Positions 1-64,000 of a stretch of 64,000 nucleotides of DNA are shown here, piece by piece. Source of the DNA: Demequina aurantiaca (GTDB lineage: Bacteria > Actinomycetota > Actinomycetes > Actinomycetales > Demequinaceae); contig NZ_BBRF01000003.1 in NCBI RefSeq assembly GCF_000975135.1, positions 186,001 to 250,000 on the forward strand, in the 5' to 3' direction. A program made the position numbers and the translations under genes. Positions within the stretch are counted from its first letter, which is position 1. Each line of letters begins with the position of its first letter. The notes beneath the pieces are model-generated. The model worked only from the letters and a program-made list of their open reading frames with translations. It did not search any database and was not told the origin of the DNA.

Positions 1-2195
1 AGTCCAAAGGCGGAGAGCCCGTAGGCAAGCCCATAGGACATGGCCTTGACATGCCCGCGCATCTCGGGCGTCACGTCCTCGGGCTTCACGCCATAGACGC
101 GCGAGCCCACAAACCGGTGCAGGTCCTCGCCGCCCTTGAAGGCCTCGATCAGAGCGCCGTCGCCGGACAGGTGCGCCATGATGCGCATCTCGATCTGGCT
201 GTAGTCGGCGGTCACGAGCGTGTCGCATCCCTCGCCCACTACGAAGGCCTCGCGGATACGGTGCCCCTCCGGCGTGCGGATGGGAATGTTCTGCAGGTTG
301 GGGTCCTTGGAGCTCAGGCGGCCCGTGGACGCGACCGTCTGGCTAAACGTCGTGTGAATGCGGCCATCGGAACGCACCGAGGCCGCGAGCCCGTCGATGA
401 TCTGCGCCAACTTGGTGGAGTCACGGTGAGCCAACAGCGCCTCGAGGAACGGGTGGGGGTTCTTCTCATTGAGTTCCGCGAGCGACGCGGCATCGGTCGT
501 GTAGCCGGTCTTGATCTTTTTAGTCTTGGGCATCTCTAACTGGTCGAACAGCACTTCTTGAAGCTGCTTGGGCGACCCTAGATTGACCTCGCGACCGCCG
601 ATGGCCTCGTAGGCAGCATCGGCCGCCTGTCCAGCCCGGCCGCGTGCCTGGTCGCTGAGCGACTGCAGGTGTTCGCCGTCGATCGCGATGCCTGCGTTCT
701 CCATCGTGGACAGCACCGCAATGAGCGGCACTTCCATGTCTCGGTACAGGTCCCCCATGCCGCGTTCCTCGACCTGCGCCTCCAGATCGAGAGCCAACGC
801 CCCCACTACGGAGGCGCGCTCCGCCGCGGAGTGTGCCGCCGAGCTCTCCAGGCCCAAGTCGAGTTCGTCGCCCGCTGCGCCCGAGCCGATGCTCTGACTC
901 AGGAAGCGCTGCGCCACATCCTCGAGTGAGAATCCGCGCTGGTCGGCATTGACGAGGAACGCCGCGATCTGGGTGTCGCCTACCACGCCTTCTAGGTCGA
1001 ATCCGCGAGCCTTGAGCGCGTGCCACGCGTCCTTGGCTCCGTGAAGCACCTTGGGGATGTCCGCATCGGAGAGCCACGCGCTCAGCAACTTGTCCTCCGC
1101 CGGGCTCAGCGCCGTCAGATCGATGGCCCAGGCCGTGCCCGGTGCATGGCACACACCAATGGCCCACGCGTCGGCATCGGCGCCGAGTTTGCCTTCCACA
1201 TATATATAGGCACGAGCGGCCGATGCGGTGGCGGCCTCGACGGCCTTCTCGCTCACCACTTCCACAACATCGGACGATGCTGGTTCGGCGAGGGCGCCCG
1301 GGTCACCATCCGCGACCAAGGGCAATAGCTTGTCGCGCAGCGTCTTGAACTGGAGCGCGTCGCACACCTCGTGGATGGCCGTGGCATCGGCGCCACCGTA
1401 CGCGAGGTCGGCAACCGTGAGCGGCAAATCCAGGTCTGTGACGAGGTGATTGAGTTCGCGGTTGAGCTTGACGTTGTCCAGGTGGGCACGCAGCGACTCC
1501 CCCGCCTTGCCCGGCACGTCCTCGGCGCGGTCCAGGATCTCGGGTAGCGAGCCGTACGTATTGATCCACTTCGCGGCGGTCTTGGGGCCCACGCCCGGCA
1601 CACCGGGAAGGTTGTCGCTGGTCTCGCCTACGAGCGCGGCGAGCTCCGGGTACTGGTGTGGAAGCAGGCCATACTTTTCCTGCACCGCCGGCGGCGTGTA
1701 CTTGACTAGGTCCGACACGCCCTTGCGGGGGTAGAGCAGGGTGACGTTCTCGTTGACCAGCTGAATCGTGTCCCGGTCGCCGGAGACCACCAGAACTGTC
1801 ATCCCAGCATCGGCGCCCTGCTTCGCGTACGTGGCCAGGACATCGTCCGCTTCGAAATTCTCTTTGTCGACCACCTCGATGCGTAGCGCGGCGAGCATCT
1901 CGCGCAGTAACGGTACCTGGGGGGAAAACTCGGGCGGCGTCTCATCACGGGTGCCCTTGTAGGACGGGAGCCGCTCAGTGCGGAAGGTGCCGCCAGGCAG
2001 ATCGAATGCGACCGCGATGTGAGTGGGCTTGTTGTCCTTGATCAGCGTCGCGAGCATCGTCGTGAAGCCGTACACCGCGTTGGTCGGCACCCCCGTCGAT
2101 GTCGCGAAGTTCTCGACCGGAAGCCCGAAGAACGCGCGGAACGCCATCGAGAAGCCGTCGATTAGGAGCAGGGTGCCATTGTTAGATTCACTCAC
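1..2195 (-). CDS. polA: DNA polymerase I (C-terminus cut by the window edge)
   Basis: About 731 codons of a family A DNA polymerase, which fills gaps and removes primers in repair and replication. I translated it from the minus strand. It has an N-terminal 5'-3' exonuclease domain (LLLIDGFSMAFRAFF near the start), a middle domain at the 3'-5' exonuclease position without the usual DxE residues (so probably inactive), and the start of the polymerase domain with TGRLSSKDPNLQNIPIR and YSQIEMRI. The reading ends in the O-helix (RGHVKAMSYGLAYG), so the last roughly 150 residues lie outside. GTG at 2195 is chosen because TAGGTT (2208-2203) stands 7 bases before it and no Shine-Dalgarno is seen, which fits leaderless expression. 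The thioesterase gene starts divergently only 18 bases away. Confidence 0.95.
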   Translation of the reverse strand, partial: MSESNNGTLLLIDGFSMAFRAFFGLPVENFATSTGVPTNAVYGFTTMLATLIKDNKPTHIAVAFDLPGGTFRTERLPSYKGTRDETPPEFSPQVPLLREMLAALRIEVVDKENFEADDVLATYAKQGADAGMTVLVVSGDRDTIQLVNENVTLLYPRKGVSDLVKYTPPAVQEKYGLLPHQYPELAALVGETSDNLPGVPGVGPKTAAKWINTYGSLPEILDRAEDVPGKAGESLRAHLDNVKLNRELNHLVTDLDLPLTVADLAYGGADATAIHEVCDALQFKTLRDKLLPLVADGDPGALAEPASSDVVEVVSEKAVEAATASAARAYIYVEGKLGADADAWAIGVCHAPGTAWAIDLTALSPAEDKLLSAWLSDADIPKVLHGAKDAWHALKARGFDLEGVVGDTQIAAFLVNADQRGFSLEDVAQRFLSQSIGSGAAGDELDLGLESSAAHSAAERASVVGALALDLEAQVEERGMGDLYRDMEVPLIAVLSTMENAGIAIDGEHLQSLSDQARGRAGQAADAAYEAIGGREVNLGSPKQLQEVLFDQLEMPKTKKIKTGYTTDAASLAELNEKNPHPFLEALLAHRDSTKLAQIIDGLAASVRSDGRIHTTFSQTVASTGRLSSKDPNLQNIPIRTPEGHRIREAFVVGEGCDTLVTADYSQIEMRIMAHLSGDGALIEAFKGGEDLHRFVGSRVYGVKPEDVTPEMRGHVKAMSYGLAYGLSAFG

Positions 2196-2213
2196 AGGTG
2201 ACAACCTATCCCC
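2196..2213. promoter_or_regulatory. Shared divergent start region of polA and thioesterase
   Basis: Only 18 bases separate the two divergent start codons. The minus strand reads TAGGTT (2208-2203) 7 bases before the polA GTG. The plus strand reads CAACCT (2202-2207) 6 bases before the thioesterase ATG, a weaker -10-like match. Neither gene has a Shine-Dalgarno sequence. Both transcripts would have to begin at or next to the start codon. Inferred from spacing only. Confidence 0.5.
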
Positions 2214-2621
2214 ATGAATGAATCGATGCTTGCGGCACTCCAGAACATGCCCAAAGACAATCTGATCACCCGAATGGGAATCGAGTTCCTGTCCATCACG
2301 GCGGACGAGGCGGTGGGGACTATGCCCGTTGAGGGCAACGTGCAGCCCTACGGGCTCTTGCATGGCGGGGCGTCCGCCGTCTTGGCCGAGACGTTGGGCT
2401 CGATGGCGGCCATGGCACACGCCGGTGAGGGGCGAATGGCGGTGGGTGTCGACCTTAATATCACTCACCATCGCTCAGTTCGTAATGGAATCGTGACCGG
2501 AACCGCGACAGCATTACATCGTGGGCGTACCACCGCGACATACGCGATAAACGTGACAGACCAGGACAATCACAATCTCGCAACGGCCCGACTCACCTGC
2601 GTGGTGAAAACATTGCCGTAA
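2214..2621 (+). CDS. PaaI-type hotdog-fold acyl-CoA thioesterase
   Basis: A 135-residue single hotdog domain of normal family length. The active-site helix motif is seen as LLHGGASAVLAET (residues 48-60), with HGG at 50-52 and an acidic residue at 59. Such enzymes hydrolyse small aromatic or aliphatic acyl-CoA esters in the cytoplasm; the substrate cannot be read from the sequence. ATG at 2214 has no Shine-Dalgarno and is 18 bases from the divergent polA start. A second ATG (codon 5) is possible. A hotdog thioesterase near polA and the PdtaR-like regulator recurs in actinobacteria, so the context supports the call. Confidence 0.88.
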   Translation: MNESMLAALQNMPKDNLITRMGIEFLSITADEAVGTMPVEGNVQPYGLLHGGASAVLAETLGSMAAMAHAGEGRMAVGVDLNITHHRSVRNGIVTGTATALHRGRTTATYAINVTDQDNHNLATARLTCVVKTLP

Positions 2622-2665
2622 CAACTGTGGTCTATGTTGGAAGCAACCCAGACGAGGAGGACTAG

Positions 2666-3706
2666 GTGCGGAACGCCAACCATGCGGGGCAAAAAGCCCG
2701 CCACTTTCCGCTGCGTATAGCCCTGTTATCTACATTGACGGTGGCTGCAATCACCGTGATATCGGCAGTGCCAGCGCAGGCTTCACAACTAGCTACTGAG
2801 GTAGCGGACACGTCCGGAGGGACCGAGACAAACCTCCTCCTACAGAACCTTTTGAACGGAATCACGTTCGGCCTCTTGCTGGCCCTCGCCTCCGTTGGAC
2901 TCTCCCTGATTTACGCCACCACGGGACTGAGTAACTTCGCACACGGCGAGCAGGTCACCTTTGGTGCCGCCGCCGCGTTCGCCGCAGTCACCGCCGGCGC
3001 CCCGCTACTGCTAGCGGCCGTGATCGCCGTCGCCGCGGGTGGTGCGTCAGGCTGGCTCCAAGACACTGTGCTGTGGTCTCAACTGAGAAAGCGGCGCATC
3101 GCGCCAATGCAGCAGATGATCGTGTCGATCGGGCTCGCTTTGGCTGCCGTCAACCTGCTGCAGATCTGGATGGGCGCACAGCGTGTTCGCCTCTCCACGT
3201 CAATCGAGGTGCGGTACGAGTTCGGTCCCGTCTCCATCGGTCCGCAGACCATGATCTCGATGGCCGTCTGTATCGTCGCACTTGGCGCCGTGGGCTTCTT
3301 CCTGCAGCGCACCCGCCTGGGGCGCGCCACCCGCGCCGTGTCGGATAACCCGGCCCTGGCATCGGCGACCGGTATCTCCGTGAACCGAGTCATCCGCATC
3401 GTGTGGATCATGTCCGGCTCGCTCGCCGCCCTCGGTGGCGTGCTGCTCGCGCTGTACGAAAACACGTCGGACTTTAGCGCCGGTGCTCGCATCCTGCTGC
3501 TCATGTTCGCCGCGGTGACGCTCGGTGGCCTCGGTCACCCGTTCGGCGCACTCGTAGGCTCGCTCGTCGTCGGCGTCGTAGCCGAGGTCTCGACCGTGTT
3601 CCTCCCCACGCCGGACCTCAAGTACGCGATCGTGATGGGCATGCTCATCCTGACGCTGCTGGTGCGACCACAAGGATTGCTCGGCCGAAAGGAAAGGGTG
3701 GGCTGA
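2666..3706 (+). CDS. livH: Branched-chain amino acid ABC transporter permease LivH
   Basis: A 346-residue inner-membrane permease of the LivH family, first gene of a livH-livM-livG-livF operon that imports leucine, isoleucine, valine or related substrates. The core begins near residue 57 with the LivH signature NGITFGLLLALASVGLSLIY and ends with VRPQGLLGRK. It is about 50 residues longer than E. coli LivH because of an N-terminal Sec-like signal (hydrophobic residues about 16-37 ending AVPAQAS) and a short extracytoplasmic linker. GTG at 2666 is chosen for GAGGAGG at 2654-2660. TATGTT at 2633-2638 is a possible -10, giving a short leader. Confidence 0.93.
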   Translation: MRNANHAGQKARHFPLRIALLSTLTVAAITVISAVPAQASQLATEVADTSGGTETNLLLQNLLNGITFGLLLALASVGLSLIYATTGLSNFAHGEQVTFGAAAAFAAVTAGAPLLLAAVIAVAAGGASGWLQDTVLWSQLRKRRIAPMQQMIVSIGLALAAVNLLQIWMGAQRVRLSTSIEVRYEFGPVSIGPQTMISMAVCIVALGAVGFFLQRTRLGRATRAVSDNPALASATGISVNRVIRIVWIMSGSLAALGGVLLALYENTSDFSAGARILLLMFAAVTLGGLGHPFGALVGSLVVGVVAEVSTVFLPTPDLKYAIVMGMLILTLLVRPQGLLGRKERVG

Positions 3707-3707
3707 C

Positions 3708-4667
3708 ATGGACATCAACGACATTCTGCAGATCATCGTCTCGCCCACGACGGCAGCATTCGCGCTCGCCGCAATCGGGCTCAACTTCCACTACGGACTC
3801 ACCGGCCTGCTCAACATGGGTCAGGCGGGCTTCATGCTCATCGGCATGTACGGCTACGCGATCACCGTCTCTCAGGGTGGATCGATGTGGCTCGGCATTC
3901 TCATCTCCTTCGTCGGAGCCATTCTGTTCGCGCTGTTCCTCGGTTGGCCAACACTGCGACTTCGCGGTGACTATCTAGCCATCGTGACCATCGCTGCCGC
4001 GGAAATGGTCCGACTCATCGGCCGCTCGCAGTGGCTCAAGGAGTGGACCGGCGGTAACACCGGGCTTCGAGGCAATCAGTTCAAGGGACCCTTTGAGAAC
4101 CTCTCGCCCTTCCAGCCGGCGCGGATCGTCGAGATCGGCCCATTCAGCTTCCACACCACGATCTGGTGGCTCATGTTGGTGGGCTGGGTGGCTGTCGCCG
4201 TGGCGGCCGGCCTGTTCTGGCGTCTCAACAAGAGCCCCTGGGGCCGTGTGCTCAAGGGAGTCCGCGAGGACGAGGACGCCGTGCGTTCGCTAGGTAAGAG
4301 CGTGTACTCGTTCAAGATGCAGGCACTGATCATCGGTGGTGTTCTTGGTGCCGCGGGTGGTGTGATCTGGGCTCACGGCAACGCCGTTCAGCCTGACTCT
4401 ATGGGTCGTGTCACCACGTTCTGGATCTGGACCATGCTGCTCCTGGGTGGTGCGGCCACGGTGCTCGGACCGATTCTCGGTTCGGTGCTGTTCTGGGCCA
4501 TGTTCGTGTTCATCAAGCAACTCGCGCCGCTGGTGCTCCCGAACCTCGCACCGCAGCAAATTGAGCCGCTCGCACTGGCATTCGTCGGTATCGGACTGAT
4601 TCTGTTGATTGTCTTTAGACCACAAGGAATTCTCGGAGACAAGAGGGAGATATCACTCAATGTCTGA
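3708..4667 (+). CDS. livM: Branched-chain amino acid ABC transporter permease LivM
   Basis: A 319-residue permease, partner of LivH in the membrane channel. Family features are the early LNFHYGLTGLLNMGQAGFMLIGMYG block (shown in part), several hydrophobic segments, the cytoplasmic EAA-like loop around GRVLKGVREDEDAVRSLGK, and a C-terminal RPQGILGDKR similar to the end of LivH. It starts one base after livH ends and overlaps livG by 8 bases, so the four cytoplasmic and membrane subunits are probably translated from one mRNA. The binding protein gene livK lies opposite and convergent at 6844-8133. Confidence 0.93.
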   Translation: MDINDILQIIVSPTTAAFALAAIGLNFHYGLTGLLNMGQAGFMLIGMYGYAITVSQGGSMWLGILISFVGAILFALFLGWPTLRLRGDYLAIVTIAAAEMVRLIGRSQWLKEWTGGNTGLRGNQFKGPFENLSPFQPARIVEIGPFSFHTTIWWLMLVGWVAVAVAAGLFWRLNKSPWGRVLKGVREDEDAVRSLGKSVYSFKMQALIIGGVLGAAGGVIWAHGNAVQPDSMGRVTTFWIWTMLLLGGAATVLGPILGSVLFWAMFVFIKQLAPLVLPNLAPQQIEPLALAFVGIGLILLIVFRPQGILGDKREISLNV

Positions 4668-5541
4668 CACGAAACCAAACCTATTTGAAGGCGTCGAGGC
4701 CACGCCGGGTGCGGCTAAGCCCGACCCGATCATCGTCGCCGATGGCATCACGCGCCAGTTCGGTGGTCTGACCGCTGTCGACGTCAAGCACTTTGAGGCG
4801 CAGCGTCACGCAATCACCGCGCTCATTGGGCCCAACGGTGCCGGTAAGTCGACGTTCTTCAACCTGTTGACGAGCTTCGACACCCCGAACTCGGGATCCG
4901 CGCAGTTCAACGCTGTCGAACCCGGTATGCCCGACTCCGACGTGCGCACCATTGATCTGGGCGGCATGTCCTCGGCCAACGTCGCGCGTGCCGGAATGGT
5001 CCGTACCTTCCAACTCACCAAGGCACTCAACCGCATGTCGGTCATGGAGAATATGCGACTCGGCGCACAGCACCAGTCAGGTGAGAACGTGCTGAACGCG
5101 ATGCTCGCTCCCCTGTGGCGCAAACGGGAGCAGGAGATCACCGAGCAGGCGGAGTCGCTGCTGGAGCGCTTCAAGCTGCTCGACAAGCAGGACGACTACG
5201 CAGGTTCGCTCTCCGGCGGCCAGCGCAAGCTCCTCGAAATGGCGCGGGCGCTCATGTCCAAGCCGTCGATGATCATGCTCGACGAGCCCATGGCCGGAGT
5301 GAACCCCGCGTTGACCGAGAGCCTGCTGGACCACATTGTTGGGCTCAAGGAAGATGGCGTGACCGTGCTGTTTGTTGAGCACGACATGCACATGGTGCGA
5401 CGCATCTCTGACTGGGTCGTGGTGATGGCCGAGGGCAAGATCATTGCCGAAGGTGACCCGCATGAGGTGATGGCCAACCAGGCGGTGCAGGACGCTTACC
5501 TGGGTAGCCACCACGACACCAACCTGTTCGAGGAGCGATAG
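4660..5541 (+). CDS. livG: Branched-chain amino acid ABC transporter ATPase LivG
   Basis: A 293-residue cytoplasmic ATPase that energises LivHM. Walker A is GPNGAGKS (57-64), the signature is LSGGQ (184-188) and Walker B is IMLDEP (205-210), followed by the branched-chain-specific switch region VLFVEHDMHMV. I place the start at ATG 4660 (MSDTKPN) because AGAGGGAGA lies 10 to 18 bases before it. A longer in-frame start at 4609 would lie deep inside livM and has no ribosome site. It ends overlapping the livF start codon by one base. Confidence 0.93.
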   Translation: MSDTKPNLFEGVEATPGAAKPDPIIVADGITRQFGGLTAVDVKHFEAQRHAITALIGPNGAGKSTFFNLLTSFDTPNSGSAQFNAVEPGMPDSDVRTIDLGGMSSANVARAGMVRTFQLTKALNRMSVMENMRLGAQHQSGENVLNAMLAPLWRKREQEITEQAESLLERFKLLDKQDDYAGSLSGGQRKLLEMARALMSKPSMIMLDEPMAGVNPALTESLLDHIVGLKEDGVTVLFVEHDMHMVRRISDWVVVMAEGKIIAEGDPHEVMANQAVQDAYLGSHHDTNLFEER

Positions 5542-6335
5542 TGACTGACCCGCAGACCATTATTTCCGCAGATCACCTCATTGCCGGGTACCTGCCCGGC
5601 GTTGACATCCTCAACGGATGCTCAATGGACGTCAAGGACGGCGAACTCATCGGCGTGATCGGCCCCAACGGTGCCGGCAAGTCGACGTTCCTCAAGGCCC
5701 TATTTGGCCTGGTACCCGTTCGCGAGGGCAAGGTCCAGCTTCGCGGTGAGGACATCACGAACCTCAAGGCGGACAAGCTCGTTCAGCGTGGAATCGGGTT
5801 CGTCCCGCAGACCGAGAACGTGTTCCCCACGCTGTCAATCGAGGAGAACCTCGAGATGGGCGCCTACCAGGCTCCCAAGACCTACAAGTCCCAGCGGGCG
5901 AAGATGTACGACCTCTTCCCCGTCCTGGGTAAGCGTCGCAATCAGCAGGCGGGTTCGCTGTCAGGTGGTGAACGCCAGATGGTAGCCATGGCGCGCGCCC
6001 TCATGATGGACCCCAGCGTGTTGTTGCTCGATGAGCCGAGTGCTGGCCTCTCCCCTGACCGCCAGGACGAGACGTTCGTGCGTACGCGCGACATCAACCG
6101 TACCGGTGTCACCGTGATCATGGTGGAGCAGAACGCACGTCGCTGCCTTCAGATCTGTGACCGCGGCTACGTGTTGGACCAAGGCACGAGTGCCTATACG
6201 GCGACCGGCCAGGAACTCCTCGCGGACCCCAAGGTCATCGAGTTGTACCTCGGTACTCTGGGCGCGGACAAGGATGACGAGGACGACGCTGACGCTAGCG
6301 CCGCTCCCGAAGCCACCCCGGAGAAGTCCGAGTAG
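5541..6335 (+). CDS. livF: Branched-chain amino acid ABC transporter ATPase LivF
   Basis: A 264-residue second ATPase of the Liv transporter. Walker A is GPNGAGKS (41-48), the signature LSGGE (140-144), Walker B LLLDEP (161-166), and the H-loop region reads VIMVEQNARRCLQICDRGYVL as in other LivF proteins. GTG at 5541 overlaps the livG stop, with GAGGAGCG just before it. The last 20 or so residues form an acidic tail (KDDEDDADAS) not found in E. coli LivF. A terminator follows at 6358-6395, closing the operon. Confidence 0.93.
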   Translation: MTDPQTIISADHLIAGYLPGVDILNGCSMDVKDGELIGVIGPNGAGKSTFLKALFGLVPVREGKVQLRGEDITNLKADKLVQRGIGFVPQTENVFPTLSIEENLEMGAYQAPKTYKSQRAKMYDLFPVLGKRRNQQAGSLSGGERQMVAMARALMMDPSVLLLDEPSAGLSPDRQDETFVRTRDINRTGVTVIMVEQNARRCLQICDRGYVLDQGTSAYTATGQELLADPKVIELYLGTLGADKDDEDDADASAAPEATPEKSE

Positions 6336-6357
6336 CAGTCAGTATCTGATTCAGGTC

Positions 6358-6395
6358 AGCCGCGGTGCCCCCTCAAGGGCGCCGCGGCTTTCTTG
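6358..6395 (+). terminator. Terminator of the livHMGF operon
   Basis: A 13-base stem (6358-6370 with 6377-6389, one G-T pair), a six-base loop CCTCAA, then TTTCTTGTTGTT. It begins 22 bases after the livF stop. Confidence 0.85.
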
Positions 6396-6438
6396 TTGTT
6401 GGTGGTGGCTGACATGAGTCGGCTGGCCCTGGCGGCGC

Positions 6439-6548
6439 GGCCGGTGTGCACTGTGCTGAGGGTGCAGCCGGTGTCCCCTGTGCTTTCCGTGCATCCAGTC
6501 TGAACTTTGCTGGCGCGGTGCGGCCGGCGTGCCCTCCGCTTGCGGCGC
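6439..6548. repeat. Four degenerate tandem repeats of about 27 bases
   Basis: Units at 6439-6465, 6466-6492, 6493-6521 and 6522-6548 share a pattern close to GGCCGGTGTGCACTGTGCT followed by a short variable part ending GTGC or GCGC. The third unit is the most decayed. There are no unique spacers, so this is not a CRISPR array. Confidence 0.55.
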
Positions 6549-6707
6549 GTAACTAGAGTGGCGCACTACGCGCCTGCGGGCTGCCTCGGCTGGCAGCTAC
6601 TGCACCTCACGACACTTCGCCCTCGCCTGGTGGTCCAAATCGGCCCAACAGGGCGTGACAGCGGCTCTCAGCGTGCCATATCGGACCAATACGGGGTCAG
6701 TGCCGCT

Positions 6708-6773
6708 GGGTGGTGGGCTCGGTGGTGGGCTGGGTGGCTGGGCGGGCTGGGGTGGCTGGGTGGCTGGGTGTGG
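6708..6773 (+). repeat. G-rich tract with reiterated GGTGGGCT / GGGTGGCT units
   Basis: The plus strand carries about ten runs of three or four G within 66 bases, separated by one to four bases, with repeated GGTGGGCT and GGGTGGCT units. Such spacing allows G-quadruplex folding in DNA or RNA. It lies 3' of livK and past the liv terminator. Confidence 0.6.
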
Positions 6774-6783
6774 CACGACGCAA

Positions 6784-6815
6784 AGAAGCCCCCAGCCTTG
6801 CGGCTGGGGGCTTCT
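6784..6815 (-). terminator. Terminator downstream of livK
   Basis: A perfect 14-base stem (6784-6797 pairing with 6802-6815) with the tetraloop TTGC. On the minus strand it ends with a short CTTTG run. It stands 29 bases past the livK stop and could work in both directions. Confidence 0.85.
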
Positions 6816-6843
6816 CTATGGAGCGTGTACGAGGTGGTGGGGC

Positions 6844-8133
6844 TTACGCCTCACCCTCCTGTGCACTCTGCCACTCAATGGTGTTGTCATTGAGGTACTT
6901 GTAGATGCCGATGAAGGCACTCGACGGGTCGTTCTGGTCGTTCAGCGGACCTGAACCTGCCACCGTCTTGTAGTTGATCTCCTGGCCGTCCTGCAGAAGT
7001 GCGAGGCAGTCAGCGTAGGTGGAGCACTCGTCTCCACCAGTAGCACCGGTCACAGCTGCGAGGTTCTCCTGAACCGTCGTGCCGTCAGTGCCCTGACCCT
7101 TCTCAGCTGCGAGAGCAACAAGAATCGTTGCGTCGTACGACTCGGGGCCGTACGCGAACGAGTCAAGCGGCTCGGGTGCGACCGAGTTGAGGCGCTCCTT
7201 GAAGGCGTCATCGGGGAATGCACCGGGAATCGTTCCCTGTGCGCCCTCGAGCACACCTGGGTCGAAGTCGCCGGAGTAGTCCGCGGTGTTGCCGTCCGTC
7301 ATGTAGACGGCGCTCATGTCGGTCCAACCGGCACCAACGAGCTCAGGAATGATCTGCTTGGTCTGGTCGAACGCGATGACCACGATCGAGTCAGGGTCTG
7401 CTGCCAGCACTGCCTGAACGTCCGAGGAGAAGTTCGATGCCTTGGGGTCAAACTCGTCTCCGGGGTTACCGTAAACGAGTTCTGCGCCCTGAGGCTCAAC
7501 CGTCTCCTTGATGACGTCGCGCAGCGACGTGCCGTAGTCCTCGTTGAAGACCAGCACACCGATCTTCGTGTGACCGTCATTGACGATCAGGTTACCGAGC
7601 ACGTTGCCCTGTACCGTGTCCGGCGGTGCCACGCGGAAGTAGAACGGTGAGTAGCCCGACAGCGCCGTCGAGGTGTTGGCCGGCGAGATCATCACGGTGG
7701 ATGCCTTGGCGATCGTGTCAACGACGTTGAGCGACACGGTGGACGAGGCCGCACCGACGATGGCTGCTGCGCCATCACCGAGGAGCTTGTCTACCGAGGT
7801 GCTTGCAATGGTGGGGTTGTCTGCGTCAGACGAGTCCGTGTGCTCGACACGAACGTCCTGGCCCATCACGCCACCGGCTTCGTTGATCTCCTGGATAGCG
7901 AGGTCAACACCGGCGATCTCGGGCGGGCCGAGGTACGCAAGGCTTCCGGTGATCGGAAGCAGCGAGCCGATAAGCAGGCCGTCACCGGATGCTGCGGGCG
8001 AGTCACTCGAGTCCATTGAACCCGTTGCTGAGCCCGAAGGCTCCGGGTCGCTACTTGACGAGCAAGCAGCCAAGGCCAGCGCGCCAACGGCCACTACGGA
8101 CGCTCCGCGGGCGATGGTTTTCCATCGTGCCAT
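6844..8133 (-). CDS. livK: Branched-chain amino acid ABC transporter substrate-binding lipoprotein
   Basis: A 429-residue type 1 periplasmic-binding-fold lipoprotein that captures branched-chain amino acids outside the membrane for LivHMGF. The lipobox is LALAAC with the lipidated Cys at 24, followed by a Ser-rich tether. The mature part opens with LLIGSLLPITGSLAYLGPPE, typical of the family. ATG at 8133 is chosen for GGAGGGA 8 bases upstream; a longer in-frame reading to 8373 has no ribosome site and no signal peptide. It lies downstream of the ANTAR regulator gene on the same strand, and its leader contains two strong inverted repeats (8150-8197). The encoded transporter genes are convergent to it. 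Confidence 0.92.
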   Translation of the reverse strand: MARWKTIARGASVVAVGALALAACSSSSDPEPSGSATGSMDSSDSPAASGDGLLIGSLLPITGSLAYLGPPEIAGVDLAIQEINEAGGVMGQDVRVEHTDSSDADNPTIASTSVDKLLGDGAAAIVGAASSTVSLNVVDTIAKASTVMISPANTSTALSGYSPFYFRVAPPDTVQGNVLGNLIVNDGHTKIGVLVFNEDYGTSLRDVIKETVEPQGAELVYGNPGDEFDPKASNFSSDVQAVLAADPDSIVVIAFDQTKQIIPELVGAGWTDMSAVYMTDGNTADYSGDFDPGVLEGAQGTIPGAFPDDAFKERLNSVAPEPLDSFAYGPESYDATILVALAAEKGQGTDGTTVQENLAAVTGATGGDECSTYADCLALLQDGQEINYKTVAGSGPLNDQNDPSSAFIGIYKYLNDNTIEWQSAQEGEA

Positions 8134-8149
8134 GTTGTTCCCTCCAACT

Positions 8150-8197
8150 CGATGGGGCGAGCCCCATCGTTCGATTACCACGAGGACGGTCCTCGTG
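8150..8197 (-). promoter_or_regulatory. Two tandem inverted repeats in the livK leader
   Basis: In mRNA sense the first is a perfect 9-base-arm repeat with one central base (8197-8179, CACGAGGAC then GTCCTCGTG). The second has 9-base arms around two central bases (8169-8150, CGATGGGGC and GCCCCATCG). They are 9 bases apart and end 17 bases before the livK start. They could be RNA hairpins or DNA operators. No U-run follows, so they are not ordinary terminators. Confidence 0.6.
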
Positions 8198-8288
8198 TGC
8201 AATACCTCGACGTTACCGCTTAAATATTTCGAATTGGGGTCCCGTTCATCACAATTTCGTGACCTCTTGCGGGGAATACCTGGGTGAT

Positions 8289-8918
8289 TTACTTCTTGCC
8301 CATCTGATCTATCACCGCTTCTGCCACTTCTTTCATGGTCAGGCGGCGGTCCATCGACGTCTTTTGGATCCACCGGAAGGACTCAGGCTCATTGAGCTTC
8401 ATGGTCTCCATCAGCAGTCCCTTGGCACGCTCAACGAGCTTGCGTGTCTGCATGCGCTCGTTGATGTCCGCGATCTCGTTCTCGAGAGCGCGGATCTCCA
8501 CGAACCTCGAGGCAGCGATCTCCACGGCGGGCAGGAGGTCAGCCGGGGTGAAGGGCTTCACCACGTAGGCCATAGCACCTGCGTCCCGGGCACGCTCGAC
8601 TAGTTCAGTCTGCGAGAACGCGGTGAGCAACACGACCGGCGCCAAGCGCTCTTGAGCGATGTGCTCAGCGGCAGTGATGCCATCCATGACGGGCATCTTG
8701 ATGTCCATCACGATGACGTCAGGCTTGAGCTCCTTGGCGAGGGCCACGGCTTCTTCGCCATTGGCCGCCTCGCCTACGACGTCGTATCCTCCTTCGCGGA
8801 GGGTCTCGACGATGTCCATACGGATCAGGGCTTCGTCCTCGGCCACGATGGCACGGCGCTTCTTAGCGCCAGTCGTAGCGGCGGATTCTTGAGTGTTGTT
8901 GTCAGAAGTTTCGGTCAC
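8289..8918 (-). CDS. pdtaR: ANTAR-domain response regulator (PdtaR type)
   Basis: A 209-residue two-component regulator that acts on RNA. The receiver domain (about 23-135) has the acidic pair E27/D28, phosphoacceptor D72, T99 and K121. The ANTAR domain follows (about 145-206) with RKLVERAKGLLM and ESFRWIQKTSMDRRLTM, the RNA-binding surface that recognises paired stem-loops and relieves transcription termination. GTG at 8918 is chosen because TAGGCT (8931-8926) lies 7 bases upstream; a longer frame to 8954 would run into the tRNA gene. livK lies next downstream. No cognate kinase is present in the window. The regulator-liv-polA neighbourhood is typical of actinobacteria. Confidence 0.92.
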   Translation of the reverse strand: MTETSDNNTQESAATTGAKKRRAIVAEDEALIRMDIVETLREGGYDVVGEAANGEEAVALAKELKPDVIVMDIKMPVMDGITAAEHIAQERLAPVVLLTAFSQTELVERARDAGAMAYVVKPFTPADLLPAVEIAASRFVEIRALENEIADINERMQTRKLVERAKGLLMETMKLNEPESFRWIQKTSMDRRLTMKEVAEAVIDQMGKK

Positions 8919-8939
8919 AAGCGCTAGCCTAGTGTGCGC

Positions 8940-9013
8940 GCCCCGATAGCCCAACTGGCAGAGGCATACGGCTCAAACCCGTACCAGTGTGGGTTCGAAT
9001 CCCACTCGGGGCA
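8940..9013 (+). tRNA. tRNA, anticodon CAA (Leu by anticodon, class I shape)
   Basis: All four arms pair: acceptor GCCCCGA with TCGGGGC (7 pairs), anticodon stem TACGG with CCGTA around CTCAAAC, T-arm GTGGG-TTCGAAT-CCCAC, and a D-arm with GG in the loop. The anticodon at 8974-8976 is CAA, which reads Leu UUG codons. The discriminator base is A. The variable region is only about five bases (CCAGT), whereas Leu tRNAs normally have a long variable arm. The 3' CA is encoded, not the full CCA. The gene is divergent from the ANTAR regulator. Confidence 0.85.
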
Positions 9014-9038
9014 CATGGCGTGAGTTTGACGCTTGAGA

Positions 9039-9083
9039 GGCCCGTTCGCCGGAGGCACTTGCCACCAGCGAACGGGCCTTTCG
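9039..9083 (+). terminator. Terminator after the CAA tRNA
   Basis: A perfect 11-base stem (9039-9049 with 9068-9078) with an 18-base loop, followed by TTTCGTGTCT. It lies 25 bases past the tRNA. Confidence 0.75.
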
Positions 9084-9145
9084 TGTCTCATTTGGCCGAA
9101 CGCGTAATGCTAGCCACGGTGCCTCGCACCCGCGATACTTGAGCC

Positions 9146-9619
9146 ATGGTCAAATCAAATGCGAAGCGCACGAACGACACCAAGCGCCACATCGCCCTCG
9201 TGGCCCACGACAACAAGAAGGTTGACCTGCTCGAGTGGGCGGGATTTAACGTTGGCACGCTGTCGCAGCATCACATCTACGCCACCGGAACCACGGGCAC
9301 GATGCTGGAGTACGAGTTGGGCCTCAAGGTCACCCGTTTTCTCTCCGGGCCAGTCGGTGGCGACCAGCAGATCGGCGCGAAAATCGCAGAGGGAGGCATC
9401 GACACCCTGTTCTTCTTCTGGGATCCACTAGAGGCCCAGCCACACGACCCCGACGTCAAAGCCCTGCTTCGCATCGGCGCAGTGTGGAACATCCCCATGG
9501 CCTCAAACATGGCCACCGCGGACTTTCTCATCTCGTCACCGCTGTTCGGCGAACCGTACGACCGCACGGTCCCTGATCTAGGTGACCGTGACTGGTCGGC
9601 GATGCGCACGTCGGACTGA
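9146..9619 (+). CDS. mgsA: Methylglyoxal synthase
   Basis: A 157-residue cytoplasmic lyase that converts dihydroxyacetone phosphate to methylglyoxal and phosphate, a bypass when phosphate or triose phosphate metabolism is unbalanced. The family motifs are clear: AHDNKK (20-25), the phosphate loop ATGTTG (46-51), SGPVGGDQQIGA (67-78) with catalytic Asp73, and FFFWDPLEAQPHDPDVKALL (89-108). The length is normal. ATG at 9146 has no Shine-Dalgarno; GATACT lies 6 bases before it and could be a leaderless -10. A single gene flanked by the tRNA terminator and the P19-like gene. Confidence 0.93.
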   Translation: MVKSNAKRTNDTKRHIALVAHDNKKVDLLEWAGFNVGTLSQHHIYATGTTGTMLEYELGLKVTRFLSGPVGGDQQIGAKIAEGGIDTLFFFWDPLEAQPHDPDVKALLRIGAVWNIPMASNMATADFLISSPLFGEPYDRTVPDLGDRDWSAMRTSD

Positions 9620-9684
9620 TCTCGCTGGCAGTCACATCGCTACCTTCCTGGGCTCAGGATGAAATTACGCCAACGTGGTGTTGA

Positions 9685-9694
9685 TACGTACGTA
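9685..9694. promoter_or_regulatory. Palindrome TACGTACGTA before the P19-like gene
   Basis: A perfect 10-base palindrome 27 bases before the start codon, in the only promoter space of that gene. It could be an operator half-site pair. No regulator gene is adjacent. Confidence 0.3.
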
Positions 9695-9721
9695 GGCATC
9701 TGAGAGCACACAGGAGGAATC

Positions 9722-10297
9722 GTGACGACCACCGACAGCACTCCCCCGATGGATCCCACCTCATCGGAAGCGACCGAGACGCAACTCGCCCACGCGTCAG
9801 CCCAAGGTGAGGCGTACCGCCGGGCGTTGGACTACATGGCGAACGACATCGCTCACGACGGCGGCAAGCGGGCCGCAGGCGACTACATCGTCGCGTATGC
9901 GATCGAGGAAGCCGAGGGCATGTACGCCCTCGAGGACGGCAAACTCGTCTGGCACAACCCCGGCAATTCCAACGCTCACGTCGAAGTCGCGATCCAGGAT
10001 GGCGCCGACGGCCGCTTTGTTCCAGCGCTAGACGTCACCGCCACGCTGGTCACGCCCAGCGGCCAAGAATTGGGCCCTCACCGTCAAGAGTTCGTCTGGC
10101 ATCCCATGCTGTATCACTATGCACGCAACTGGGAAGTGCCCGAGGACGGCGAGTACACCCTACGCGTCCACATCGAGCCGGCCGCGTTCATGAGGCACGA
10201 CGAGATCAACGGGCGCCGATACGCGGAGGCCGTCGATGTCGAATTCACCAGCGTCAAGATCAAGCGCGGCTCCGAGCCGGTCGAACCTCCCGCATAA
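9722..10297 (+). CDS. Conserved hypothetical, possible P19/Tp34-type iron-binding protein
   Basis: A 191-residue protein with a strong ribosome site (AGGAGG 9712-9717, GTG start). The first 25 residues are Ser/Thr-rich and look disordered. The rest contains GDYIVAYAIEEAEGMY, NAHVEVAIQDGADGRFVPAL, a WHPMLYHYARNW block and a C-terminal EYTLRVHIEP strand pattern. The order of strands and the His-rich blocks resemble the P19/Tp34 iron-transport family (Pfam Iron_transport), which are exported copper/iron-binding beta-sandwiches. Unlike those proteins this one has no signal peptide or lipobox. The family link is my reading of the pattern and not certain. It is followed by a terminator. Confidence 0.5.
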   Translation: MTTTDSTPPMDPTSSEATETQLAHASAQGEAYRRALDYMANDIAHDGGKRAAGDYIVAYAIEEAEGMYALEDGKLVWHNPGNSNAHVEVAIQDGADGRFVPALDVTATLVTPSGQELGPHRQEFVWHPMLYHYARNWEVPEDGEYTLRVHIEPAAFMRHDEINGRRYAEAVDVEFTSVKIKRGSEPVEPPA

Positions 10298-10321
10298 CCC
10301 GCGCACACACCACTAACCACG

Positions 10322-10360
10322 ACAAAGCCCGCCACCGTCCGAGGACGGGGCGGGCTTTGT
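10322..10360. terminator. Bidirectional terminator between P19-like gene and pyk
   Basis: ACAAAGCCCGCC pairs with GGCGGGCTTTGT, with an inner ACCGTCCGAGGACGG hairpin as its apex. T-rich ends occur on both strands, so it can serve both convergent genes. Confidence 0.85.
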
Positions 10361-10376
10361 GATGGGCGAGTGACCG

Positions 10377-11795
10377 CTAGGCGCGGACCTGGCCTACCTT
10401 GTGCACGAAGATCGAGTTCGTGGTGCCGGGGATCCCGACCGGGGTACCCGAGACGACAACGACGTAGTCGCCGTCAACTGCCTTACCGGACTCCTTAAGG
10501 AAGGTGTCCACGAGGCTCACCATCGCGTCAGTGTCCTCCACCTTGGCGACCAACTCGGCGTCAATGCCCCAGCTGAGCGCGAGCATCTTCTGAGTGTGAG
10601 CATCGGGCGTGAACGCCAGCATCGGCACCGTGGGGCGCAGACGCGACATACGAAGCGCAGAATCGCCTGACTGCGTGAACGTGACGATGTACTTCACATC
10701 CAGCGTGTCCGCGATCTCGGCAGCGGCGTGCGTGATGGACCCGCCACGAGTCTTGGGCGTGGTGAGGAACGGCGCGATACGGTTCGAGCCCTTCTCCTCC
10801 GTGTTCTGGATGATACGGGCCATCGTCTCGACCGTGATGATGGGGTATTCGCCCACTGAGGTCTCGCCGGACAGCATGACCGCGTCGGCGCCATCAAGCA
10901 CCGCGTTAGCGCAGTCCGAGGTCTCGGCGCGGGTCGGGACCGGCGAGGAGATCATGGACTCGAGCACCTGCGTGGCGACGATGACGGGCTTCGCCTGGGC
11001 GCGAGCAAGCTCGATGGCACGCTTCTGAATCAGCGGCACCTCTTCGAGAGGCATCTCGACGCCGAGGTCTCCACGGGCAACCATGATCCCGTCAAACGCG
11101 TCGACGATCTCCGCGAGGTTTTCGATGGCCTGCGGCTTCTCCACCTTGGCGACGACCGGAAGGGTCTTGCCCTCCTCGGCCATAATGCGCGCGCAGTCCT
11201 CGTAGTCCTTGGCGGAACGCACGAACGATAGGGCGATGTAGTCAGCACCCAACTTGAGGGCCCAGCGCAAGTCCTCCTCGTCCTTTTCGGACAATGCAGG
11301 CACCGACACGGCGACGCCGGGAAGGTTGATGCCCTTGTTGTTCGACACGTTTCCTGGAACGACGACCTTGGTGACGACATCGGTCTCGGTAACCGACGTG
11401 ACCTCAAGGCGCACCTTGCCGTCATCGATCAGCAGCGAGTCTCCGATGTTGCAGTCCGCGGGTAGACCCTTGAACGTGGTACCGCAGATGTCCTTGGTGC
11501 CCTCCACATCACGCGTGGTGATGGTGAAGACGTCATCGATCTCGAGCATGTGGGGGCCGTCGGCGAAGCGCTCGAGGCGAATCTTGGGGCCCTGAAGGTC
11601 GACGAGTACCGCGACGTTGCGTCCGGCCTCTTCTGCTGCCTGGCGAACGTTGCGATACACCGCCTCGTGAACGGAGAAGTCTCCGTGGCTGCGGTTGAGG
11701 CGCGCGACGTCCATCCCTGCCGCGACCAGTGCTCGCATCTGCTCAATGGACTCGGTAGCGGGACCAATCGTGCAGACAATCTTTGCGTTTCGCAT
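10377..11795 (-). CDS. pyk: Pyruvate kinase
   Basis: A 472-residue glycolytic enzyme that makes pyruvate and ATP from phosphoenolpyruvate and ADP. The sequence begins with the classic RNAKIVCTIGPATES and has NRSHGDF (Asn/Arg of the K+ site), the active-site block VVAKVEKPQAIENL, GDLGVEMPLE and MLSGETSVGEYP. The length fits the bacterial tetrameric type. ATG at 11795 is preferred over a TTG nine bases upstream because GGAG lies at normal distance from it. It is the last gene of the gltB-gltD-pyk run, 17 bases after gltD, and a terminator follows. Confidence 0.95.
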   Translation of the reverse strand: MRNAKIVCTIGPATESIEQMRALVAAGMDVARLNRSHGDFSVHEAVYRNVRQAAEEAGRNVAVLVDLQGPKIRLERFADGPHMLEIDDVFTITTRDVEGTKDICGTTFKGLPADCNIGDSLLIDDGKVRLEVTSVTETDVVTKVVVPGNVSNNKGINLPGVAVSVPALSEKDEEDLRWALKLGADYIALSFVRSAKDYEDCARIMAEEGKTLPVVAKVEKPQAIENLAEIVDAFDGIMVARGDLGVEMPLEEVPLIQKRAIELARAQAKPVIVATQVLESMISSPVPTRAETSDCANAVLDGADAVMLSGETSVGEYPIITVETMARIIQNTEEKGSNRIAPFLTTPKTRGGSITHAAAEIADTLDVKYIVTFTQSGDSALRMSRLRPTVPMLAFTPDAHTQKMLALSWGIDAELVAKVEDTDAMVSLVDTFLKESGKAVDGDYVVVVSGTPVGIPGTTNSIFVHKVGQVRA

Positions 11796-11812
11796 GTTCT
11801 CCAACCTAGGTG

Positions 11813-13279
11813 TTAAGCGCGGAGCGCGACCGTGCGCGCCGTCACAGGTGCCGGAAGCTCGGTGCTTCCAGTCAAGTATTCATCAATTGCGGCCGCCGCG
11901 GCGCGGCCTTCGGCAATTGCCCACACGATGAGCGAGGCGCCACGGCCGGCGTCACCCGCTACAAACACGCCTGGCGTGCTCGTTGCATAAGCATCATCGC
12001 GTTGAATCTGCCGACGATCCGTGATTGACACATCCGCCTGGCTGGCGAGGGCATCAGTCTCTGGACCGGTAAAGCCCATGGCGATCAGCACCAGATCCGC
12101 GGGGATCTCGTGCTCGGTACCGGCCTTGGGTGTGCGTGACCCATCCGCGTTGTAGAGGGTCTCGGCAACCTTCAGGGCCACGACGTGCCCTTCTTCATTG
12201 CCAACGAATTCGACGGTAGACGCGAGGTACTTGCGCTCGCCGCCCTCCTCGTGGCTCGACGACACCTCAAACACACGAGGATCGACGGGCCAAGGCTCAT
12301 TCACCGCGCGCTGGAGCGGTGGCTGCTTACCAATCGCGAGGGTAGTCACGGAGGCAGCCCCCTGACGAAGCGCCGTGCCAATGCAGTCCGAGCCCGTGTC
12401 ACCGCCACCAATGACGATGACGTGCTTGTCCTTGGCGGTGACCTGGTCGACAACCTCGTCACCCGCGGCGACCTTGTTGCCTTGAATCAGGTAGGGCATC
12501 GCAAAGTGGATGCCGTCGAGGTCACGGCCGGGAAGTGGCAATTCGCGCGGAACCGGCGCGCCCGTCGCAACGAGCACGGCGTCGTAGCGCGCGCGCAGTG
12601 CGTCCCAAGTGATGTCCTTGCCAATTTCGACGTTGACCCGAAAACGAGTGCCCTCGGCACGCATCTGGTCGAGGCGGCGCGTGATGTGCCGCTTCTCCAG
12701 TTTGAAGTCCGGGACGCCGTATTGCAGGAGGCCGCCGATGCGGTCGTCCTTCTCGTACACGGCCACGGTGTGGCCGGCGCGGGTGAGTTGCTGCGCGGCA
12801 GCCAAGCCTGCGGAGCCTGAGCCGACGACGGCGATGGTCTTGCCCGTCTGGCGCTGTGGAACGTGCGGGCCCAGGTAGCCGAGTTCGAACGCCTTGTCGA
12901 CGATCGACACCTCAATGTTCTTGATAGTGACGGCCGGCTGGTTGATGCCGAGCACACACGACGTCTCGCACGGTGCGGGGCAGATACGCCCAGTGAACTC
13001 AGGGAAGTTGTTGGTGGCGTGCAGTCGATCGCTCGCGTCCAGCCACTGACCTTGGCGCACCAAGTCATTCCATTCGGGAATGAGGTTGCCCAGCGGGCAG
13101 CCCTGGTGGCAGAACGGTACGCCGCAGTCCATGCAACGCGTCGCCTGGCGACGCAGCACGGTCTCGTCCTTGCCCAGTTCGTCCTTGACGTCGTTCCAGT
13201 CAAGAAGGCGCACCTCGACAGGGCGACTCGGCGGGAGCTCGCGCTCCCGGAACTTCATGAATCCGCGTGGATCACCCAC
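11813..13279 (-). CDS. gltD: Glutamate synthase small subunit
   Basis: A 488-residue flavoprotein that takes electrons from NADPH and passes them to GltB for glutamate formation. Cys clusters for [4Fe-4S] binding are at 49/52/57/61 ([13 protein letters not shown]) and 100/104/108 (CPAPCETSC). Two dinucleotide-binding motifs follow: VVGSGSAG for FAD and [11 protein letters not shown] for NADPH. The N-terminus [10 protein letters not shown] is typical. The GTG start overlaps the end of gltB by 8 bases, so translation is probably coupled. Confidence 0.95.
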
Positions 13280-16200
13280 TGGTCACCTCCAAGAAGTCGG
13301 CCCAGGCTCCCGGTGCGTGCAGATCGCCACCGGATTCCTCGAGCTCGGCAAGCGCGTCACGTACCCGCGCGAATTGAGCGGGAAGTACGCGCGTGAAGCG
13401 TTGCACGTTGTCCTCCCAATGAGCGAGCAGATCGCGTGCGAGCGGAGACTCGGTCTCCGCCGCGTGACGCTCGACGAGAGCGCGCACTAGCGTCACGTCC
13501 TCGGGGTCGAGCGGGCTCAGGGTGAGCTCGCTCGCGGCCAGGGCATCCGCATTCACGCGCTGTTCGCGGAGGTCGAGGACGTACGCGGTTCCACCGGACA
13601 TACCGGCGCCCAAGTTACGGCCGGTGCGACCAAGGATGACCGCGGTTCCGCCGGTCATGTATTCGAGCGCGTGGTCGCCCACACCCTCGACGACCGCGAC
13701 GGCACCGGAGTTGCGCACCAGGAAGCGTTCGCCCACCTGGCCGCGCAGGAACAGTTCTCCGCCCGTCGAGCCGTACCCGATGACGTTTCCGGCAATCACG
13801 TCGTGGCTGTCGTCGAGCATCGCCTCGCGAGCAGGACGGACCACGATGCGGCCGCCGCTGAGCCCCTTACCGACGTAGTCGTTGGCATCGCCGTTCAGTC
13901 GCAGTGTGATCCCGCGTGGAATGAACGCTCCGAAGGACTGTCCGGCCGATCCGGTGAAGTTCACCTGAATGGTGTCGTTCTCAAGCCCAGCACCGCGGTA
14001 TCGGCGAGTGACCTCGTAGCCCAGCATCGTGCCGACGGTGCGGTTGACGTTGCGAATGTCCTTGGTGATGGTGACGGACTCGCCGCGTTCCAGCGCGGGC
14101 TGCGCTTCCGCGATGAGCTCGTTGTCGAGCGCGCGGTCAAGACCGTGATCCTGCGTGGTCGAGTTGATCAGTGCGCTACCCGCCGGAGGGACTGCGAGAA
14201 TGCGCGTGAGGTCAAGCCCCTGCGCCTTCCAGTGGTCGATTGCGGCCCGGGTCTCGAGCACCTCGACGTGACCCACGGCCTCGGCGATCGTACGGAATCC
14301 CAACTGTGCGAGGTTCTCACGCACCTGCTCGGCGATGAACTCCATGAAGTTCACCACGTGGTCCGCCTGACCCGTATAGCGGTCTCGCAACTCAGGGTTC
14401 TGCGTCGCGACGCCCACGGGACACGTGTCGAGGTGGCAGGCGCGCATCATGATGCAGCCCGTCACGATCAGTGGCGCAGTCGCGAAGCCGAACTCCTCGG
14501 CCCCCAGCAGCGCCGCGATCATGACGTCGCGCCCCGTCTTCATCTGACCGTCTACCTGGACCACGATGCGATCCCTGAGGTCGTTCATGACGAGCGTCTG
14601 TTGAGTGTCGGCCAGGCCAATTTCCCACGGGGCACCCGCGTGCTTGAGCGAGTTGAGCGGGCTGGCGCCCGTCCCCCCGTCTTGGCCGGAGATAAGAACC
14701 ACATCGGACTTGCACTTGGCGACGCCTGCCGCGATGGTGCCCACGCCTACCTCGGACACCAGCTTGGTGTGAATCCGTGCCTTGGGGTTGGCGTTCTTGG
14801 CGTCGTGGATCAGCTGCTTCAGATCCTCGATCGAGTAGATGTCGTGGTGCGGCGGCGGGGAGATGAGCCCCACGCCGGGCGTGGAGTGACGCGTCTGCGC
14901 CACCCACGGGTAAACCTTGTTAGCTGGCAGCTGCCCACCCTCGCCGGGCTTGGCACCCTGCGCGAGCTTGATCTGAATGTCCTCTGCGTTCACCAGGTAC
15001 TCGCTGGTCACGCCAAAGCGACCGGAGGCAATCTGCTTGATGGCGCTGCGGCGTTCGGGGTCGTACAGGCGCTCGACGGACTCACCGCCCTCGCCCGTGT
15101 TCGACTTGCCGCCGATCCGGTTCATGGCGACGGCCAACGTCGAGTGGGCCTCCTCGGAGATAGACCCATAGGACATCGCACCGGTGCTGAAGCGCTTGAC
15201 GATCTCGCTGACGGGCTCGACCTCGTCGATCGGGATCGACTGTCGGTCTGCCTTGTACTCGAACAGTCCACGCAGGGTCATGGCTCGCTTGGCCTGGTTG
15301 TCGACGCGGTCCGTGTACTCGCGGAACACGTCGTACTTACGCGTGGCTGTGGCGTGCTGCAGCTTGAATACCGTGTGCGGGTCGAAGAGGTGCTCTTCAC
15401 CGTCGCGACGCCACTGGTATTCGCCGCCGGTGTTCAGACGTGCGTGAACAGGCAATTCGCCCGATGCTGGGTAGGCGTCCGCGTGCCGGGCGGCCACTTC
15501 TGAGGCAATGACATCGATGCCGACGCCATCAATCTGGCTAGGAGTGCCGGCGAAGTGACGTGCCACAAACTCACGCGACAGACCAACCGCCTCGAACACC
15601 TGTGCGCCGCGGTACGACGCAATCGTGGAAATGCCCATCTTGGACATGATCTTGAGGACGCCCTTGCCGAGCGCCTTAATCAAATTGGCGGTGGCCTGTT
15701 GCGGGGTGGTGTCCTCGAGGTAGCCCCGTGAGGCGAGATCCTCAACGGTCTCCATCGCCAGGTACGGGTTGACCGCGGCACAGCCGTAGCCGACCAGCAG
15801 CGCAACGTGGTGAACCTCACGCACGTCACCGGCCTCAGCCAGCAGGGACACCTGCGTGCGCGAGTGGTGGCGCACCAGGTGGTGGTGAACGGCCGACACG
15901 AGCAGCAACGACGGGATGGGCGCCAGGTCCTGGTTGGAGTCACGGTCGGACAGGATGATGAAGGACACCCCGTCCTCGACGGCCTGGTCGACCTCGGCGA
16001 AGATTTCCGACAGGCGCGCCTCGAGACGGTTGCCCCCCTCGGCGACGCGGTACAGACCGCGAATCTTGCGCGAGGAGAACACTCCACGCAGCGTGGGGTC
16101 CATGTCGATGTGTTCAATCTTGGACAGCTCGTCATTGTCGAGCACGGGGAAGTCCAGGATGACCTTGCGGGCGTGTGCGGGAGTGGCTTCGAGCAGGTTC

Positions 16201-17807
16201 GGCTCGGGGCCGATGGCGCCACCGATCGCGGTGACGATGTGCTCACGAATCGAGTCCAGCGGCGGGTTGGTCACCTGCGCAAACATCTGCGTGAAGTAGT
16301 CGAAGAGCAAGCGCGGGCGCGTCGACAGCACCGCGATGGGGGTGTCCGTCCCCATGGCGCCGATGGGCTCCATGGCGTTCTGGGCCATCGGGGTCAGGAG
16401 GATCTTGACTTCCTCCTCGGTGTAACCGAAGGCACGCTGACGGCGCTTGACCGATGCGCGGGAGTGCGAGATGTGCTCGCGCTCGGGCACGTTGGCCAAG
16501 CGAACGGCGTTCTCCTCGACCCACTTCTCGTATTCGTGCTCGGCGGCGAGCTGAGACTTAATCTCCTCGTCCTCAACGATGCGGCCCGCGGCGGTGTCGA
16601 CCAGCAGCATGCGCCCCGGCTGAAGACGGCCCTTGCGAACCACCTTGGCGGGGTCGATGTCGAGTAGGCCCGCCTCGGAGCCCGCGATGACCATGCCATC
16701 GTCCGTGACCCAGAACCGTCCGGGTCGTAGTCCGTTGCGGTCGAGCGTCGCACCGATCAGCGTGCCGTCAGTGAAGTGCAGTGCGGCGGGGCCGTCCCAC
16801 GCTTCCATGAGCGTCGAGTGGTACTCGTAGAACGCGCGACGTGCCGGGTCCATCTCGGAGTTGTTCTGCCAGGCCTCGGGCATCATCATCAGCACCGCGT
16901 GAGGCAGCGAGCGGCCGCCCAAGTGCAGGAGCTCGAGCACCTCGTCGAAAGACGCGGTGTCCGAGGCAGACGGCGTACACACCGGCATGAGGTCGGACAT
17001 CTCGCCCAGCACGTCTGACTTGAGCATTCCTTCACGGGCGCTCATCCAGTTGCGGTTTCCCTGGACGGTGTTGATCTCGCCGTTGTGGGCGATGTTGCGT
17101 AGCGGCTGCGCGAGCGGCCACGACGGGAAGGTGTTCGTGGAGAAGCGCGAGTGGACCAGCGCCAACTCCGAGGCGAATCGCTCATCGGTGACGTCCGGGA
17201 ACACCTTTTCCAACTGATAGGTGGTCAGCATTCCCTTGTAGGTCAGGGTCCGCGAGGACAGCGACGCAAAGAACGGGCCGCTGTTCTTCTCCGCACGCTT
17301 GCGCACCCGGTACACGCGACGGTCCAGGTCGACGCCCTCGAGTCCCTCCGCGGAGACAAAAACCTGACGGAAGGTGGGCATCGATTCCCGGGCCGAGGGG
17401 CCGAGGGAGTCAGGGTTGACGGGTACATCGCGCCAGCCCAGCACCTGGGCGTTCTCTTGACCGGCGGCAGCTTCGAAGGTGGCCATTTCCTGGTCCTCGA
17501 CGCCCGGTGTGAGGAACGCGATTCCCACGGCGTACTTACCCTGCTCGGGAAGGTCAAAGCCAACGACGTCACGTAGGAATGCGTCGGGAACCTGGGTGAG
17601 GATGCCGGCACCGTCGCCAGTCTCGACCTCAGCACCCACGGCACCGCGGTGCTCGAGGTTCTTGAGTGCGGTCAGGCCAGCCTCGACGATGTCCCTGCCG
17701 GGCTTGCCTCGCAGCGTCGCCACAAAGGCAACGCCACACGCATCGTGCTCGAACGCAGGGTCATACAACCCGTTGGTGGGCTGATTGGCGCCAAGATACC
17801 CGGCCAT
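13272..17807 (-). CDS. gltB: Glutamate synthase large subunit
   Basis: A 1511-residue enzyme that forms two glutamates from glutamine and 2-oxoglutarate. The N-terminal class II glutaminase uses Cys24 (HDACGVAF) after removal of a short propeptide. The central and FMN domains carry [17 protein letters not shown] and [12 protein letters not shown], and the [3Fe-4S] Cys triad is in [17 protein letters not shown]-terminal beta-helix (GxxG) domain follows. ATG at 17807 is chosen for AAGGACGG just upstream; a GAATTC-region ATG at 17849 is a weaker alternative. A long antisense frame across this gene (13671-15503) is a composition artefact. Confidence 0.95.
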
Positions 17808-17925
17808 TGCACCGTCCTTAATTGTTCGCGACCGCAACCGCGAATTCATTGATTTCGGGGCGCCGTCGACCCGGCTTACACACGGGTAAACAGACTACCG
17901 TGTGTTGGGCAAGGAATGGAATCCG

Positions 17926-18939
17926 TCAGGCCTTATCTTCTTTGCCGTCGGAGTCGCTCCCGCCCTTTTGACCCAATTCGTCACCATCGCCGGCAGGAAT
18001 TGTCCCCGCCGTCGAGTGCTCCGTCGTGTCCTCAACCTGACCGTCACCTGGGGTGACGCCACGCGTTCCCTCGGAAACTTCATCGGGCGTGGTGACTCGT
18101 GGAGCCGCCAATTGAGACCGTGGAACGCGTTCGGATAGTCGGGCTTGCGCGCGCCCCAACATCACGAATGCGATCAGGGCTCCGAGCAACACGAGGATCG
18201 AGACCCATACATTCACGCGGAGGCCAGCAATGTGGACGGCCTCGTCGATGCGCACGTTCTCGATCCACAGGCGGCCGGTGGTGTACACCACCACGTAGAG
18301 CCAGAACACCCGTCCACCGCGCAGGTCCCACTTCTTGTCCAGATAGATGATCAACGCGGCGCCAGCGAGGTTCCACAGCAGTTCATACAGGAACGTGGGG
18401 TGGAAGGTGGCGAACTGCTCGTAGCCCTCGGGGCGAAATGCGGGGTCAATCTCGAGTCCCCACGGCAGCGACGTGGGCGCGCCAAAGAGCTCCTGATTGA
18501 AATAGTTGCCGAGGCGGCCGATGGCCTGCGCGATCAGTACCGCGGGCGCGGCTGCGTCGAGGAAGGCCGTGAAAGAAGCTCCCGCGCGTCGGGCACCGAT
18601 GTAGGCACCGAGGGCGCCGAGTGCCACAGCACCCCAGATGCCCAGGCCGCCATTCCAAATCTCGAACGCCTTCCACGGATTTCCACCCTCGCCAAAGTAC
18701 GCGGCCGGAGAGGAGATCACGTGGTAAATGCGGCCACCGATGATGCCGAACGGAATAGCCCAGATGGCGATCGATCCCACAGCGTCGGGGTCTCCCCCGC
18801 GCTCCACCCAGCGGCGTGTGGTCAACCACAACGCAACAAAGATGCCGATCAGGATCATGATCGCGTACATGTGTACCGTCAGCGGACCGAGTGAGAGCGA
18901 ACTCCACTCCGGCGGCGGACTAGGAATGCTCGCGTGCAT
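17926..18939 (-). CDS. lgt: Prolipoprotein diacylglyceryl transferase
   Basis: A 337-residue polytopic membrane enzyme that moves diacylglycerol from phosphatidylglycerol to the lipobox Cys of prolipoproteins such as LivK and the FKBP protein in this window. The signature GRLGNYFNQELFG and HPTFLYELLWNL are seen, with about seven hydrophobic segments. The last 65 or so residues form a charged, Gly/Asp/Glu-rich cytoplasmic tail, common in actinobacterial Lgt. ATG 18939 shares one base with the trpA stop (TAATG), giving coupled translation at the end of the trpCBA genes. Confidence 0.94.
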   Translation of the reverse strand: MHASIPSPPPEWSSLSLGPLTVHMYAIMILIGIFVALWLTTRRWVERGGDPDAVGSIAIWAIPFGIIGGRIYHVISSPAAYFGEGGNPWKAFEIWNGGLGIWGAVALGALGAYIGARRAGASFTAFLDAAAPAVLIAQAIGRLGNYFNQELFGAPTSLPWGLEIDPAFRPEGYEQFATFHPTFLYELLWNLAGAALIIYLDKKWDLRGGRVFWLYVVVYTTGRLWIENVRIDEAVHIAGLRVNVWVSILVLLGALIAFVMLGRAQARLSERVPRSQLAAPRVTTPDEVSEGTRGVTPGDGQVEDTTEHSTAGTIPAGDGDELGQKGGSDSDGKEDKA

Positions 18940-19739
18940 TAGGCGTTGCCCCTCACACCGGCCGCAAGTTCCGCCACCTTGAGGCGGAGCGCGTCGAGAC
19001 CGGCTTCTATGTCGTCGTTGTCGGCGAGGCAGCGCACCAGCGCGGTCCCCACAATCACGCCATCTGCGTAGGCCGCGATCTGCGCGGCATGCGCGCCCGT
19101 CGAGACCCCGACGCCCACGCATACATTCACGGCGCCCGCCTCCCGCGCCTCGCTCACGACGCGCTCGCCGGCGCCTCCCACGGCTGCGCGTTCGCCGGTG
19201 ACACCCATCAGTGGCGTCGCGTACACAAAGCCCCGTGACGCCTGGGCGGTCAGGTGCATGCGCTCGCGGGTCGTCGACGGCGCCACCAGAAAAATAGTGT
19301 CCAGGTCGTGGGCACGTGCCGCGGCAACCCAGTCCTCCCCGGCATCGGGCGTGAGGTCCGGCGTGATGACGCCGGCGCCACCGGCCTCAACCACATCCGC
19401 GGCGAATTGGTCGAGACCGTGCTGGAGCATCGGGTTGAAGTAGGACATCACCACTGGGACGGCCCCGGCGTCAGCGACCGCGCGCACGGCCTTAAAGGTG
19501 TCGGCCATGCGCACGCCGCGCTCGAGCGCGTGCGCTACGGCGAGCTGGATGACCGAGCCGTCAAGCACGGGGTCCGAGTACGGCGGACCAATCTCCACGA
19601 TGTCAGCCCCCGCCTCGACCATGGCAACCATGGCTCTGATGGAGCTGTCCACGTCGGGATAGCCCACGGGAAGGTAACCCACGAGTGCGGCGCGGCCCTC
19701 GGCGCGACATGCGTCTAGGCGGTCCGTCAATGCGCTCAC
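18939..19739 (-). CDS. trpA: Tryptophan synthase alpha subunit
   Basis: A 266-residue TIM barrel that splits indole-3-glycerol phosphate into indole and glyceraldehyde 3-phosphate and channels indole to TrpB. Catalytic Glu49 ([11 protein letters not shown]) and Asp60 are in the expected places. GTG 19739 overlaps the trpB stop as GTGA. A longer frame to 19799 would lie inside trpB and lacks homology. Confidence 0.94.
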
Positions 19740-20992
19740 TCGACTCCCCCTGTTGCGGCTGCGTCGGCGGTGCCCTCGCTGGGGAGCATGTCGAACCAAC
19801 GAGCCGCCTGCTCGACGTCCTTGTCACCTCGGCCGGATAGCGTCACGAGAATCGTGGCCTCGGACCCGAGCTCCTTGCCAAGCTTGATCGCCCCGGCGAG
19901 CGCATGCGAGGACTCGATGGCCGGCAGGATGCCCTCGGTGCGGCTCAGCAGGCGGAAGGCCTCCATCGCGTCAGCATCCGTGACCGGCCAGTACTCCGCA
20001 CGGCCGATGTCTGCCAGCCAGGCATGCTCGGGGCCTACGCCCGGGTAGTCGAGGCCGGCAGAGATGGAGTGGGAGGGCATCGTCTGGCCCTCCTTGTCCT
20101 GCAAAATGTACGAACGTGACCCGTGCAGCACGCCGGGACGACCACCCGTCAGCGTGGCGGCGTGACGGTCCGTCTCCACGCCGTCGCCCGCAGCCTCGCA
20201 ACCGATGAGGCGCACGTTGGCGTCATCGAGGAACGCGTCGAACGAGCCGATCGCGTTAGATCCGCCGCCTACACACGCGAGAACCGCGTGCGGCAGGCCA
20301 CCCAGGGAAAGCATCTGCTCGCGAGCCTCGACGGAGATCACACGCTGGAAGTCGCGCACCATGGCCGGGAACGGGTGTGGGCCCGCAGCGGTCCCAAACA
20401 CGTAATTGGTGGTCTCGACGTTCGCGACCCAGTCGCGGAATGCCTCGTTGATTGCATCTCGCAGGGTGCGTGTTCCTGTCGTGACGGGAACGACCTCGGC
20501 GCCCAGCAGCCGCATGCGAGCGACATTGAGCGCCTGTCGCTCGGTGTCCTCCTCGCCCATATAGATCACGCACTCGAGATCCATGAGCGCCGCCGCTGTG
20601 GCCGTAGCGACGCCGTGCTGACCGGCTCCGGTTTCTGCGATCACGCGCGTCTTGCCGATGCGCTTGGTGAGCAGCGCCTGGCCAAGCACGTTGTTGATCT
20701 TGTGTGAACCCGTGTGGTTGAGGTCTTCGCGCTTGAGAAAGATGCGCGCTCCGCCGGCGTGCTGCGCAAATCGCGGCACCTCGGTGACGATGCTGGGACG
20801 GCCCGTGTAGTCCCGTGCCAGGCGGATCAGTTCCGCCTCGAACGACGGGTCGACTCGTGCCTTGTCATAGACGTCAGTGAGTTCATCGAGCGCCGCAATG
20901 AGAGCCTCGGGCACAAACCGGCCACCGAACTCACCAAAAAACGGTCCCGGCGCCGACTGCAGCGACGATGCTGCCGACGGTCCTTCGGTCAC
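19736..20992 (-). CDS. trpB: Tryptophan synthase beta subunit
   Basis: A 418-residue pyridoxal-phosphate enzyme that joins indole and serine to tryptophan. The cofactor lysine is K98 in HTGSHKINN, the glutamate/substrate block is ETGAGQHG, and the phosphate loop GGGSNAIG is present. GTG at 20992 overlaps the trpC stop as GTGA, so trpC, trpB and trpA form a tightly coupled run. Confidence 0.95.
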
Positions 20993-21798
20993 GGGCGCAC
21001 CGCTCGTAGTGCCGGGTGCGAGCCCGCGGCAACCATTTCCGCGACTGCCTGACGAGGGTTGTTGTCCTTGACGAGCGCTTCCCCGACGAGCACCGCATCG
21101 GCGCCCATGCGTGCGTACTCGACCACGTCATGGGAATCACGAATGCCAGACTCCGCGATGCGCAGGATGCCATCAGGGATGGTGGGTGCGACGCGGGCGA
21201 ACGTATCGCGGTCCACCTCGAGAGTGCGCAAGTTGCGGGCGTTGACCCCGACCACGCGGGCGCCCGCGTCGGTGGCACGCTTGACTTCGAGTTCGTCGTG
21301 TACCTCGACCAACGCGCACATGCCGAGCGAGTGAACGCGCTCGATCAGGCTCTCGAGAGCCATCTGCTCGAGAGCTGCGACGATCAGGAGTACTACGTCG
21401 GCGCCATGTGCGCGCGCCTCCCATACCTGGTACGGGGTGACGACGAAGTCCTTGCGAAGAATGGGGATGTCAACCTTGCGACGTACGTCGTCGAGGTCCG
21501 CGAGCGAGCCGCCAAAGCGACGTTGCTCGGTGAGTACGGAGATGACTGACGCGCCGCCAGCCTCGTACTCGGTCGCGAGGGCCGCGGGGTCAGTGATGTC
21601 CGCGAGATCACCCTTTGACGGGCTCGACCGCTTTACCTCCGCGATGACCGCGACGGCCTCCTGCGCGAGCATCTGGCGTGCATCCAGCGCACCCGGAAGC
21701 CGGGCAGCGCGAGCCTTCAGCGCCTCCATTGACGTCTGCTCTTGGCGAACCGCTAAGTCCTCCTTGACGCCAGCGACAATGCTGTCAAGAACGTTCAT
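20989..21798 (-). CDS. trpC: Indole-3-glycerol phosphate synthase
   Basis: A 269-residue TIM barrel that closes the indole ring from carboxyphenylaminodeoxyribulose phosphate. The motif [14 protein letters not shown] holds the catalytic lysine, and [15 protein letters not shown] and IAESGI are later active-site strands. GGGTGG is 6 to 11 bases before ATG 21798. TACGAT about 24 bases upstream on the minus strand may be a -10 element, so this gene can have its own promoter in the 84-base gap behind the DUF2752 gene. Confidence 0.94.
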
Positions 21799-21882
21799 GA
21801 ATCCACCCTTCCCCTGGCAACCATCGTACCGGCGTCAGCGTGCGCAAATGACCGTTGCCAGAGGTCCTACCGTGCTCCACAC

Positions 21883-22320
21883 TCAGGGCGCGAGTAGCGG
21901 GCCAAACATCGGAATGTTCCGGGCCACGGTGAATGCCAGGATGCCGCCGAGCAGGAGCCAGATCGCCCATGCGGGTGCCAACCGCCGGCGCGGGGGTCGC
22001 CCTAGAGTCGCCGCCAACCAGCCTCCCCAACGCCACAACAGATAGGGCACCGCGACCACGACCAGGATGTTCATTCCAAGCGCCCCCACGAGGTCGCCGT
22101 GCGCGAGGCTGTGAAGCGCCCTCAGCGACCCGCACCCTGGGCACCAGAAGCCGGTGATGAACAGTGACGGGCATGTGGGGTAGTGACCGGCTTCGTGAGG
22201 GTCGACCGTCGCCACCAGCGCGACCGCACCTAGCGCAGTCACGCCAACCGCCACCGGACGCCAGTAGGGCGCGGCGCGCGTCGCCACGTGGGTGAGGTGT
22301 TCGGTCAGCGTGGTGAGCAC
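21883..22320 (-). CDS. DUF2752 membrane protein (copy 1)
   Basis: A 145-residue protein with three or four hydrophobic segments and the DUF2752 signature TGFWCPGCGSLRALHSLAHGD, Cys pair in CPGCG at 60-64, plus a Cys at 50. The family's function is unknown; the Cys motif suggests metal binding or a redox role. GTG 22320 directly follows the stop of the CD225 gene, so the two are translated together. A second copy of the same two-gene arrangement lies upstream (22832-23606). Confidence 0.8.
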   Translation of the reverse strand: MLTTLTEHLTHVATRAAPYWRPVAVGVTALGAVALVATVDPHEAGHYPTCPSLFITGFWCPGCGSLRALHSLAHGDLVGALGMNILVVVAVPYLLWRWGGWLAATLGRPPRRRLAPAWAIWLLLGGILAFTVARNIPMFGPLLAP

Positions 22321-22322
22321 GG

Positions 22323-22688
22323 CTAGAACTGAGAGAAGGATCCCGTGGTCGTGGCAAGGCCGGACGCCACGTAGATGACCCCGACGACAACACCAACGAT
22401 CGCGGACACTGTCGCCCACTTCTTCGCAGCGGCGGAGGACGCGTACGCGCCTGCGAAGTCACCGCCCGCCCACTTGGAATTGACCTCCGCGGCCTTGATG
22501 ATGGACACGATGCCAAACGGAAGGCAGCACAGAATGGTCGTCAGTATTGCCCACACCAGGTAGTTGTTTGGCGGCGTCCCAAAGTTGGGCTGCATGCCGC
22601 CATACTCGCCATATCCCCCGTTGCCCGGCGGAAGACCGCCAGGGGGCGGCGGGTAGGAGCCATTGGGGGGTGGTGGAATCGCGGACAC
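22323..22688 (-). CDS. CD225/dispanin-family small membrane protein
   Basis: A 121-residue protein with a Pro/Gly/Tyr-rich cytosolic N-terminus (1-42) and two membrane segments. The family block reads YLVWAILTTILCCLPFGIVS, then KAAEVNSKWAGGDFAGA and KKWATVSAIVG. CD225 proteins (as in interferon-induced IFITM proteins) shape or stiffen membranes in animals; the bacterial role is unknown. GTG 22688 has GAGGAG 6 bases upstream. It sits in the trp region directly before DUF2752 copy 1. Confidence 0.85.
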   Translation of the reverse strand: MSAIPPPPNGSYPPPPGGLPPGNGGYGEYGGMQPNFGTPPNNYLVWAILTTILCCLPFGIVSIIKAAEVNSKWAGGDFAGAYASSAAAKKWATVSAIVGVVVGVIYVASGLATTTGSFSQF

Positions 22689-22831
22689 ATCATCTCCTCA
22701 GTAGTGCAGTCCTCGCCATGCTTGACGGCATGGTTGACGCGTGGCGTACGCATCGAGAACGCGTGGCAATACTGTAGCGATATCTGCCGCGGACCAGCGC
22801 CGATGCGCGTTTGTCCACTACAGAATGGAGG

Positions 22832-23275
22832 CTAGGGCGCTAGCCAAGGCTCAAGGGCCGGGATGTTCCGCAGCACCCAGAAGATGCCGAGGAACGCTGG
22901 GAGAGCCCACCCGGCTGCGGTAGACAATCTGAACCGAGGGACGCGGACACCGGCTGCCGCTAGCGTCCACCATGCCATCCCAGCGATGATCAGCGGGATG
23001 ATCACCAGCACGACAACCGGATTCATGCCCATCGCGGCAGCAAAATCACCGCGCAGCAGGTCGTGCGTGGCGCGCAGGCCACCGCACCCGGGACACCAAT
23101 GTCCTGTGACGGCGAGGATCGGGCAATCGGGAAAGAATCCCTGCCGATACGGGTTCGCTAACGCGGTGTACACGGCCCCTGCCGCCAGCACGGAAGACAC
23201 CGCAATGGGCCCCGCGAGCCGATGCTTCAGCACCCTGCTCGCGGCGGCCAATTGCGGTGAATCCACGGCTGCCAC
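22832..23275 (-). CDS. DUF2752 membrane protein (copy 2)
   Basis: A 147-residue paralogue of the protein at 21883-22320. It has the same CPGCG motif (61-65), the preceding Cys at 51, the GMNPVVVLVI membrane segment and the same C-terminal ending (RNIP.....LAP). GTG 23275 is the first good start after the DUF4190 stop 10 bases earlier; a start three codons later is also possible. The longer open frame to 23395 overlaps the upstream gene and has no homology. Confidence 0.78.
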   Translation of the reverse strand: MAAVDSPQLAAASRVLKHRLAGPIAVSSVLAAGAVYTALANPYRQGFFPDCPILAVTGHWCPGCGGLRATHDLLRGDFAAAMGMNPVVVLVIIPLIIAGMAWWTLAAAGVRVPRFRLSTAAGWALPAFLGIFWVLRNIPALEPWLAP

Positions 23276-23285
23276 CGGAGAACTA

Positions 23286-23606
23286 CTAGGAGTTGAACGC
23301 GGCGACGTTAAGGACGAGGACGAAGGTGATCCAAATCGTTCCGAGAACCGCACCGATGATGCCCAGGATGAAGCCGATCTGTCCCAGGTTGCCATTGGTT
23401 GCTAGCCCCTGTGCCTGAGCTTCCTTGGACTTCTTTCCCAAGATGATCGCGGGGATACCTGCCAGTAGTCCGCAGCACACCAGGGACACGATGCCGAGCA
23501 CCAAGGCCCAGATTCCGAGTGAGTTCTTCTCCTCGCCCGGGTTTACTCCAGGGGTGCCCATCGGCACGCCGGAGTTGGGCGGAGGGGGTGGGGGTACTGC
23601 GGTCAT
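23286..23606 (-). CDS. DUF4190-type small membrane protein
   Basis: A 106-residue protein with a Pro-rich N-terminus (MTAVPPPPPPNSG) and two membrane hairpin segments (IWALVLGIVSLVCCGLLAG and IGFILGIIGAVLGTIW) joined by a charged loop, the DUF4190 pattern. GAGGAG lies 8 bases before ATG 23606. It pairs with DUF2752 copy 2 exactly as the CD225 protein pairs with copy 1. Function unknown. Confidence 0.8.
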   Translation of the reverse strand: MTAVPPPPPPNSGVPMGTPGVNPGEEKNSLGIWALVLGIVSLVCCGLLAGIPAIILGKKSKEAQAQGLATNGNLGQIGFILGIIGAVLGTIWITFVLVLNVAAFNS

Positions 23607-23655
23607 CGCTATCTCCTCTGATAGGGCTGCTGCACGCGACTGCCGCGTACGGGAA

Positions 23656-23892
23656 CTACCCTAGCGACTGGCCGTGGCCGAGCGCGCGCAATACCCCACC
23701 CGCGATGGAGCCGATGATGGCAATCGCTCCACCGACCCACAGCAGGGGCGCAAACGAGATTGCGAAGCCGATGCTCATGAGTAGCGCCCCGACCGCGATC
23801 GACGCATTCGTTACCCAAGCGGCCATGGTGCGGCCGTGATTATGAGGTGCGACGTCCGGAAGGTCCTGCGGCTCGAGGTGAATGCTCGACAT
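23656..23892 (-). CDS. HGxxPAAW-type small membrane protein (DUF6704)
   Basis: A 78-residue protein with NHGRTMAAWVTN near residue 18-29, matching the HGxxPAAW family in which Pro is here Met, and two membrane segments. This family regularly sits between trpE and trpC in actinobacteria. Start at ATG 23892 with AAGGAG 6 bases upstream; the longer frame to 24369 is a shadow of trpE. The Trp-associated membrane protein gene (TIGR02234 type) that often lies beside it is absent; only 35 bases separate it from trpE. Confidence 0.82.
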   Translation of the reverse strand: MSSIHLEPQDLPDVAPHNHGRTMAAWVTNASIAVGALLMSIGFAISFAPLLWVGGAIAIIGSIAGGVLRALGHGQSLG

Positions 23893-23927
23893 GTGTACTC
23901 CTTGGCTTAGGTTCTCTGCGGGACAGT

Positions 23928-25484
23928 CTAGCGGCGGCCGGCGGGCCTGAGTCGGGAGGCGAGGTTGACGGCGCGCACCATGGCTGCCGCCTTGTGCTGC
24001 GTCTCCTGCTCCTCCGTCTCGGGGACGGAGTCTGCGACAACTCCAGCCCCTGCTTGCACGTGAGCGACGCCGTCCTTGATCAACGCCGTACGAATCGCGA
24101 TGGCGAGGTCCATGTTGCCGGCAAAGTCGAAGTAGCCGGCGGCGCCGCCGTAGTAGCCGCGGCGAGCTGGCTCGAACTGGTCGATGAGGGCAATCGCGCG
24201 CGGCTTGGGTGCGCCCGACAACGTGCCGGCAGGGAACGTCGCGGTCAGCGCATCCAGCGGGCCGTATTGTGGTTCGAGTTTGCCCACGACAGTCGAGCAG
24301 ATGTGCATGATGTGGCTGTACTTGTTCACCTGCATGAAGTCCACGACCTCGACCGATGTGGGCTCGCACACCTTGACCAGGTCGTTGCGCGAGAGATCAA
24401 CCAGCATCACGTGCTCCGCGATTTCCTTGGGGTCGGCGAGAAGTTCCTCTTGAAGCGCCTTGTCCTGTTCGGGGGTACCGCCGCGTGGACGAGACCCTGC
24501 GATCGGGAAGGTGGTGACCGCACGGTTGTGGACGGTCACGAGCGACTCCGGGCTGGCGCCAACCACGGCGAATTGACGCCCCTGGGCGTCCTCGAGCTCG
24601 AAGTAGTACATGTATGGGCTGGGATTGATGGTGCGTAGCACGCGGTAGACGTCAAGCGGCGAGGCCTTGCACTCCACATCGAAGCGCTGAGATGGCACCA
24701 CCTGGAACACCTCGCCCTCGCGGATGGCGTCCTTGGCGGCCTCGACGGCCTTCTCGTAGTCCCACGACTCGGACCGCCGGTTGATGCGCGGCGCCACGTC
24801 CTCTTCCGCCACCACCGACAACTCTCCCGCCTGCGCACCCTGCAGATCGAGCTGCATGGCGTCCAGTCGGTCGACGGCCGCGTCGTACGCCGCCTCGATT
24901 CCACTCTGCTGAGCGTCGGCATTTACTGCATTGGCGATCAGCCAGACGGAGCCGTCGTAATGATCAATGGCGGCAATGTCCGTCGCGAGGCACAGCAGCG
25001 CGTCTGGCACATCAAGATCACTGACCGCATTGTGCGGAAGCGTGGGCTCCCACTGGCGGACGATGTCCCAGCCCATCACGCCCACGAGTCCACCGGTCAG
25101 CGGTGGCAGCCCTGGAATCGCCTCGGACTTGAGTTCGTCGAGCGCGAGCTGAATGCTCGCCAACGGCGCACCGTCGGCGAGGCCCACGGGCACATCGCCC
25201 GTCCACCGGGCCTCGTCACCGTCAATGGTGAGCGCCGCACGCGAGCGCACTCCCACAAAGGAGAACCGTCCGCGCGAGCCGTCGGGCTCGGCGGACTCAA
25301 GAATAAAGGTGCCGGCGCGTGCCTGAGCGAGCGCGCGGTAGACGGCGACGGGGGTCAACCCGTCGGCGAGGATGCGGCGAGCCACTGGGACGACGCGGTG
25401 GGTCGCACCGAGGTCGACAAACTCGGGCAACGACGGCCAGGTCTGGCCCCAATCGAGTGACACTGGTGCGGGTGCGTCGCTCAT
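23928..25484 (-). CDS. trpE: Anthranilate synthase component I
   Basis: A 518-residue chorismate-using enzyme that makes anthranilate, the first committed step to tryptophan. The feedback site [17 protein letters not shown] corresponds to the LLES...S motif that binds tryptophan, so end-product inhibition is expected. Catalytic blocks include [11 protein letters not shown] and [17 protein letters not shown] 25484 overlaps the hisI stop as ATGA. No trpG or trpD is present in the window, so the amidotransferase and the next enzyme must be encoded elsewhere. Confidence 0.94.
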
Positions 25485-25840
25485 GACTGTGCTCCCACCA
25501 CGGCGCCAAGGTCGCCGCCGGCCTCGAAGCACGTGCGGGTACCTGTGTGGCACGCGGGCCCGTGCTGGTCCACCTTCAACAGGATCGCGTCGCCGTCACA
25601 GTCGAGCTCTGCCGACTTGACCCACTGCGAGTGACCTGACGTGTCGCCCTTGCGCCACAGTTCTTGACGGGATCGGCTCCAGTAGACCGCGCGACCGGTA
25701 GTCAGTGTCTCTGCGAGCGCCTCGTCGTTCATCCAGGCGACCATCAGGACCTCGCCGGTGTCGTGCTGCTGCACAACGGCGCAGACGAGTCCGGCGGGGT
25801 CGCGCTTGAGGCGTGTTGCGATGCTGGGGTCCAAGGGCAT
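25481..25840 (-). CDS. hisI: Phosphoribosyl-AMP cyclohydrolase
   Basis: A 119-residue zinc enzyme, the third step of histidine synthesis. Motifs: [22 protein letters not shown] (Mg/Zn-binding Asp/Cys) and [12 protein letters not shown] (zinc Cys pair). It has no HisE domain. It is coupled to trpE by ATGA and follows the ABC exporter genes after 29 bases. Confidence 0.94.
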
Positions 25841-25869
25841 GCGCTTATCTTTCCATGTCCCGGGCGAAA

Positions 25870-27711
25870 TCAGTCACGCGTTTGCGAGACCCACGCGGCG
25901 TACAACTCCGCGTAGATGCCGCCAGCGTTGACGAGCTCCCGGTGCGGGCCCACCTCGACCAGTTCGCCGTGCTCCATGACGCCCACGATGTCGGCGCGCT
26001 CTGCCGTCGAGAGCCGGTGTGCGATCACGACCGCAGTGCGCCCCCGCATCAGACCCTCGAGGGCGCGCGAGATGCGCACCTCGGTGGCGGGATCGACCGC
26101 AGAGGTGGCCTCGTCGAGGATGAGCAGGTCCGGGTCACGCAGATACGCACGGGCGATGGAGATGAACTGGCGCTCCCCTGCCGACATCAGTTCGCCGCGT
26201 GGACCCACTGGAGTATCGATGCCCAGGGGAAGCGTCGCGAGCCAGGCCTCCAGCCCCAGGGACTCAAAGGCTGCCAAGGCGCGTTGCTCGAGGTCCTCGG
26301 CCGTGGCATCGGGCCGTGCATAGGCAAGGTTGGAGCGAATGGTGCCGTCAAAGAGGAAGCCCTCCTGGGGCACCACGGCCACCGAGCGCCGCAGCGAGTC
26401 CATCGGCACGTCGCGCACGTCCACGCCGCCCACGCGAATGACACCCTCCGTGGGGTCGAAGAAGCGCGACATGAGCCGGGCTAGTGACGTCTTTCCCGAG
26501 CCGGTCTGCCCGACGAGTGCGATGCGCTTGCCTGCCGGGACGTTCAAGTCGACGCCCTTGAGAACCTCGGGACCGCCGGGGTACGTCAGTCGTACCCCGG
26601 AGATATCGAGCTCCCCGTGACCATGCGGAATGTCGGTGCCGTCCGCTCCGGGGTCGGCCACCGTCACCTCGGCATCGACCAGTTCGAGGACGCGGCGCCA
26701 GCCCACCATCGCGCGCTGCATCTCCGCGAGCATCTCGATGATCCACATCAGCGGACCGGAGAACATGTAGACGAGGAAGGCGTATGCCACCACGGTGCCG
26801 ACACTGAGGTCGCCGCGCAGTCCCAGTCCGGTCCCGACGATGAGCGCGAGCCCCGTCGCGAGCGACTGCCCGAGCACGGTCGAGGAGAACGTGAAGGCGG
26901 CCACCCGCGAGGCACGACGCTCGGAGCGCAAAATCGAGTCAATCTCGCCGTGCAACTGGTCACGCATACGCTGCTGGGCGCCGTAGGAGCGAATGGTGGA
27001 GACGCCCACGATCTGCTCCGAGGTGCGGCCGAGCAGGTCGCCCATCTGTTCGCGTACCCACTGGAAGGCCTGACGAACTCGGGGCTGGATCCACAGCAGG
27101 GATAACGCCATCGGGGTGAAGGCCAGCAACACCACTAGCGACAACTGCCACGAGTAGGCGACCATCACACAGAAAACCACGACGGATTCGAGCGCGGCGA
27201 TGATCATGGCCGCGCCGGTCCACTGCATCAGGTCTCGCATCGTCTCTACGTCGCCGGTCACGCGCGACACGTAGCGGCCGCGCTGTTCCTCGTTCTGTGT
27301 CAGAACTGACAGCTCGTGGACCTTCTTGAAGGCGCGCACGCGCAACGTCGCGAGTCCGGCCTCGGCAGCTGTCACCATGCGCGTGCGTACGCGCCACGCG
27401 AGAATGGAGCCGATGATTAACACCACGGCACCAGCGATGGCGTAGCGGACCACCAGCGTGGTGTCGACCCCGCCCTCAGCCAGGAGTCCCTCGTCCGTGA
27501 TGCGTTGCATCAGGAAGGGTACGGCGGCACGACCCATCGCGGCGATGGTCGCCAATGCCAGTGTGACTCCGAGGCCCACGCGGAACTCGGGGCTGACCGA
27601 CAGCCCCTGCTTGAAGGTCGAGGCTAGACGTGGCGCCTTGGCGATCTTGGGTCTGCGCTGCTTGGGCTTCGATGAAGATTGAGGCATGTCTGACTGCGGC
27701 GAATCCGTCAT
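25870..27711 (-). CDS. ABC exporter half-transporter with canonical ATPase residues
   Basis: A 613-residue ABCB-type protein with six membrane segments (about 45-335) and a C-terminal ATPase. Walker A is GQTGSGKT (401-408), Walker B LLILDE with the catalytic Glu534 and the switch His565, all normal. The signature, however, reads MSAGE (509-513) in place of LSGGQ. It overlaps its partner gene (27708-29585) by ATGA. Together they look like a heterodimeric exporter of the TM287/288 or BmrCD kind. Substrate unknown; it could be a drug, lipid or peptide. Confidence 0.9.
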
Positions 27712-29585
27712 CCGACGTACCCCCGGTCCTGAGCGGCCTGGCGCTGCGAGTCTTCCTCGTATGCCAACACCAGTGAACGGTAGCCTCCGTCACGCTCGAT
27801 CAGGTCGGAGTGCGACCCGGAATCCACGACCCTGCCAGCCTCGACGTGCACCACGTGATCGGCGAGCAAGATGGACGCAAGTCGGTACGCGATGATCAGC
27901 ACCGTGGGGCCGCGACCGTCCGCGCCCAGTCCACGCAGAATCTGCTGTTCAACGCGCGGGTCGACGGCCGACGTTGCGTCGTCGAGCACCAGGACGCGGG
28001 GCTCGCGCACGAGTGCACGGGCGAGCGCGAGTCGCTGGCGCTGGCCTCCCGACAGGTTCATGCCGCGTTCGGCGAGTACTGCGTCGAGAGGTTCGACGCC
28101 CTCACGTGCCAGTTTTTCAATCACATCGGTGACGTTCGCTTGGCGGAGGGCTTCCCACACTTGCTCGTCCGAGAAGGACTCGCCCAACGTCACGTTCTCG
28201 CGCACTGTTCCTGAGAAGACGAACGCCGACTGTGGCACTAAAGCGACGTGGTCACCCAGCGCAGCAATGGTCGACAGATCGGTGTCGTCGAGCCGAATCT
28301 CGCCCTCAGTAGGTCGGGCGAGGCGCGTGGCGGCGAGGGCAACGGTGCTCTTTCCAGAGCCCGTCGCGCCGACCAACGCGGTAATGGTGCCCGGCTCGAG
28401 GGTGAGCGACACGTCTCGCAGGATCACCGCGAGGTTGCCATCGCCGTCGTCGGCACCAATGTCCGTGCCGTCAAAGACCATGCGTCCCGCTCCGGCCGAT
28501 GCGACGGTCACCGTGCCGGGCTCGTCAACCTCCGTTGCTGCCTTGGCGATCTCTCCCACGCGACGGAAGGCGACGAGCGCCTGAGGCATCTGGCCCAGCA
28601 GCCAACCGAGACCGCGAATCGGCACGGCGAGCAGCGTCACCAGGTAAATGGCGGAGACGACGTTGCCGACGCTGACGGCTCCCGCCTCCGCACGGTAGGC
28701 GCCCACAATCATGAGCGCGACGGACCCCAGCGGCACCACCACATCCATCATGGGCTCGAACCACGCCGATGTCTTTCCCACGCGGGTGTCGGCGTCGCGC
28801 AGCGCATTGGCCGCGGCCGCGAAGCGCTTGGCCTCGATGTCCTCGGCACCCAGAGCCTTCACCACCGTGCCGCCTTCGAAGCTCTCGTGGGCGATCGTCG
28901 ACACCTCGGAACGCAGGCTTTGGCCCTTGTCCCAGCGTGGGGTGATGATGCGCTCGTACGCGACGTTGATGAGGAAAATCACCGGGACGACGGCCAGCCC
29001 AGTGAGTGCGAGCCATGGGTCCATGATCCACATCGAGTACCCAGCGGCGAACATCATCACGAACGAGCCGAGGGTGAACGCAAAGGGATGCAGGGTGTCG
29101 GTCGCCGTCTCGGAGTCCGACGACATCGCGGACAGCAACCGGCCCGAGGGATTTGCGCGGTGCCAGCCGAGCGGCAACGCTGCCAGAGCATCGGCGATGA
29201 CCCTGCGGTGACGGGCGCCTACGCCGGCGACCGCGCCACCCTGGACCGCACGGCGAACGCCCACAAGGACGGCGTTGACGATGCCGATGGCGAGGAATGC
29301 GCCGCCGGCGAGCAGGATTGCCACCTTGGGATCTTGCGAGAACTCACCCCACGAGCCCTTGATGGGATCGCCGGCGATTCCCGGGATGACCACGTCGTCG
29401 GTGATCTCGCCCAGCAGCGTGCCGAAAAGTACCGTCAAGAGGCTGAACGCGGCGGCCGCCGCGACAGCCGTGCCGAAGCGCCACGGCTCAGTCTTGATGG
29501 CGTGCTTGAGGAGACCGAGCGCACGTCGGGTAAATGAGCCGTGAAGGTCGTAATCCTTGGCGGCGTCCCCGGCGGCGCGGGTCAC
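27708..29585 (-). CDS. ABC exporter half-transporter with degenerate ATPase residues
   Basis: A 625-residue ABCB-type protein, six membrane segments then an ATPase domain. Walker [10 protein letters not shown] (406-414) and signature LSGGQ (511-515) are normal, but the catalytic Glu is Asp536 (VLVLDD) and the switch His is Tyr567 (IIAYRLA). These losses complement the broken signature of its partner, so one composite ATP site is fully normal and the other fully degenerate. GTG 29585 overlaps the hisF stop as GTGA, which embeds the exporter in a his/trp run. Confidence 0.9.
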
Positions 29586-30352
29586 CGCACCTCAATTCCG
29601 GCGCGGCGCATGTGTTCCTTGACCTCGGCGATCGTCAGCTGGCCAAAGTGGAACACGCTCGCGGCGAGTACGGCGTCGGCCCCCGCGTGAACGGCGTCGA
29701 CAAAGTCGTCGGGTCGGCCGGCACCGCCGGACGCAATCAGGGGCACGGACACCACGTCGCGCACCTCCTTAATCATCTGCAGGTCGAAGCCGTCGTTGGT
29801 GCCGTCCGCATCCATCGAGTTCAGCAGAATCTCTCCTGCGCCCAACGTCGCGACGCGCTCGGCCCACTGCACGGCATCGATGCCGGTGCCGACCCGTCCA
29901 CCGTGAGTGGTGACCTCGTAGCCGGACTCCGTACGGGTATCGCCCTGGACCCGGCGCGCGTCGACGGACAGCACCAATACCTGGCTGCCGAAACGCTGCG
30001 CAATCTCGCTGATGAGTTCCGGCCTCGCGATGGCGGCGGTATTAACGCCTACCTTGTCCGCGCCGGCCCGCAGCAGCTTGTCGACGTCATCGGGGCTACG
30101 CACGCCGCCGCCTACCGTCAGTGGGACGAAGACCTGTTCCGCGGTGCGACGCACCACGTCGTACGTGGTCTCACGGGATCCAGAGGATGCGGTGACGTCG
30201 AGGAAGGTGAGTTCGTCGGCGCCCGATGCGCCATAGGTTGCGGCGAGTTCGACGGGGTCGCCAGCATCGCGCAAGTTCTCGAAATTGACGCCCTTCACTA
30301 CGCGACCGGCGTCGACGTCGAGGCAGGGAATGATGCGAATTGATACAGCCAT
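29582..30352 (-). CDS. hisF: Imidazole glycerol phosphate synthase cyclase subunit
   Basis: A 256-residue TIM barrel that uses ammonia from HisH to form imidazole glycerol phosphate and AICAR. The catalytic Asp pair is in [18 protein letters not shown] and LSVDARR; phosphate loops VGGGVRS and ASGGAG are present. ATG 30352 shares one base with the upstream FKBP stop (TAATG); a start six codons earlier would overlap more without a ribosome site. hisH and hisA are not in the window. Confidence 0.94.
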
Positions 30353-31266
30353 TAGTTCCCCGGATTCCACACGTCGAGCACGTCAACAACGAAGACCAGC
30401 GTACCCATGTCCGGGTAGCCCGACTCCGGTGGCACCACAATCTCGACTTGTGATCCGGCCTCGACGTCGATGAGCGCCTGATCCCAGCCCGCGATGACCT
30501 GGCCTACGCCGATCTGGGTCTCAAACGGGGCGTTCTCGGACGGCCACGAAGTCTCGAAGATGTCACCAGACTCCCAGGATTTCTCCTCGTTCTTGCCCGC
30601 GTCCCAGTGCACGCCCACGTAGTTGACCGTGACGAACGAGCCAGAGGTGATCTGTGGGCCCGTCCCCTGGATCAGAACCGCCGACGTCACGTCGGCCGGG
30701 GGGTCATCATCGGGAATAGTGATGGTCGGCTCTCCGGTGGAGCTCAGCGTGACCGCGGGCATGTCGGGGTTGATGACGCTATTGGTTCCCTGCGCCCGGA
30801 TGGGCAGGACGTCGACCACGATCGCGACAGGAGGCTTGCCCTCGTCGTCAATGCCGGCGGGCGAGACCTGCAAAATGCGCGCGCCGACGTTGACAGTCTT
30901 GAGAACCTCGTAGAGGTCGTCACCCACGACCTCGGGTGCGAGGAGGAACGAGCGCGGCAGACCGTCGTACGTGTTGATCAGCTGCGTGTGGTCCTGAAGC
31001 GACTCACCGTAGATGTCCAGCAGCAACGGCTGGCCCTCCTGCAACGGTTCGCCCTCGCCCTCCCACTCGACGCGATACTCGGGCTTGGGATACGCGAGTC
31101 CGGGGACGAAGTCCAGAGTGGGCGCGAGCGAATCTGACGAGCCGATGGCGATGGCCTCAATCTGCCCAGTTGCCGATGCCGTGGCCGACGGATCCTCCGA
31201 GGAGGTCGACGAGCACCCTACGAGCGCCAGTGAGGCGGCAAGGGTCAAGGCAACAAGGCGGCGCAT
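30352..31266 (-). CDS. FKBP-type peptidyl-prolyl isomerase lipoprotein
   Basis: A 304-residue exported lipoprotein (lipobox LALVGC, Cys18). The C-terminal domain (about 195-304) is a recognisable FKBP fold with [29 protein letters not shown] and [15 protein letters not shown]. The middle region (about 65-160) has the outline of a second, degraded FKBP domain ([14 protein letters not shown]). It probably assists folding of secreted proteins outside the membrane. GGAAAGGA precedes ATG 31266. An FKBP gene next to pafA is common in actinobacteria. Confidence 0.88.
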
Positions 31267-31292
31267 GCGCGTCCTTTCCGGGGGGTAAGCGT

Positions 31293-32717
31293 TTATTCTA
31301 CTGGCGCTGCGGGCGCACCAAGCATCCCCAACAGAACGTTTACGCGTTCGTCCTCGTTCCTGAACGGATCCTTCAGGAGCACGGTACGACCGTCGCTACC
31401 AGTGATCTTGAGGTGCACCCAGTCCACGGTGAAGTCGCGGCCGGCGGCCAGAGCCGCGGACACGAACAATCCGCGCAGGCGCGCCCGCGTGGTCGCGGGG
31501 GCGTTGGTGACGGCGTCGTCGATCTGCTCGTCAGTGATGATGCGCCGTACGAGACCCTGGCTCTGCAACCGGTAGAACAGGCCACGCTCGGGCGAGATGT
31601 CGTGGAACGCCATCTCCAGGCGCGCGAGGCGCGGGTCGTCCAGTTCGCACTTGAGCTTGCGCTGGTAACGCATGACTACTCGGTGCTTGATGGCCCAGTC
31701 CAACTCGGTCTCCACCAGCGTGAAGTCCTGAGTGCGCACGGCGTCGATCCCACGCTGCCACAAGTCCAGGATGGATTCCACCTCGGCGGTGGGAGTGATG
31801 ATCCCGCCCACATGCGCGCGTACCGCGTCGAGATACGTCTGCTGGAGTTGTACCGCTGTCAGGTGCCGTCCGTCGGTGAGTTCAACCGTGGCCTGACCGG
31901 TGAGGTCGTGGGCGATGTCGCGAATCGCCTGCATCTCATGCGCGAGTGCCAACTGAGGGAAGTCCGCGCGGGCCTCCACAATGCGCAGCACCAGGTCGGT
32001 CGCGCCCACCTTCAACAACGCGGTGGGCTCGGCCATCGTGGAGTCGCCCACGATGATGTGCATGCGGCGATACAGCTCGGCGTTGGCGTGTGGCTCGTCG
32101 CGCGTGTTGATCATGGGACGCGAGCGCGTGGTGGCCGAGCTCATCCCCTCCCACATGTGATCCGCGCGAGGCGAGAATGAGAAGTGCGCGCCCTGGGGTG
32201 TGCGCGTGATGCAGCCGGCGCCGGTCACGATTTGGCGCGAGATCAGAAACGGCAGCAGATTCGACGCGAAGGCCCTGAAGTCCGAGCGCCGGCGAACCAG
32301 GTAGTTCTCGTGGCAGCCGTAGCTGTTGCCGGCCGAGTCCACGTTGTTCTTGTACAAGTGAATGGTGCCGTCGATGCCCGCGGCTCGCAGGCGCTCCTCG
32401 CCCCCGGCAATGAGGTTGTGCACGATGCGCTCGCCGGCCTTGTCGGCCGCGATCAGGTCTGTCAGCGAGTCGCATTCTGCGGTCGCGTACTCGGGGTGCG
32501 CGCCCACGTCGATGTACAGGCGCGATGCGTTGGGCAGGAACACATTGGACGAGCGGCCCCACTGAACCACAGAGTGGAACAGATGACCCGCTACCTCCTC
32601 GGGCGTGACCGAGCGCGACGTCGCGGAGTCGAGGTGCAGGCCGAATTCTGTCTCGAGCCCAAAGATTCTGCGGGCGGGGTCAACGTCTAGGGGCGCGGGG
32701 ATATCCGTGGAGATCAT
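31293..32717 (-). CDS. pafA: Pup-protein ligase
   Basis: A 474-residue ATP-dependent ligase of the carboxylate-amine/glutamine-synthetase fold that joins the C-terminal glutamate of Pup to lysines of target proteins. Nucleotide and metal residues are in IFGLETEFG (18-26), the catalytic Asp is in LYIDVGAHPEY (D70), and LYKNNVDSAGNSYGCHENY is the shared PafA/Dop block. It lacks the extra Dop loop seen in its paralogue at 32930-34489. It lies 23 bases after pup; no clear ribosome site is seen. prcB and prcA, often found between pup and pafA, are absent. Confidence 0.95.
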   Translation of the reverse strand: MISTDIPAPLDVDPARRIFGLETEFGLHLDSATSRSVTPEEVAGHLFHSVVQWGRSSNVFLPNASRLYIDVGAHPEYATAECDSLTDLIAADKAGERIVHNLIAGGEERLRAAGIDGTIHLYKNNVDSAGNSYGCHENYLVRRRSDFRAFASNLLPFLISRQIVTGAGCITRTPQGAHFSFSPRADHMWEGMSSATTRSRPMINTRDEPHANAELYRRMHIIVGDSTMAEPTALLKVGATDLVLRIVEARADFPQLALAHEMQAIRDIAHDLTGQATVELTDGRHLTAVQLQQTYLDAVRAHVGGIITPTAEVESILDLWQRGIDAVRTQDFTLVETELDWAIKHRVVMRYQRKLKCELDDPRLARLEMAFHDISPERGLFYRLQSQGLVRRIITDEQIDDAVTNAPATTRARLRGLFVSAALAAGRDFTVDWVHLKITGSDGRTVLLKDPFRNEDERVNVLLGMLGAPAAPVE

Positions 32718-32740
32718 GGCCGATGCGGAGCCCGGAGGGG

Positions 32741-32920
32741 CTACTCGCCACCCTTTTGCACAAAGGAGCGCACGAACTGCTCAGCATTGACCTGCAGCGA
32801 GCCGTCGATCTCGTCGAGCAGGTCGTCGAGCGCGTCGGTGTTCGCGGCCTGCGTGGGCGCAGCGGGTGCGTCGGGGACGTCGTCCTCGTGGGACTGGCTG
32901 GATGAGTGAGTCTGAGGCAT
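32741..32920 (-). CDS. pup: Prokaryotic ubiquitin-like protein Pup
   Basis: A 59-residue disordered protein modifier read directly from the minus strand. It starts MPQTHSSSQSHEDD, has the conserved helix LDDLLDEIDGSL that binds the ARC coiled coil, and ends FVQKGGE. The last residue is Glu, so it can be ligated by PafA without deamidation by Dop. TAGACT (32932-32927) lies 6 bases before ATG 32920 and there is no Shine-Dalgarno, which indicates a leaderless transcript starting here; the box contains the dop stop codon. Confidence 0.95.
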   Translation of the reverse strand: MPQTHSSSQSHEDDVPDAPAAPTQAANTDALDDLLDEIDGSLQVNAEQFVRSFVQKGGE

Positions 32921-32932
32921 GTCCCGAGTCTA
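32921..32932 (-). promoter_or_regulatory. Leaderless promoter box of pup
   Basis: TAGACT at 32932-32927 followed by a 6-base spacer to the pup ATG. The TAG is at the same time the stop codon of dop. Position and absence of a ribosome site suggest transcription starts at the ATG. Inferred. Confidence 0.55.
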
Positions 32933-34489
32933 TCCCCCGATCAGGGAGTCGAGGAGGGGGTGCGTGGTGGCGAGGGGGTCGTCCAGATGGACCACTTCGA
33001 GGTCACCGTGCGTGGTCTCACGGTCGAGGACCACAGAGGACCAGCCGGCCGCGTCGAGCAGGTCCGGCCGCGCGGCCACCATGTCGCCTCGCAGGCGCGC
33101 CCTGGTGTCGCGGGGTGCGGTGCGCATCGCCGCGGCAACGTCCTCGTCAGTGACCACCCGCTCGAATGATCCGGCCCGCTCGAGGCGTGCTGCGAGTCCC
33201 GTGCCAAGTTGACTCCACTGCACGTCCGCGGCTGCGAGGCGAGCATCGTCCCAGGGCAGGTCCTGCACCTCTCCCCGCTCGTCGACGGGGGCGTACTTGG
33301 ATCGCATCCGGCCCAATAGCTGCAGTTTTGCCACCCACTCCACCTCACGGGCGGCGCTAAAGATGTCGCGGTCCAGCAGGTCGAGCACGCTCTCCCACCG
33401 GGTGATGACGTACGCGTCCGTGGCGCTCGCGACGTAGGTGCGGCAGATTTCCAGCAGGGCGCGCTGAATCTGCAGCGCCGTCGCCTTGTCGCCCGAGGCC
33501 AGGACAAATGGCGCGCGCAGCGTCAGGTCTCGCGACACGGTCTGAACGTCGCTCACGGGCTCGCGAAGTTCGCAGGCACCCAGGCGCGTGTCCCTCGCCT
33601 CGATGGCCGCGAGCACCAGCGCTGTAGTGCCGGTCTTGAGCAGGATGGGGATGTCCATGCAGTTGGCATCGCCGATGATCACGTGCAGGCGGCGCCACCT
33701 GCTGCGCTCCGCGTGCGGCTCGTCACGGGTGTTGATGATGGGACGACGCAGCGTGGTCTCCAGTCCCACCTCCGCCTCCATGTAGTCGGCGCGCTGAGAC
33801 ATCTGGAAGCCAGCGCCCTCGCCACGCTGGCCGATCCCGACGCGGCCGGCACCCGTGAAGATCTGGCGGGTCACCAGGTGTGGGGTCAGGTACTTGATGA
33901 CGTCGTCAAAGTCGGTGTCACGGCGGATCAGGAAGTTCTCGTGAGTGCCGTAGCTCGCACCCTTGCCGTCCACGTTGTTCTTGTACAGCGCGACTCGCTC
34001 GTCCTCCTCGCGCTCGTACTCGACCGTGGCCGCGAGCGCGATCGCATCGCCGGCGCGGTCCCACAGCACGGCGTCGCGCGCGTTGGTGACCTCGGGGCCC
34101 GAGTACTCGGGGTGGGCGTGGTCCACGTAGAAGCGCGCGCCGTTGGCCAGCACCGCGTTGAGGTGCGCGGGGTCCTCCCACGAGCCGCGTCGCCTGCGCA
34201 GCGTCACCGCCTGCTCAGCCTCGTCGTACTCCGTGGCGTCGGTGAGCATGTCCGAGGTTGCGGAAGCTCGCGAGCGCCGCATACCGCGCTGGTCCTGCAA
34301 CGGGTCCTCGCCGCCGTAGTCCCACCGGGTGGTGGACTGACCGGCCCACGCGCGGCAGGCCTGGACGAGCCGCGAGGACATCAGGATGGGGTTGGCGCCG
34401 GAGCGGTCCGGGTTGGTGATGCCGTACTCGGTCTCGATGCCCATGACCCGTGCGGCATCGCTCTCACCTGCCGCTTCTTCCATCCCCAC
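32930..34489 (-). CDS. dop: Depupylase / Pup deamidase Dop
   Basis: A 519-residue paralogue of PafA that removes Pup from substrates (and deamidates Gln-ended Pup where present). ATP/metal residues in VMGIETEYGITN (15-26), catalytic Asp123 in FYVDHAHPEYS, and a Dop-specific loop at about 64-104 rich in Arg and acidic residues (GMRRSRASATSDML). Because Pup here ends in Glu, only the depupylase role is needed. GTG 34489 has GGGGAG 6 bases upstream; an ATG two codons later is an alternative. It starts 3 bases after the arc stop. Confidence 0.94.
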   Translation of the reverse strand: MGMEEAAGESDAARVMGIETEYGITNPDRSGANPILMSSRLVQACRAWAGQSTTRWDYGGEDPLQDQRGMRRSRASATSDMLTDATEYDEAEQAVTLRRRRGSWEDPAHLNAVLANGARFYVDHAHPEYSGPEVTNARDAVLWDRAGDAIALAATVEYEREEDERVALYKNNVDGKGASYGTHENFLIRRDTDFDDVIKYLTPHLVTRQIFTGAGRVGIGQRGEGAGFQMSQRADYMEAEVGLETTLRRPIINTRDEPHAERSRWRRLHVIIGDANCMDIPILLKTGTTALVLAAIEARDTRLGACELREPVSDVQTVSRDLTLRAPFVLASGDKATALQIQRALLEICRTYVASATDAYVITRWESVLDLLDRDIFSAAREVEWVAKLQLLGRMRSKYAPVDERGEVQDLPWDDARLAAADVQWSQLGTGLAARLERAGSFERVVTDEDVAAAMRTAPRDTRARLRGDMVAARPDLLDAAGWSSVVLDRETTHGDLEVVHLDDPLATTHPLLDSLIGG

Positions 34490-34492
34490 GGA

Positions 34493-35902
34493 TTACTCCC
34501 CCGCCAACGAACCGGCTGCCACGGCACGTGCCTCGACCAGCTCCTGGTCGCACGCCTCGCGCAGGTGGGCCGCGGTGATGCCCCGCTCGCCGCCGGAGAT
34601 CAGCGACTTGATGGCCCCCGTCTTCGCGCGGTCTACGACGTTGCGGATCAGCGCGCCCGAGACGTACTCGGGGGTGTCCGCGTGGGCGAATAGCGTGTCG
34701 ACCGCCACGGCATTGAGCGCGCGGGCGGTCGCCACCGCATCGTCGCCGTGCTGGGCGAGTTCGCTGGGCGCCATCGGCACCGATGCGGTCAGGTACTTGC
34801 TGAAGATATCGGCGGCGGACGCGGGGCCGGGACGCGAGACCTCGATCTTCACGTCCAGGCGGCCGGGACGCAGGATGGCCGGGTCGATCATGTCCTCGCG
34901 GTTGGACGCGCCAATCACGATCACGTTGCTGAGCGACTCGACGCCGTCCAGTTCGGTGAGCAGCTGCGGGACGATGGTGGTCTCCATGTCGGAACTCACA
35001 CCCGAGCCGCGGGAGCGGAACAGCGCATCCATCTCGTCGAAGAACACCACCACGGGGGCGCCGGAGGACGCCTTGGAGCGAGCGCGCTCGAAAATGGTGC
35101 GGATGTAGCGCTCAGTTTCGCCCACGTACTTGTTGAGCAGTTCCGGCCCCTTGACGGACAGGAAGTACGAGCGGTCCGCGCCCACGGCCTCGCCGAGCGA
35201 GTGCGCGACCGCCTTCGCGATCAACGTCTTGCCGCAGCCGGGAGGACCGTACAGCAGCAGACCACGCGGCGGGCGTAGGTCGTGCTCGACATACAGCTCG
35301 GGGTGACGAATGGGTAGCTCGATCGCGTCGCGGATACGCTCGATCTGCGAGCCGAGGCCACCGATTGCGCGGTAGTCGACGTCCGGCACTTCCTCGAGCA
35401 TGAGCGCCTCGACGCCGCTGCGGTCTACCTTCTCCGACGCGAAGCCGGTGCGCGGGTCGATGATGACGGTGTCACCCTCAGACACGCGCGCATGGGCGTC
35501 GCCGCCGATCATGATCACTACGCGCTCGTCCTCGCCGCGCGAGACCACGAGCACCCGGTCAGCATCGATGACCTCGCGCACGATCGCGGCCTGACCGGCA
35601 CGCTCCGCCTCCGCGGTGCCGACCACCACCATCATGGCGTTGAGAAGCACCTCATCGCCCGGCTCCAGGTCTTTGTCCAGCGACGGCAAGACGGTGACCC
35701 GCATGCGGCGCCCACTCGACACGATGTCGGCGTGCTCACCCGCCCACTGCACGAACGTGGCGAACGTCTGCGGCGGCGCCGATGCCTCGGCGAGCTTGAC
35801 CTTCATCTCGCCCAGCTGGTCACGCGCCAGGGTCAGCAGGCGCTGCAGTTCCCGGTTCTGACGCTCGACGGTCGCGAGCTTGTCCTGTCCCTCTGCCACC
35901 AT
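34493..35902 (-). CDS. arc: AAA+ ATPase forming ring-shaped complexes (ARC/Mpa)
   Basis: A 469-residue AAA+ ring ATPase that unfolds pupylated proteins. Order: a short coiled coil (about 5-42) that grips Pup, two OB folds (about 46-160), then the AAA domain with Walker A GPPGCGKT (219-226), pore loop KYVG (258-261) and Walker B VVFFDE (285-290). It is shorter than M. tuberculosis Mpa (609 residues) and ends AAGSLAGE, without the Gln-Tyr-Leu tail that docks Mpa on the 20S proteasome. ATG 35902 shares one base with the trmI stop (TGATG); GGGAGGA lies upstream. Confidence 0.94.
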
Positions 35903-36942
35903 CAGCTGTCCTCCCCTGCCGTCGCCGCCTCGGCATCGGCCGCAATGGTGGTGTCTGTCGTGGGTGTCGCGTCGAGCGCGCCGCGACGCACCTTGCGGAT
36001 CTTCTTCTCGCTTACGGGACGCTCGCCCAGGTCCTCGGGCGTCCATTCGGCGTCCGCGGTGGGGTACGCGCCCTTGGCGGGTCGGCGATGGCGCAACGGG
36101 GCGTCCACGCCGGGAGCCATGCGACGGGCGGTCATCAGGAAGCCGGTGTGGCCGATCATGCGGTGATCGGGCCGCACGGACAAACCCTCGAGGTGCCAGG
36201 TGCGCAGCAGGTTCTCCCACGCGTGCGGCTCGGTGAAACCGCCGTGGTCGCGCAGGTCCTCCGCGAGACGAGACATCTGAGTGGCCGTCGCGACGTAGGC
36301 GAGGAACACGCCGCCGGGGGCGAGAGCATCGGCCGCGGCGTCGATGTTTTCCCACGGCGCGAGCATGTCCAGGATGACACGGTCCACGGTGCCCGGTTCG
36401 GCAACCAGTGCCACCTGGTCCGCGAAGTCGCCGATCTCCAGGCGCCACGCCGGGTGCGGGCCGCCAAAGTGGGACTCGACGTTGGCGCGGGCGATGTCTG
36501 CGAAGTCCGCGCGACGCTCGATCGAGATCAGCTCTCCGCCGTCGCCCACGGCGCGCAGGAGCGACATGGTGAGCGCGCCGGAACCCACGCCTGCCTCGAC
36601 CACGCGTGCGCCCGGGTAAATGTCCGCCATCTGAATGATCTGGCCGGCATCCTTGGGGTAGATCACGGCAGCGCCGCGCGGCATGGACAGCACGAGGTCG
36701 CTCAGCAAGGGTCGCAGCACCAGGTAGTCCACCCCCGCGGTGTTGCGAATCACGGTGCCCTCGGGCTGGCCGATCAGGTCATCGTGCGTGAACTGGCCGC
36801 GGTGCGTGTGAAAGGTCTTGCCCGCGTCGAGGGTGATGGTGTGGTGGCGTCCCTTGGCATCGGTCAACTGGACGCGGTCGCCTACGCAGAGGGGTCCGCG
36901 GCGCTGGTCGGCGCCGGTGGGCGCTGAGGTCGGTGAAGTCAT
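35902..36942 (-). CDS. trmI: tRNA (adenine-58-N1)-methyltransferase
   Basis: A 346-residue S-adenosylmethionine-dependent enzyme that methylates A58 in the T-loop of tRNA. Motif I is EAGVGSGALT (116-125); the family N-terminal beta domain precedes it, and MPRGAAVIYPKD and LDMLAPWEN are typical blocks. The C-terminus carries a 60-residue charged/Thr-Ala-rich extension. TAGACT (36954-36949) lies 6 bases before ATG 36942 without a ribosome site, so this is probably the leaderless promoter gene of the Pup locus. trmI next to arc is a standard actinobacterial arrangement. Confidence 0.93.
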   Translation of the reverse strand: MTSPTSAPTGADQRRGPLCVGDRVQLTDAKGRHHTITLDAGKTFHTHRGQFTHDDLIGQPEGTVIRNTAGVDYLVLRPLLSDLVLSMPRGAAVIYPKDAGQIIQMADIYPGARVVEAGVGSGALTMSLLRAVGDGGELISIERRADFADIARANVESHFGGPHPAWRLEIGDFADQVALVAEPGTVDRVILDMLAPWENIDAAADALAPGGVFLAYVATATQMSRLAEDLRDHGGFTEPHAWENLLRTWHLEGLSVRPDHRMIGHTGFLMTARRMAPGVDAPLRHRRPAKGAYPTADAEWTPEDLGERPVSEKKIRKVRRGALDATPTTDTTIAADAEAATAGEDS

Positions 36943-36961
36943 GCGCCCAGTCTAGGGCGCG

Positions 36962-38071
36962 TTACTGCAGGGCTCCCTGCACGTCCTGGGCTCGCACGAC
37001 GCCGATGACGTGGCCATGTTCCACGACCGCCCACACCTCGGTCTTGCCCCACCACTGCTGCAGGAAGTTGACGAACTCGCGGCCGTGCAGGTCTGGGCTC
37101 ATCTCCGCACCCCGCGGCATCGGCATGGTGACGGACTGCAAGTGAGTGTGCGCGCGCTCGGACTCCGGCACGGCGTCGATCAGTGACACCGGGAAGTGAC
37201 CGGCAGGGGCGCGGTCCGCTGCGAGCACGACGACCTCGAGGGCGCCGGCACGGGCGGCGAGCTGGGCTGCCTCGTGAACGGTGGCGGCGAACGGGATGGG
37301 GACGGCGGTCACCATCAGCGACCGTGCGCCGATGCTCTCCACGCGGGTCATGGTGGTGGCCACCTTGAGCGCATTCGATGCTGCTGGCCACAGCAGACCG
37401 AAGATCAGGACAGCCCACAGCATGCTGAAAATGCTGGGCGTGGAGCCACGCAGGAACGGCACTCCGATGGCGAAGACCACGACGCCGATGGCGACCACGC
37501 GGCCGGCCCAGGCGGCCACAATCGTGCCGCGGTTGCGGTTCTTCGTTGCACCCCAGACGATGGCCTCGAGCACGCGGCCGCCATCCATGGGGATGCCCGG
37601 GAGGGCGTTGAAGGCGGCGAGCAGCAGGTTGGCCCACACCACCCACCACAGCGCGGCTCCCAGCAGGCCACCCGGCGTGGTCGCCTGCAGAGCGGCGGCG
37701 ACGACGCCGGCGATGACCACGTTGGCGGCGGGACCCGCGAGCGAGACCACGCCGTTGACGAGCGGGGTGAGGTTGCGCGAGTCGAATGACGTGTGCCCGC
37801 CCCACAGGGTGAGGACGATCTCGTGAACGTCTCTCTTGAACGCGCGCGCCGCGATGGCGTGCGCGACCTCGTGCAGAAACACGGACACGATGAGCGCGGC
37901 GGCCAGGATCAGCCCGATGGTGAACCCGCGGCGGGTGATGCCGTCCTCGGATGAGCTCAGCAGGAAGGCGAGAAGCACCAACATGATGAGGGTCGACGGC
38001 TGGACGACGACGCGGGCTCCGAGCACACGACCGAAGGAGATTCCGCGAGTGCCTTGATTCTGATCTGCCAT
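36962..38071 (-). CDS. Site-2-protease family intramembrane metalloprotease with CBS-like tail
   Basis: A 369-residue M50 protease. The zinc motif is HEVAH (67-71) and the third ligand lies in NALPGIPMDGG (Asp163). About five to six membrane segments precede a C-terminal domain (about 240-369) with CBS-like ATVHEAAQLAARAG and VWAVVEHGHVIGVV, which may sense nucleotides. It cleaves membrane-buried substrates; targets are unknown. TACGGT (38083-38078) is 6 bases before ATG 38071, no Shine-Dalgarno. The 71-base gap to the divergent nuclease gene holds both promoters. Confidence 0.92.
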   Translation of the reverse strand: MADQNQGTRGISFGRVLGARVVVQPSTLIMLVLLAFLLSSSEDGITRRGFTIGLILAAALIVSVFLHEVAHAIAARAFKRDVHEIVLTLWGGHTSFDSRNLTPLVNGVVSLAGPAANVVIAGVVAAALQATTPGGLLGAALWWVVWANLLLAAFNALPGIPMDGGRVLEAIVWGATKNRNRGTIVAAWAGRVVAIGVVVFAIGVPFLRGSTPSIFSMLWAVLIFGLLWPAASNALKVATTMTRVESIGARSLMVTAVPIPFAATVHEAAQLAARAGALEVVVLAADRAPAGHFPVSLIDAVPESERAHTHLQSVTMPMPRGAEMSPDLHGREFVNFLQQWWGKTEVWAVVEHGHVIGVVRAQDVQGALQ

Positions 38072-38142
38072 GTGTCCACCGTAGATGGTCGCGGGGGTGA
38101 TGCCTTTCGCTGGTTGTCACCGGGCCGTCCTACTGTGGTCAC

Positions 38143-39054
38143 ATGAGTGACACCGCGAAATCTTCCGGCGCCGATGACCCCGTGACCGTGACCACCCCCG
38201 TCAAGTCCGGGCGTGGCCGGGGCCCGCGCAAGCCTGCACTTTCACCCTCGCGCGCCGGCGACTTCCGCCAGTGCCCGCTGATGTTCCGCCTGCGCCTGGT
38301 CGACAAGGTGCCGGAGCCGCCCTCTCCTGCGGCCACTCTGGGAACGCTGGTGCACGCCGTCCTCGAGGACCTTTACGACCTTCCCGCGGGCGAACGCACC
38401 CTCGTTGCGGCCTCCGCCATGGTGGAGCCCAAGTGGCAGGAGATGCTCGCCAAGCAGCCCGACCTCGCGGGCCTGCACGAGGACGATGCCGCACTCAGGA
38501 CCTGGTTCGGGACGGGCAATGAGCGACTCGCGAACTACTTTCGACTCGAGAATCCGCAGCGGCTTGAGCCTGCCGCCCGCGAGGAATTTGTTGAGTTTCA
38601 GCTCGAGGATGGGCCCCTGCTGCGCGGCTTCATCGACCGCGTCGACATTGCGCCCGACGGCGCCATTCGGCTCATCGACTACAAGACCGGCAAGAAGCCG
38701 CTGCCGCAGTACTCCACGAAGGAACAGTTTCAGATGCGGTTCTACGCGCTGCTCGTGGAGCGTCTGCGCGGTCGCCGCCCCGCGCTGCTGCAGCTGCTGT
38801 TCCTGCGTGATGGCGGCACCATCGAGTTGCGCCCGGACGCCGGCGACCTGGAGAAGGTGGAGTTCGAGATCCGTGAGTTGTGGAACGACATCTCCGCCGC
38901 GGCTCGGGCAGGCCAGTTCAGGCCCAAGAAATCCAAGCTGTGCGGCTGGTGCAATTTCCAAGAGCTATGTCCGGAGTTTGGTGGCACGCCTCCCCCGCTG
39001 GATCCTGCCGCGGTGGAGCGCTCGCTTGGCGTCAAGGTCGACGTTGCAGACTGA
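38143..39054 (+). CDS. RecB-family PD-(D/E)XK nuclease with Fe-S cluster
   Basis: A 303-residue Cas4/AddB-like exonuclease domain protein. Early SPSRAGDFRQCPLMFRL gives the first cluster Cys (44); H71, D165 (FIDRVD), D179 and K181 (IDYKTGK) are the nuclease residues; C267, C270 and C276 (CGWCNFQELC) complete a [4Fe-4S] site. It probably acts in DNA repair as a 5' or 3' exonuclease. No cas genes are near. TACTGT (38131-38136) is 6 bases before ATG with no ribosome site. It ends 2 bases from the convergent HAD gene. Confidence 0.9.
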   Translation: MSDTAKSSGADDPVTVTTPVKSGRGRGPRKPALSPSRAGDFRQCPLMFRLRLVDKVPEPPSPAATLGTLVHAVLEDLYDLPAGERTLVAASAMVEPKWQEMLAKQPDLAGLHEDDAALRTWFGTGNERLANYFRLENPQRLEPAAREEFVEFQLEDGPLLRGFIDRVDIAPDGAIRLIDYKTGKKPLPQYSTKEQFQMRFYALLVERLRGRRPALLQLLFLRDGGTIELRPDAGDLEKVEFEIRELWNDISAAARAGQFRPKKSKLCGWCNFQELCPEFGGTPPPLDPAAVERSLGVKVDVAD

Positions 39055-39056
39055 CG

Positions 39057-39749
39057 CTAGTTGTCGGAACCGAGATCGTCGATGGTGCGGCCGCCGGCAA
39101 TCTTGGACAGTTCATCGAGGCCGATGCCGTCGAGGCTGCGCACGCGGCTGAGGCCCGGGCGCGCGTCAGTCAACGGCGTGAGACGCCTGACCGCGATCGT
39201 GTGGGCGCCCGAGGCGAGGGCCGCGGCGACGCCCGCCGGTGAGTCCTCGATCGCCACACAGTCGGCAATCGACACGCCCAGTCGCTCCGCCGCGAGCAGG
39301 AACGACTCGGGGTGTGGCTTGCCATGCGTGACCTCGTCGCCGGTCACCACGGCTGCGAAAGCATCGGGAATGCGGGTGATTGCCGCCGTCGCGAGGGACG
39401 AATAGGACATGGTCACCAGGGCGCACGGTATGCCGGCACCCACCACGAGGTCCAGCAGCGTGCGGGCATCCTGCTGCCAAGGGGTATGGGCGCGCACCTC
39501 GTCGGTGACCCGGCGCAGCAGGTAGCCGATGATGTCCTCGACGCTCATGTCGACGCCGTGCTCCTGCAGGACCTGGGCGGACAGTGTCAGCGGGTTACCG
39601 ACCAACTGCAAACCGTCTGCGTCCGTCCACTCGACACCGAACCGCGAGGCGAGCTCTCTTTCCGCGCCAATCCAGTACGGCTCAGAGTCTATGAGGGTGC
39701 CGTCCATATCCCAGAGGACGGCGGCAGGGCGCATAGGTGAAGAGTTCAT
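39057..39749 (-). CDS. HAD-superfamily phosphatase (beta-phosphoglucomutase-like)
   Basis: A 230-residue HAD hydrolase with motif I WDMDGTLIDSE (nucleophile Asp14), motif II VTMSYSS, motif III GKPHPESF and motif IV VAIEDSPAG. A small helical cap lies between motif I and II. Substrate not determined; family members act on sugar phosphates or phosphoglycolate. ATG 39749 lacks a ribosome site; TAGACT (39764-39759) lies 9 bases upstream and overlaps the divergent PAC2 box. Confidence 0.88.
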   Translation of the reverse strand: MNSSPMRPAAVLWDMDGTLIDSEPYWIGAERELASRFGVEWTDADGLQLVGNPLTLSAQVLQEHGVDMSVEDIIGYLLRRVTDEVRAHTPWQQDARTLLDLVVGAGIPCALVTMSYSSLATAAITRIPDAFAAVVTGDEVTHGKPHPESFLLAAERLGVSIADCVAIEDSPAGVAAALASGAHTIAVRRLTPLTDARPGLSRVRSLDGIGLDELSKIAGGRTIDDLGSDN

Positions 39750-39774
39750 AGGAGGTTAAGTCTAGGCTGGGCGC
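39750..39774. promoter_or_regulatory. Shared divergent leaderless promoter boxes, HAD / PAC2
   Basis: The string AGTCTAGGCT (39759-39768) contains TAGGCT for the plus-strand PAC2 gene (spacer 6) and TAGACT for the minus-strand HAD gene (spacer 9). The two boxes share the central TA. Only 25 bases separate the two start codons. Confidence 0.55.
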
Positions 39775-40638
39775 ATGAGTAGCGAGAATGACCCTTTGAC
39801 GCTTGGTCGCAACGAGTCGATCATGATCGCCGCCTTCGAGGGCTGGAACGATGCCGGGTCGGCGGCCTCTGCCGCCCTGGACCACCTCGTCCAAGGGTGG
39901 AACGCCGGCGAATACGCGACCCTGGACTCCGAGAAATACCATGATTTCCAGGTCAATCGGCCGACGATCTCGCGGTTGCCGTCGGGAGATCGGGTGGTGT
40001 CGTGGCCCGGCACTATCCTCTCCACCACGTCTGGTCCTTGGGAGTCGGACCGCAAGCTTGCGCTCGTGCGAGGAATCGAGCCGTCCATGCGGTGGCGCGG
40101 CTTCGCGGGCGAGATACTGGACCATGCGGCGGACCTGGGGGTGACGACGCTGATCACCTGCGGCGCACTGTTGGTCGACGCTCCTCACACTCGCCCCTTG
40201 CCCACGTTTGTCACCAGCGAGGACGCCGAGGCACGGCAGCGCTTCGACCTCGAGCGCTCCGACTACGACGGACCCACCGGCATCCTGGGAGTGCTCGGTC
40301 ACGAGGCAAGCCTGCGCGGGATTCGGGTGCTGTCGATGTGGGTGGGAATCCCCCACTACGTGGGTCACCCGCCCAGCCCCAAGGGCACCATGGCGCTCCT
40401 GGGTCAGCTGGAGCGCTTCATCGGCGAGCCGATCGACCTCGCCGACCTGCCGTACGAGGCCGAGGCCTGGCAGCGCGGCGCGGATGAACTCTCCGAGGAG
40501 GACGAGGAAGTCGCCGAGCACGTCAAGCAGCTCGAGGAGTTGATGGACGAGACCAGCCTTCCCGAGGCATCTGGCGAGGCCATTGCCGCCGAGTTCGAGC
40601 AGTTCCTGCGCCGTCGCGACGGCGGGCCCAACAAGTAG
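39775..40638 (+). CDS. PAC2-family protein
   Basis: A 287-residue protein of the proteasome-assembly-chaperone-2 superfamily, common in actinobacteria. Recognisable parts: MIAAFEGWNDAGSAASAALD (17-36), LITCGALLVDAPHTRPLP, and GILGVLGHEASLRGI. The C-terminus is an acidic helix (EEDEEVAEHVKQLEEL). Its role in bacteria is unclear; eukaryotic and archaeal relatives chaperone 20S assembly, yet no proteasome genes appear here. TAGGCT 6 bases before ATG 39775, no ribosome site. Confidence 0.88.
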   Translation: MSSENDPLTLGRNESIMIAAFEGWNDAGSAASAALDHLVQGWNAGEYATLDSEKYHDFQVNRPTISRLPSGDRVVSWPGTILSTTSGPWESDRKLALVRGIEPSMRWRGFAGEILDHAADLGVTTLITCGALLVDAPHTRPLPTFVTSEDAEARQRFDLERSDYDGPTGILGVLGHEASLRGIRVLSMWVGIPHYVGHPPSPKGTMALLGQLERFIGEPIDLADLPYEAEAWQRGADELSEEDEEVAEHVKQLEELMDETSLPEASGEAIAAEFEQFLRRRDGGPNK

Positions 40639-40649
40639 TTCCGAGTCGG

Positions 40650-41510
40650 CTAGGTCGCCGCGATGGTGCCGGTGGCGAGGAGCGCCACGATGACCGCCGC
40701 GAATCCCAGCCGGTAAATCACGAACGGCATGAACGAGTGGTTCGTGATGAGCCTGAGGAACCACACGATCACGATGTATCCCACAACGAAGGCCACCACG
40801 GCCGCCAAGATGGTGTTGGCCCAGCCCACTCCGCCCGTCTCGGTAATCTCCTGATAGTTGCTGGCGGCCTGGTAGAACCCCGATCCGAGGACGGCGGGAA
40901 TGGCCAACAGGAACGAATACCGCGCTGCCGCCTCGCGGGTGAGGCCTAGGAACAGGGCCATCGAGATGGTGCCGCCCGAGCGTGAGACACCCGGGATGAG
41001 CGCGGCCGCCTGCGCGAGGCCAAGCAGCACAGCATCCTTGCCGGTGAGTTCGGTCAGCTCACGCTTCTTGGCTCCAACCTTGTCTGCCCAGCCCAGTACC
41101 AGGCCAAAGAGCGCGAGGGTGATGGCGGTGAGGTAGAGATTGCGCAGGGTGGTCTCGATGGCGTCTTGGAACAGCAAGCCGAGCACCACGATGGGGAATG
41201 AGCCGATGATGACCCACCACCCCAGCCGGGCATCGGGGCTGTGGGCGCCGAAGCGGGCTCGGCGATCCGCGCCGTCCTTGCCGCGAAGCGCATTGATCCA
41301 CGCGGAGATGATCCGCACAATGTCCTTGCGGAAGTACAGCAGTACGGCCGCCTCGGTGCCGATCTGGATGATGGCGGTGAACGCCGCGCCGGGGTCGCCA
41401 CCGCTAGGCAGCAGCGGACCGATGGCCCGAACGTGCGCGCTGGAGGAGATCGGCAAGAACTCCGTGAGGCCCTGGACGATTCCGAGGACGATCGATTCCC
41501 ACCAATTCAT
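40650..41510 (-). CDS. uppP: Undecaprenyl-diphosphatase (bacitracin resistance)
   Basis: A 286-residue polytopic membrane phosphatase that recycles the lipid carrier of cell-wall synthesis. Motif 1 GLTEFLPISSSAH and motif 2 IPGVSRSGGT are complete, and eight or so membrane segments are seen. ATG 41510 (MNWWESIV) is chosen over an upstream frame start at 41573; TACTGT (41523-41518) stands 7 bases before it without a ribosome site. Divergent from the aldo/keto reductase. Confidence 0.94.
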   Translation of the reverse strand: MNWWESIVLGIVQGLTEFLPISSSAHVRAIGPLLPSGGDPGAAFTAIIQIGTEAAVLLYFRKDIVRIISAWINALRGKDGADRRARFGAHSPDARLGWWVIIGSFPIVVLGLLFQDAIETTLRNLYLTAITLALFGLVLGWADKVGAKKRELTELTGKDAVLLGLAQAAALIPGVSRSGGTISMALFLGLTREAAARYSFLLAIPAVLGSGFYQAASNYQEITETGGVGWANTILAAVVAFVVGYIVIVWFLRLITNHSFMPFVIYRLGFAAVIVALLATGTIAAT

Positions 41511-41575
41511 AATCGCAACAGTAATACCCGCGCGCCGCCTACAGCCGTCGCCACGCGCGCGGTAAGTTCGCACTC

Positions 41576-42538
41576 ATGCAGCGCAATCGAGTCGGAACCA
41601 GCGGCCTTGAGGTGTCAGAGCTCGCGCTCGGCACCATGACCTGGAGCCGCGACACGAATGCGGATGAGGCGGGCGGCCAGCTCGACGCGTTCCTTAACGC
41701 GGGCGGCACCCTGGTGGATACTGCGGCCTCGTACGCGGAGGGCGGCTCCGAGGCGCTCATCGGCGCGATGCTGGGAGGCACCGTGGCACGCCGCGACCTT
41801 CAGATCTGCACCAAGGCGGGCATCCGCCGGACCGCATCGGGCGGCTTTGTGGACGCGTCGCGCGACACGATGCTCGACACCCTGGACGAGTCGCTCGCAC
41901 GCATGGGCACCGACCACGTGGACCTGTGGCTCGTGCACGCCTACGATTCCCGCACGCCGCTCGAGGAGACGCTGCACGCCCTCGAGATCGCAGTCAACTC
42001 CGGCCGCGCGCGCTACGTTGGGGTCTCCAACTTCCCCGGCTGGGCCACCGCCCGGATCGGCACCTTGGCGACGGGACGTCCATCCATCGCCGCCACCCAG
42101 GTCGAGTACTCGCTCCTTCAACGCGGCATCGAGCGCGAGGTAGTGCCCGCTGCTGCTGACATCGGCATGGGCGTCATGGCCTGGTCACCCCTGGGTCGAG
42201 GCGTCCTCACCGGCAAGTACCGCTCATCGATCCCTGCCGACTCGCGGGCCGCCTCCGAGCACCTCGCCGGTTTCGTGGATCCCTATCTCAACGACCACTC
42301 CACGACGGTCGTCGAGGCCTTGGCCACCGCCGCCGAAGGACTTGGCGCGACCGCACAGGAACTTGCGCTCGGATGGGTGCTCGCGCAGCCGCACATTGCC
42401 ACCGCCGTCGTGGGGGCACGCACCGCGGAGCAGCTGGAGCTGTCGCTCAACGCGACCCGCAACCGTGTTCCCGCAGCAATAGTCGACGTGCTGGACGAGG
42501 TCACGGCTCCACCGTTGGGATACCCGGAACGACGTTAG
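41576..42538 (+). CDS. Aldo/keto reductase
   Basis: A 320-residue NADPH-dependent TIM-barrel oxidoreductase. The catalytic tetrad is D48, Y53, K80 and H121 (DTAASYAEG, CTKAG, LVHAYD). SPLGRGVLTGKY and the C-terminal GARTAEQLELSL nucleotide region are typical. Substrate unknown. TAAGTT (41563-41568) is 7 bases before ATG, no ribosome site. Confidence 0.92.
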   Translation: MQRNRVGTSGLEVSELALGTMTWSRDTNADEAGGQLDAFLNAGGTLVDTAASYAEGGSEALIGAMLGGTVARRDLQICTKAGIRRTASGGFVDASRDTMLDTLDESLARMGTDHVDLWLVHAYDSRTPLEETLHALEIAVNSGRARYVGVSNFPGWATARIGTLATGRPSIAATQVEYSLLQRGIEREVVPAAADIGMGVMAWSPLGRGVLTGKYRSSIPADSRAASEHLAGFVDPYLNDHSTTVVEALATAAEGLGATAQELALGWVLAQPHIATAVVGARTAEQLELSLNATRNRVPAAIVDVLDEVTAPPLGYPERR

Positions 42539-42605
42539 GCGCGAGCCGCAAGGGCCCGCAGGATGGGGAGGTGATTGAGGTGCACACCCTCCCCCGTGCC
42601 GTGCG

Positions 42606-42932
42606 CTACCTCAGGTCGAACTCGTCGAGGTCGTCATCTAGGTCGTCTTCGTCTTCCTCGGCATGGGGATCGATCGCCTCGTCATCGTCGCCGGTGACGT
42701 CCTCGTCATCTTCCTCATCGTCGTACTGGTCGTCATCCTCAAGCACGAGTGGCAGCGACTCGGCGAACTCGACGTCGAGCGCCTCCTCGTATGCCTCGAA
42801 GGCCTCCGCCACGGCATCGTATGCATCGTCGGCTGCGGCATCGACCGGGCTACGCCGGGTCGCGACGGCGTCCAGGTGTGTCTCCAACGCTGCGACCAGG
42901 AGTCGCAGAGCCTCGCGCGCTTGTGTGCTCAT
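42606..42932 (-). CDS. Acidic conserved hypothetical protein
   Basis: A 108-residue protein. The N-terminal half (1-55) is helical (AREALRLLVAALETHLDAV); the C-terminal half is almost all Asp and Glu (EDDDQYDDEEDDEDVTGDDDE, shown in part as DDEEDDEDV). No catalytic motif is seen. Short acidic proteins of this shape are found beside DUF5703 genes in actinobacteria; function unknown. TACCGT (42945-42940) lies 7 bases before ATG 42932. Confidence 0.75.
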   Translation of the reverse strand: MSTQAREALRLLVAALETHLDAVATRRSPVDAAADDAYDAVAEAFEAYEEALDVEFAESLPLVLEDDDQYDDEEDDEDVTGDDDEAIDPHAEEDEDDLDDDLDEFDLR

Positions 42933-42962
42933 GGTTATGACGGTACCCGCGGAACCGATTAA

Positions 42963-43232
42963 ATGGGAGGGATGATGAAAGAACCTTCAACTCGCACGGA
43001 CGCCCACGTGGTGTCGCCACGCCGCTCAGGCGAGTCGCCCAACCGCCATTTTGAGTGGCGTGTGGTCGACATTGCTCGGGATGTCTCCTACTCCGAGGCG
43101 CGCGGCATCCTCACCGAACAGGCCGAATACGGCCAATGGGAGCTCGCGCGGTCGGTGCTGTACGAAGGGGGCGCCCGCCGTGTCTGGCTAAGACGCCGGG
43201 TGATGAGGCTGCAGCGCACCGATGCCTTCTAA
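42963..43232 (+). CDS. DUF5703 family protein
   Basis: An 89-residue basic protein with the family core FEWRVVDIARDVSYSEARG, LTEQAEYGQWELARSVLY and RRVWLRRRVMRL. Function unknown. Three in-frame ATGs (42963, 42972, 42975) surround GGGAGGG (42965-42971); by spacing the third is the best start, making an 85-residue protein. It is convergent with the M20 peptidase gene, 19 bases away. Confidence 0.82.
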   Translation: MGGMMKEPSTRTDAHVVSPRRSGESPNRHFEWRVVDIARDVSYSEARGILTEQAEYGQWELARSVLYEGGARRVWLRRRVMRLQRTDAF

Positions 43233-43251
43233 CGCCGACGCAGCGGGTGGT

Positions 43252-44553
43252 CTAGCAGTCCTTCAGGAACGTGGTGAGCACGCGCTCGCCAAAGTGCAGG
43301 CTTTCCACCGGGATGCGCTCGTCGATGCCGTGGAAGAGCGACGGGAAGTCGAGGTCCTCGGGTAGCTGGAGAGGCGCAAAGCCGTAGCCGGCGATGCCGA
43401 TGGCCGCGAGATGCTTATTGTCGGTGCCCCCCATGAGCGCGTAGGGCAACACGGGCGCGTCTGGGTCCTCGACACCGAGCGCCGCGATCATCTTGTCTAC
43501 GAGCGGTACATCGAACGGCACCTCCAGTGAGCGCTCGGTGATGTAGTTCTCGACCTTGACGTGCGTGCCGGCGAGCTCCTCGATGGTGCGCAGGACGCTC
43601 TCCTGGTGGCCCGGGAGATAACGGGTGTCGACGAAGCCCATCGCGGTATCCGGAATCACGTTCGTCTTGTAACCGGCGTCCATCATGGTGGGGTTCGAGG
43701 TGTTGCGGACGGTCGCAGCGATCATGCGCGCGTTCGCGCCGAGCCCGTCGATTAGTTTGGCCACGCACTCCTCGGTGGGCTCGAACTCGACGTCGGTGAG
43801 CTCTGCAACGCCGCGAAGCAGCTGCTCAACGGTGGGAGACATCTCGAGCGGCCACTCGTATTGCCCGATGCGCGCCAGGGCTCCAGCGAGGTGCGTCACC
43901 GCGTTGTCGCCATGAATCAGGCTGCCGTGACCCTGCTGGCCGTCGGCGACCAGGCGCAGCCACTGGATTCCCTTCTCGGCTGTCTGCACCAGGTAGGCGC
44001 GGCGACCGTTCACGTAGGTGGAGAAGCCTCCGACCTCGCTGATGGCCTCGCTGGCACCGCGGAAGTCCTCGGGGTGGTTCTCCACCATCCATTTGGCTCC
44101 ACGCGCTCCGCCGTGCTCCTCATCGGCGAAGAACGCGATGACGATGTCGCGGGCGGGCTTAATGCCGGCGTCGATCATGTTGGCGACGGAAGCCAGGATC
44201 ATGGCATCCATATTCTTCATGTCCACGGCGCCGCGGCCCCAGACCATGCCGTCCTTGATCTCCGCACCAAAGGGATCGACCGACCAGTCGTCCGCAAAGG
44301 CGGGCACTACGTCCAGGTGGCCGTGAACGACGAGCGGCGGGCGGCTGCGGTCCGCGCCCTCCCAGAGGCAGGTCAGCGAGGCGCGGCCGGGCTCCGACTC
44401 TCGAATGGTGGGCTCCAGCCCAAGGTCCGTCAGGAAGGCCGCGACGTAGTCTGCGGCCTCTCGTTCCCCCGGCCCGTCCTCGTCACCGTAATTCGAGGTG
44501 TCGATGCGGATCAGGTCTTGGCAGATGCGAACGACGTCGCGCGAGGCAGTCAT
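43252..44553 (-). CDS. M20 family metallopeptidase
   Basis: A 433-residue two-zinc peptidase or deacylase. Zinc ligands: H79 and bridging context D81 (VVHGHLDVVP), D111 (WGRGAVDMKN), E145/E146 (FADEEHGG) and the C-terminal His in HGIDERIP. The dimerisation lid is in the middle (about 195-320). Acts in the cytoplasm on a peptide or acyl-amino acid; the exact substrate is not clear. TAGCCT (44565-44560) is 6 bases before ATG 44553, no ribosome site. Confidence 0.92.
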   Translation of the reverse strand: MTASRDVVRICQDLIRIDTSNYGDEDGPGEREAADYVAAFLTDLGLEPTIRESEPGRASLTCLWEGADRSRPPLVVHGHLDVVPAFADDWSVDPFGAEIKDGMVWGRGAVDMKNMDAMILASVANMIDAGIKPARDIVIAFFADEEHGGARGAKWMVENHPEDFRGASEAISEVGGFSTYVNGRRAYLVQTAEKGIQWLRLVADGQQGHGSLIHGDNAVTHLAGALARIGQYEWPLEMSPTVEQLLRGVAELTDVEFEPTEECVAKLIDGLGANARMIAATVRNTSNPTMMDAGYKTNVIPDTAMGFVDTRYLPGHQESVLRTIEELAGTHVKVENYITERSLEVPFDVPLVDKMIAALGVEDPDAPVLPYALMGGTDNKHLAAIGIAGYGFAPLQLPEDLDFPSLFHGIDERIPVESLHFGERVLTTFLKDC

Positions 44554-44581
44554 GTATCCAGGCTAACGCCGCCATGGAACG

Positions 44582-44618
44582 GCGAAGGACTCGAGCCAGA
44601 GCGGCTCGGGTCCTTCGC
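44582..44618 (-). terminator. Hairpin after the 47-residue membrane protein gene
   Basis: GCGAAGGAC and CGAGCC pair with GGCTCG and GTCCTTCGC, with a single mismatch pair between. It lies 21 bases past the stop of the small gene and before the M20 start. No long T-run on the minus strand. Confidence 0.6.
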
Positions 44619-44638
44619 GAGAGGTCCTCGTGGTGCGG

Positions 44639-44782
44639 TCAGAAAATACTGACGCCACCAGGTCCTACTAGCAGTCCGACAATGATGAGGACGATGCCCC
44701 ACAGGATGTCCTTCTTGATGAGTCGCATGATTCCCAGTACCACCAGAATCACGGCCAAGATCCAAAGAAGTGCGTAAAGCAT
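44639..44782 (-). CDS. GPGG-motif small transmembrane protein
   Basis: A 47-residue protein I translated from the minus strand: MLYALLWILAVILVV, then GIMRLIKKD, then a second hydrophobic run and the ending GPGGVSIF. Two membrane segments are joined by a basic turn. The GPGG-containing C-terminus is conserved in many actinobacterial short proteins of unknown function. Start ATG 44782; GGGGGCTTTAAA precedes it, giving a weak ribosome site. Confidence 0.75.
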   Translation of the reverse strand: MLYALLWILAVILVVLGIMRLIKKDILWGIVLIIVGLLVGPGGVSIF

Positions 44783-44900
44783 TTTAAAGCCCCCTTATTC
44801 GTTCGGATACTGCTCTGTCGTACTCGTCAACCTTGTATCCCCCCTGGCTATTCCCACACCGTTACCGGACCGTGACATTCAACCGGGTTTGAGGCAAACA

Positions 44901-44929
44901 AAAAGGGCCGGAGCTTTCGCTCCGGCCCT
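44901..44929 (-). terminator. Terminator of tRNA-Leu(GAG)
   Basis: An 11-base stem (AGGGCCGGAGC / GCTCCGGCCCT, 44904-44914 and 44919-44929) with loop TTTC. On the minus strand it is followed by TTTTTGTTTG. It stands three bases past the tRNA 3' end. Confidence 0.9.
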
Positions 44930-44931
44930 GC

Positions 44932-45018
44932 TGGTGTCCGAGGGGGGACTTGAACCCCCACGCCCTTGCGGGCACTAGCACCTCAAGCTAGCGCGTCTGC
45001 CAATTCCGCCACCCGGAC
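44932..45018 (-). tRNA. tRNA-Leu, anticodon GAG
   Basis: An 87-base class II tRNA with encoded CCA. The acceptor begins GTCCGGG, the anticodon stem is CTAGC/GCTAG around TTGAGGT (anticodon GAG, codons CUC and CUU), the long variable arm reads TGCCCGCAAGGGCG, and the T-loop is TTCAAGT. All features agree with leucine. Confidence 0.97.
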
Positions 45019-45110
45019 AGGTGGATCGAGACTCTGTTTCCAGTGCCTCAATGCGACGGTAATCGTAGCACGGCACAAGGGCGTGCAAGAAACCACTTGG
45101 GGGCAGTGAT

Positions 45111-48100
45111 TCACCGAAAGTCGCGACTCTTGGCTGGCACCTTGAGGCTCAGCGGCGCCAGGTGCTCCGCGACCAGGTTGGTGGCGCCGTCAGCACGCTC
45201 TATGCGGCCGCGGATCACCAACGCCGGCGAACGCCTCGCGACGGCCTGAAATCTCTTCCATACCCCTACGGAGCAGATCACATTGAGGAAGCCGGTCTCG
45301 TCTTCGAGAGAGATGAACGTCACTCCCTTGGCGGTTCCCGGTCGCTGCCGATGCGTCACCACCCCGGCCACTGAGATGCGCCGTTCCGCGTCGTGGTGCA
45401 GGACCTCATCAACAGTCAGCACGCCGTTGCGCTCCAGCCCCTCCCTCACAAACACGGTCGGATAATTCTCCGTCGACACTCCCGATGCCCATACGTCAGC
45501 CACTGCCTTCTCCACCTCACTCATCCCGGGCAGCATCGGCGCCGCCACTCCTGTTGTCACGTCCGGCAGGGTGTCCGGCCCCTCGCGGGCCAGCGCTCCG
45601 GCAGCCCACAGCCCCTCCCGGCGGCTCACGCCGAGCCACTCGAGCGCGCCCCCGGTCGCCAGCGCCTCCCACTGCGCGGTGGACAGACCCTTAGCGGGGA
45701 CGATGCCGGCGTCGCCCTTCACTCCCTTGGGACGCACGCGGACCCGTCGCGCCATGTCAGTAAGCGACTCGAACGGCCCCTGGGCCCGCGCGTCGACGAT
45801 CGCCTGCGCCGCCTCGGCGCCAAGACCCCGCACAGACATCAGCCCCATGCGCACGGCCAGGGTGGGGTCCACGTGGCTCAGCGCCGCGAGGTCCTCGCGG
45901 CGTTCGCTCGGCACCGATGATGGCTCGGCCAGTCGCTCCACCCTTGCCAGCACGTGGGAACGGCTTACGCAGGGTCGCAACACCGTCTGTCCGTGGCGGC
46001 GGGCGTCCGCGGCGAGCGACTGGGGCGAGTAGAAACCCATGGGCTGCGCAGCGAGCAAACCGGCGTAGAACGCGGCCGGCTGGTGCACCTTGAGCCAACT
46101 CGACGCGTAGACCAGGTACGCGAACGAGTACGAGTGGGACTCCGGGAAACCGAAGTCGCTGAACGCCTTGAGCTTGTCGAAAATCTGTACCGCAACATCG
46201 GCGGGAATCCCCCGCCCGTTGGCACCCACCATGAACTTGGCACGTAGCGCCTCCATGCGTTCGGGGCTGCGCTTGGAGCCCATCGCGCGGCGCAACTGGT
46301 CCGCGAGTGAGCCGTCGAACCCGGCCGCGTCCATGGCCATCTGCATCAGCTGTTCCTGGAACAGTGGGATGCCCAGGGTCTTCTCCAGCGCCGGCTTGAG
46401 CAGCGGGTGCAGGTACGTCACCTCCTCGCGGCCGCGCGCACGGTTGATGTAGGGGTGCACCGAGCCGCCCTGGATGGGGCCGGGGCGAATCAACGCAACC
46501 TCGATCACGATGTCGTAGAAGCGGCGCGGGCGCAGGCGCGGCAGGGTCGCCATCTGCGCGCGCGACTCCACCTGAAACACCCCAACCGTGTCCGCGGCGC
46601 ACAGCAGGTCGTAGACCTCCGGGTCCTCCTGCGGGAGCGAATGCAGTCCCAGCTCCTGTCCCGTGTGCTCGTGGATGAATGCGAACGCGTACCGCAGCGC
46701 GGACAGCATGCCCAGGCCCAGCAGGTCGAACTTCACCAGGCCCGCGTCGGCGCAGTCGTCCTTGTCCCACTGCAGCACGGTACGCCCTGGCATGCGCGCC
46801 CACTCCACGGGGCAGACGTCGATCACCGGACGGTCGCACAGCACCATGCCGCCCGGGTGGATGCCCAGGTGCCGGGGTAGCCGCATGAATTGCTGCGCGA
46901 GGTCCAGCACGGGGTCGGGGATGTGCTCGAGGTCCTGCGGAGGGTTCTTGTTCGGTGACTGGTCGTCCATGTTCAGGTCCGGCCAGGCCGACTGCCGGGC
47001 GGGAGCCGCCTCGGGACGCGCACGCACGCGAGGCTGCGTGGCCGACTCCGGCCAGACCGAGTCCCGGGTCACCGCCGCCTGCTGCTCCTGCTTCTCGGGT
47101 GTGACGCGCAGGTCACCCCACCGGTCGATGCTCTTGGACCACGCATCCTGCTGACCTACGTCGTACCCCAGCGCCTTGGCGGCGTCGCGCACCGCGGAGC
47201 GCGGCCGGTACTGGATGACGTTGGCGACCATCGCGGCGTTGATGCGCCCAAAGCGCTGGAACACGTACTGGATGACCTCCTCACGGCGATCCGACTCGAT
47301 ATCTACGTCAATGTCCGGCGGCCCGTCACGCTCGGGCGCCAGGAAGCGCTCGAACAGCAGCCCGTGGGTCACAGCGTCCACCGCGGTGACCCCTAGCGCG
47401 AAGCAGACCGCGCTGTTGGCGGCCGACCCCCGCCCCTGGCACAGGATGTCCGACTCGCGGCAGAAGCTGACGATGTCGTGGACGATCAGGAAGTAGCCGG
47501 GAAAGTCCAGCGCCTCGATCACGTTGAGCTCGTGCTCGAGTTGCTTCCAGGCGCCCGGCACCCGCTCGTCACCGCGTGGCCCGTAGCGCGCGTGGGCGCC
47601 ACGGTTGACGAGTTCGCGTAGCCACGAGGCCTCGGTGTGCCCGTCCGGCACCGGGTACGGCGGCAGTTTAGGCGCCACCAGCTTGAGGTCGAAGGTGCAC
47701 TCGGCGGCCAGGCGCGCGGCGGTGGTCACGGCCTGGGGCGAGCGCCGATGCCGGTACATCATCTCCGCGCCGCTGCGCAGGTGCAGTCCGGAGGAGGAGG
47801 GCAGCCAGCCGTCCATGTCGTCGAGCGAGGACCGCGACCGCACGGCCGACAGCGCCGTCGCCAACTCGGCTCCGCGGGGGTTCGCATAGTGCGCGTTGGT
47901 GGTCGCGACCAGCGGCAGGTTGGCGTCAAAGGCCAGGTCGCTCAGGGCGTCGTTGCGCTCCGAGTCCAGCGGGTCGCCGTTGTCCGTGATCTCCACGGCC
48001 ACGTTGTCGCGCCCAAACAGCGCCGCGAGAGTGTCGATCTCACGGCGTGCGGCGGCGAACCCCTGCGCGGAGACTCCCCCGCCCAGTGCGCCCTGCGCGC

Positions 48101-48596
48101 CGGGCACCCCCATCCCCGACAGCGCGCGTCGCACGTTGCCCTTGCGGCAGCCGGTCAGCACCAGGAACTCTCCGTCGCCGGCGTCCGCGAGCGACTCAAG
48201 GGTGTACCTCGCCAGCCCTTTTTCTGCCGTCGCCAGGTGTGCCATGCCGATGGCGTGGCTGAGGCGCGCGTAGCCCGCCGGGCCGCGGGCCAGCACCACC
48301 AGGTGGCTCGAGCGGGGATCCGGCTTGCCGGTGGGCGCCTCGAGCACCGGCGCTCCCCCGCGATCGTCGGCCACGGGCAGGTGTAGTTCCGCCCCGAACA
48401 CGGTGGGTATGCCGATGGCTCGGGCGGCATTCGCGAAGCGCACGGCGCCGTAGAGGCCGTCGTGGTCCGTGATGGCCAGTGCGCTGAGTCCCAGTCGGCC
48501 GGCCTCCGCGACCATCTCCTCGGGTTGGCTCGCGCCGTCCAGGAAGCTGAACGCGCTGTGCGCGTGCAGCTCCGCGTAGTCGATGCAGTCAGTCAT
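45111..48596 (-). CDS. dnaE2: Error-prone DNA polymerase III alpha subunit
   Basis: An 1161-residue C-family polymerase (ImuC) for translesion synthesis. The PHP domain starts with AELHAHSAFSF (His11, His13) and ITDHDGLYG. The palm holds PPDIDVDIESDRR with the catalytic Asp residues. A C-terminal OB fold follows (VAGVVTHRQRPGTAKG). An insertion of about 55 residues (about 498-552, rich in Gln, Pro, Arg) interrupts the palm between DAWSKSIDRWG and IPDPVLDLAQQF. It is the last gene of the imuA-imuB-dnaE2 operon, 14 bases after imuB. Confidence 0.94.
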   Translation of the reverse strand: MTDCIDYAELHAHSAFSFLDGASQPEEMVAEAGRLGLSALAITDHDGLYGAVRFANAARAIGIPTVFGAELHLPVADDRGGAPVLEAPTGKPDPRSSHLVVLARGPAGYARLSHAIGMAHLATAEKGLARYTLESLADAGDGEFLVLTGCRKGNVRRALSGMGVPGAQGALGGGVSAQGFAAARREIDTLAALFGRDNVAVEITDNGDPLDSERNDALSDLAFDANLPLVATTNAHYANPRGAELATALSAVRSRSSLDDMDGWLPSSSGLHLRSGAEMMYRHRRSPQAVTTAARLAAECTFDLKLVAPKLPPYPVPDGHTEASWLRELVNRGAHARYGPRGDERVPGAWKQLEHELNVIEALDFPGYFLIVHDIVSFCRESDILCQGRGSAANSAVCFALGVTAVDAVTHGLLFERFLAPERDGPPDIDVDIESDRREEVIQYVFQRFGRINAAMVANVIQYRPRSAVRDAAKALGYDVGQQDAWSKSIDRWGDLRVTPEKQEQQAAVTRDSVWPESATQPRVRARPEAAPARQSAWPDLNMDDQSPNKNPPQDLEHIPDPVLDLAQQFMRLPRHLGIHPGGMVLCDRPVIDVCPVEWARMPGRTVLQWDKDDCADAGLVKFDLLGLGMLSALRYAFAFIHEHTGQELGLHSLPQEDPEVYDLLCAADTVGVFQVESRAQMATLPRLRPRRFYDIVIEVALIRPGPIQGGSVHPYINRARGREEVTYLHPLLKPALEKTLGIPLFQEQLMQMAMDAAGFDGSLADQLRRAMGSKRSPERMEALRAKFMVGANGRGIPADVAVQIFDKLKAFSDFGFPESHSYSFAYLVYASSWLKVHQPAAFYAGLLAAQPMGFYSPQSLAADARRHGQTVLRPCVSRSHVLARVERLAEPSSVPSERREDLAALSHVDPTLAVRMGLMSVRGLGAEAAQAIVDARAQGPFESLTDMARRVRVRPKGVKGDAGIVPAKGLSTAQWEALATGGALEWLGVSRREGLWAAGALAREGPDTLPDVTTGVAAPMLPGMSEVEKAVADVWASGVSTENYPTVFVREGLERNGVLTVDEVLHHDAERRISVAGVVTHRQRPGTAKGVTFISLEDETGFLNVICSVGVWKRFQAVARRSPALVIRGRIERADGATNLVAEHLAPLSLKVPAKSRDFR

Positions 48597-48610
48597 GATG
48601 CCCCATCGAG

Positions 48611-50317
48611 TTAGTCATAGACCGCCTCCAGCGCCCAGGCGCCGCCGGAGAAGGACGCGAGTACCGCTGGCCCCTCTCGCACCGCGATCTGTACGTACGC
48701 ACCCCGCGTCGAATCCGGCGCCCACCAGCGCTCCACGACGGGCCACGGCCCGGCCCACGACTCGATGGGTTGCGGCAGCCCCCACGACGGCTCGCCCACG
48801 TCACCCACGTGTCCCGACGACGGGTGCCTGCGGGCGGTGGCCATGCGCTCGTCGCGGGGGTCGACGGGCAGGCGCACCCAGGTGGGTGGCGCGCTCATGC
48901 CCAGTCTGCGATCCACCGTGACCGGCTGACCGCCCGCGTCCAGCAGGGCGAGCGGCTGTGGGGTCACCAGCACCGTGGCGGGCGCGGGGTCGGGAATGCG
49001 CCCCGGCCACGGATGTTCGATGCGCCGGCTGGGCGCGGATTCCTGCCCCCAGGGCAGGGTGAGGACTCGGTCGCGCGGGTCGCGCCCACCCTGCTCGCGC
49101 ACGGACAGCACGCCGTCTGCCCCGATCAGACCCTGAATCCTCTCGAGCGTGCGGTGAGCACGAGCATCGGCGCCGGAAACCCCGCCCCATAAGTAAGCCT
49201 GCTCACTACCTAGGGCAATGACGTCCTGAGCCGTCACCGTCAGCGAGACCAGCGGTGCGGGCTCGGGCCCCTGCGAGGTACCAGACAGCCACCCCTCGAG
49301 TTGCCAGCGCACGCGGTCGGCCATGTGCTTGGCGAACGCGCCGGACCGGCTGCCCACATCGGTGCGCCACACCCGCTCCAGCGAGTCGCCACGCTCGGTC
49401 CGGGCCGCGATGCACACCCGGCCGCACCGCACCCCGGCCTCGAGCAGTGTCACGTCCAGTTGACCTGCCACGTGCGCGGCGACCAGCGCAAGCTGCTCGA
49501 CCCGCTGGGCCGGCTCCTCGAACACGTACTCCACCGCGATGTCGTCCTCGCTGCGCCGCAGCACCGGTGGCCGCACGTCCTCGCCGCGGCCGATGCGGTA
49601 CGCCCACATTCCCGCCGGGCCAAACCGCGCCAGGACGTCCGCACTGGGCAGCGCCGTGAAGTCGTGCAGCGAATACAGGCCTAGTCGGCTCAGCACGCCG
49701 GCCAGGTCTTCTACCGCTTCCCGGTGCTGCCGCTCCATGGCCGCCAACACCAAGGTGTCGATCGGCAGCGACGCCAGGTAGTCGGCGGACCCGCCCACGG
49801 GCACCAGCGCCGAGTTCCGGGCGGCGACGATCGCGGCAAGCAGCCCGTCGGCGGCCCCCACCGAGCACTCGTATCCGGCGTAGTCGGCAATGGATTCGAC
49901 AAGAGCCTCGGCCAGCGCCTCCTCCGAGCCGTGAAAGCGGGCGGCACCATCGGCCGGAATCATCAGTAGTCCCGGGCGCGAGACCTCCACCCCCGCCACC
50001 ACGCGTTCGGCAGCCGCGGCGACCGCCTCAAATTCGCGCGAGTCGCGGCCCTCGTCATACGGCAGAATCTCCAGCTCGGGGCAGGCTCGTTGTGCGAGAC
50101 GCTTGCGCATCCCCCGCTTCACTCCTGCCGCACGCGCGGCGGCGGAGACCGCGACCATGCCGCGCCCGTGCAGCACGGCGGCCGGCACCTCGGAGCCCAG
50201 CCCGGCGGCGGTCATCGCCGCGGCCACGGGCCAGTCCGGCACCCACAGGACCGCGCGACGCACCGTGGAGACGGTGACCTGACCTACTCCGCGGGGAACG
50301 TCCGCCCGGGTACTCAC
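48611..50317 (-). CDS. imuB: ImuB, Y-family polymerase-like mutasome subunit
   Basis: A 568-residue relative of DinB that is thought to act as an adaptor between the sliding clamp, ImuA and DnaE2 rather than as a polymerase. The first acidic motif is reduced to WVPDWPVAA (25-33), and the second (usually SxDE) reads MIPADGAARF, so the metal ligands are missing. The fingers, thumb and little-finger outline remains. GTG 50317 overlaps the imuA stop as GTGA. The C-terminal WWAPDSTRGAYVQIAVREG is conserved in ImuB. Confidence 0.9.
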   Translation of the reverse strand: MSTRADVPRGVGQVTVSTVRRAVLWVPDWPVAAAMTAAGLGSEVPAAVLHGRGMVAVSAAARAAGVKRGMRKRLAQRACPELEILPYDEGRDSREFEAVAAAAERVVAGVEVSRPGLLMIPADGAARFHGSEEALAEALVESIADYAGYECSVGAADGLLAAIVAARNSALVPVGGSADYLASLPIDTLVLAAMERQHREAVEDLAGVLSRLGLYSLHDFTALPSADVLARFGPAGMWAYRIGRGEDVRPPVLRRSEDDIAVEYVFEEPAQRVEQLALVAAHVAGQLDVTLLEAGVRCGRVCIAARTERGDSLERVWRTDVGSRSGAFAKHMADRVRWQLEGWLSGTSQGPEPAPLVSLTVTAQDVIALGSEQAYLWGGVSGADARAHRTLERIQGLIGADGVLSVREQGGRDPRDRVLTLPWGQESAPSRRIEHPWPGRIPDPAPATVLVTPQPLALLDAGGQPVTVDRRLGMSAPPTWVRLPVDPRDERMATARRHPSSGHVGDVGEPSWGLPQPIESWAGPWPVVERWWAPDSTRGAYVQIAVREGPAVLASFSGGAWALEAVYD

Positions 50318-51003
50318 GCAACCTCCTCGTCAATGACGGTCCGCGCGCCGGGGCGAGACCATGCCACACCGGGGTCGAGGTCGAGCGTGACGTTCACGCG
50401 CCGCCGAGACCCCTGCGAGCGTCCGCCTACAACCACCGTCATCTCGCGCTCGCGCAGGCGCCCATCCCCGGAGCCGAGCCCGCGCCAATGACTGCTCTCT
50501 ACTTTCAGGGAAACGTTCGCTCCATCCCACGGCTCCGCGACCAGCAGCACACTGCCCCGCTCCCGTGCCCGCGAGGCAAGCCGGCGCCGGTCCGCGTGAG
50601 ACAGCGCGAGGCGGGGTCCGAGCATGACCACGTCCATGCCGTCCACGCACGCCCCCACCACCTGCGCGGCCTGCACCCCCGGGTGAGGCATCAGTGCGAG
50701 TCGAGACAGCTCGATCCCCCGCCGGGCCGCCGCCACAACGCCCACCCTCGGCAGGCCGACGATCGCGGTCCAGGATCCATTCGCCGATGCCTCCGCGCCC
50801 AGCGCGAGCATCAGCGAGGTTGCACCCTCGACGCTCACCACCTGACCGCGGCGCAGCCCCTGCGGCAGGAGCGACCCAAGCGCATCGGCGAGAGGCAGCG
50901 CGGGAGCCTCGTCCGGGACTCGTTCCACGCCCACTTTCTGATGCACCGAGGCCAGTGCCGCCCGGGCTCGGGCGAGGCGCGTCGCAGAGTCGTCTGTACT
51001 CAT
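50314..51003 (-). CDS. imuA: ImuA-type RecA-like mutasome protein
   Basis: A 229-residue RecA-related protein lacking a full Walker A. VVSVEGATSLMLALGAEAS occupies the nucleotide position and VVMLGPRLALSHADRRRL a Walker B-like strand. ImuA proteins join ImuB and DnaE2 in SOS mutagenesis. GGGAGGTGAGG precedes ATG 51003. It is the first gene of the operon, and a LexA box lies 92 bases upstream. Confidence 0.85.
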   Translation of the reverse strand: MSTDDSATRLARARAALASVHQKVGVERVPDEAPALPLADALGSLLPQGLRRGQVVSVEGATSLMLALGAEASANGSWTAIVGLPRVGVVAAARRGIELSRLALMPHPGVQAAQVVGACVDGMDVVMLGPRLALSHADRRRLASRARERGSVLLVAEPWDGANVSLKVESSHWRGLGSGDGRLREREMTVVVGGRSQGSRRRVNVTLDLDPGVAWSRPGARTVIDEEVA

Positions 51004-51094
51004 CGCACCTCACCTCCCTTTCACTGCAGCTTCACCGCGACGCCTCGCGGCGACACTTCACGACGAGACTTCAAGCACGCCACTCAACATCCAT

Positions 51095-51110
51095 TCGAAC
51101 ACTTGTTCGA
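51095..51110. promoter_or_regulatory. LexA (SOS) box of the imuA-imuB-dnaE2 operon
   Basis: TCGAACACTTGTTCGA: perfect inverted TCGAAC/GTTCGA half-sites around four bases, the actinobacterial LexA consensus. GATAAT (minus, 51115-51110) touches its edge and may be the -10 element, so LexA would block polymerase. The next base group runs toward imuA. Confidence 0.92.
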
Positions 51111-51265
51111 TTATCGCATTCAACGCTGACATTCGCGCACTGTCAACCGGGGTGCCCGTATCGCCAGGTCGTCGCCAAATCTCCACGCAATCACAGCCCA
51201 GCACACGCATCGGCCCCACCCCCTCACCGCCATCACAGCCCCTGCCCCGGCATCGCCTCTGGCAT

Positions 51266-51277
51266 GTAAGCGCTTAC
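51266..51277 (+). promoter_or_regulatory. LacI-family operator-like palindrome before the amylase gene
   Basis: GTAAGCGCTTAC is a perfect 12-base palindrome with the central CG typical of LacI/GalR operators. It lies 136 bases before the amylase start. Two further half-site-like units, TGCAAGCG (51352-51359) and TGCAAACG (51364-51371), follow 12 bases apart. No LacI gene is in the window. Confidence 0.6.
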
Positions 51278-51412
51278 TTATTGATCACTGCACCACCTGC
51301 GCCCAACATCGTCCGCCCTAAAACTCAGCCTGAAGAGCGAGTCGGTCGTGTTGCAAGCGCGAATGCAAACGCATACGCTCTGGGGCAAGACCTGCAATGA
51401 AGGAGGATCGCC

Positions 51413-54169
51413 TTGACCACCACCCGCCGCCTGCTTTCGCCGCTGGGACTCACCGCCACCATCACCGCGGTGGCCATGGCAGCACTCATCACGGGTGGCA
51501 TCGTCGCGGACACGAGTTCCCCGGCGGAAAGCGCCGAACCGCACGCCGTCGCTCCCCTTCGCGGAGCCACCACCGACCAGAACTTCTACTTTGTGATGGC
51601 GGACCGCTTCGCCAACGGCGACACCTCGAACGACGATGGCGGACTGGGCGACGACCCCATGGTCTCGGGCTTCGATCCCACGCAGGCGGGCTTCTACCAG
51701 GGTGGGGACCTCAAGGGGCTGACGGACAGGCTCGACTACATCGAGGGCCTAGGCACCACCGCGCTCTGGCTCACCCCCAGCTTCACCAACAAGGCCGTGC
51801 AGGTCGAGGACAACTCCGCTGGCTATCACGGCTACTGGATTACCGACTTCACGAACATCGACCCGCACCTGGGCACCAACGACGAGCTCACGACCCTGGT
51901 GGACGCCGCCCACGAGCGCGGCATGAAGGTGTTCTTCGACATCATCACCAACCACACCGCGGATGTGATCGGCTACGAGTCCAACCCGCGTGAGGCGTAC
52001 GTGTCCAAGGACGAGCGGCCGTACACCGATGCGTCGGGACAGGAATTCGACGACCGCGACTATTCGTATGGAGGGGACGATGCCGCCACCGGCTTCCCCC
52101 CGCTCGACGCCCAAACATCATTCCCGTACGTCCCGGTGCTCGATCCCGGTGAAGAGGATGCCAAGACTCCCGCGTGGCTGAACGACGTGACGCTCTATCA
52201 CAACCGCGGAAACACCACCTTTACCGGGGAGGACAGCCAATACGGCGACTTCTTTGGGTTGGACGATCTGTTCACCGAGAACCCCGTGGTGGTGGACGGC
52301 ATGATCGACATCTACAGCACGTGGATCAAGGACTTTGGCATTGACGGCTTCCGCATCGACACCATGCGCCACGTGGACGACGGCTTCTGGCAGCGCTTTG
52401 GGCCCGAGGTACTGCAGTTCGCGCACGACCAGGGCAAGGAGGACTTCTTCATGTTCGGCGAGGTGTTCGACACGTCGCGCCCCTATACGTCCTCCTTCAC
52501 CACGATGGATCGCATGCAGGCCGTGCTCGACTTCCCGTTCCAGGACGCGGCCCGCTCGTACGCCTCGGGCGGCGGCAGCGCGCAGGCGCTGGCCGACTTC
52601 TACGCCGGCGACGACTGGTACACGGACGCGGACTCCAACGCGTATCAACTACCCACGTTCCTCGGCAACCACGACATGGGCCGCATCGGTAGCTTCATCC
52701 AGGCCGACAATCCCGGCATCGCGGACGACGAGGCGCTGGCGCGGGACACCCTCTCCCACCAACTCATGTACCTCACGCGCGGCAACCCGGTCATCTACTA
52801 CGGCGACGAGCAGGGCTTCACCGGCGAGGGCGGCGACATCCAGTCGCGCCAGCCGATGTTCGCTACGCAGATTGACGAGTACGTGTCGCAGGATCTGATC
52901 GGCACCGACGTGACCCAGGCCGAGGACACCTACGACACCACCCACCCGCTTTACGCGACCATCGCTGACCTCGCGGCGCTGACCAAGGAGCACCCGGCGT
53001 TACGCGACGGCGTCCAGCAGAACCGCTACGCCGACCCCGGCGCCGGGATATACGCGTTCTCCCGCATGGATCGCGACGAGGGTGTCGAGTACCTGGTAGC
53101 CATCAACAATTCCAACGAGGAGCGCACCGCTAGCGTGTCGACCTGGTCGCCGTCCACGGATTTTGCAGGCATCTACGGCGCCGATGCCGTGGCGACGTCC
53201 GGCGCTAGTGGTGAGGTGGGTGTGGCCGTCCCGGCCACGTCTGCCGTGGTGTACCAAGCGGCCAAGCCAATCCCGGCATCGGCCGATGCTCCTGGCGTGA
53301 CGATCTCCGAGGCGGACTCAGCGCCCGAGGCCCCCGGTCGCGTGCGCGTGGCCGCAGAGGTCGACTCCGACGCCTATGCGGAGGTGTCCTTCTGGGCCGA
53401 TGCCGGGGATGGGTGGCAATACATCGGCACCGACGACAATGCGCCGTTCGTGGTCTACCAGGATGTTTCCTCGCTCGCGCCGGGCACAGCGGTTCAGTAC
53501 GCGGCCGTGGTGGCCGACAACGCGGGCCACACGGCGACATCGGAGTTCGCGAGCGCCCAGGTTCCCGCCCCGGAGGTAAACATCACCTCGCCGGAGGTGG
53601 GCGCGACCTTGGGCTCGGCGCCCGTGATCAGCGCGACCGTCCTACCGGACCGGCCCGGGACGTCGGTGATGTTCCAGCGTCAGGTCGACGGCGGGGACTG
53701 GGAAGAGGTTGGAACGGATGCGTCCGCGCCTGTCTACACCGTGATTGACGATGCCACGGAGCTTCAAGACGGCGCGGACGTTCTCTACCGCGCCATCGCA
53801 ACTCAGGATGGGGTGGAGGCTCGGTCGCTAGCGCTGTCCACGCGCGCCGGCGCACTCGCTCAGCCCGATGAGGTGGCCCTGCCCGGCACGGTAAATACGG
53901 CGATGGGCTGCGGCGAGGACTGGGCGCCGTGGTGCGACCAGGCGCAGATGACTCTCGATGCCGACGCTGCCACGTGGTCCATCACCGTGGACCTACCCGC
54001 GGGCGACTACGAATACAAGATCGCGATCGACCGCGCGTGGGACGAAAACTACGGCGTCGATGGCGTGCCCGACGGCGCGAACATCCCGCTGTCGCTGAGT
54101 GCGGACTCGACCGTGACATTCACCTACGACAACGAGACACACGTGGTGACGGTGGAAGGCGCGAGTTAG
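51413..54169 (+). CDS. Secreted multidomain alpha-amylase (GH13)
   Basis: A 918-residue exported starch-degrading enzyme. An N-terminal signal peptide (hydrophobic 12-32) precedes the GH13 barrel: region I DIITNH (176-181), region II GFRIDTMRH with nucleophile Asp316, region III FGEVFD with acid/base Glu350, region IV FLGNHD with Asp421. A beta-sandwich domain C ends near 625, then two Ig-like domains (about 634-825) and a C-terminal pullulanase-type X25 module (WAPWCDQAQMTLD, about 835-918) that may bind starch. TTG start at 51413 with AAGGAGG upstream. Probably carbohydrate-regulated through the upstream palindrome. Confidence 0.93.
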   Translation: MTTTRRLLSPLGLTATITAVAMAALITGGIVADTSSPAESAEPHAVAPLRGATTDQNFYFVMADRFANGDTSNDDGGLGDDPMVSGFDPTQAGFYQGGDLKGLTDRLDYIEGLGTTALWLTPSFTNKAVQVEDNSAGYHGYWITDFTNIDPHLGTNDELTTLVDAAHERGMKVFFDIITNHTADVIGYESNPREAYVSKDERPYTDASGQEFDDRDYSYGGDDAATGFPPLDAQTSFPYVPVLDPGEEDAKTPAWLNDVTLYHNRGNTTFTGEDSQYGDFFGLDDLFTENPVVVDGMIDIYSTWIKDFGIDGFRIDTMRHVDDGFWQRFGPEVLQFAHDQGKEDFFMFGEVFDTSRPYTSSFTTMDRMQAVLDFPFQDAARSYASGGGSAQALADFYAGDDWYTDADSNAYQLPTFLGNHDMGRIGSFIQADNPGIADDEALARDTLSHQLMYLTRGNPVIYYGDEQGFTGEGGDIQSRQPMFATQIDEYVSQDLIGTDVTQAEDTYDTTHPLYATIADLAALTKEHPALRDGVQQNRYADPGAGIYAFSRMDRDEGVEYLVAINNSNEERTASVSTWSPSTDFAGIYGADAVATSGASGEVGVAVPATSAVVYQAAKPIPASADAPGVTISEADSAPEAPGRVRVAAEVDSDAYAEVSFWADAGDGWQYIGTDDNAPFVVYQDVSSLAPGTAVQYAAVVADNAGHTATSEFASAQVPAPEVNITSPEVGATLGSAPVISATVLPDRPGTSVMFQRQVDGGDWEEVGTDASAPVYTVIDDATELQDGADVLYRAIATQDGVEARSLALSTRAGALAQPDEVALPGTVNTAMGCGEDWAPWCDQAQMTLDADAATWSITVDLPAGDYEYKIAIDRAWDENYGVDGVPDGANIPLSLSADSTVTFTYDNETHVVTVEGAS

Positions 54170-54556
54170 TCAGGCCTTGAGCCCGCGCCGCTTCGCGACC
54201 CATCCAGCAATCAAACGCCAGCCTATGAGAGTCACTGCGAGGAACAACGCTGCGACGATCATGAACGAGACCGCCACTCCTTGGCCGCTCACTAGTCGTA
54301 GCAGCATGCCGACTCCCAGCGTCGCCGCCCAGACGATCACGCCGGTGGGCCACCACGCGCACGGCTTGTTCCATGCCTTAGCCAGCACCCAGCCAGCGGC
54401 GGCTCCCGCGAGGAACGGCCACAGCGTGCCGAGCAGCCCCAGCCCGTTGCCACCCAGAATGCCCTCTTCATGGGTCGCGCGACCGATGACCGCGAACACG
54501 AGGATCGCTCCCGCGTCCAACGCGGCTGCACCGCGAGCCGCCTGCTTGAGATTCAT
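54170..54556 (-). CDS. DUF3054 membrane protein
   Basis: A 128-residue protein with four membrane segments. Family features: LDAGAILVFAVIGRATHEEG (about 13-32), LAGAAAGWVLAKAW, PTGVIVWAATLGVGMLLR. Function unknown. AAAGGCT lies just before ATG 54556. Its stop is adjacent to the convergent amylase stop. Confidence 0.88.
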   Translation of the reverse strand: MNLKQAARGAAALDAGAILVFAVIGRATHEEGILGGNGLGLLGTLWPFLAGAAAGWVLAKAWNKPCAWWPTGVIVWAATLGVGMLLRLVSGQGVAVSFMIVAALFLAVTLIGWRLIAGWVAKRRGLKA

Positions 54557-54610
54557 GGTGAGCCTTTCAGAAAGTCGGCGTGGCGCACCGCCACGGCCAC
54601 GTCTTGAGTC

Positions 54611-55420
54611 TTAGCGGACGCGCAGTTCCCACAGCGCCACCGCCGATGCCGCGGCCACGTTGAGCGAGTCCACTCCCCCGACCATGGGGATCACCACGGG
54701 CACGTCCACGTGGTCGAGTGCGGCTCGGGTCATGCCGTCGCCCTCGGTTCCCATCACGAGCGCCACACGGTCGTCCGCCCGCGCGGCGAACTCATCCAGC
54801 GGCACCGCACCCTCTGCCAGCGCCATGCCTGCCACCACAAAGCCTGACTCGCGTAGCTCGTCCAGCACTCCTGGCCAGGTCTCGGCCCGCGTCCACGGCA
54901 CTTGAAACACCGTCCCCATCGACACCTTCACGCTGCGGCGGTACAGCGGGTCCGCGCACGTGGGCGACACGATCACGGCATCGGCGCCTATCCCGGCGAC
55001 CGAGCGGAAGATCGCCCCCACGTTCGTGTGGTCCACGATTCCTTCGAGCACCACCACTCGCCTTGCGTCTCGCACCAGATCCGCAACGGAGGGCAACACC
55101 GGCCGATGCATCGCAGCCAGCGCCCCGCGGTGCACCTGGTACCCGGTGACCTCCTCGAGCACGTCGTCCGGCGCCACATACAGCGTCACGTCGGTCGCGG
55201 CCGCTCCCAGCGCCTCGACGATGCCGTGCACCCACTTGGGGGTCATGAGCAGCGAGCGGGGTGAGTGCCCGGCACGCACAGCTCGCGCGATCACCTTGGC
55301 ACCCTCGGCCATATAGAGTCCGCGCTCAGCTTCGAGGGAGCGGCGCAACGCCACGTCGGTGAGCCCGCGGTAGTCACTCAGGCGCGGGTCGTCGGCTGAC
55401 TCAATGGGGATCACTGGCAT
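54611..55420 (-). CDS. TrmH/SpoU-family RNA 2'-O-methyltransferase
   Basis: A 269-residue SPOUT methyltransferase of the TrmH (rRNA/tRNA) family. The N-terminal substrate-binding part (about 1-100) precedes motif 1 ILDHTNVGAIFRSV-like (here GIVDHTNVGAIFRS), motif 2 LVMGTEGDGM and motif 3 IPMVGGVDSLNVAAASAVAL, which form the knot. The exact nucleotide target cannot be told. ATG 55420 has no ribosome site; AACAAT is 6 bases before it. Confidence 0.9.
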   Translation of the reverse strand: MPVIPIESADDPRLSDYRGLTDVALRRSLEAERGLYMAEGAKVIARAVRAGHSPRSLLMTPKWVHGIVEALGAAATDVTLYVAPDDVLEEVTGYQVHRGALAAMHRPVLPSVADLVRDARRVVVLEGIVDHTNVGAIFRSVAGIGADAVIVSPTCADPLYRRSVKVSMGTVFQVPWTRAETWPGVLDELRESGFVVAGMALAEGAVPLDEFAARADDRVALVMGTEGDGMTRAALDHVDVPVVIPMVGGVDSLNVAAASAVALWELRVR

Positions 55421-55560
55421 GCGCCCATTGTTCCAGGTGCGTCCCGTCGTGAAGGCGCATGCTTGCCCGCTCCTTCAGTTCGGGACCCACGTGCCTTCAG
55501 GAAGGACGCCCCCAATGTTGTCCTTCGGGAAGGGACACGCGCGGCCACGGAACGCGCAGA

Positions 55561-55589
55561 AGCCCCGGCGGGCAATACCCGCCGGGGCT
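55561..55589 (-). terminator. Terminator-like hairpin after the SPFH gene
   Basis: A perfect 12-base GC-rich stem (55561-55572 with 55578-55589) with loop CAATA. It lies 66 bases past the SPFH stop. Little T-run follows on either strand, so it may need help from Rho. Confidence 0.65.
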
Positions 55590-55654
55590 CCTACTGCTGG
55601 GCTACTGCAGGGGATCGCGACTGCGCCGTATCAGCGCAACGACGGCATCAACCG

Positions 55655-56725
55655 CTAGTTCTGGCCCTTTTCCGCGTTCGGATCCAAACGGCGACCCGAC
55701 TTGGTTCCAGCATCGGTCGCGTCGGCCGTGGCGTCCTCGACCTCTCGGCGTGCCGCGGCCAGCGCCTCACGCGGGTCTACCAGGGCGGACGTGATGTTGC
55801 TGGGCTTGCGATCTGGCGACGCCTTCAGCGGCTCCTCGCCGTCCTCGTAGCCGAATCCGGCGGACACTGCCTTGAGCGCACCGGTAAATTCGGTGGGCAC
55901 AAACCAGATCTTGTTGGACTCGGTCTTGGCGATCTCTGGCAACATCTGCAGGTACTGGTACGCGAGCAGCTTGGAGTCGGCATCACCCTGGTGAATGGCG
56001 TCGAACACCTGGAGAATGGCACGGGCCTCACCCTCGGCACGGAGAATCTTGGACTGTGCGTCGCCTTCTGCAGTCAGGATCGCGGACTGCTTCTCGCCCT
56101 CGGCGGTCAGAATCGCCGACTGCTTGACACCCTCGGCGGTCAGAATCGCGGCACGACGGTCACGCTCGGCGCGCATCTGCTTCTCCATAGAGTCCTTGAT
56201 GGACATGGGCGGCTCGATGGCCTTCAGCTCGACACGGTTGACGCGAATACCCCACTTGCCGGTGGCCTCATCCAGGATGCCGCGCAGCTGACCGTTGATC
56301 TGGTCACGGCTGGTGAGCGTCTGCTCGAGGTCCATCGTTCCGACAATGTTACGCAGTGTCGTGGTGGTGAGCTGCTCCACACCGGTGATGTAGTTCGCGA
56401 TCTCGTACACAGCTGCACGAGCGTCGGTCACCTGGAAGTAGATGACGGAGTCGATGTCCACCACCAGGTTGTCCGAGGTAATCACGGACTGAGGCGGGAA
56501 CGAATACACGAGTTCGCGGCGGTCAACCTTGTGGCGGACCTTGTCAACGAACGGCACCAGGAAGTGCAGTCCGGCGTCCATGGTGCGCGAGTAGCGACCC
56601 AGACGTTCCACGATGTACGACTGTGTCTGTCGCACGACGACGATCGCCTTGGCGATGGTGACGATCACGAAGATCGCCAGCACAATCACGGCAACGAGCC
56701 CCACAATCTGGCCAGTGTTTTCCAT
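55655..56725 (-). CDS. SPFH/Band 7 membrane protein (QmcA/slipin type)
   Basis: A 356-residue protein with one N-terminal membrane anchor (7-31) and a Band 7 domain (RLGRYSRTMDAGLHFLVPFV onward). It contains four tandem 11-residue units at 192-235 around AILTAEG. Such proteins form large oligomers in lipid microdomains. It follows NfeD by 3 bases; the two are partners in the SPFH/NfeD system. The C-terminus is charged and probably disordered. Confidence 0.92.
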   Translation of the reverse strand: MENTGQIVGLVAVIVLAIFVIVTIAKAIVVVRQTQSYIVERLGRYSRTMDAGLHFLVPFVDKVRHKVDRRELVYSFPPQSVITSDNLVVDIDSVIYFQVTDARAAVYEIANYITGVEQLTTTTLRNIVGTMDLEQTLTSRDQINGQLRGILDEATGKWGIRVNRVELKAIEPPMSIKDSMEKQMRAERDRRAAILTAEGVKQSAILTAEGEKQSAILTAEGDAQSKILRAEGEARAILQVFDAIHQGDADSKLLAYQYLQMLPEIAKTESNKIWFVPTEFTGALKAVSAGFGYEDGEEPLKASPDRKPSNITSALVDPREALAAARREVEDATADATDAGTKSGRRLDPNAEKGQN

Positions 56726-56728
56726 GTC

Positions 56729-57163
56729 TTACTCCTTCTCTGGTGCGACGATCGCCGTCGCGCCACTGATGGCCACTACGGTGACCTCGGAACCTTCGGG
56801 AATGACGGGCGCATCGTCCGGCGTGCGGGCGCTCCACACCTCGCCATTGAGCTTGACTCGCCCTGACGTCTCAGTGATTTCGTCAATGGTGCGCGCCTCG
56901 CGTCCTACCAGCGCGTTTGAGTTCATCTCAATCAGGGGGCTCTTCTTGCGCATCACAGTGATGAGGTACGGACGCAGCAGTACGAACAGCAACGCCGACA
57001 CCACGGCAAAGACAATCGCGGAGACCCACCATTCGACGCCGAATAGGGCGACACCGCCAGCCGCAAGAGCACCGCCCGCAAGCATCGCGAACGTGAGGTC
57101 AAGCGTGAAAACTTCGATAATTCCAAGGCCCATAGCCCCGACAAACCACCACAACCATTGCAT
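56729..57163 (-). CDS. NfeD-like membrane protein
   Basis: A 144-residue protein with two or three membrane segments (1-72) and a C-terminal OB fold (about 85-144: LVGREARTIDEI, GRVKLNGEVWSAR). Short NfeD1b-type, without a ClpP-like protease. Works with the adjacent SPFH protein. GGAGG precedes ATG 57163. Confidence 0.92.
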   Translation of the reverse strand: MQWLWWFVGAMGLGIIEVFTLDLTFAMLAGGALAAGGVALFGVEWWVSAIVFAVVSALLFVLLRPYLITVMRKKSPLIEMNSNALVGREARTIDEITETSGRVKLNGEVWSARTPDDAPVIPEGSEVTVVAISGATAIVAPEKE

Positions 57164-57299
57164 GGCACACCTCCTTGTAGGAAGGCTACCAAGCGGCGCC
57201 TACCTGGACTATCGTCCCACGGTATGAATCAGCGACCAGCGACAGGTCATCCCACCGCACGATGCCGTGGCAGGGTTCACGAGTAGCGGCGCCGGAGAG

Positions 57300-58085
57300 T
57301 CAGGAAGCGCGTCGCGCGGAGTAGCGACCCGCGTCCTCGCGCAGGTCCACTGGCATGTCATAGAGCGCGGATAGGTTCTCCGAAGTGAGCGTCTCGGCGA
57401 TGGGTCCGGCCGCGGTGATCCTGCCGTCGCGGATGAGTGACACGTGCGTGAAGCCCACGGGAATCTCCTCGACGTGGTGCGTCACCATGATCATCGCCGG
57501 GGACCGGTGGTCGCCAGCAAGTTCTGTCAGCGCCAAGAGCAGTTCCTCGCGCCCACCGAGGTCAAGGCCCGCGGACGGCTCGTCGAGCAGCAACAATTCG
57601 GGGTCGACCATGAGAGCCCGGGCGATCTGGGCCCGCTTGCGCTCACCCTCGCTCAGGGTGCCGTACTGCCGGTCGGCGAAGCCGCTCATGCCGAATGCGC
57701 CCAGCAGCGCATCGGCACGCTCCTCGTCGACGCCCTCGTATTCCTCGCGCCAGCGTCCCGTCACGCCATACGCGGCAGTGATGACGACATTGCGGACGGT
57801 CTCGTGACGCGGGATACGGTCGGCCAGCGCCGCACTGGACAGGCCAATGCGCACGCGAAGCTCGCTCGTGTCGGTCTCGCCAAGGTGCTCGCCCAGGACA
57901 GTCACGGAGCCCGAGGTGGGGAACATCTGCGCCGCCGCGAGTGACATCAGGGTGGTCTTGCCGGCGCCATTTGGTCCGAGGATCACCCAGCGCTCGTCAT
58001 CGTTCACCGTCCACGAGACGTCGTGCAGGATTTCGTTGTCGTCACGCCGTAGCGAAACACCCTCGATGCGCAGTACCTCAGTCAT
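57300..58085 (-). CDS. ABC transporter ATP-binding protein
   Basis: A 261-residue ATPase without membrane domain: Walker A GPNGAGKT (37-44), signature LSEGE (144-148), Walker B LLLLDEP (164-170), and H-loop MVTHHVEEI. Closest in style to ModF/iron-type soluble ATPases. No permease gene adjoins, so its partner is unknown. TAGGCT (58097-58092) is 6 bases before ATG 58085 and overlaps the glgA stop, so it likely has its own leaderless transcript. Confidence 0.87.
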   Translation of the reverse strand: MTEVLRIEGVSLRRDDNEILHDVSWTVNDDERWVILGPNGAGKTTLMSLAAAQMFPTSGSVTVLGEHLGETDTSELRVRIGLSSAALADRIPRHETVRNVVITAAYGVTGRWREEYEGVDEERADALLGAFGMSGFADRQYGTLSEGERKRAQIARALMVDPELLLLDEPSAGLDLGGREELLLALTELAGDHRSPAMIMVTHHVEEIPVGFTHVSLIRDGRITAAGPIAETLTSENLSALYDMPVDLREDAGRYSARRAS

Positions 58086-58094
58086 GATCCGAGC

Positions 58095-59297
58095 CTATCC
58101 GAGGATCTCTCGGTACACGCCCAGAGTTCGCTCGCCAATGGTCTCCCAGGAGAAGTCGTTGGTCGCGCGTTCACGTCCCGCCCGACCCCACCGCTGGGCA
58201 CGCTCCACATCGGACACGGAATCGGTCAGCGCGGCCGCGAGGTCGCTCACGAACTCGTCGGGTCGCAACGGTGTGCCGGTGCCATCCGTCACCTGGTCAA
58301 TGGGCACCAGGATTCCGGTCTCGCCGTGCACCACCACCTCGGGGATGCCCCCGGTCGCCGATGCGACGACGGGCAGTCCCACGGCCATCGCCTCAAGGTT
58401 GACGATGCCGAGCGGCTCATAGACCGACGGGCAGACGAAGGCCGTGCACGCGTCGAGGACGGCGACTAGCTCGGCGCGCGGCAGGTGCTTCTCGATCCAA
58501 ATCACTCCGTCGCGGGTCTCCTGGAGCTTCGCAACCGCACCAGAGACCTCCGCAGCAATCTCTTTGGTGTCGGGGGCACCGGCACACAACACCACCTGGA
58601 TCTCCGGCGGAAGTTGCTCGACGGCCCTCAGGAAGTACGGCAGCCCCTTCTGACGCGTGATGCGCCCCACAAAAACCAGCGCCGGGCGATCCCTGTCGAT
58701 CCCCCAGTGCTTGACCACAGCATCGGCCGCAGCCTTGTCCTCGTCTGTGCTGGGCGCGGCCCAGGCATCGACGTCGATGCCGTTGTGCACCACGCGAACC
58801 TTGTCCGGATCGATCGCCGGGTAACACCGCAGGATGTCGTCGCGCATCCCACCGCTCACCGCGATCACGCCATCCGCGGCCTCATATGCCGTCTTCTCGA
58901 TCCATGACGACACCGCGTAGCCGCCGCCAAGTTGCTCGGCCTTCCACGGGCGCAACGGCTCGAGTGAGTGGGCGCTGAGGACGTGCGGGATGGCGTGCAG
59001 GCGTGCCGCGAGGTGGCCTGCCATGTTTGCGTACCAGGTGTGCGAGTGGACCAGGTCGGCGCCCGCGCAGTCGTTCGCCATGGGCAAGTTGTGCGCGAGT
59101 ACGTCGAGCGACGCGTCGCCCACGCCTCCGCCCAGGGCCGAGTAACCCGTGACGTGCGGCTCGTCGCGCTCGCCGTCGAAGGCTCGCACCTCTACGTCGA
59201 TGTGCTCCCGCAGGACGGCAGCGAGTTCGGTGACGTGTACTCCGGCGCCTCCATAGATGTGGGGCGGGTATTCGCGAGTGAGGATGTCGGTGCGCAT
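58095..59297 (-). CDS. glgA: Actinobacterial glycogen synthase / maltose-1-phosphate synthase (GlgM type)
   Basis: A 400-residue GT4 glycosyltransferase with the N-terminal TREYPPHIYGGAGVHV and the C-terminal sugar-nucleotide site ACTAFVCPSVYEPLGIVNLEAMA. In mycobacteria the homologue uses ADP-glucose and glucose-1-phosphate to make maltose-1-phosphate for alpha-glucan assembly. ATG 59297 is preferred over GTG 59306 because TAGCGT (59310-59305) stands 7 bases before it and covers the GTG. It is divergent from glgC, which supplies ADP-glucose. Confidence 0.9.
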   Translation of the reverse strand: MRTDILTREYPPHIYGGAGVHVTELAAVLREHIDVEVRAFDGERDEPHVTGYSALGGGVGDASLDVLAHNLPMANDCAGADLVHSHTWYANMAGHLAARLHAIPHVLSAHSLEPLRPWKAEQLGGGYAVSSWIEKTAYEAADGVIAVSGGMRDDILRCYPAIDPDKVRVVHNGIDVDAWAAPSTDEDKAAADAVVKHWGIDRDRPALVFVGRITRQKGLPYFLRAVEQLPPEIQVVLCAGAPDTKEIAAEVSGAVAKLQETRDGVIWIEKHLPRAELVAVLDACTAFVCPSVYEPLGIVNLEAMAVGLPVVASATGGIPEVVVHGETGILVPIDQVTDGTGTPLRPDEFVSDLAAALTDSVSDVERAQRWGRAGRERATNDFSWETIGERTLGVYREILG

Positions 59298-59369
59298 GAC
59301 TCCCACGCTAGTGCGTCCAAGTTGCGCGCGCCCCTTTCACACGCGGCGAGACCACAGTAGGCTGGCGAT

Positions 59370-60611
59370 ATGTCAGATCCCAAGGTACTTGCCATCGTCC
59401 TGGCTGGAGGCGAGGGCAAGCGCCTGATGCCCCTGACCGCTGCCCGCGCTAAGCCTGCAGTCCCGTTCGGTGGTACATACCGCCTCGTGGACTTCGCCCT
59501 CAGCAACCTGGTCAACTCGGGGTACTTGCATGTCGTGGTGCTCACGCAATACAAGTCGCACTCGCTGGACCGCCACATTGCCCGCACCTGGCGCATGTCG
59601 CCGCTGCTCGGCAACTACGTGGCTCCCGTGCCGGCGCAGCAGCGTCGCGGAAAGCACTGGTACCTGGGCAGCGCCGACGCCATCTACCAGTGCGTCAACA
59701 TCATCGAGGACGAGCGTCCCGACATCGTGGTCATTGTGGGCGCCGACCACGTCTACCGCATGGACTTCTCGCAGATGGTCGAGGAACACATTGCCTCCGG
59801 TGCAGAGTTCTCCGTGGCCGGCATCCGCCAGCCCATTGAGCTCGCCAGCGAGTTTGGCGTCATCGACGTCGACAAGGACCAGCCGGGCATGATCAACGCG
59901 TTCCTCGAGAAGCCCAAGAACCCCGAGGGGCTTCCGGACAGCCCCGGCGAGGTGCTCGCGTCCATGGGTAACTACGTCGCCAACGCCGATGCGCTCCTTG
60001 AGGCACTTACCTCGGACACCGACAACGACGACTCCAAGCACGACATGGGCGGCGACATCGTCCCCTACTTCGTAAACAAGGGCACGTGCGCCTTCTACGA
60101 CTTCCAGAACAACGACGTCGCCGGATCCACGGACCGCGACCGCGACTACTGGCGCGACGTCGGAACCATGGACTCGTACTACGACGCACACATGGACCTC
60201 ATCGCCGTGATGCCCATCTTCAACGTGTACAACTCCAAGTGGCCGCTGCACCAGGGACTCATCACCGAGCCCCCCGCCAAGTTCATCCACTCCGAGGAAG
60301 GTCGCCTCGGCCACGCCGCTGACTCCGTCATCTCTCCCGGCGTGATCGTGTCCGGCGCCACCGTCACCGGCTCGGTACTCTCCCCCGGCGTGCGCCTGCA
60401 CTCCTGGTCGAGCGTGTCCGACTCGATCCTGCTCGACCACGTCATCGTCAATCGTCACGCACAAGTGCATCGCGCGATCATCGACAAGAACGTCATCATC
60501 GAGGAAGGTGCGCGCATCGGCATCGACCGCGAAGCGGACATCGCCCGTGGCTTTACCGTCACCGAGTCAGGTATCACCGTCGTCAGTAAGGGCACAGTGG
60601 TCAAGGCATGA
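59370..60611 (+). CDS. glgC: Glucose-1-phosphate adenylyltransferase
   Basis: A 413-residue enzyme that makes ADP-glucose for glycogen. Motifs: [14 protein letters not shown] (10-23), [22 protein letters not shown], and FLEKPK with the glucose-1-phosphate lysine. A C-terminal left-handed beta-helix follows ([10 protein letters not shown]...). TAGGCT (59358-59363) is 6 bases before ATG with no ribosome site. It overlaps serB by ATGA. Confidence 0.95.
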
Positions 60612-61240
60612 CCCGACTCTGCGTGCTGGATGTCGACTCCACGCTGATTACCGCCGAAGTTATTGAACTCATCGCAGAACGCGCGGGAACGCGCGAGGAG
60701 GTCGCGCGGGTCACCGAGGCCGCCATGCGCGGCGAACTCGACTTTGGTCAGTCCCTCGCCGCCCGCGTGGCCACCCTCAAGGGCCTGCCGGCGTCGGTGT
60801 GCGCCGATGTGCTCGCCGAGGTGGAGTTCACCCCCGGCGCGGAGAACCTTGTCGCCACCCTGCAGGGCGAGGGCTGGCTTGTCGCCCTGGTCTCCGGCGG
60901 ATTCCGCGAGATCGTGGAGCCCCTGGGCGCGCGCATCGGCATCACGCTGACGCGCGCCAACGGACTCGAGGTTGACGAAGACGGATTGCTGACCGGGCGC
61001 ACGCACGGACCGGTCATTGACCGTGAGGCCAAGGCGGAGGCCCTCAAGGAATTTGCGGCCGATGCCGGGGTTGACTTGAGCGCGACCGTCGCCATTGGCG
61101 ACGGGGCCAACGACCTGGCCATGATGAAAGTCGCCGGTTTGGGTATCGCGTTCAATGCCAAGCCCATCGTTCAGCAGCAGGCCGACGTGGCGCTGAACTC
61201 CCCACGGCTCGATGCCGCGCTTGAGGTCATCGAGCGTTAG
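60608..61240 (+). CDS. serB: Phosphoserine phosphatase
   Basis: A 210-residue HAD phosphatase, last step of serine synthesis. Motif I LDVDSTLI (Asp8, Asp10), motif II LVSGGF, the lysine in [12 protein letters not shown], and motif [14 protein letters not shown]. No ACT domain, so it is the short form. Translation is coupled to glgC by ATGA, an unexpected partner metabolically. It overlaps the convergent FMN-protein gene by 4 bases. Confidence 0.92.
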
Positions 61241-61788
61241 TCGTCCTGCAGGACCAGGCCCTCGAAGCCGTCGATGCTACGCGCGTTCTTGCGGCCCCAA
61301 TATTCATTCATGGCATCGCCATCGCGCGAGCTTGCCCAACGGTCGAGCGCATTGCGATCTGACTCGAAGGTCATGAAGGGGACGGCCATTCCGCACGAGT
61401 CACTGATGCGATCCGCAGTCACCACGATGACCGCACGGGCACCGGGGTTGTCGGGGAACTGCGCGTAGGCCTCGTCCCACTCTTCGTGCCCCTTGGGGAT
61501 CACGCGCGCACTGCCGTGCACACGCACGATGTTGGGCTTGCCCTCGAACGCGCACCACATCAGCGTGATGCGGTTCACGAGCCTCACGTGCGCGATGGTC
61601 TCGATGCCCGATCCCGTGAGATCCAGGTACGCCACAGTCCTGCCGTCGACCACCCGCAACATGTCGGTGCCACCCTTGGGCGACACGTTGACGTGTCCGT
61701 CAGCGGCCGCAGTCGCCACAAAAAACACATGCTGACGCGCGATGAAGTCGGCAAGATAGCCGTCAAGAGTCTGATGCTCGGTAGGCAT
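61237..61788 (-). CDS. Pyridoxamine 5'-phosphate oxidase-family FMN-binding protein
   Basis: A 183-residue split-barrel flavoprotein. HVFFVATAAADGHVNVSPKG (20-39) and YLDLTGSGIETIAHVRLVNR are the flavin-binding blocks. The true substrate is unknown; members reduce diverse small molecules. ATG 61788 is chosen because the longer frame to 62115 overlaps the sixA gene. Confidence 0.85.
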   Translation of the reverse strand: MPTEHQTLDGYLADFIARQHVFFVATAAADGHVNVSPKGGTDMLRVVDGRTVAYLDLTGSGIETIAHVRLVNRITLMWCAFEGKPNIVRVHGSARVIPKGHEEWDEAYAQFPDNPGARAVIVVTADRISDSCGMAVPFMTFESDRNALDRWASSRDGDAMNEYWGRKNARSIDGFEGLVLQDD

Positions 61789-61822
61789 GAGGATCCCGTC
61801 GGGTCGGGCTAAGGCGCCGCGC

Positions 61823-62335
61823 CTAGTACAGCGCGCGGGTGGCGTAGATGCCGTTGAGGTTTGCGTCGCTAGTGTCCAGCGACGCCCACGTTCCCTCGAA
61901 GACCAATGACGCGGCGTTGCCAGTGGGCAGACCCTGCGCGATGCGCTGCAAGGACGGAGTGTCGGAGTCCGGTCCCGCGAAGTGCGCCGCGGTTGCGGAC
62001 ATGGTGGGCTCGTGGCCAATGACGGCCACAATGTTGGGCTCACCCTCGAGTGCCGCGAGCAGCTCCTGCACGCCACCCACGTGGGTCTCGTACAGTTCCT
62101 CCTCAACGCGCACATCGGCGGTCTCGAGCGAAGAGCTCATGAGCTTCCAGGTCTGCTGGGTGCGCACGGCAGAGGACACCAGGACCACGTCGGGGACAAG
62201 CCCTGCCTCGCGCAGCACCTCACCAAGTTCGGTGGCGGAGGTACGGCCGGGCAGGGTCAGTGACCGGTCGTGGTCCGACAGGTTGTCCGACGGCGGCTCG
62301 GCCTTGGCGTGACGAACAAGTAGCAAAGTAGGCAT
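61823..62335 (-). CDS. sixA: Histidine phosphatase family protein (SixA-like)
   Basis: A 170-residue phosphoglycerate-mutase-like enzyme: VRHAKAE (catalytic His9), and IGHEPTM (His108). SixA proteins remove phosphate from phosphohistidine in signalling proteins; other small substrates are possible. It starts 5 bases after the fabI stop, so probably the third gene of fabG-fabI-sixA. Confidence 0.88.
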   Translation of the reverse strand: MPTLLLVRHAKAEPPSDNLSDHDRSLTLPGRTSATELGEVLREAGLVPDVVLVSSAVRTQQTWKLMSSSLETADVRVEEELYETHVGGVQELLAALEGEPNIVAVIGHEPTMSATAAHFAGPDSDTPSLQRIAQGLPTGNAASLVFEGTWASLDTSDANLNGIYATRALY

Positions 62336-62340
62336 GGTGA

Positions 62341-63108
62341 TTACTGTCCCATCGCGTGTACGCCACCGTCGACGTGAATCATCTCGCCGGTGGTCTTGGG
62401 GAACCAGTCCGTCAGCAACGCGGTCACGGTGCGTGCGGTGGGTTCGGGGTCTTCGGAGTCCCAGCCCAGTGGCGCGCGCTCGCCCCACTTGCTTTCCATC
62501 TGGTCAAAGCCGGGGATGTGCTTCGCGGCCGTGGTCTTGATGGGGCCGGCGGAGACGAGGTTGCAGCGGATGCCCTTGGGGCCGAGGTCGCGGGCGACGT
62601 AGCGCGACGTGGCCTCGAAGGCCGCCTTCGCGACACCCATCCAGTCGTACACGGGCCAAGCGAAGCGGCCGTCAAAGGTAAGACCCACAATGGAGCCGCC
62701 CTCTGACATCAGTGGCGCCGTAGCGACCGCGAGTGACTTGAGGGAGTAAGCGGAGATCTGCATGGCTGTGGCGACGTCGTCCCACTCGGCGGCCATGAAG
62801 TTGCCTCCCATGACGGACTGCGGCGCGAAGCCGATCGAGTGAACCACGCCGTCGAGGTGGGGGACGTGCTCGCGCACATTGTCCGCGAGCTGCTCGAGGT
62901 GCTCGGGGTTGGTGACGTCCAGCTCGACCACGAGGGCCTCCTGCGGAAGCCGGCGACCCATGGCCTGGGTGATCTTAAGCGAGCGACCCATGCCGGTCAG
63001 CACAACCGTCGCCCCCTGCTCCTGGCACAGACGCGCGACTGAGAAGGCGATCGAGCCCTCCGTCAGCACCCCGGTGACCAGAATGTTCTTACCGTCAAGC
63101 ATGCCCAT
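62341..63108 (-). CDS. fabI: Enoyl-[acyl-carrier-protein] reductase (InhA/FabI type)
   Basis: A 255-residue NADH-dependent short-chain reductase that completes each round of fatty acid elongation. N-terminal ILVTGVLTEGSIAFSVA (9-25) and the catalytic Tyr154 and Lys161 (YDWMGVAKAA) match the InhA/FabI YX6K pattern. GAGGAAAC precedes ATG 63108; a second ATG follows two codons later. The fabG-fabI order copies the mycobacterial mabA-inhA operon. Confidence 0.93.
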   Translation of the reverse strand: MGMLDGKNILVTGVLTEGSIAFSVARLCQEQGATVVLTGMGRSLKITQAMGRRLPQEALVVELDVTNPEHLEQLADNVREHVPHLDGVVHSIGFAPQSVMGGNFMAAEWDDVATAMQISAYSLKSLAVATAPLMSEGGSIVGLTFDGRFAWPVYDWMGVAKAAFEATSRYVARDLGPKGIRCNLVSAGPIKTTAAKHIPGFDQMESKWGERAPLGWDSEDPEPTARTVTALLTDWFPKTTGEMIHVDGGVHAMGQ

Positions 63109-63184
63109 CAGTGTTTCCTCCGTGTGGTGGCGCTTAGGTCTTGAGCCTAGCGCGCTGTCGTGAAAGTGAAGTGGGGCAAGGGTC

Positions 63185-63889
63185 CTAGTGGCCCATGCCC
63201 AGCCCGCCGTCAACGGGGATGACCGCGCCCGAGATGTATCCGGCATCGTCCGATGCTAGGAACCTGGCCGCCGAGGCGACTTCATCCGTCGAGCCAAAAC
63301 GCTTGGCGGGAATGTTTGCCTCGTATTGCTTGACGACGTCGTCGCCCAACTCAGCGGTCATGGCGGTGGTGATGAAGCCGGGTGCGATGACGTTCGCTGT
63401 AATGCCGCGAGCGCCGAGCTCACGCGTGATGGAACGAGCCATGCCCACGAGCGCGGACTTGGACGCCGAGTAGTTGACCTGGCCGGGGTTTCCCAGCAGC
63501 GCCACCACGGAGCCCACGAGGACGATGCGGCCGTACTTCTCGCGGATCATCGACTGGGACGCGCGGCGCACGCAGCGGAACGTGCCGGTGAGATTGACGT
63601 CAATGACAGACTCGAAGTCCTCGTCGCTCATGCGCATGAGCAGCCCGTCCTTGGTGATGCCCGCATTGGCGACGAGTACGCGCACGCGGCCGTGCTTAGC
63701 CTCTAGTTCGTCAAAGGCGGCGTTGACGGCATCCGTGTCCGTCATGTCCGCGATGGCGCCAGTGACGCCCTCGGGAAGGTCCCCGCCGCGATAGATCGTG
63801 CTGACGGTGTCCCCCGCCTCCACGAATGCTTCCGCGATCGCTCTGCCAATTCCACGGGCCGCGCCAGTCACCACTACGTGTCGAGTCAT
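63185..63889 (-). CDS. fabG: 3-oxoacyl-[acyl-carrier-protein] reductase
   Basis: A 234-residue NADPH-dependent short-chain dehydrogenase (MabA type): TGAARGIG (8-15), NAG (75-77), catalytic Ser127, Tyr140 and Lys144. It reduces 3-oxoacyl-ACP in fatty acid synthesis. TACCGT (63902-63897) lies 7 bases before ATG 63889 and no ribosome site is seen, so it may be leaderless. fabI follows after 76 bases. Confidence 0.94.
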   Translation of the reverse strand: MTRHVVVTGAARGIGRAIAEAFVEAGDTVSTIYRGGDLPEGVTGAIADMTDTDAVNAAFDELEAKHGRVRVLVANAGITKDGLLMRMSDEDFESVIDVNLTGTFRCVRRASQSMIREKYGRIVLVGSVVALLGNPGQVNYSASKSALVGMARSITRELGARGITANVIAPGFITTAMTAELGDDVVKQYEANIPAKRFGSTDEVASAARFLASDDAGYISGAVIPVDGGLGMGH

Positions 63890-63960
63890 AGCCGCAACGG
63901 TAGCGGAAGCCGCCCGAGGGCGGAAACAGCGCCGCCGGTCGACGTACCGCTCCACAGCAT

Positions 63961-63981
63961 CGGGCCGCGTCGTGCGGCCCG
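63961..63981. terminator. Hairpin near the window end
   Basis: CGGGCCGC and GCGGCCCG pair with loop GTCGT. No T-run. It may end a gene to the right of the window. I see no gene in 63890-64000. Confidence 0.4.
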
Positions 63982-64000
63982 ACCCGAACCAAGCAGGCTC

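Follow-up and report, generated by a model that had tools for sequence, protein, structure and literature searches.

The tRNA gene at positions 8940-9013 of the window, the stretch of 64,000 nucleotides analysed here (positions 186001-250000 of contig C4, in a genome of 2.57 Mb that comprises six contigs and is 99.9% complete), very probably encodes a leucine tRNA whose structure is odd but whose function is ordinary; the one bacterial LeuRS of the cell would charge it with leucine, and it would read UUG in general translation without a long variable arm. Textbooks ascribe such an arm to leucine tRNAs. The short-armed variant is widespread in Actinomycetota and in phages; what surprises more is that the short and long forms are exchanged for each other at one locus. 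A genome that reads all UUR codons with short-armed tRNAs is a natural test of the arm-independence of the E. coli LeuRS, and because the class switches at a single locus, the way in which a core tRNA evolves, and may be transferred, is open to direct test. Programs that expect leucine tRNAs to be of class II may also mislabel short-armed leucine genes.

Structure of the tRNA

ARAGORN calls a tRNA-Leu(caa) at 8940-9014 on the forward strand, and the Rfam tRNA model aligns to 8940-9013 with 57.5 bits (E = 8.8e-10; gathering cut-off 29). All 12 pairs of the acceptor and T-stem are formed, and the fold is 2.2 standard deviations better than those of dinucleotide shuffles, two of 200 of which equal it. 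CCA is not encoded in the gene, the triplet directly 3' of it being CAT. Within the variable loop, U48 pairs with A15 (trans-Levitt). A sequence-only reading of the window had described a perfect cloverleaf with anticodon CAA, A73 and only five variable bases, and ARAGORN, the Rfam model and the stem pairs confirm this description. The covariance model, which was consulted for additional bases in the variable arm, places five only, ruling out any further ones, and this is short of the ten nucleotides or more by which class II was recognised. The same reading had contrasted the gene with a class II leucine tRNA elsewhere in the window (44932-45018, reverse strand), and this is indeed a class II Leu(GAG). 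The features of the locus are collected in Table 1.

Table 1. Positions in the window of the tRNA, its defining elements and its neighbours
Feature	Position	Strand	Basis
Class I tRNA-Leu(CAA), 74 nt without CCA	8940-9013	+	ARAGORN, Rfam model, numbering
D loop AACTGGCAG = A14 A15 C16 U17 G18 G19 C20 A20a G21	8953-8961	+	Numbering
Anticodon CAA (34-36)	8974-8976	+	ARAGORN, Rfam model
Variable loop CCAGT (44-48)	8984-8988	+	Numbering
Discriminator A73	9013	+	Rfam alignment, numbering
pdtaR-like response regulator, receiver and ANTAR domains, 209 aa, GTG start	8289-8918	-	Domain match, conserved neighbour
TAGCCTA, candidate shared -10 (TAGGCTA read on -)	8925-8931	.	Both directions; near-symmetric
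Strong hairpin 3' of the tRNA, only a short T run	9034-9083	+	-40.8 kcal/mol, z -6.7
Methylglyoxal-synthase-like protein (Pfam MGS), neighbour	9146-9619	+	Pfam

Leucine identity

In E. coli, leucylation depends on A73, A15-U48, G18G19 and A20a and not on the long arm, and armless variants of tRNA-Leu remain active, according to section 12 of the review PMC9976931. The tRNA-Leu(CAA) of this genome carries A73, A15-U48, G18G19 and A20a, the complete E. coli leucine set. Because bacterial LeuRS reads A73 and the corner of the D loop and T loop (A15-U48, G18G19, A20a), and not the arm, the tRNA would be able to work without an arm. One LeuRS gene, with a frame of 837 residues, exceeds the TIGR00396 cut-off, all other matches in the genome lying below it.

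The elements A14, A15-U48, A20a, G21, A22 and A73 are common to all five leucine tRNAs of the genome, short or long. A filter for A14, A15-U48, A20a and A73, applied to its 45 distinct tRNAs, retains these five and Arg(TCT), which passes because the script misplaced GG in its D loop, and in which position 21 is A and the 13-22 pair is normal; adding G21 leaves the five leucine tRNAs only. G21 and a mismatch at 13.22 are found in Cys(GCA) as well, but there together with G15-C48 and U73. Across 100 distinct leucine tRNAs (76 of class I and 24 of class II), A73 is invariant and A15-U48 is present in 98, with G15-C48 in the other two, and positions 15 and 48 co-vary across the phylum, such that A-U to G-C is a paired change. 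The G15-C48 pair, accompanied by a shortened D loop, occurs in the class I leucine tRNAs of seven loci outside the own genus (L115, L116, L281, L282, L284, L289 and L298), hence A15-U48 is not absolute.

The meaning of the cognate codon was read from the 49 UUG codons of pdtaR, MGS and pyk in 29 own-genus loci, leaving a codon's own sites out of its columns; these codons fall in only 30 columns, and are therefore not independent. Leucine makes up 79.6% of the UUG columns and outnumbers every other residue at 45 of the 49 sites, so UUG means leucine, and a reassigned UUG is rejected. The leucine share in comparison columns was 67.6% for CUG, 72.0% for CUC, 78.3% for CUU, 26.6% for UUC and 56.3% for AUG, the last being high because the codon's own sites are left out. 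The sole separation of UUG from methionine in this test is that its columns hold 5.4% Met. The own-genus test covers UUG, there being no usable UUA codon in these loci; over all loci, leucine makes up 63.6% of the columns for UUG and 45.0% for UUA, the latter from nine codons only.

The UUR-reading set of the genome

All 46 tRNA genes found in the genome were read for class. Five are leucine tRNAs, of which CAG, GAG and UAG belong to class II, and CAA and UAA to class I. The second class I gene, a Leu(UAA) of 74 nt at 1269386-1269459 of contig C6, is the only UUA reader of the genome. None of the 46 is a class II tRNA reading UUR, which disposes of a further CAA gene of class II, and UUG would be read by the CAA tRNA and could also, through wobble, be read by the UAA tRNA, both short-armed. 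As no class II gene reads UUR, these two constitute the complete UUR set, and the short form is what the genome ordinarily uses for these codons, not an extra. UUG accounts for 8.6% of the leucine codons of the window (148/1712, from a set that includes some spurious ORFs). UUA is very rare in the long ORFs of the window, at 17/1712 leucine codons, counted in the same partly spurious set.

The sequence-only reading had offered three options for the gene. That of a non-standard leucine tRNA is supported by the identity elements, the codon evidence, the single LeuRS and the lack of any class II UUR tRNA among the 46, with the qualification that the short arm is real and yet not peculiar to this gene, given the second class I tRNA with anticodon UAA. 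That of an identity other than leucine finds no support, as the identity elements are those of leucine and UUG falls in leucine columns. Expression of the gene, its charging and its use on the ribosome are predictions.

Distribution and core of the short form

Of the 59 genomes searched in the genus and order, 53 have DNA matching the tRNA, in some cases as short pieces only. In a sample of 296 genomes from across the phylum, 31 matched a strict pattern for class I CAA, 77 a looser class I pattern (CAA, plus TAA via one mismatch) and at least 223 a class II UUR pattern; the patterns are strict, so a genome without a match is no proof of absence. Class I leucine tRNAs were present in 29 of the 30 loci fetched from the strict CAA search, the remaining one (L118) being a chance match without a leucine tRNA, and in 20/20 TAA loci fetched from the looser search. 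The combinations differ between lineages. Among the matches listed, both UUR tRNAs are short in 6/6 sampled genomes of f22/g27, as in the own genome, TAA is short and CAA long in f68, and both are long in G084. The genomes of genus g26, which is probably Streptomyces, measure 6 to 10 Mb where matched by the strict CAA pattern and have a bldA-like class II TAA tRNA, and their CAA tRNA is short in five sampled members and long in two, again among the matches listed. Class I CAA genes occur in Nonomuraea gerenzanensis and Tsukamurella tyrosinosolvens, class I TAA genes in Nocardia farcinica and on a Curtobacterium plasmid, and a class II CAA gene on a Bifidobacterium longum plasmid. Within the own genus, the 29 loci (leaving out L103, a duplicate of L033) hold 13 distinct sequences, with pairwise identities of 0.81-1.00 and a median of 0.96.

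The two classes differ in their cores as well as their arms. Among the 100 distinct tRNAs, C12-G23 and C13.A22 are found in 76/76 of class I, and G12-C23 in 24/24 of class II, in which position 13 is G in 22 and A in two; position 9 is A in 73 of the 76, and G in all 24. These counts are partly built in, because the class I CAA pattern fixed A20a to G23, the looser class I pattern fixed GGNAGA with one mismatch allowed, and the class II UUR pattern fixed AGAC, such that A20a, G21 and A22 were partly built into all three; G23 was free in the looser class I pattern and in the BLAST-found set from the own genus and order. The class I body thus has a compact core of its own (A9, C12-G23, C13.A22 and a loop mostly ending in AGU) where class II has G9, G12-C23, mostly G13.A22, and an arm.

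Relation to known leucine tRNAs

Bacterial class II tRNA-Leu, as in E. coli and the Streptomyces bldA tRNA-Leu(UAA), shares with tRNA-Leu(CAA) the elements A73, A14, A15-U48, G18G19, A20a and G21-A22, likeness being judged on the class II leucine tRNAs of the own genome and phylum; it differs in its long arm, and in having G9, G12-C23 and mostly G13 where the short form has A9, C12-G23 and C13. The tRNA-Leu(UUR) of animal mitochondria likewise lacks the long arm and reads UUR, whereas the gene described here is on a bacterial chromosome and encodes a full cloverleaf. The parts of PMC9976931 that deal with these tRNAs give the long-armed tRNA-Leu as the rule, name animal mitochondria as the exception, and rest the identity of the human mitochondrial tRNA-Leu(UUR) on A73 and A14. 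A short variable loop is also recorded in an actinobacterium, in the tRNA-Leu(TAG) of a mycobacterial tRNA cluster described in a portion of PMC6582537; this is an extra copy beside a normal isoacceptor, whereas tRNA-Leu(CAA) here is the only gene with its anticodon. PMC4932002 lists Streptomyces CAA genes, the word "variable" being absent from its text, and Actinobacteria are not mentioned in PMC7609411, a review of odd tRNAs. In the open-access library searched, no paper was found that treats tRNA-Leu of class I as standard in Actinomycetota; curators may well know of it.

Short-armed leucine tRNAs in phages

A class I leucine pattern matched 118 of 50,697 phage records. Each of the 12 records that were opened, from phages named after Mycobacterium, Streptomyces, Gordonia, Erwinia, Salmonella, Enterobacter, Escherichia, Pseudomonas and Enterococcus and from a cyanophage, holds a short-armed leucine tRNA with anticodon CAA, TAA or TAG; the numbering is imperfect for L183, L188 and L190, as are the bounds or stems predicted there. 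Those in L183-L188 and L191 belong to phages of Gram-negative hosts, Enterococcus and Prochlorococcus. The tRNAs of Erwinia phage phiEa104, Escherichia phage LinBro and Mycobacterium phage Kykar have the same core and loop type as tRNA-Leu(CAA), and a CAA or TAA anticodon, with TAG in other phages. They differ in being phage-borne, and in occurring in phages of E. coli, a species in which blastn (E 1e-3) found no match to a class I leucine tRNA in 20,395 records.

In IMG/VR, a class I leucine pattern matched 68 stretches (L192-L259), in 61 of which ARAGORN calls leucine tRNAs. The 61 distinct short-loop leucine tRNAs have A73 in 59 and A15-U48 in 56 cases, with the proviso that the gene which the pattern matched in a stretch had to have U48 and A20a to be matched at all. 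The cores of these tRNAs are more varied, with C12-G23 in 34 cases and the class II pair G12-C23 in 19. As the latter combine a short loop with a class II pair, intermediates between the classes exist in phages.

The pdtaR neighbourhood

The pdtaR gene is divergent from the tRNA, its GTG start at 8918 lying 21 bases away and 6 nt from the TAGCCTA element. The arrangement CAC-N4..8-TAGCCTA recurs in 23 of 29 own-genus loci, with a spacing of N6 in 22. We infer that this element serves as a bidirectional -10 shared by the tRNA and pdtaR, the latter being leaderless; a sigma-70 scan found no consensus promoter. The hairpin 3' of the tRNA is a possible intrinsic terminator on its predicted stability, and was not reported by a terminator scan.

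Homologues of PdtaR were sought by tblastn (E 1e-8, 48-100% identity, with a fetched flank of mostly 1.5 kb), and 66 of 69 class I CAA genes, including 29 of the own genus, proved to have one nearby, the linked loci spanning 17 family codes and two named records. No homologue adjoins any of 12 TAA genes. Among 20 picked class II CAA genes, pdtaR lies no more than about 2 kb away in 16 (E 1e-5), and pyk is there too in seven of these. The presence of pdtaR beside CAA genes of both classes therefore marks an orthologous locus, and short and long genes mostly occupy this one place. The suggestion that the neighbouring ANTAR regulator might be significant holds insofar as the ANTAR domain is real and the linkage conserved, but a special tie of pdtaR to the short form is ruled out by its linkage to the class II genes. 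As far as the evidence goes, pdtaR is no part of the tRNA's function.

Three other accounts of the gene itself can be weighed against a leucine tRNA of general translation. The least credible, to the point of being negligible, is that of a pseudogene or prediction artefact, which has nothing in its favour except the unusual class, and is rejected on the intact acceptor and T-stem pairs, the retention of the tRNA in 29 own-genus loci, and the change of positions 15 and 48 as a pair in relatives. Very improbable too is descent from a Met tRNA through a mutated anticodon: the class I shape, a C34-A35 as in Met, a human precedent in the part of PMC8450103 concerned with it, and a leucine share in AUG columns near that in UUG columns (56.3% against 79.6%) would suit such an origin, but the core is not Met-like, with a D loop, A15-U48 and A20a matching those of the other four leucine tRNAs, the three Met(CAU) tRNAs have G15-C48 and none matches tRNA-Leu(CAA), Met is scarce in the UUG columns, and the same core carries a UAA anticodon and, in phages, UAG. 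A main role outside translation, linked to the neighbouring PdtaR, was the third option of the sequence-only reading and is unlikely, if a little less so; the conserved neighbour of the class I CAA loci and the -10-like element common to the tRNA and pdtaR in the genus could be taken as signs of it, but this neighbour also adjoins class II CAA genes and is missing beside TAA genes, and UUG has no other reader than the class I UAA tRNA by wobble. Since UUR codons have no reader apart from the CAA tRNA and its equally short UAA counterpart, the genome gives no support for a main role other than translation.

Changes of class at the CAA locus

On a tree of PdtaR, the class of the linked tRNA changes at least 10 times, six of these changes being forced by well-supported branches. 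This tree was built by a quick method, with long branches flagged, from 58 of 82 usable rows (42 class I and 16 class II, the own genus being cut to six). Shuffled labels gave 14.2 changes on average, and at most 1/500 shuffles had as few as 10, meaning class is clustered on the PdtaR tree, yet by no means the product of one change. A second tree, of 101 tRNAs (own genus cut) and built from 49 columns outside the class-defining ones, showed five changes, against 22.5 with shuffled labels. The comparison of five changes on the tRNA tree with 10 on the PdtaR tree leans towards exchange of the whole tRNA body, with the qualification that the two trees have different row sets and that the tRNA alignment, besides being short, may still contain class-linked structure.

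The g26 genomes offer a closer view. This sample comprises 81 genomes, 60 with an upstream stretch, the best 30 loci of which (L280-L309) hold 22 distinct CAA tRNAs, with 26 loci of class I and four of class II. In 320 of the 435 pairs formed by these best 30 of 60 loci, identity is higher in the upstream DNA than in the tRNA, although the choice of the loci by upstream similarity favours this result. Of the 34 pairs with upstream identity of at least 0.9, 16 have a tRNA identity below 0.8, the lowest being 0.55, and across four g26 genomes the TAA genes are 0.93-0.99 alike and the CAA genes 0.74-1.00. Hence tRNA-Leu(CAA) is hypervariable at a fixed locus in g26, in both classes, the own genus being quieter.

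Two explanations of this variation carry similar, and in each case limited, conviction. We tentatively suggest that the pdtaR-linked CAA locus may be a replacement hot spot, at which the tRNA body, and not the promoter or the neighbours, is repeatedly exchanged between class I and class II, with mobile class I genes resembling those of phages and integrative elements as donors; the pressure behind such exchange is perhaps that of tRNA-targeting toxins or of element integration. The short form might equally arise in place by stepwise loss, and regain, of the arm. The viral intermediates with a short loop and G12-C23 fit such gradual change, as does the equal distance of class I CAA genes from class I TAA (66.2%) and class II CAA (66.1%) outside the class-defining columns; set against it are the complete alternative core (12-23 and 13.22) in 76/76 class I genes, with no intermediate, and the smaller number of class changes on the tRNA tree, subject to the differences in rows and the short alignment noted above. 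Were the locus a replacement hot spot, a gene at the core of translation would be changing its structural class inside a single genus.

Two observations concern the DNA directly 3' of the tRNA. In Tsukamurella, a site-specific integrase gene directly follows the class I Leu(CAA) (L177, 1501-1574), which is possibly an attachment site, making integration at this tRNA one possible route. In four g26 loci (L113-L116), a CCTT...AAGG motif lies directly 3' of the tRNA, forming a perfect small hairpin in L115.
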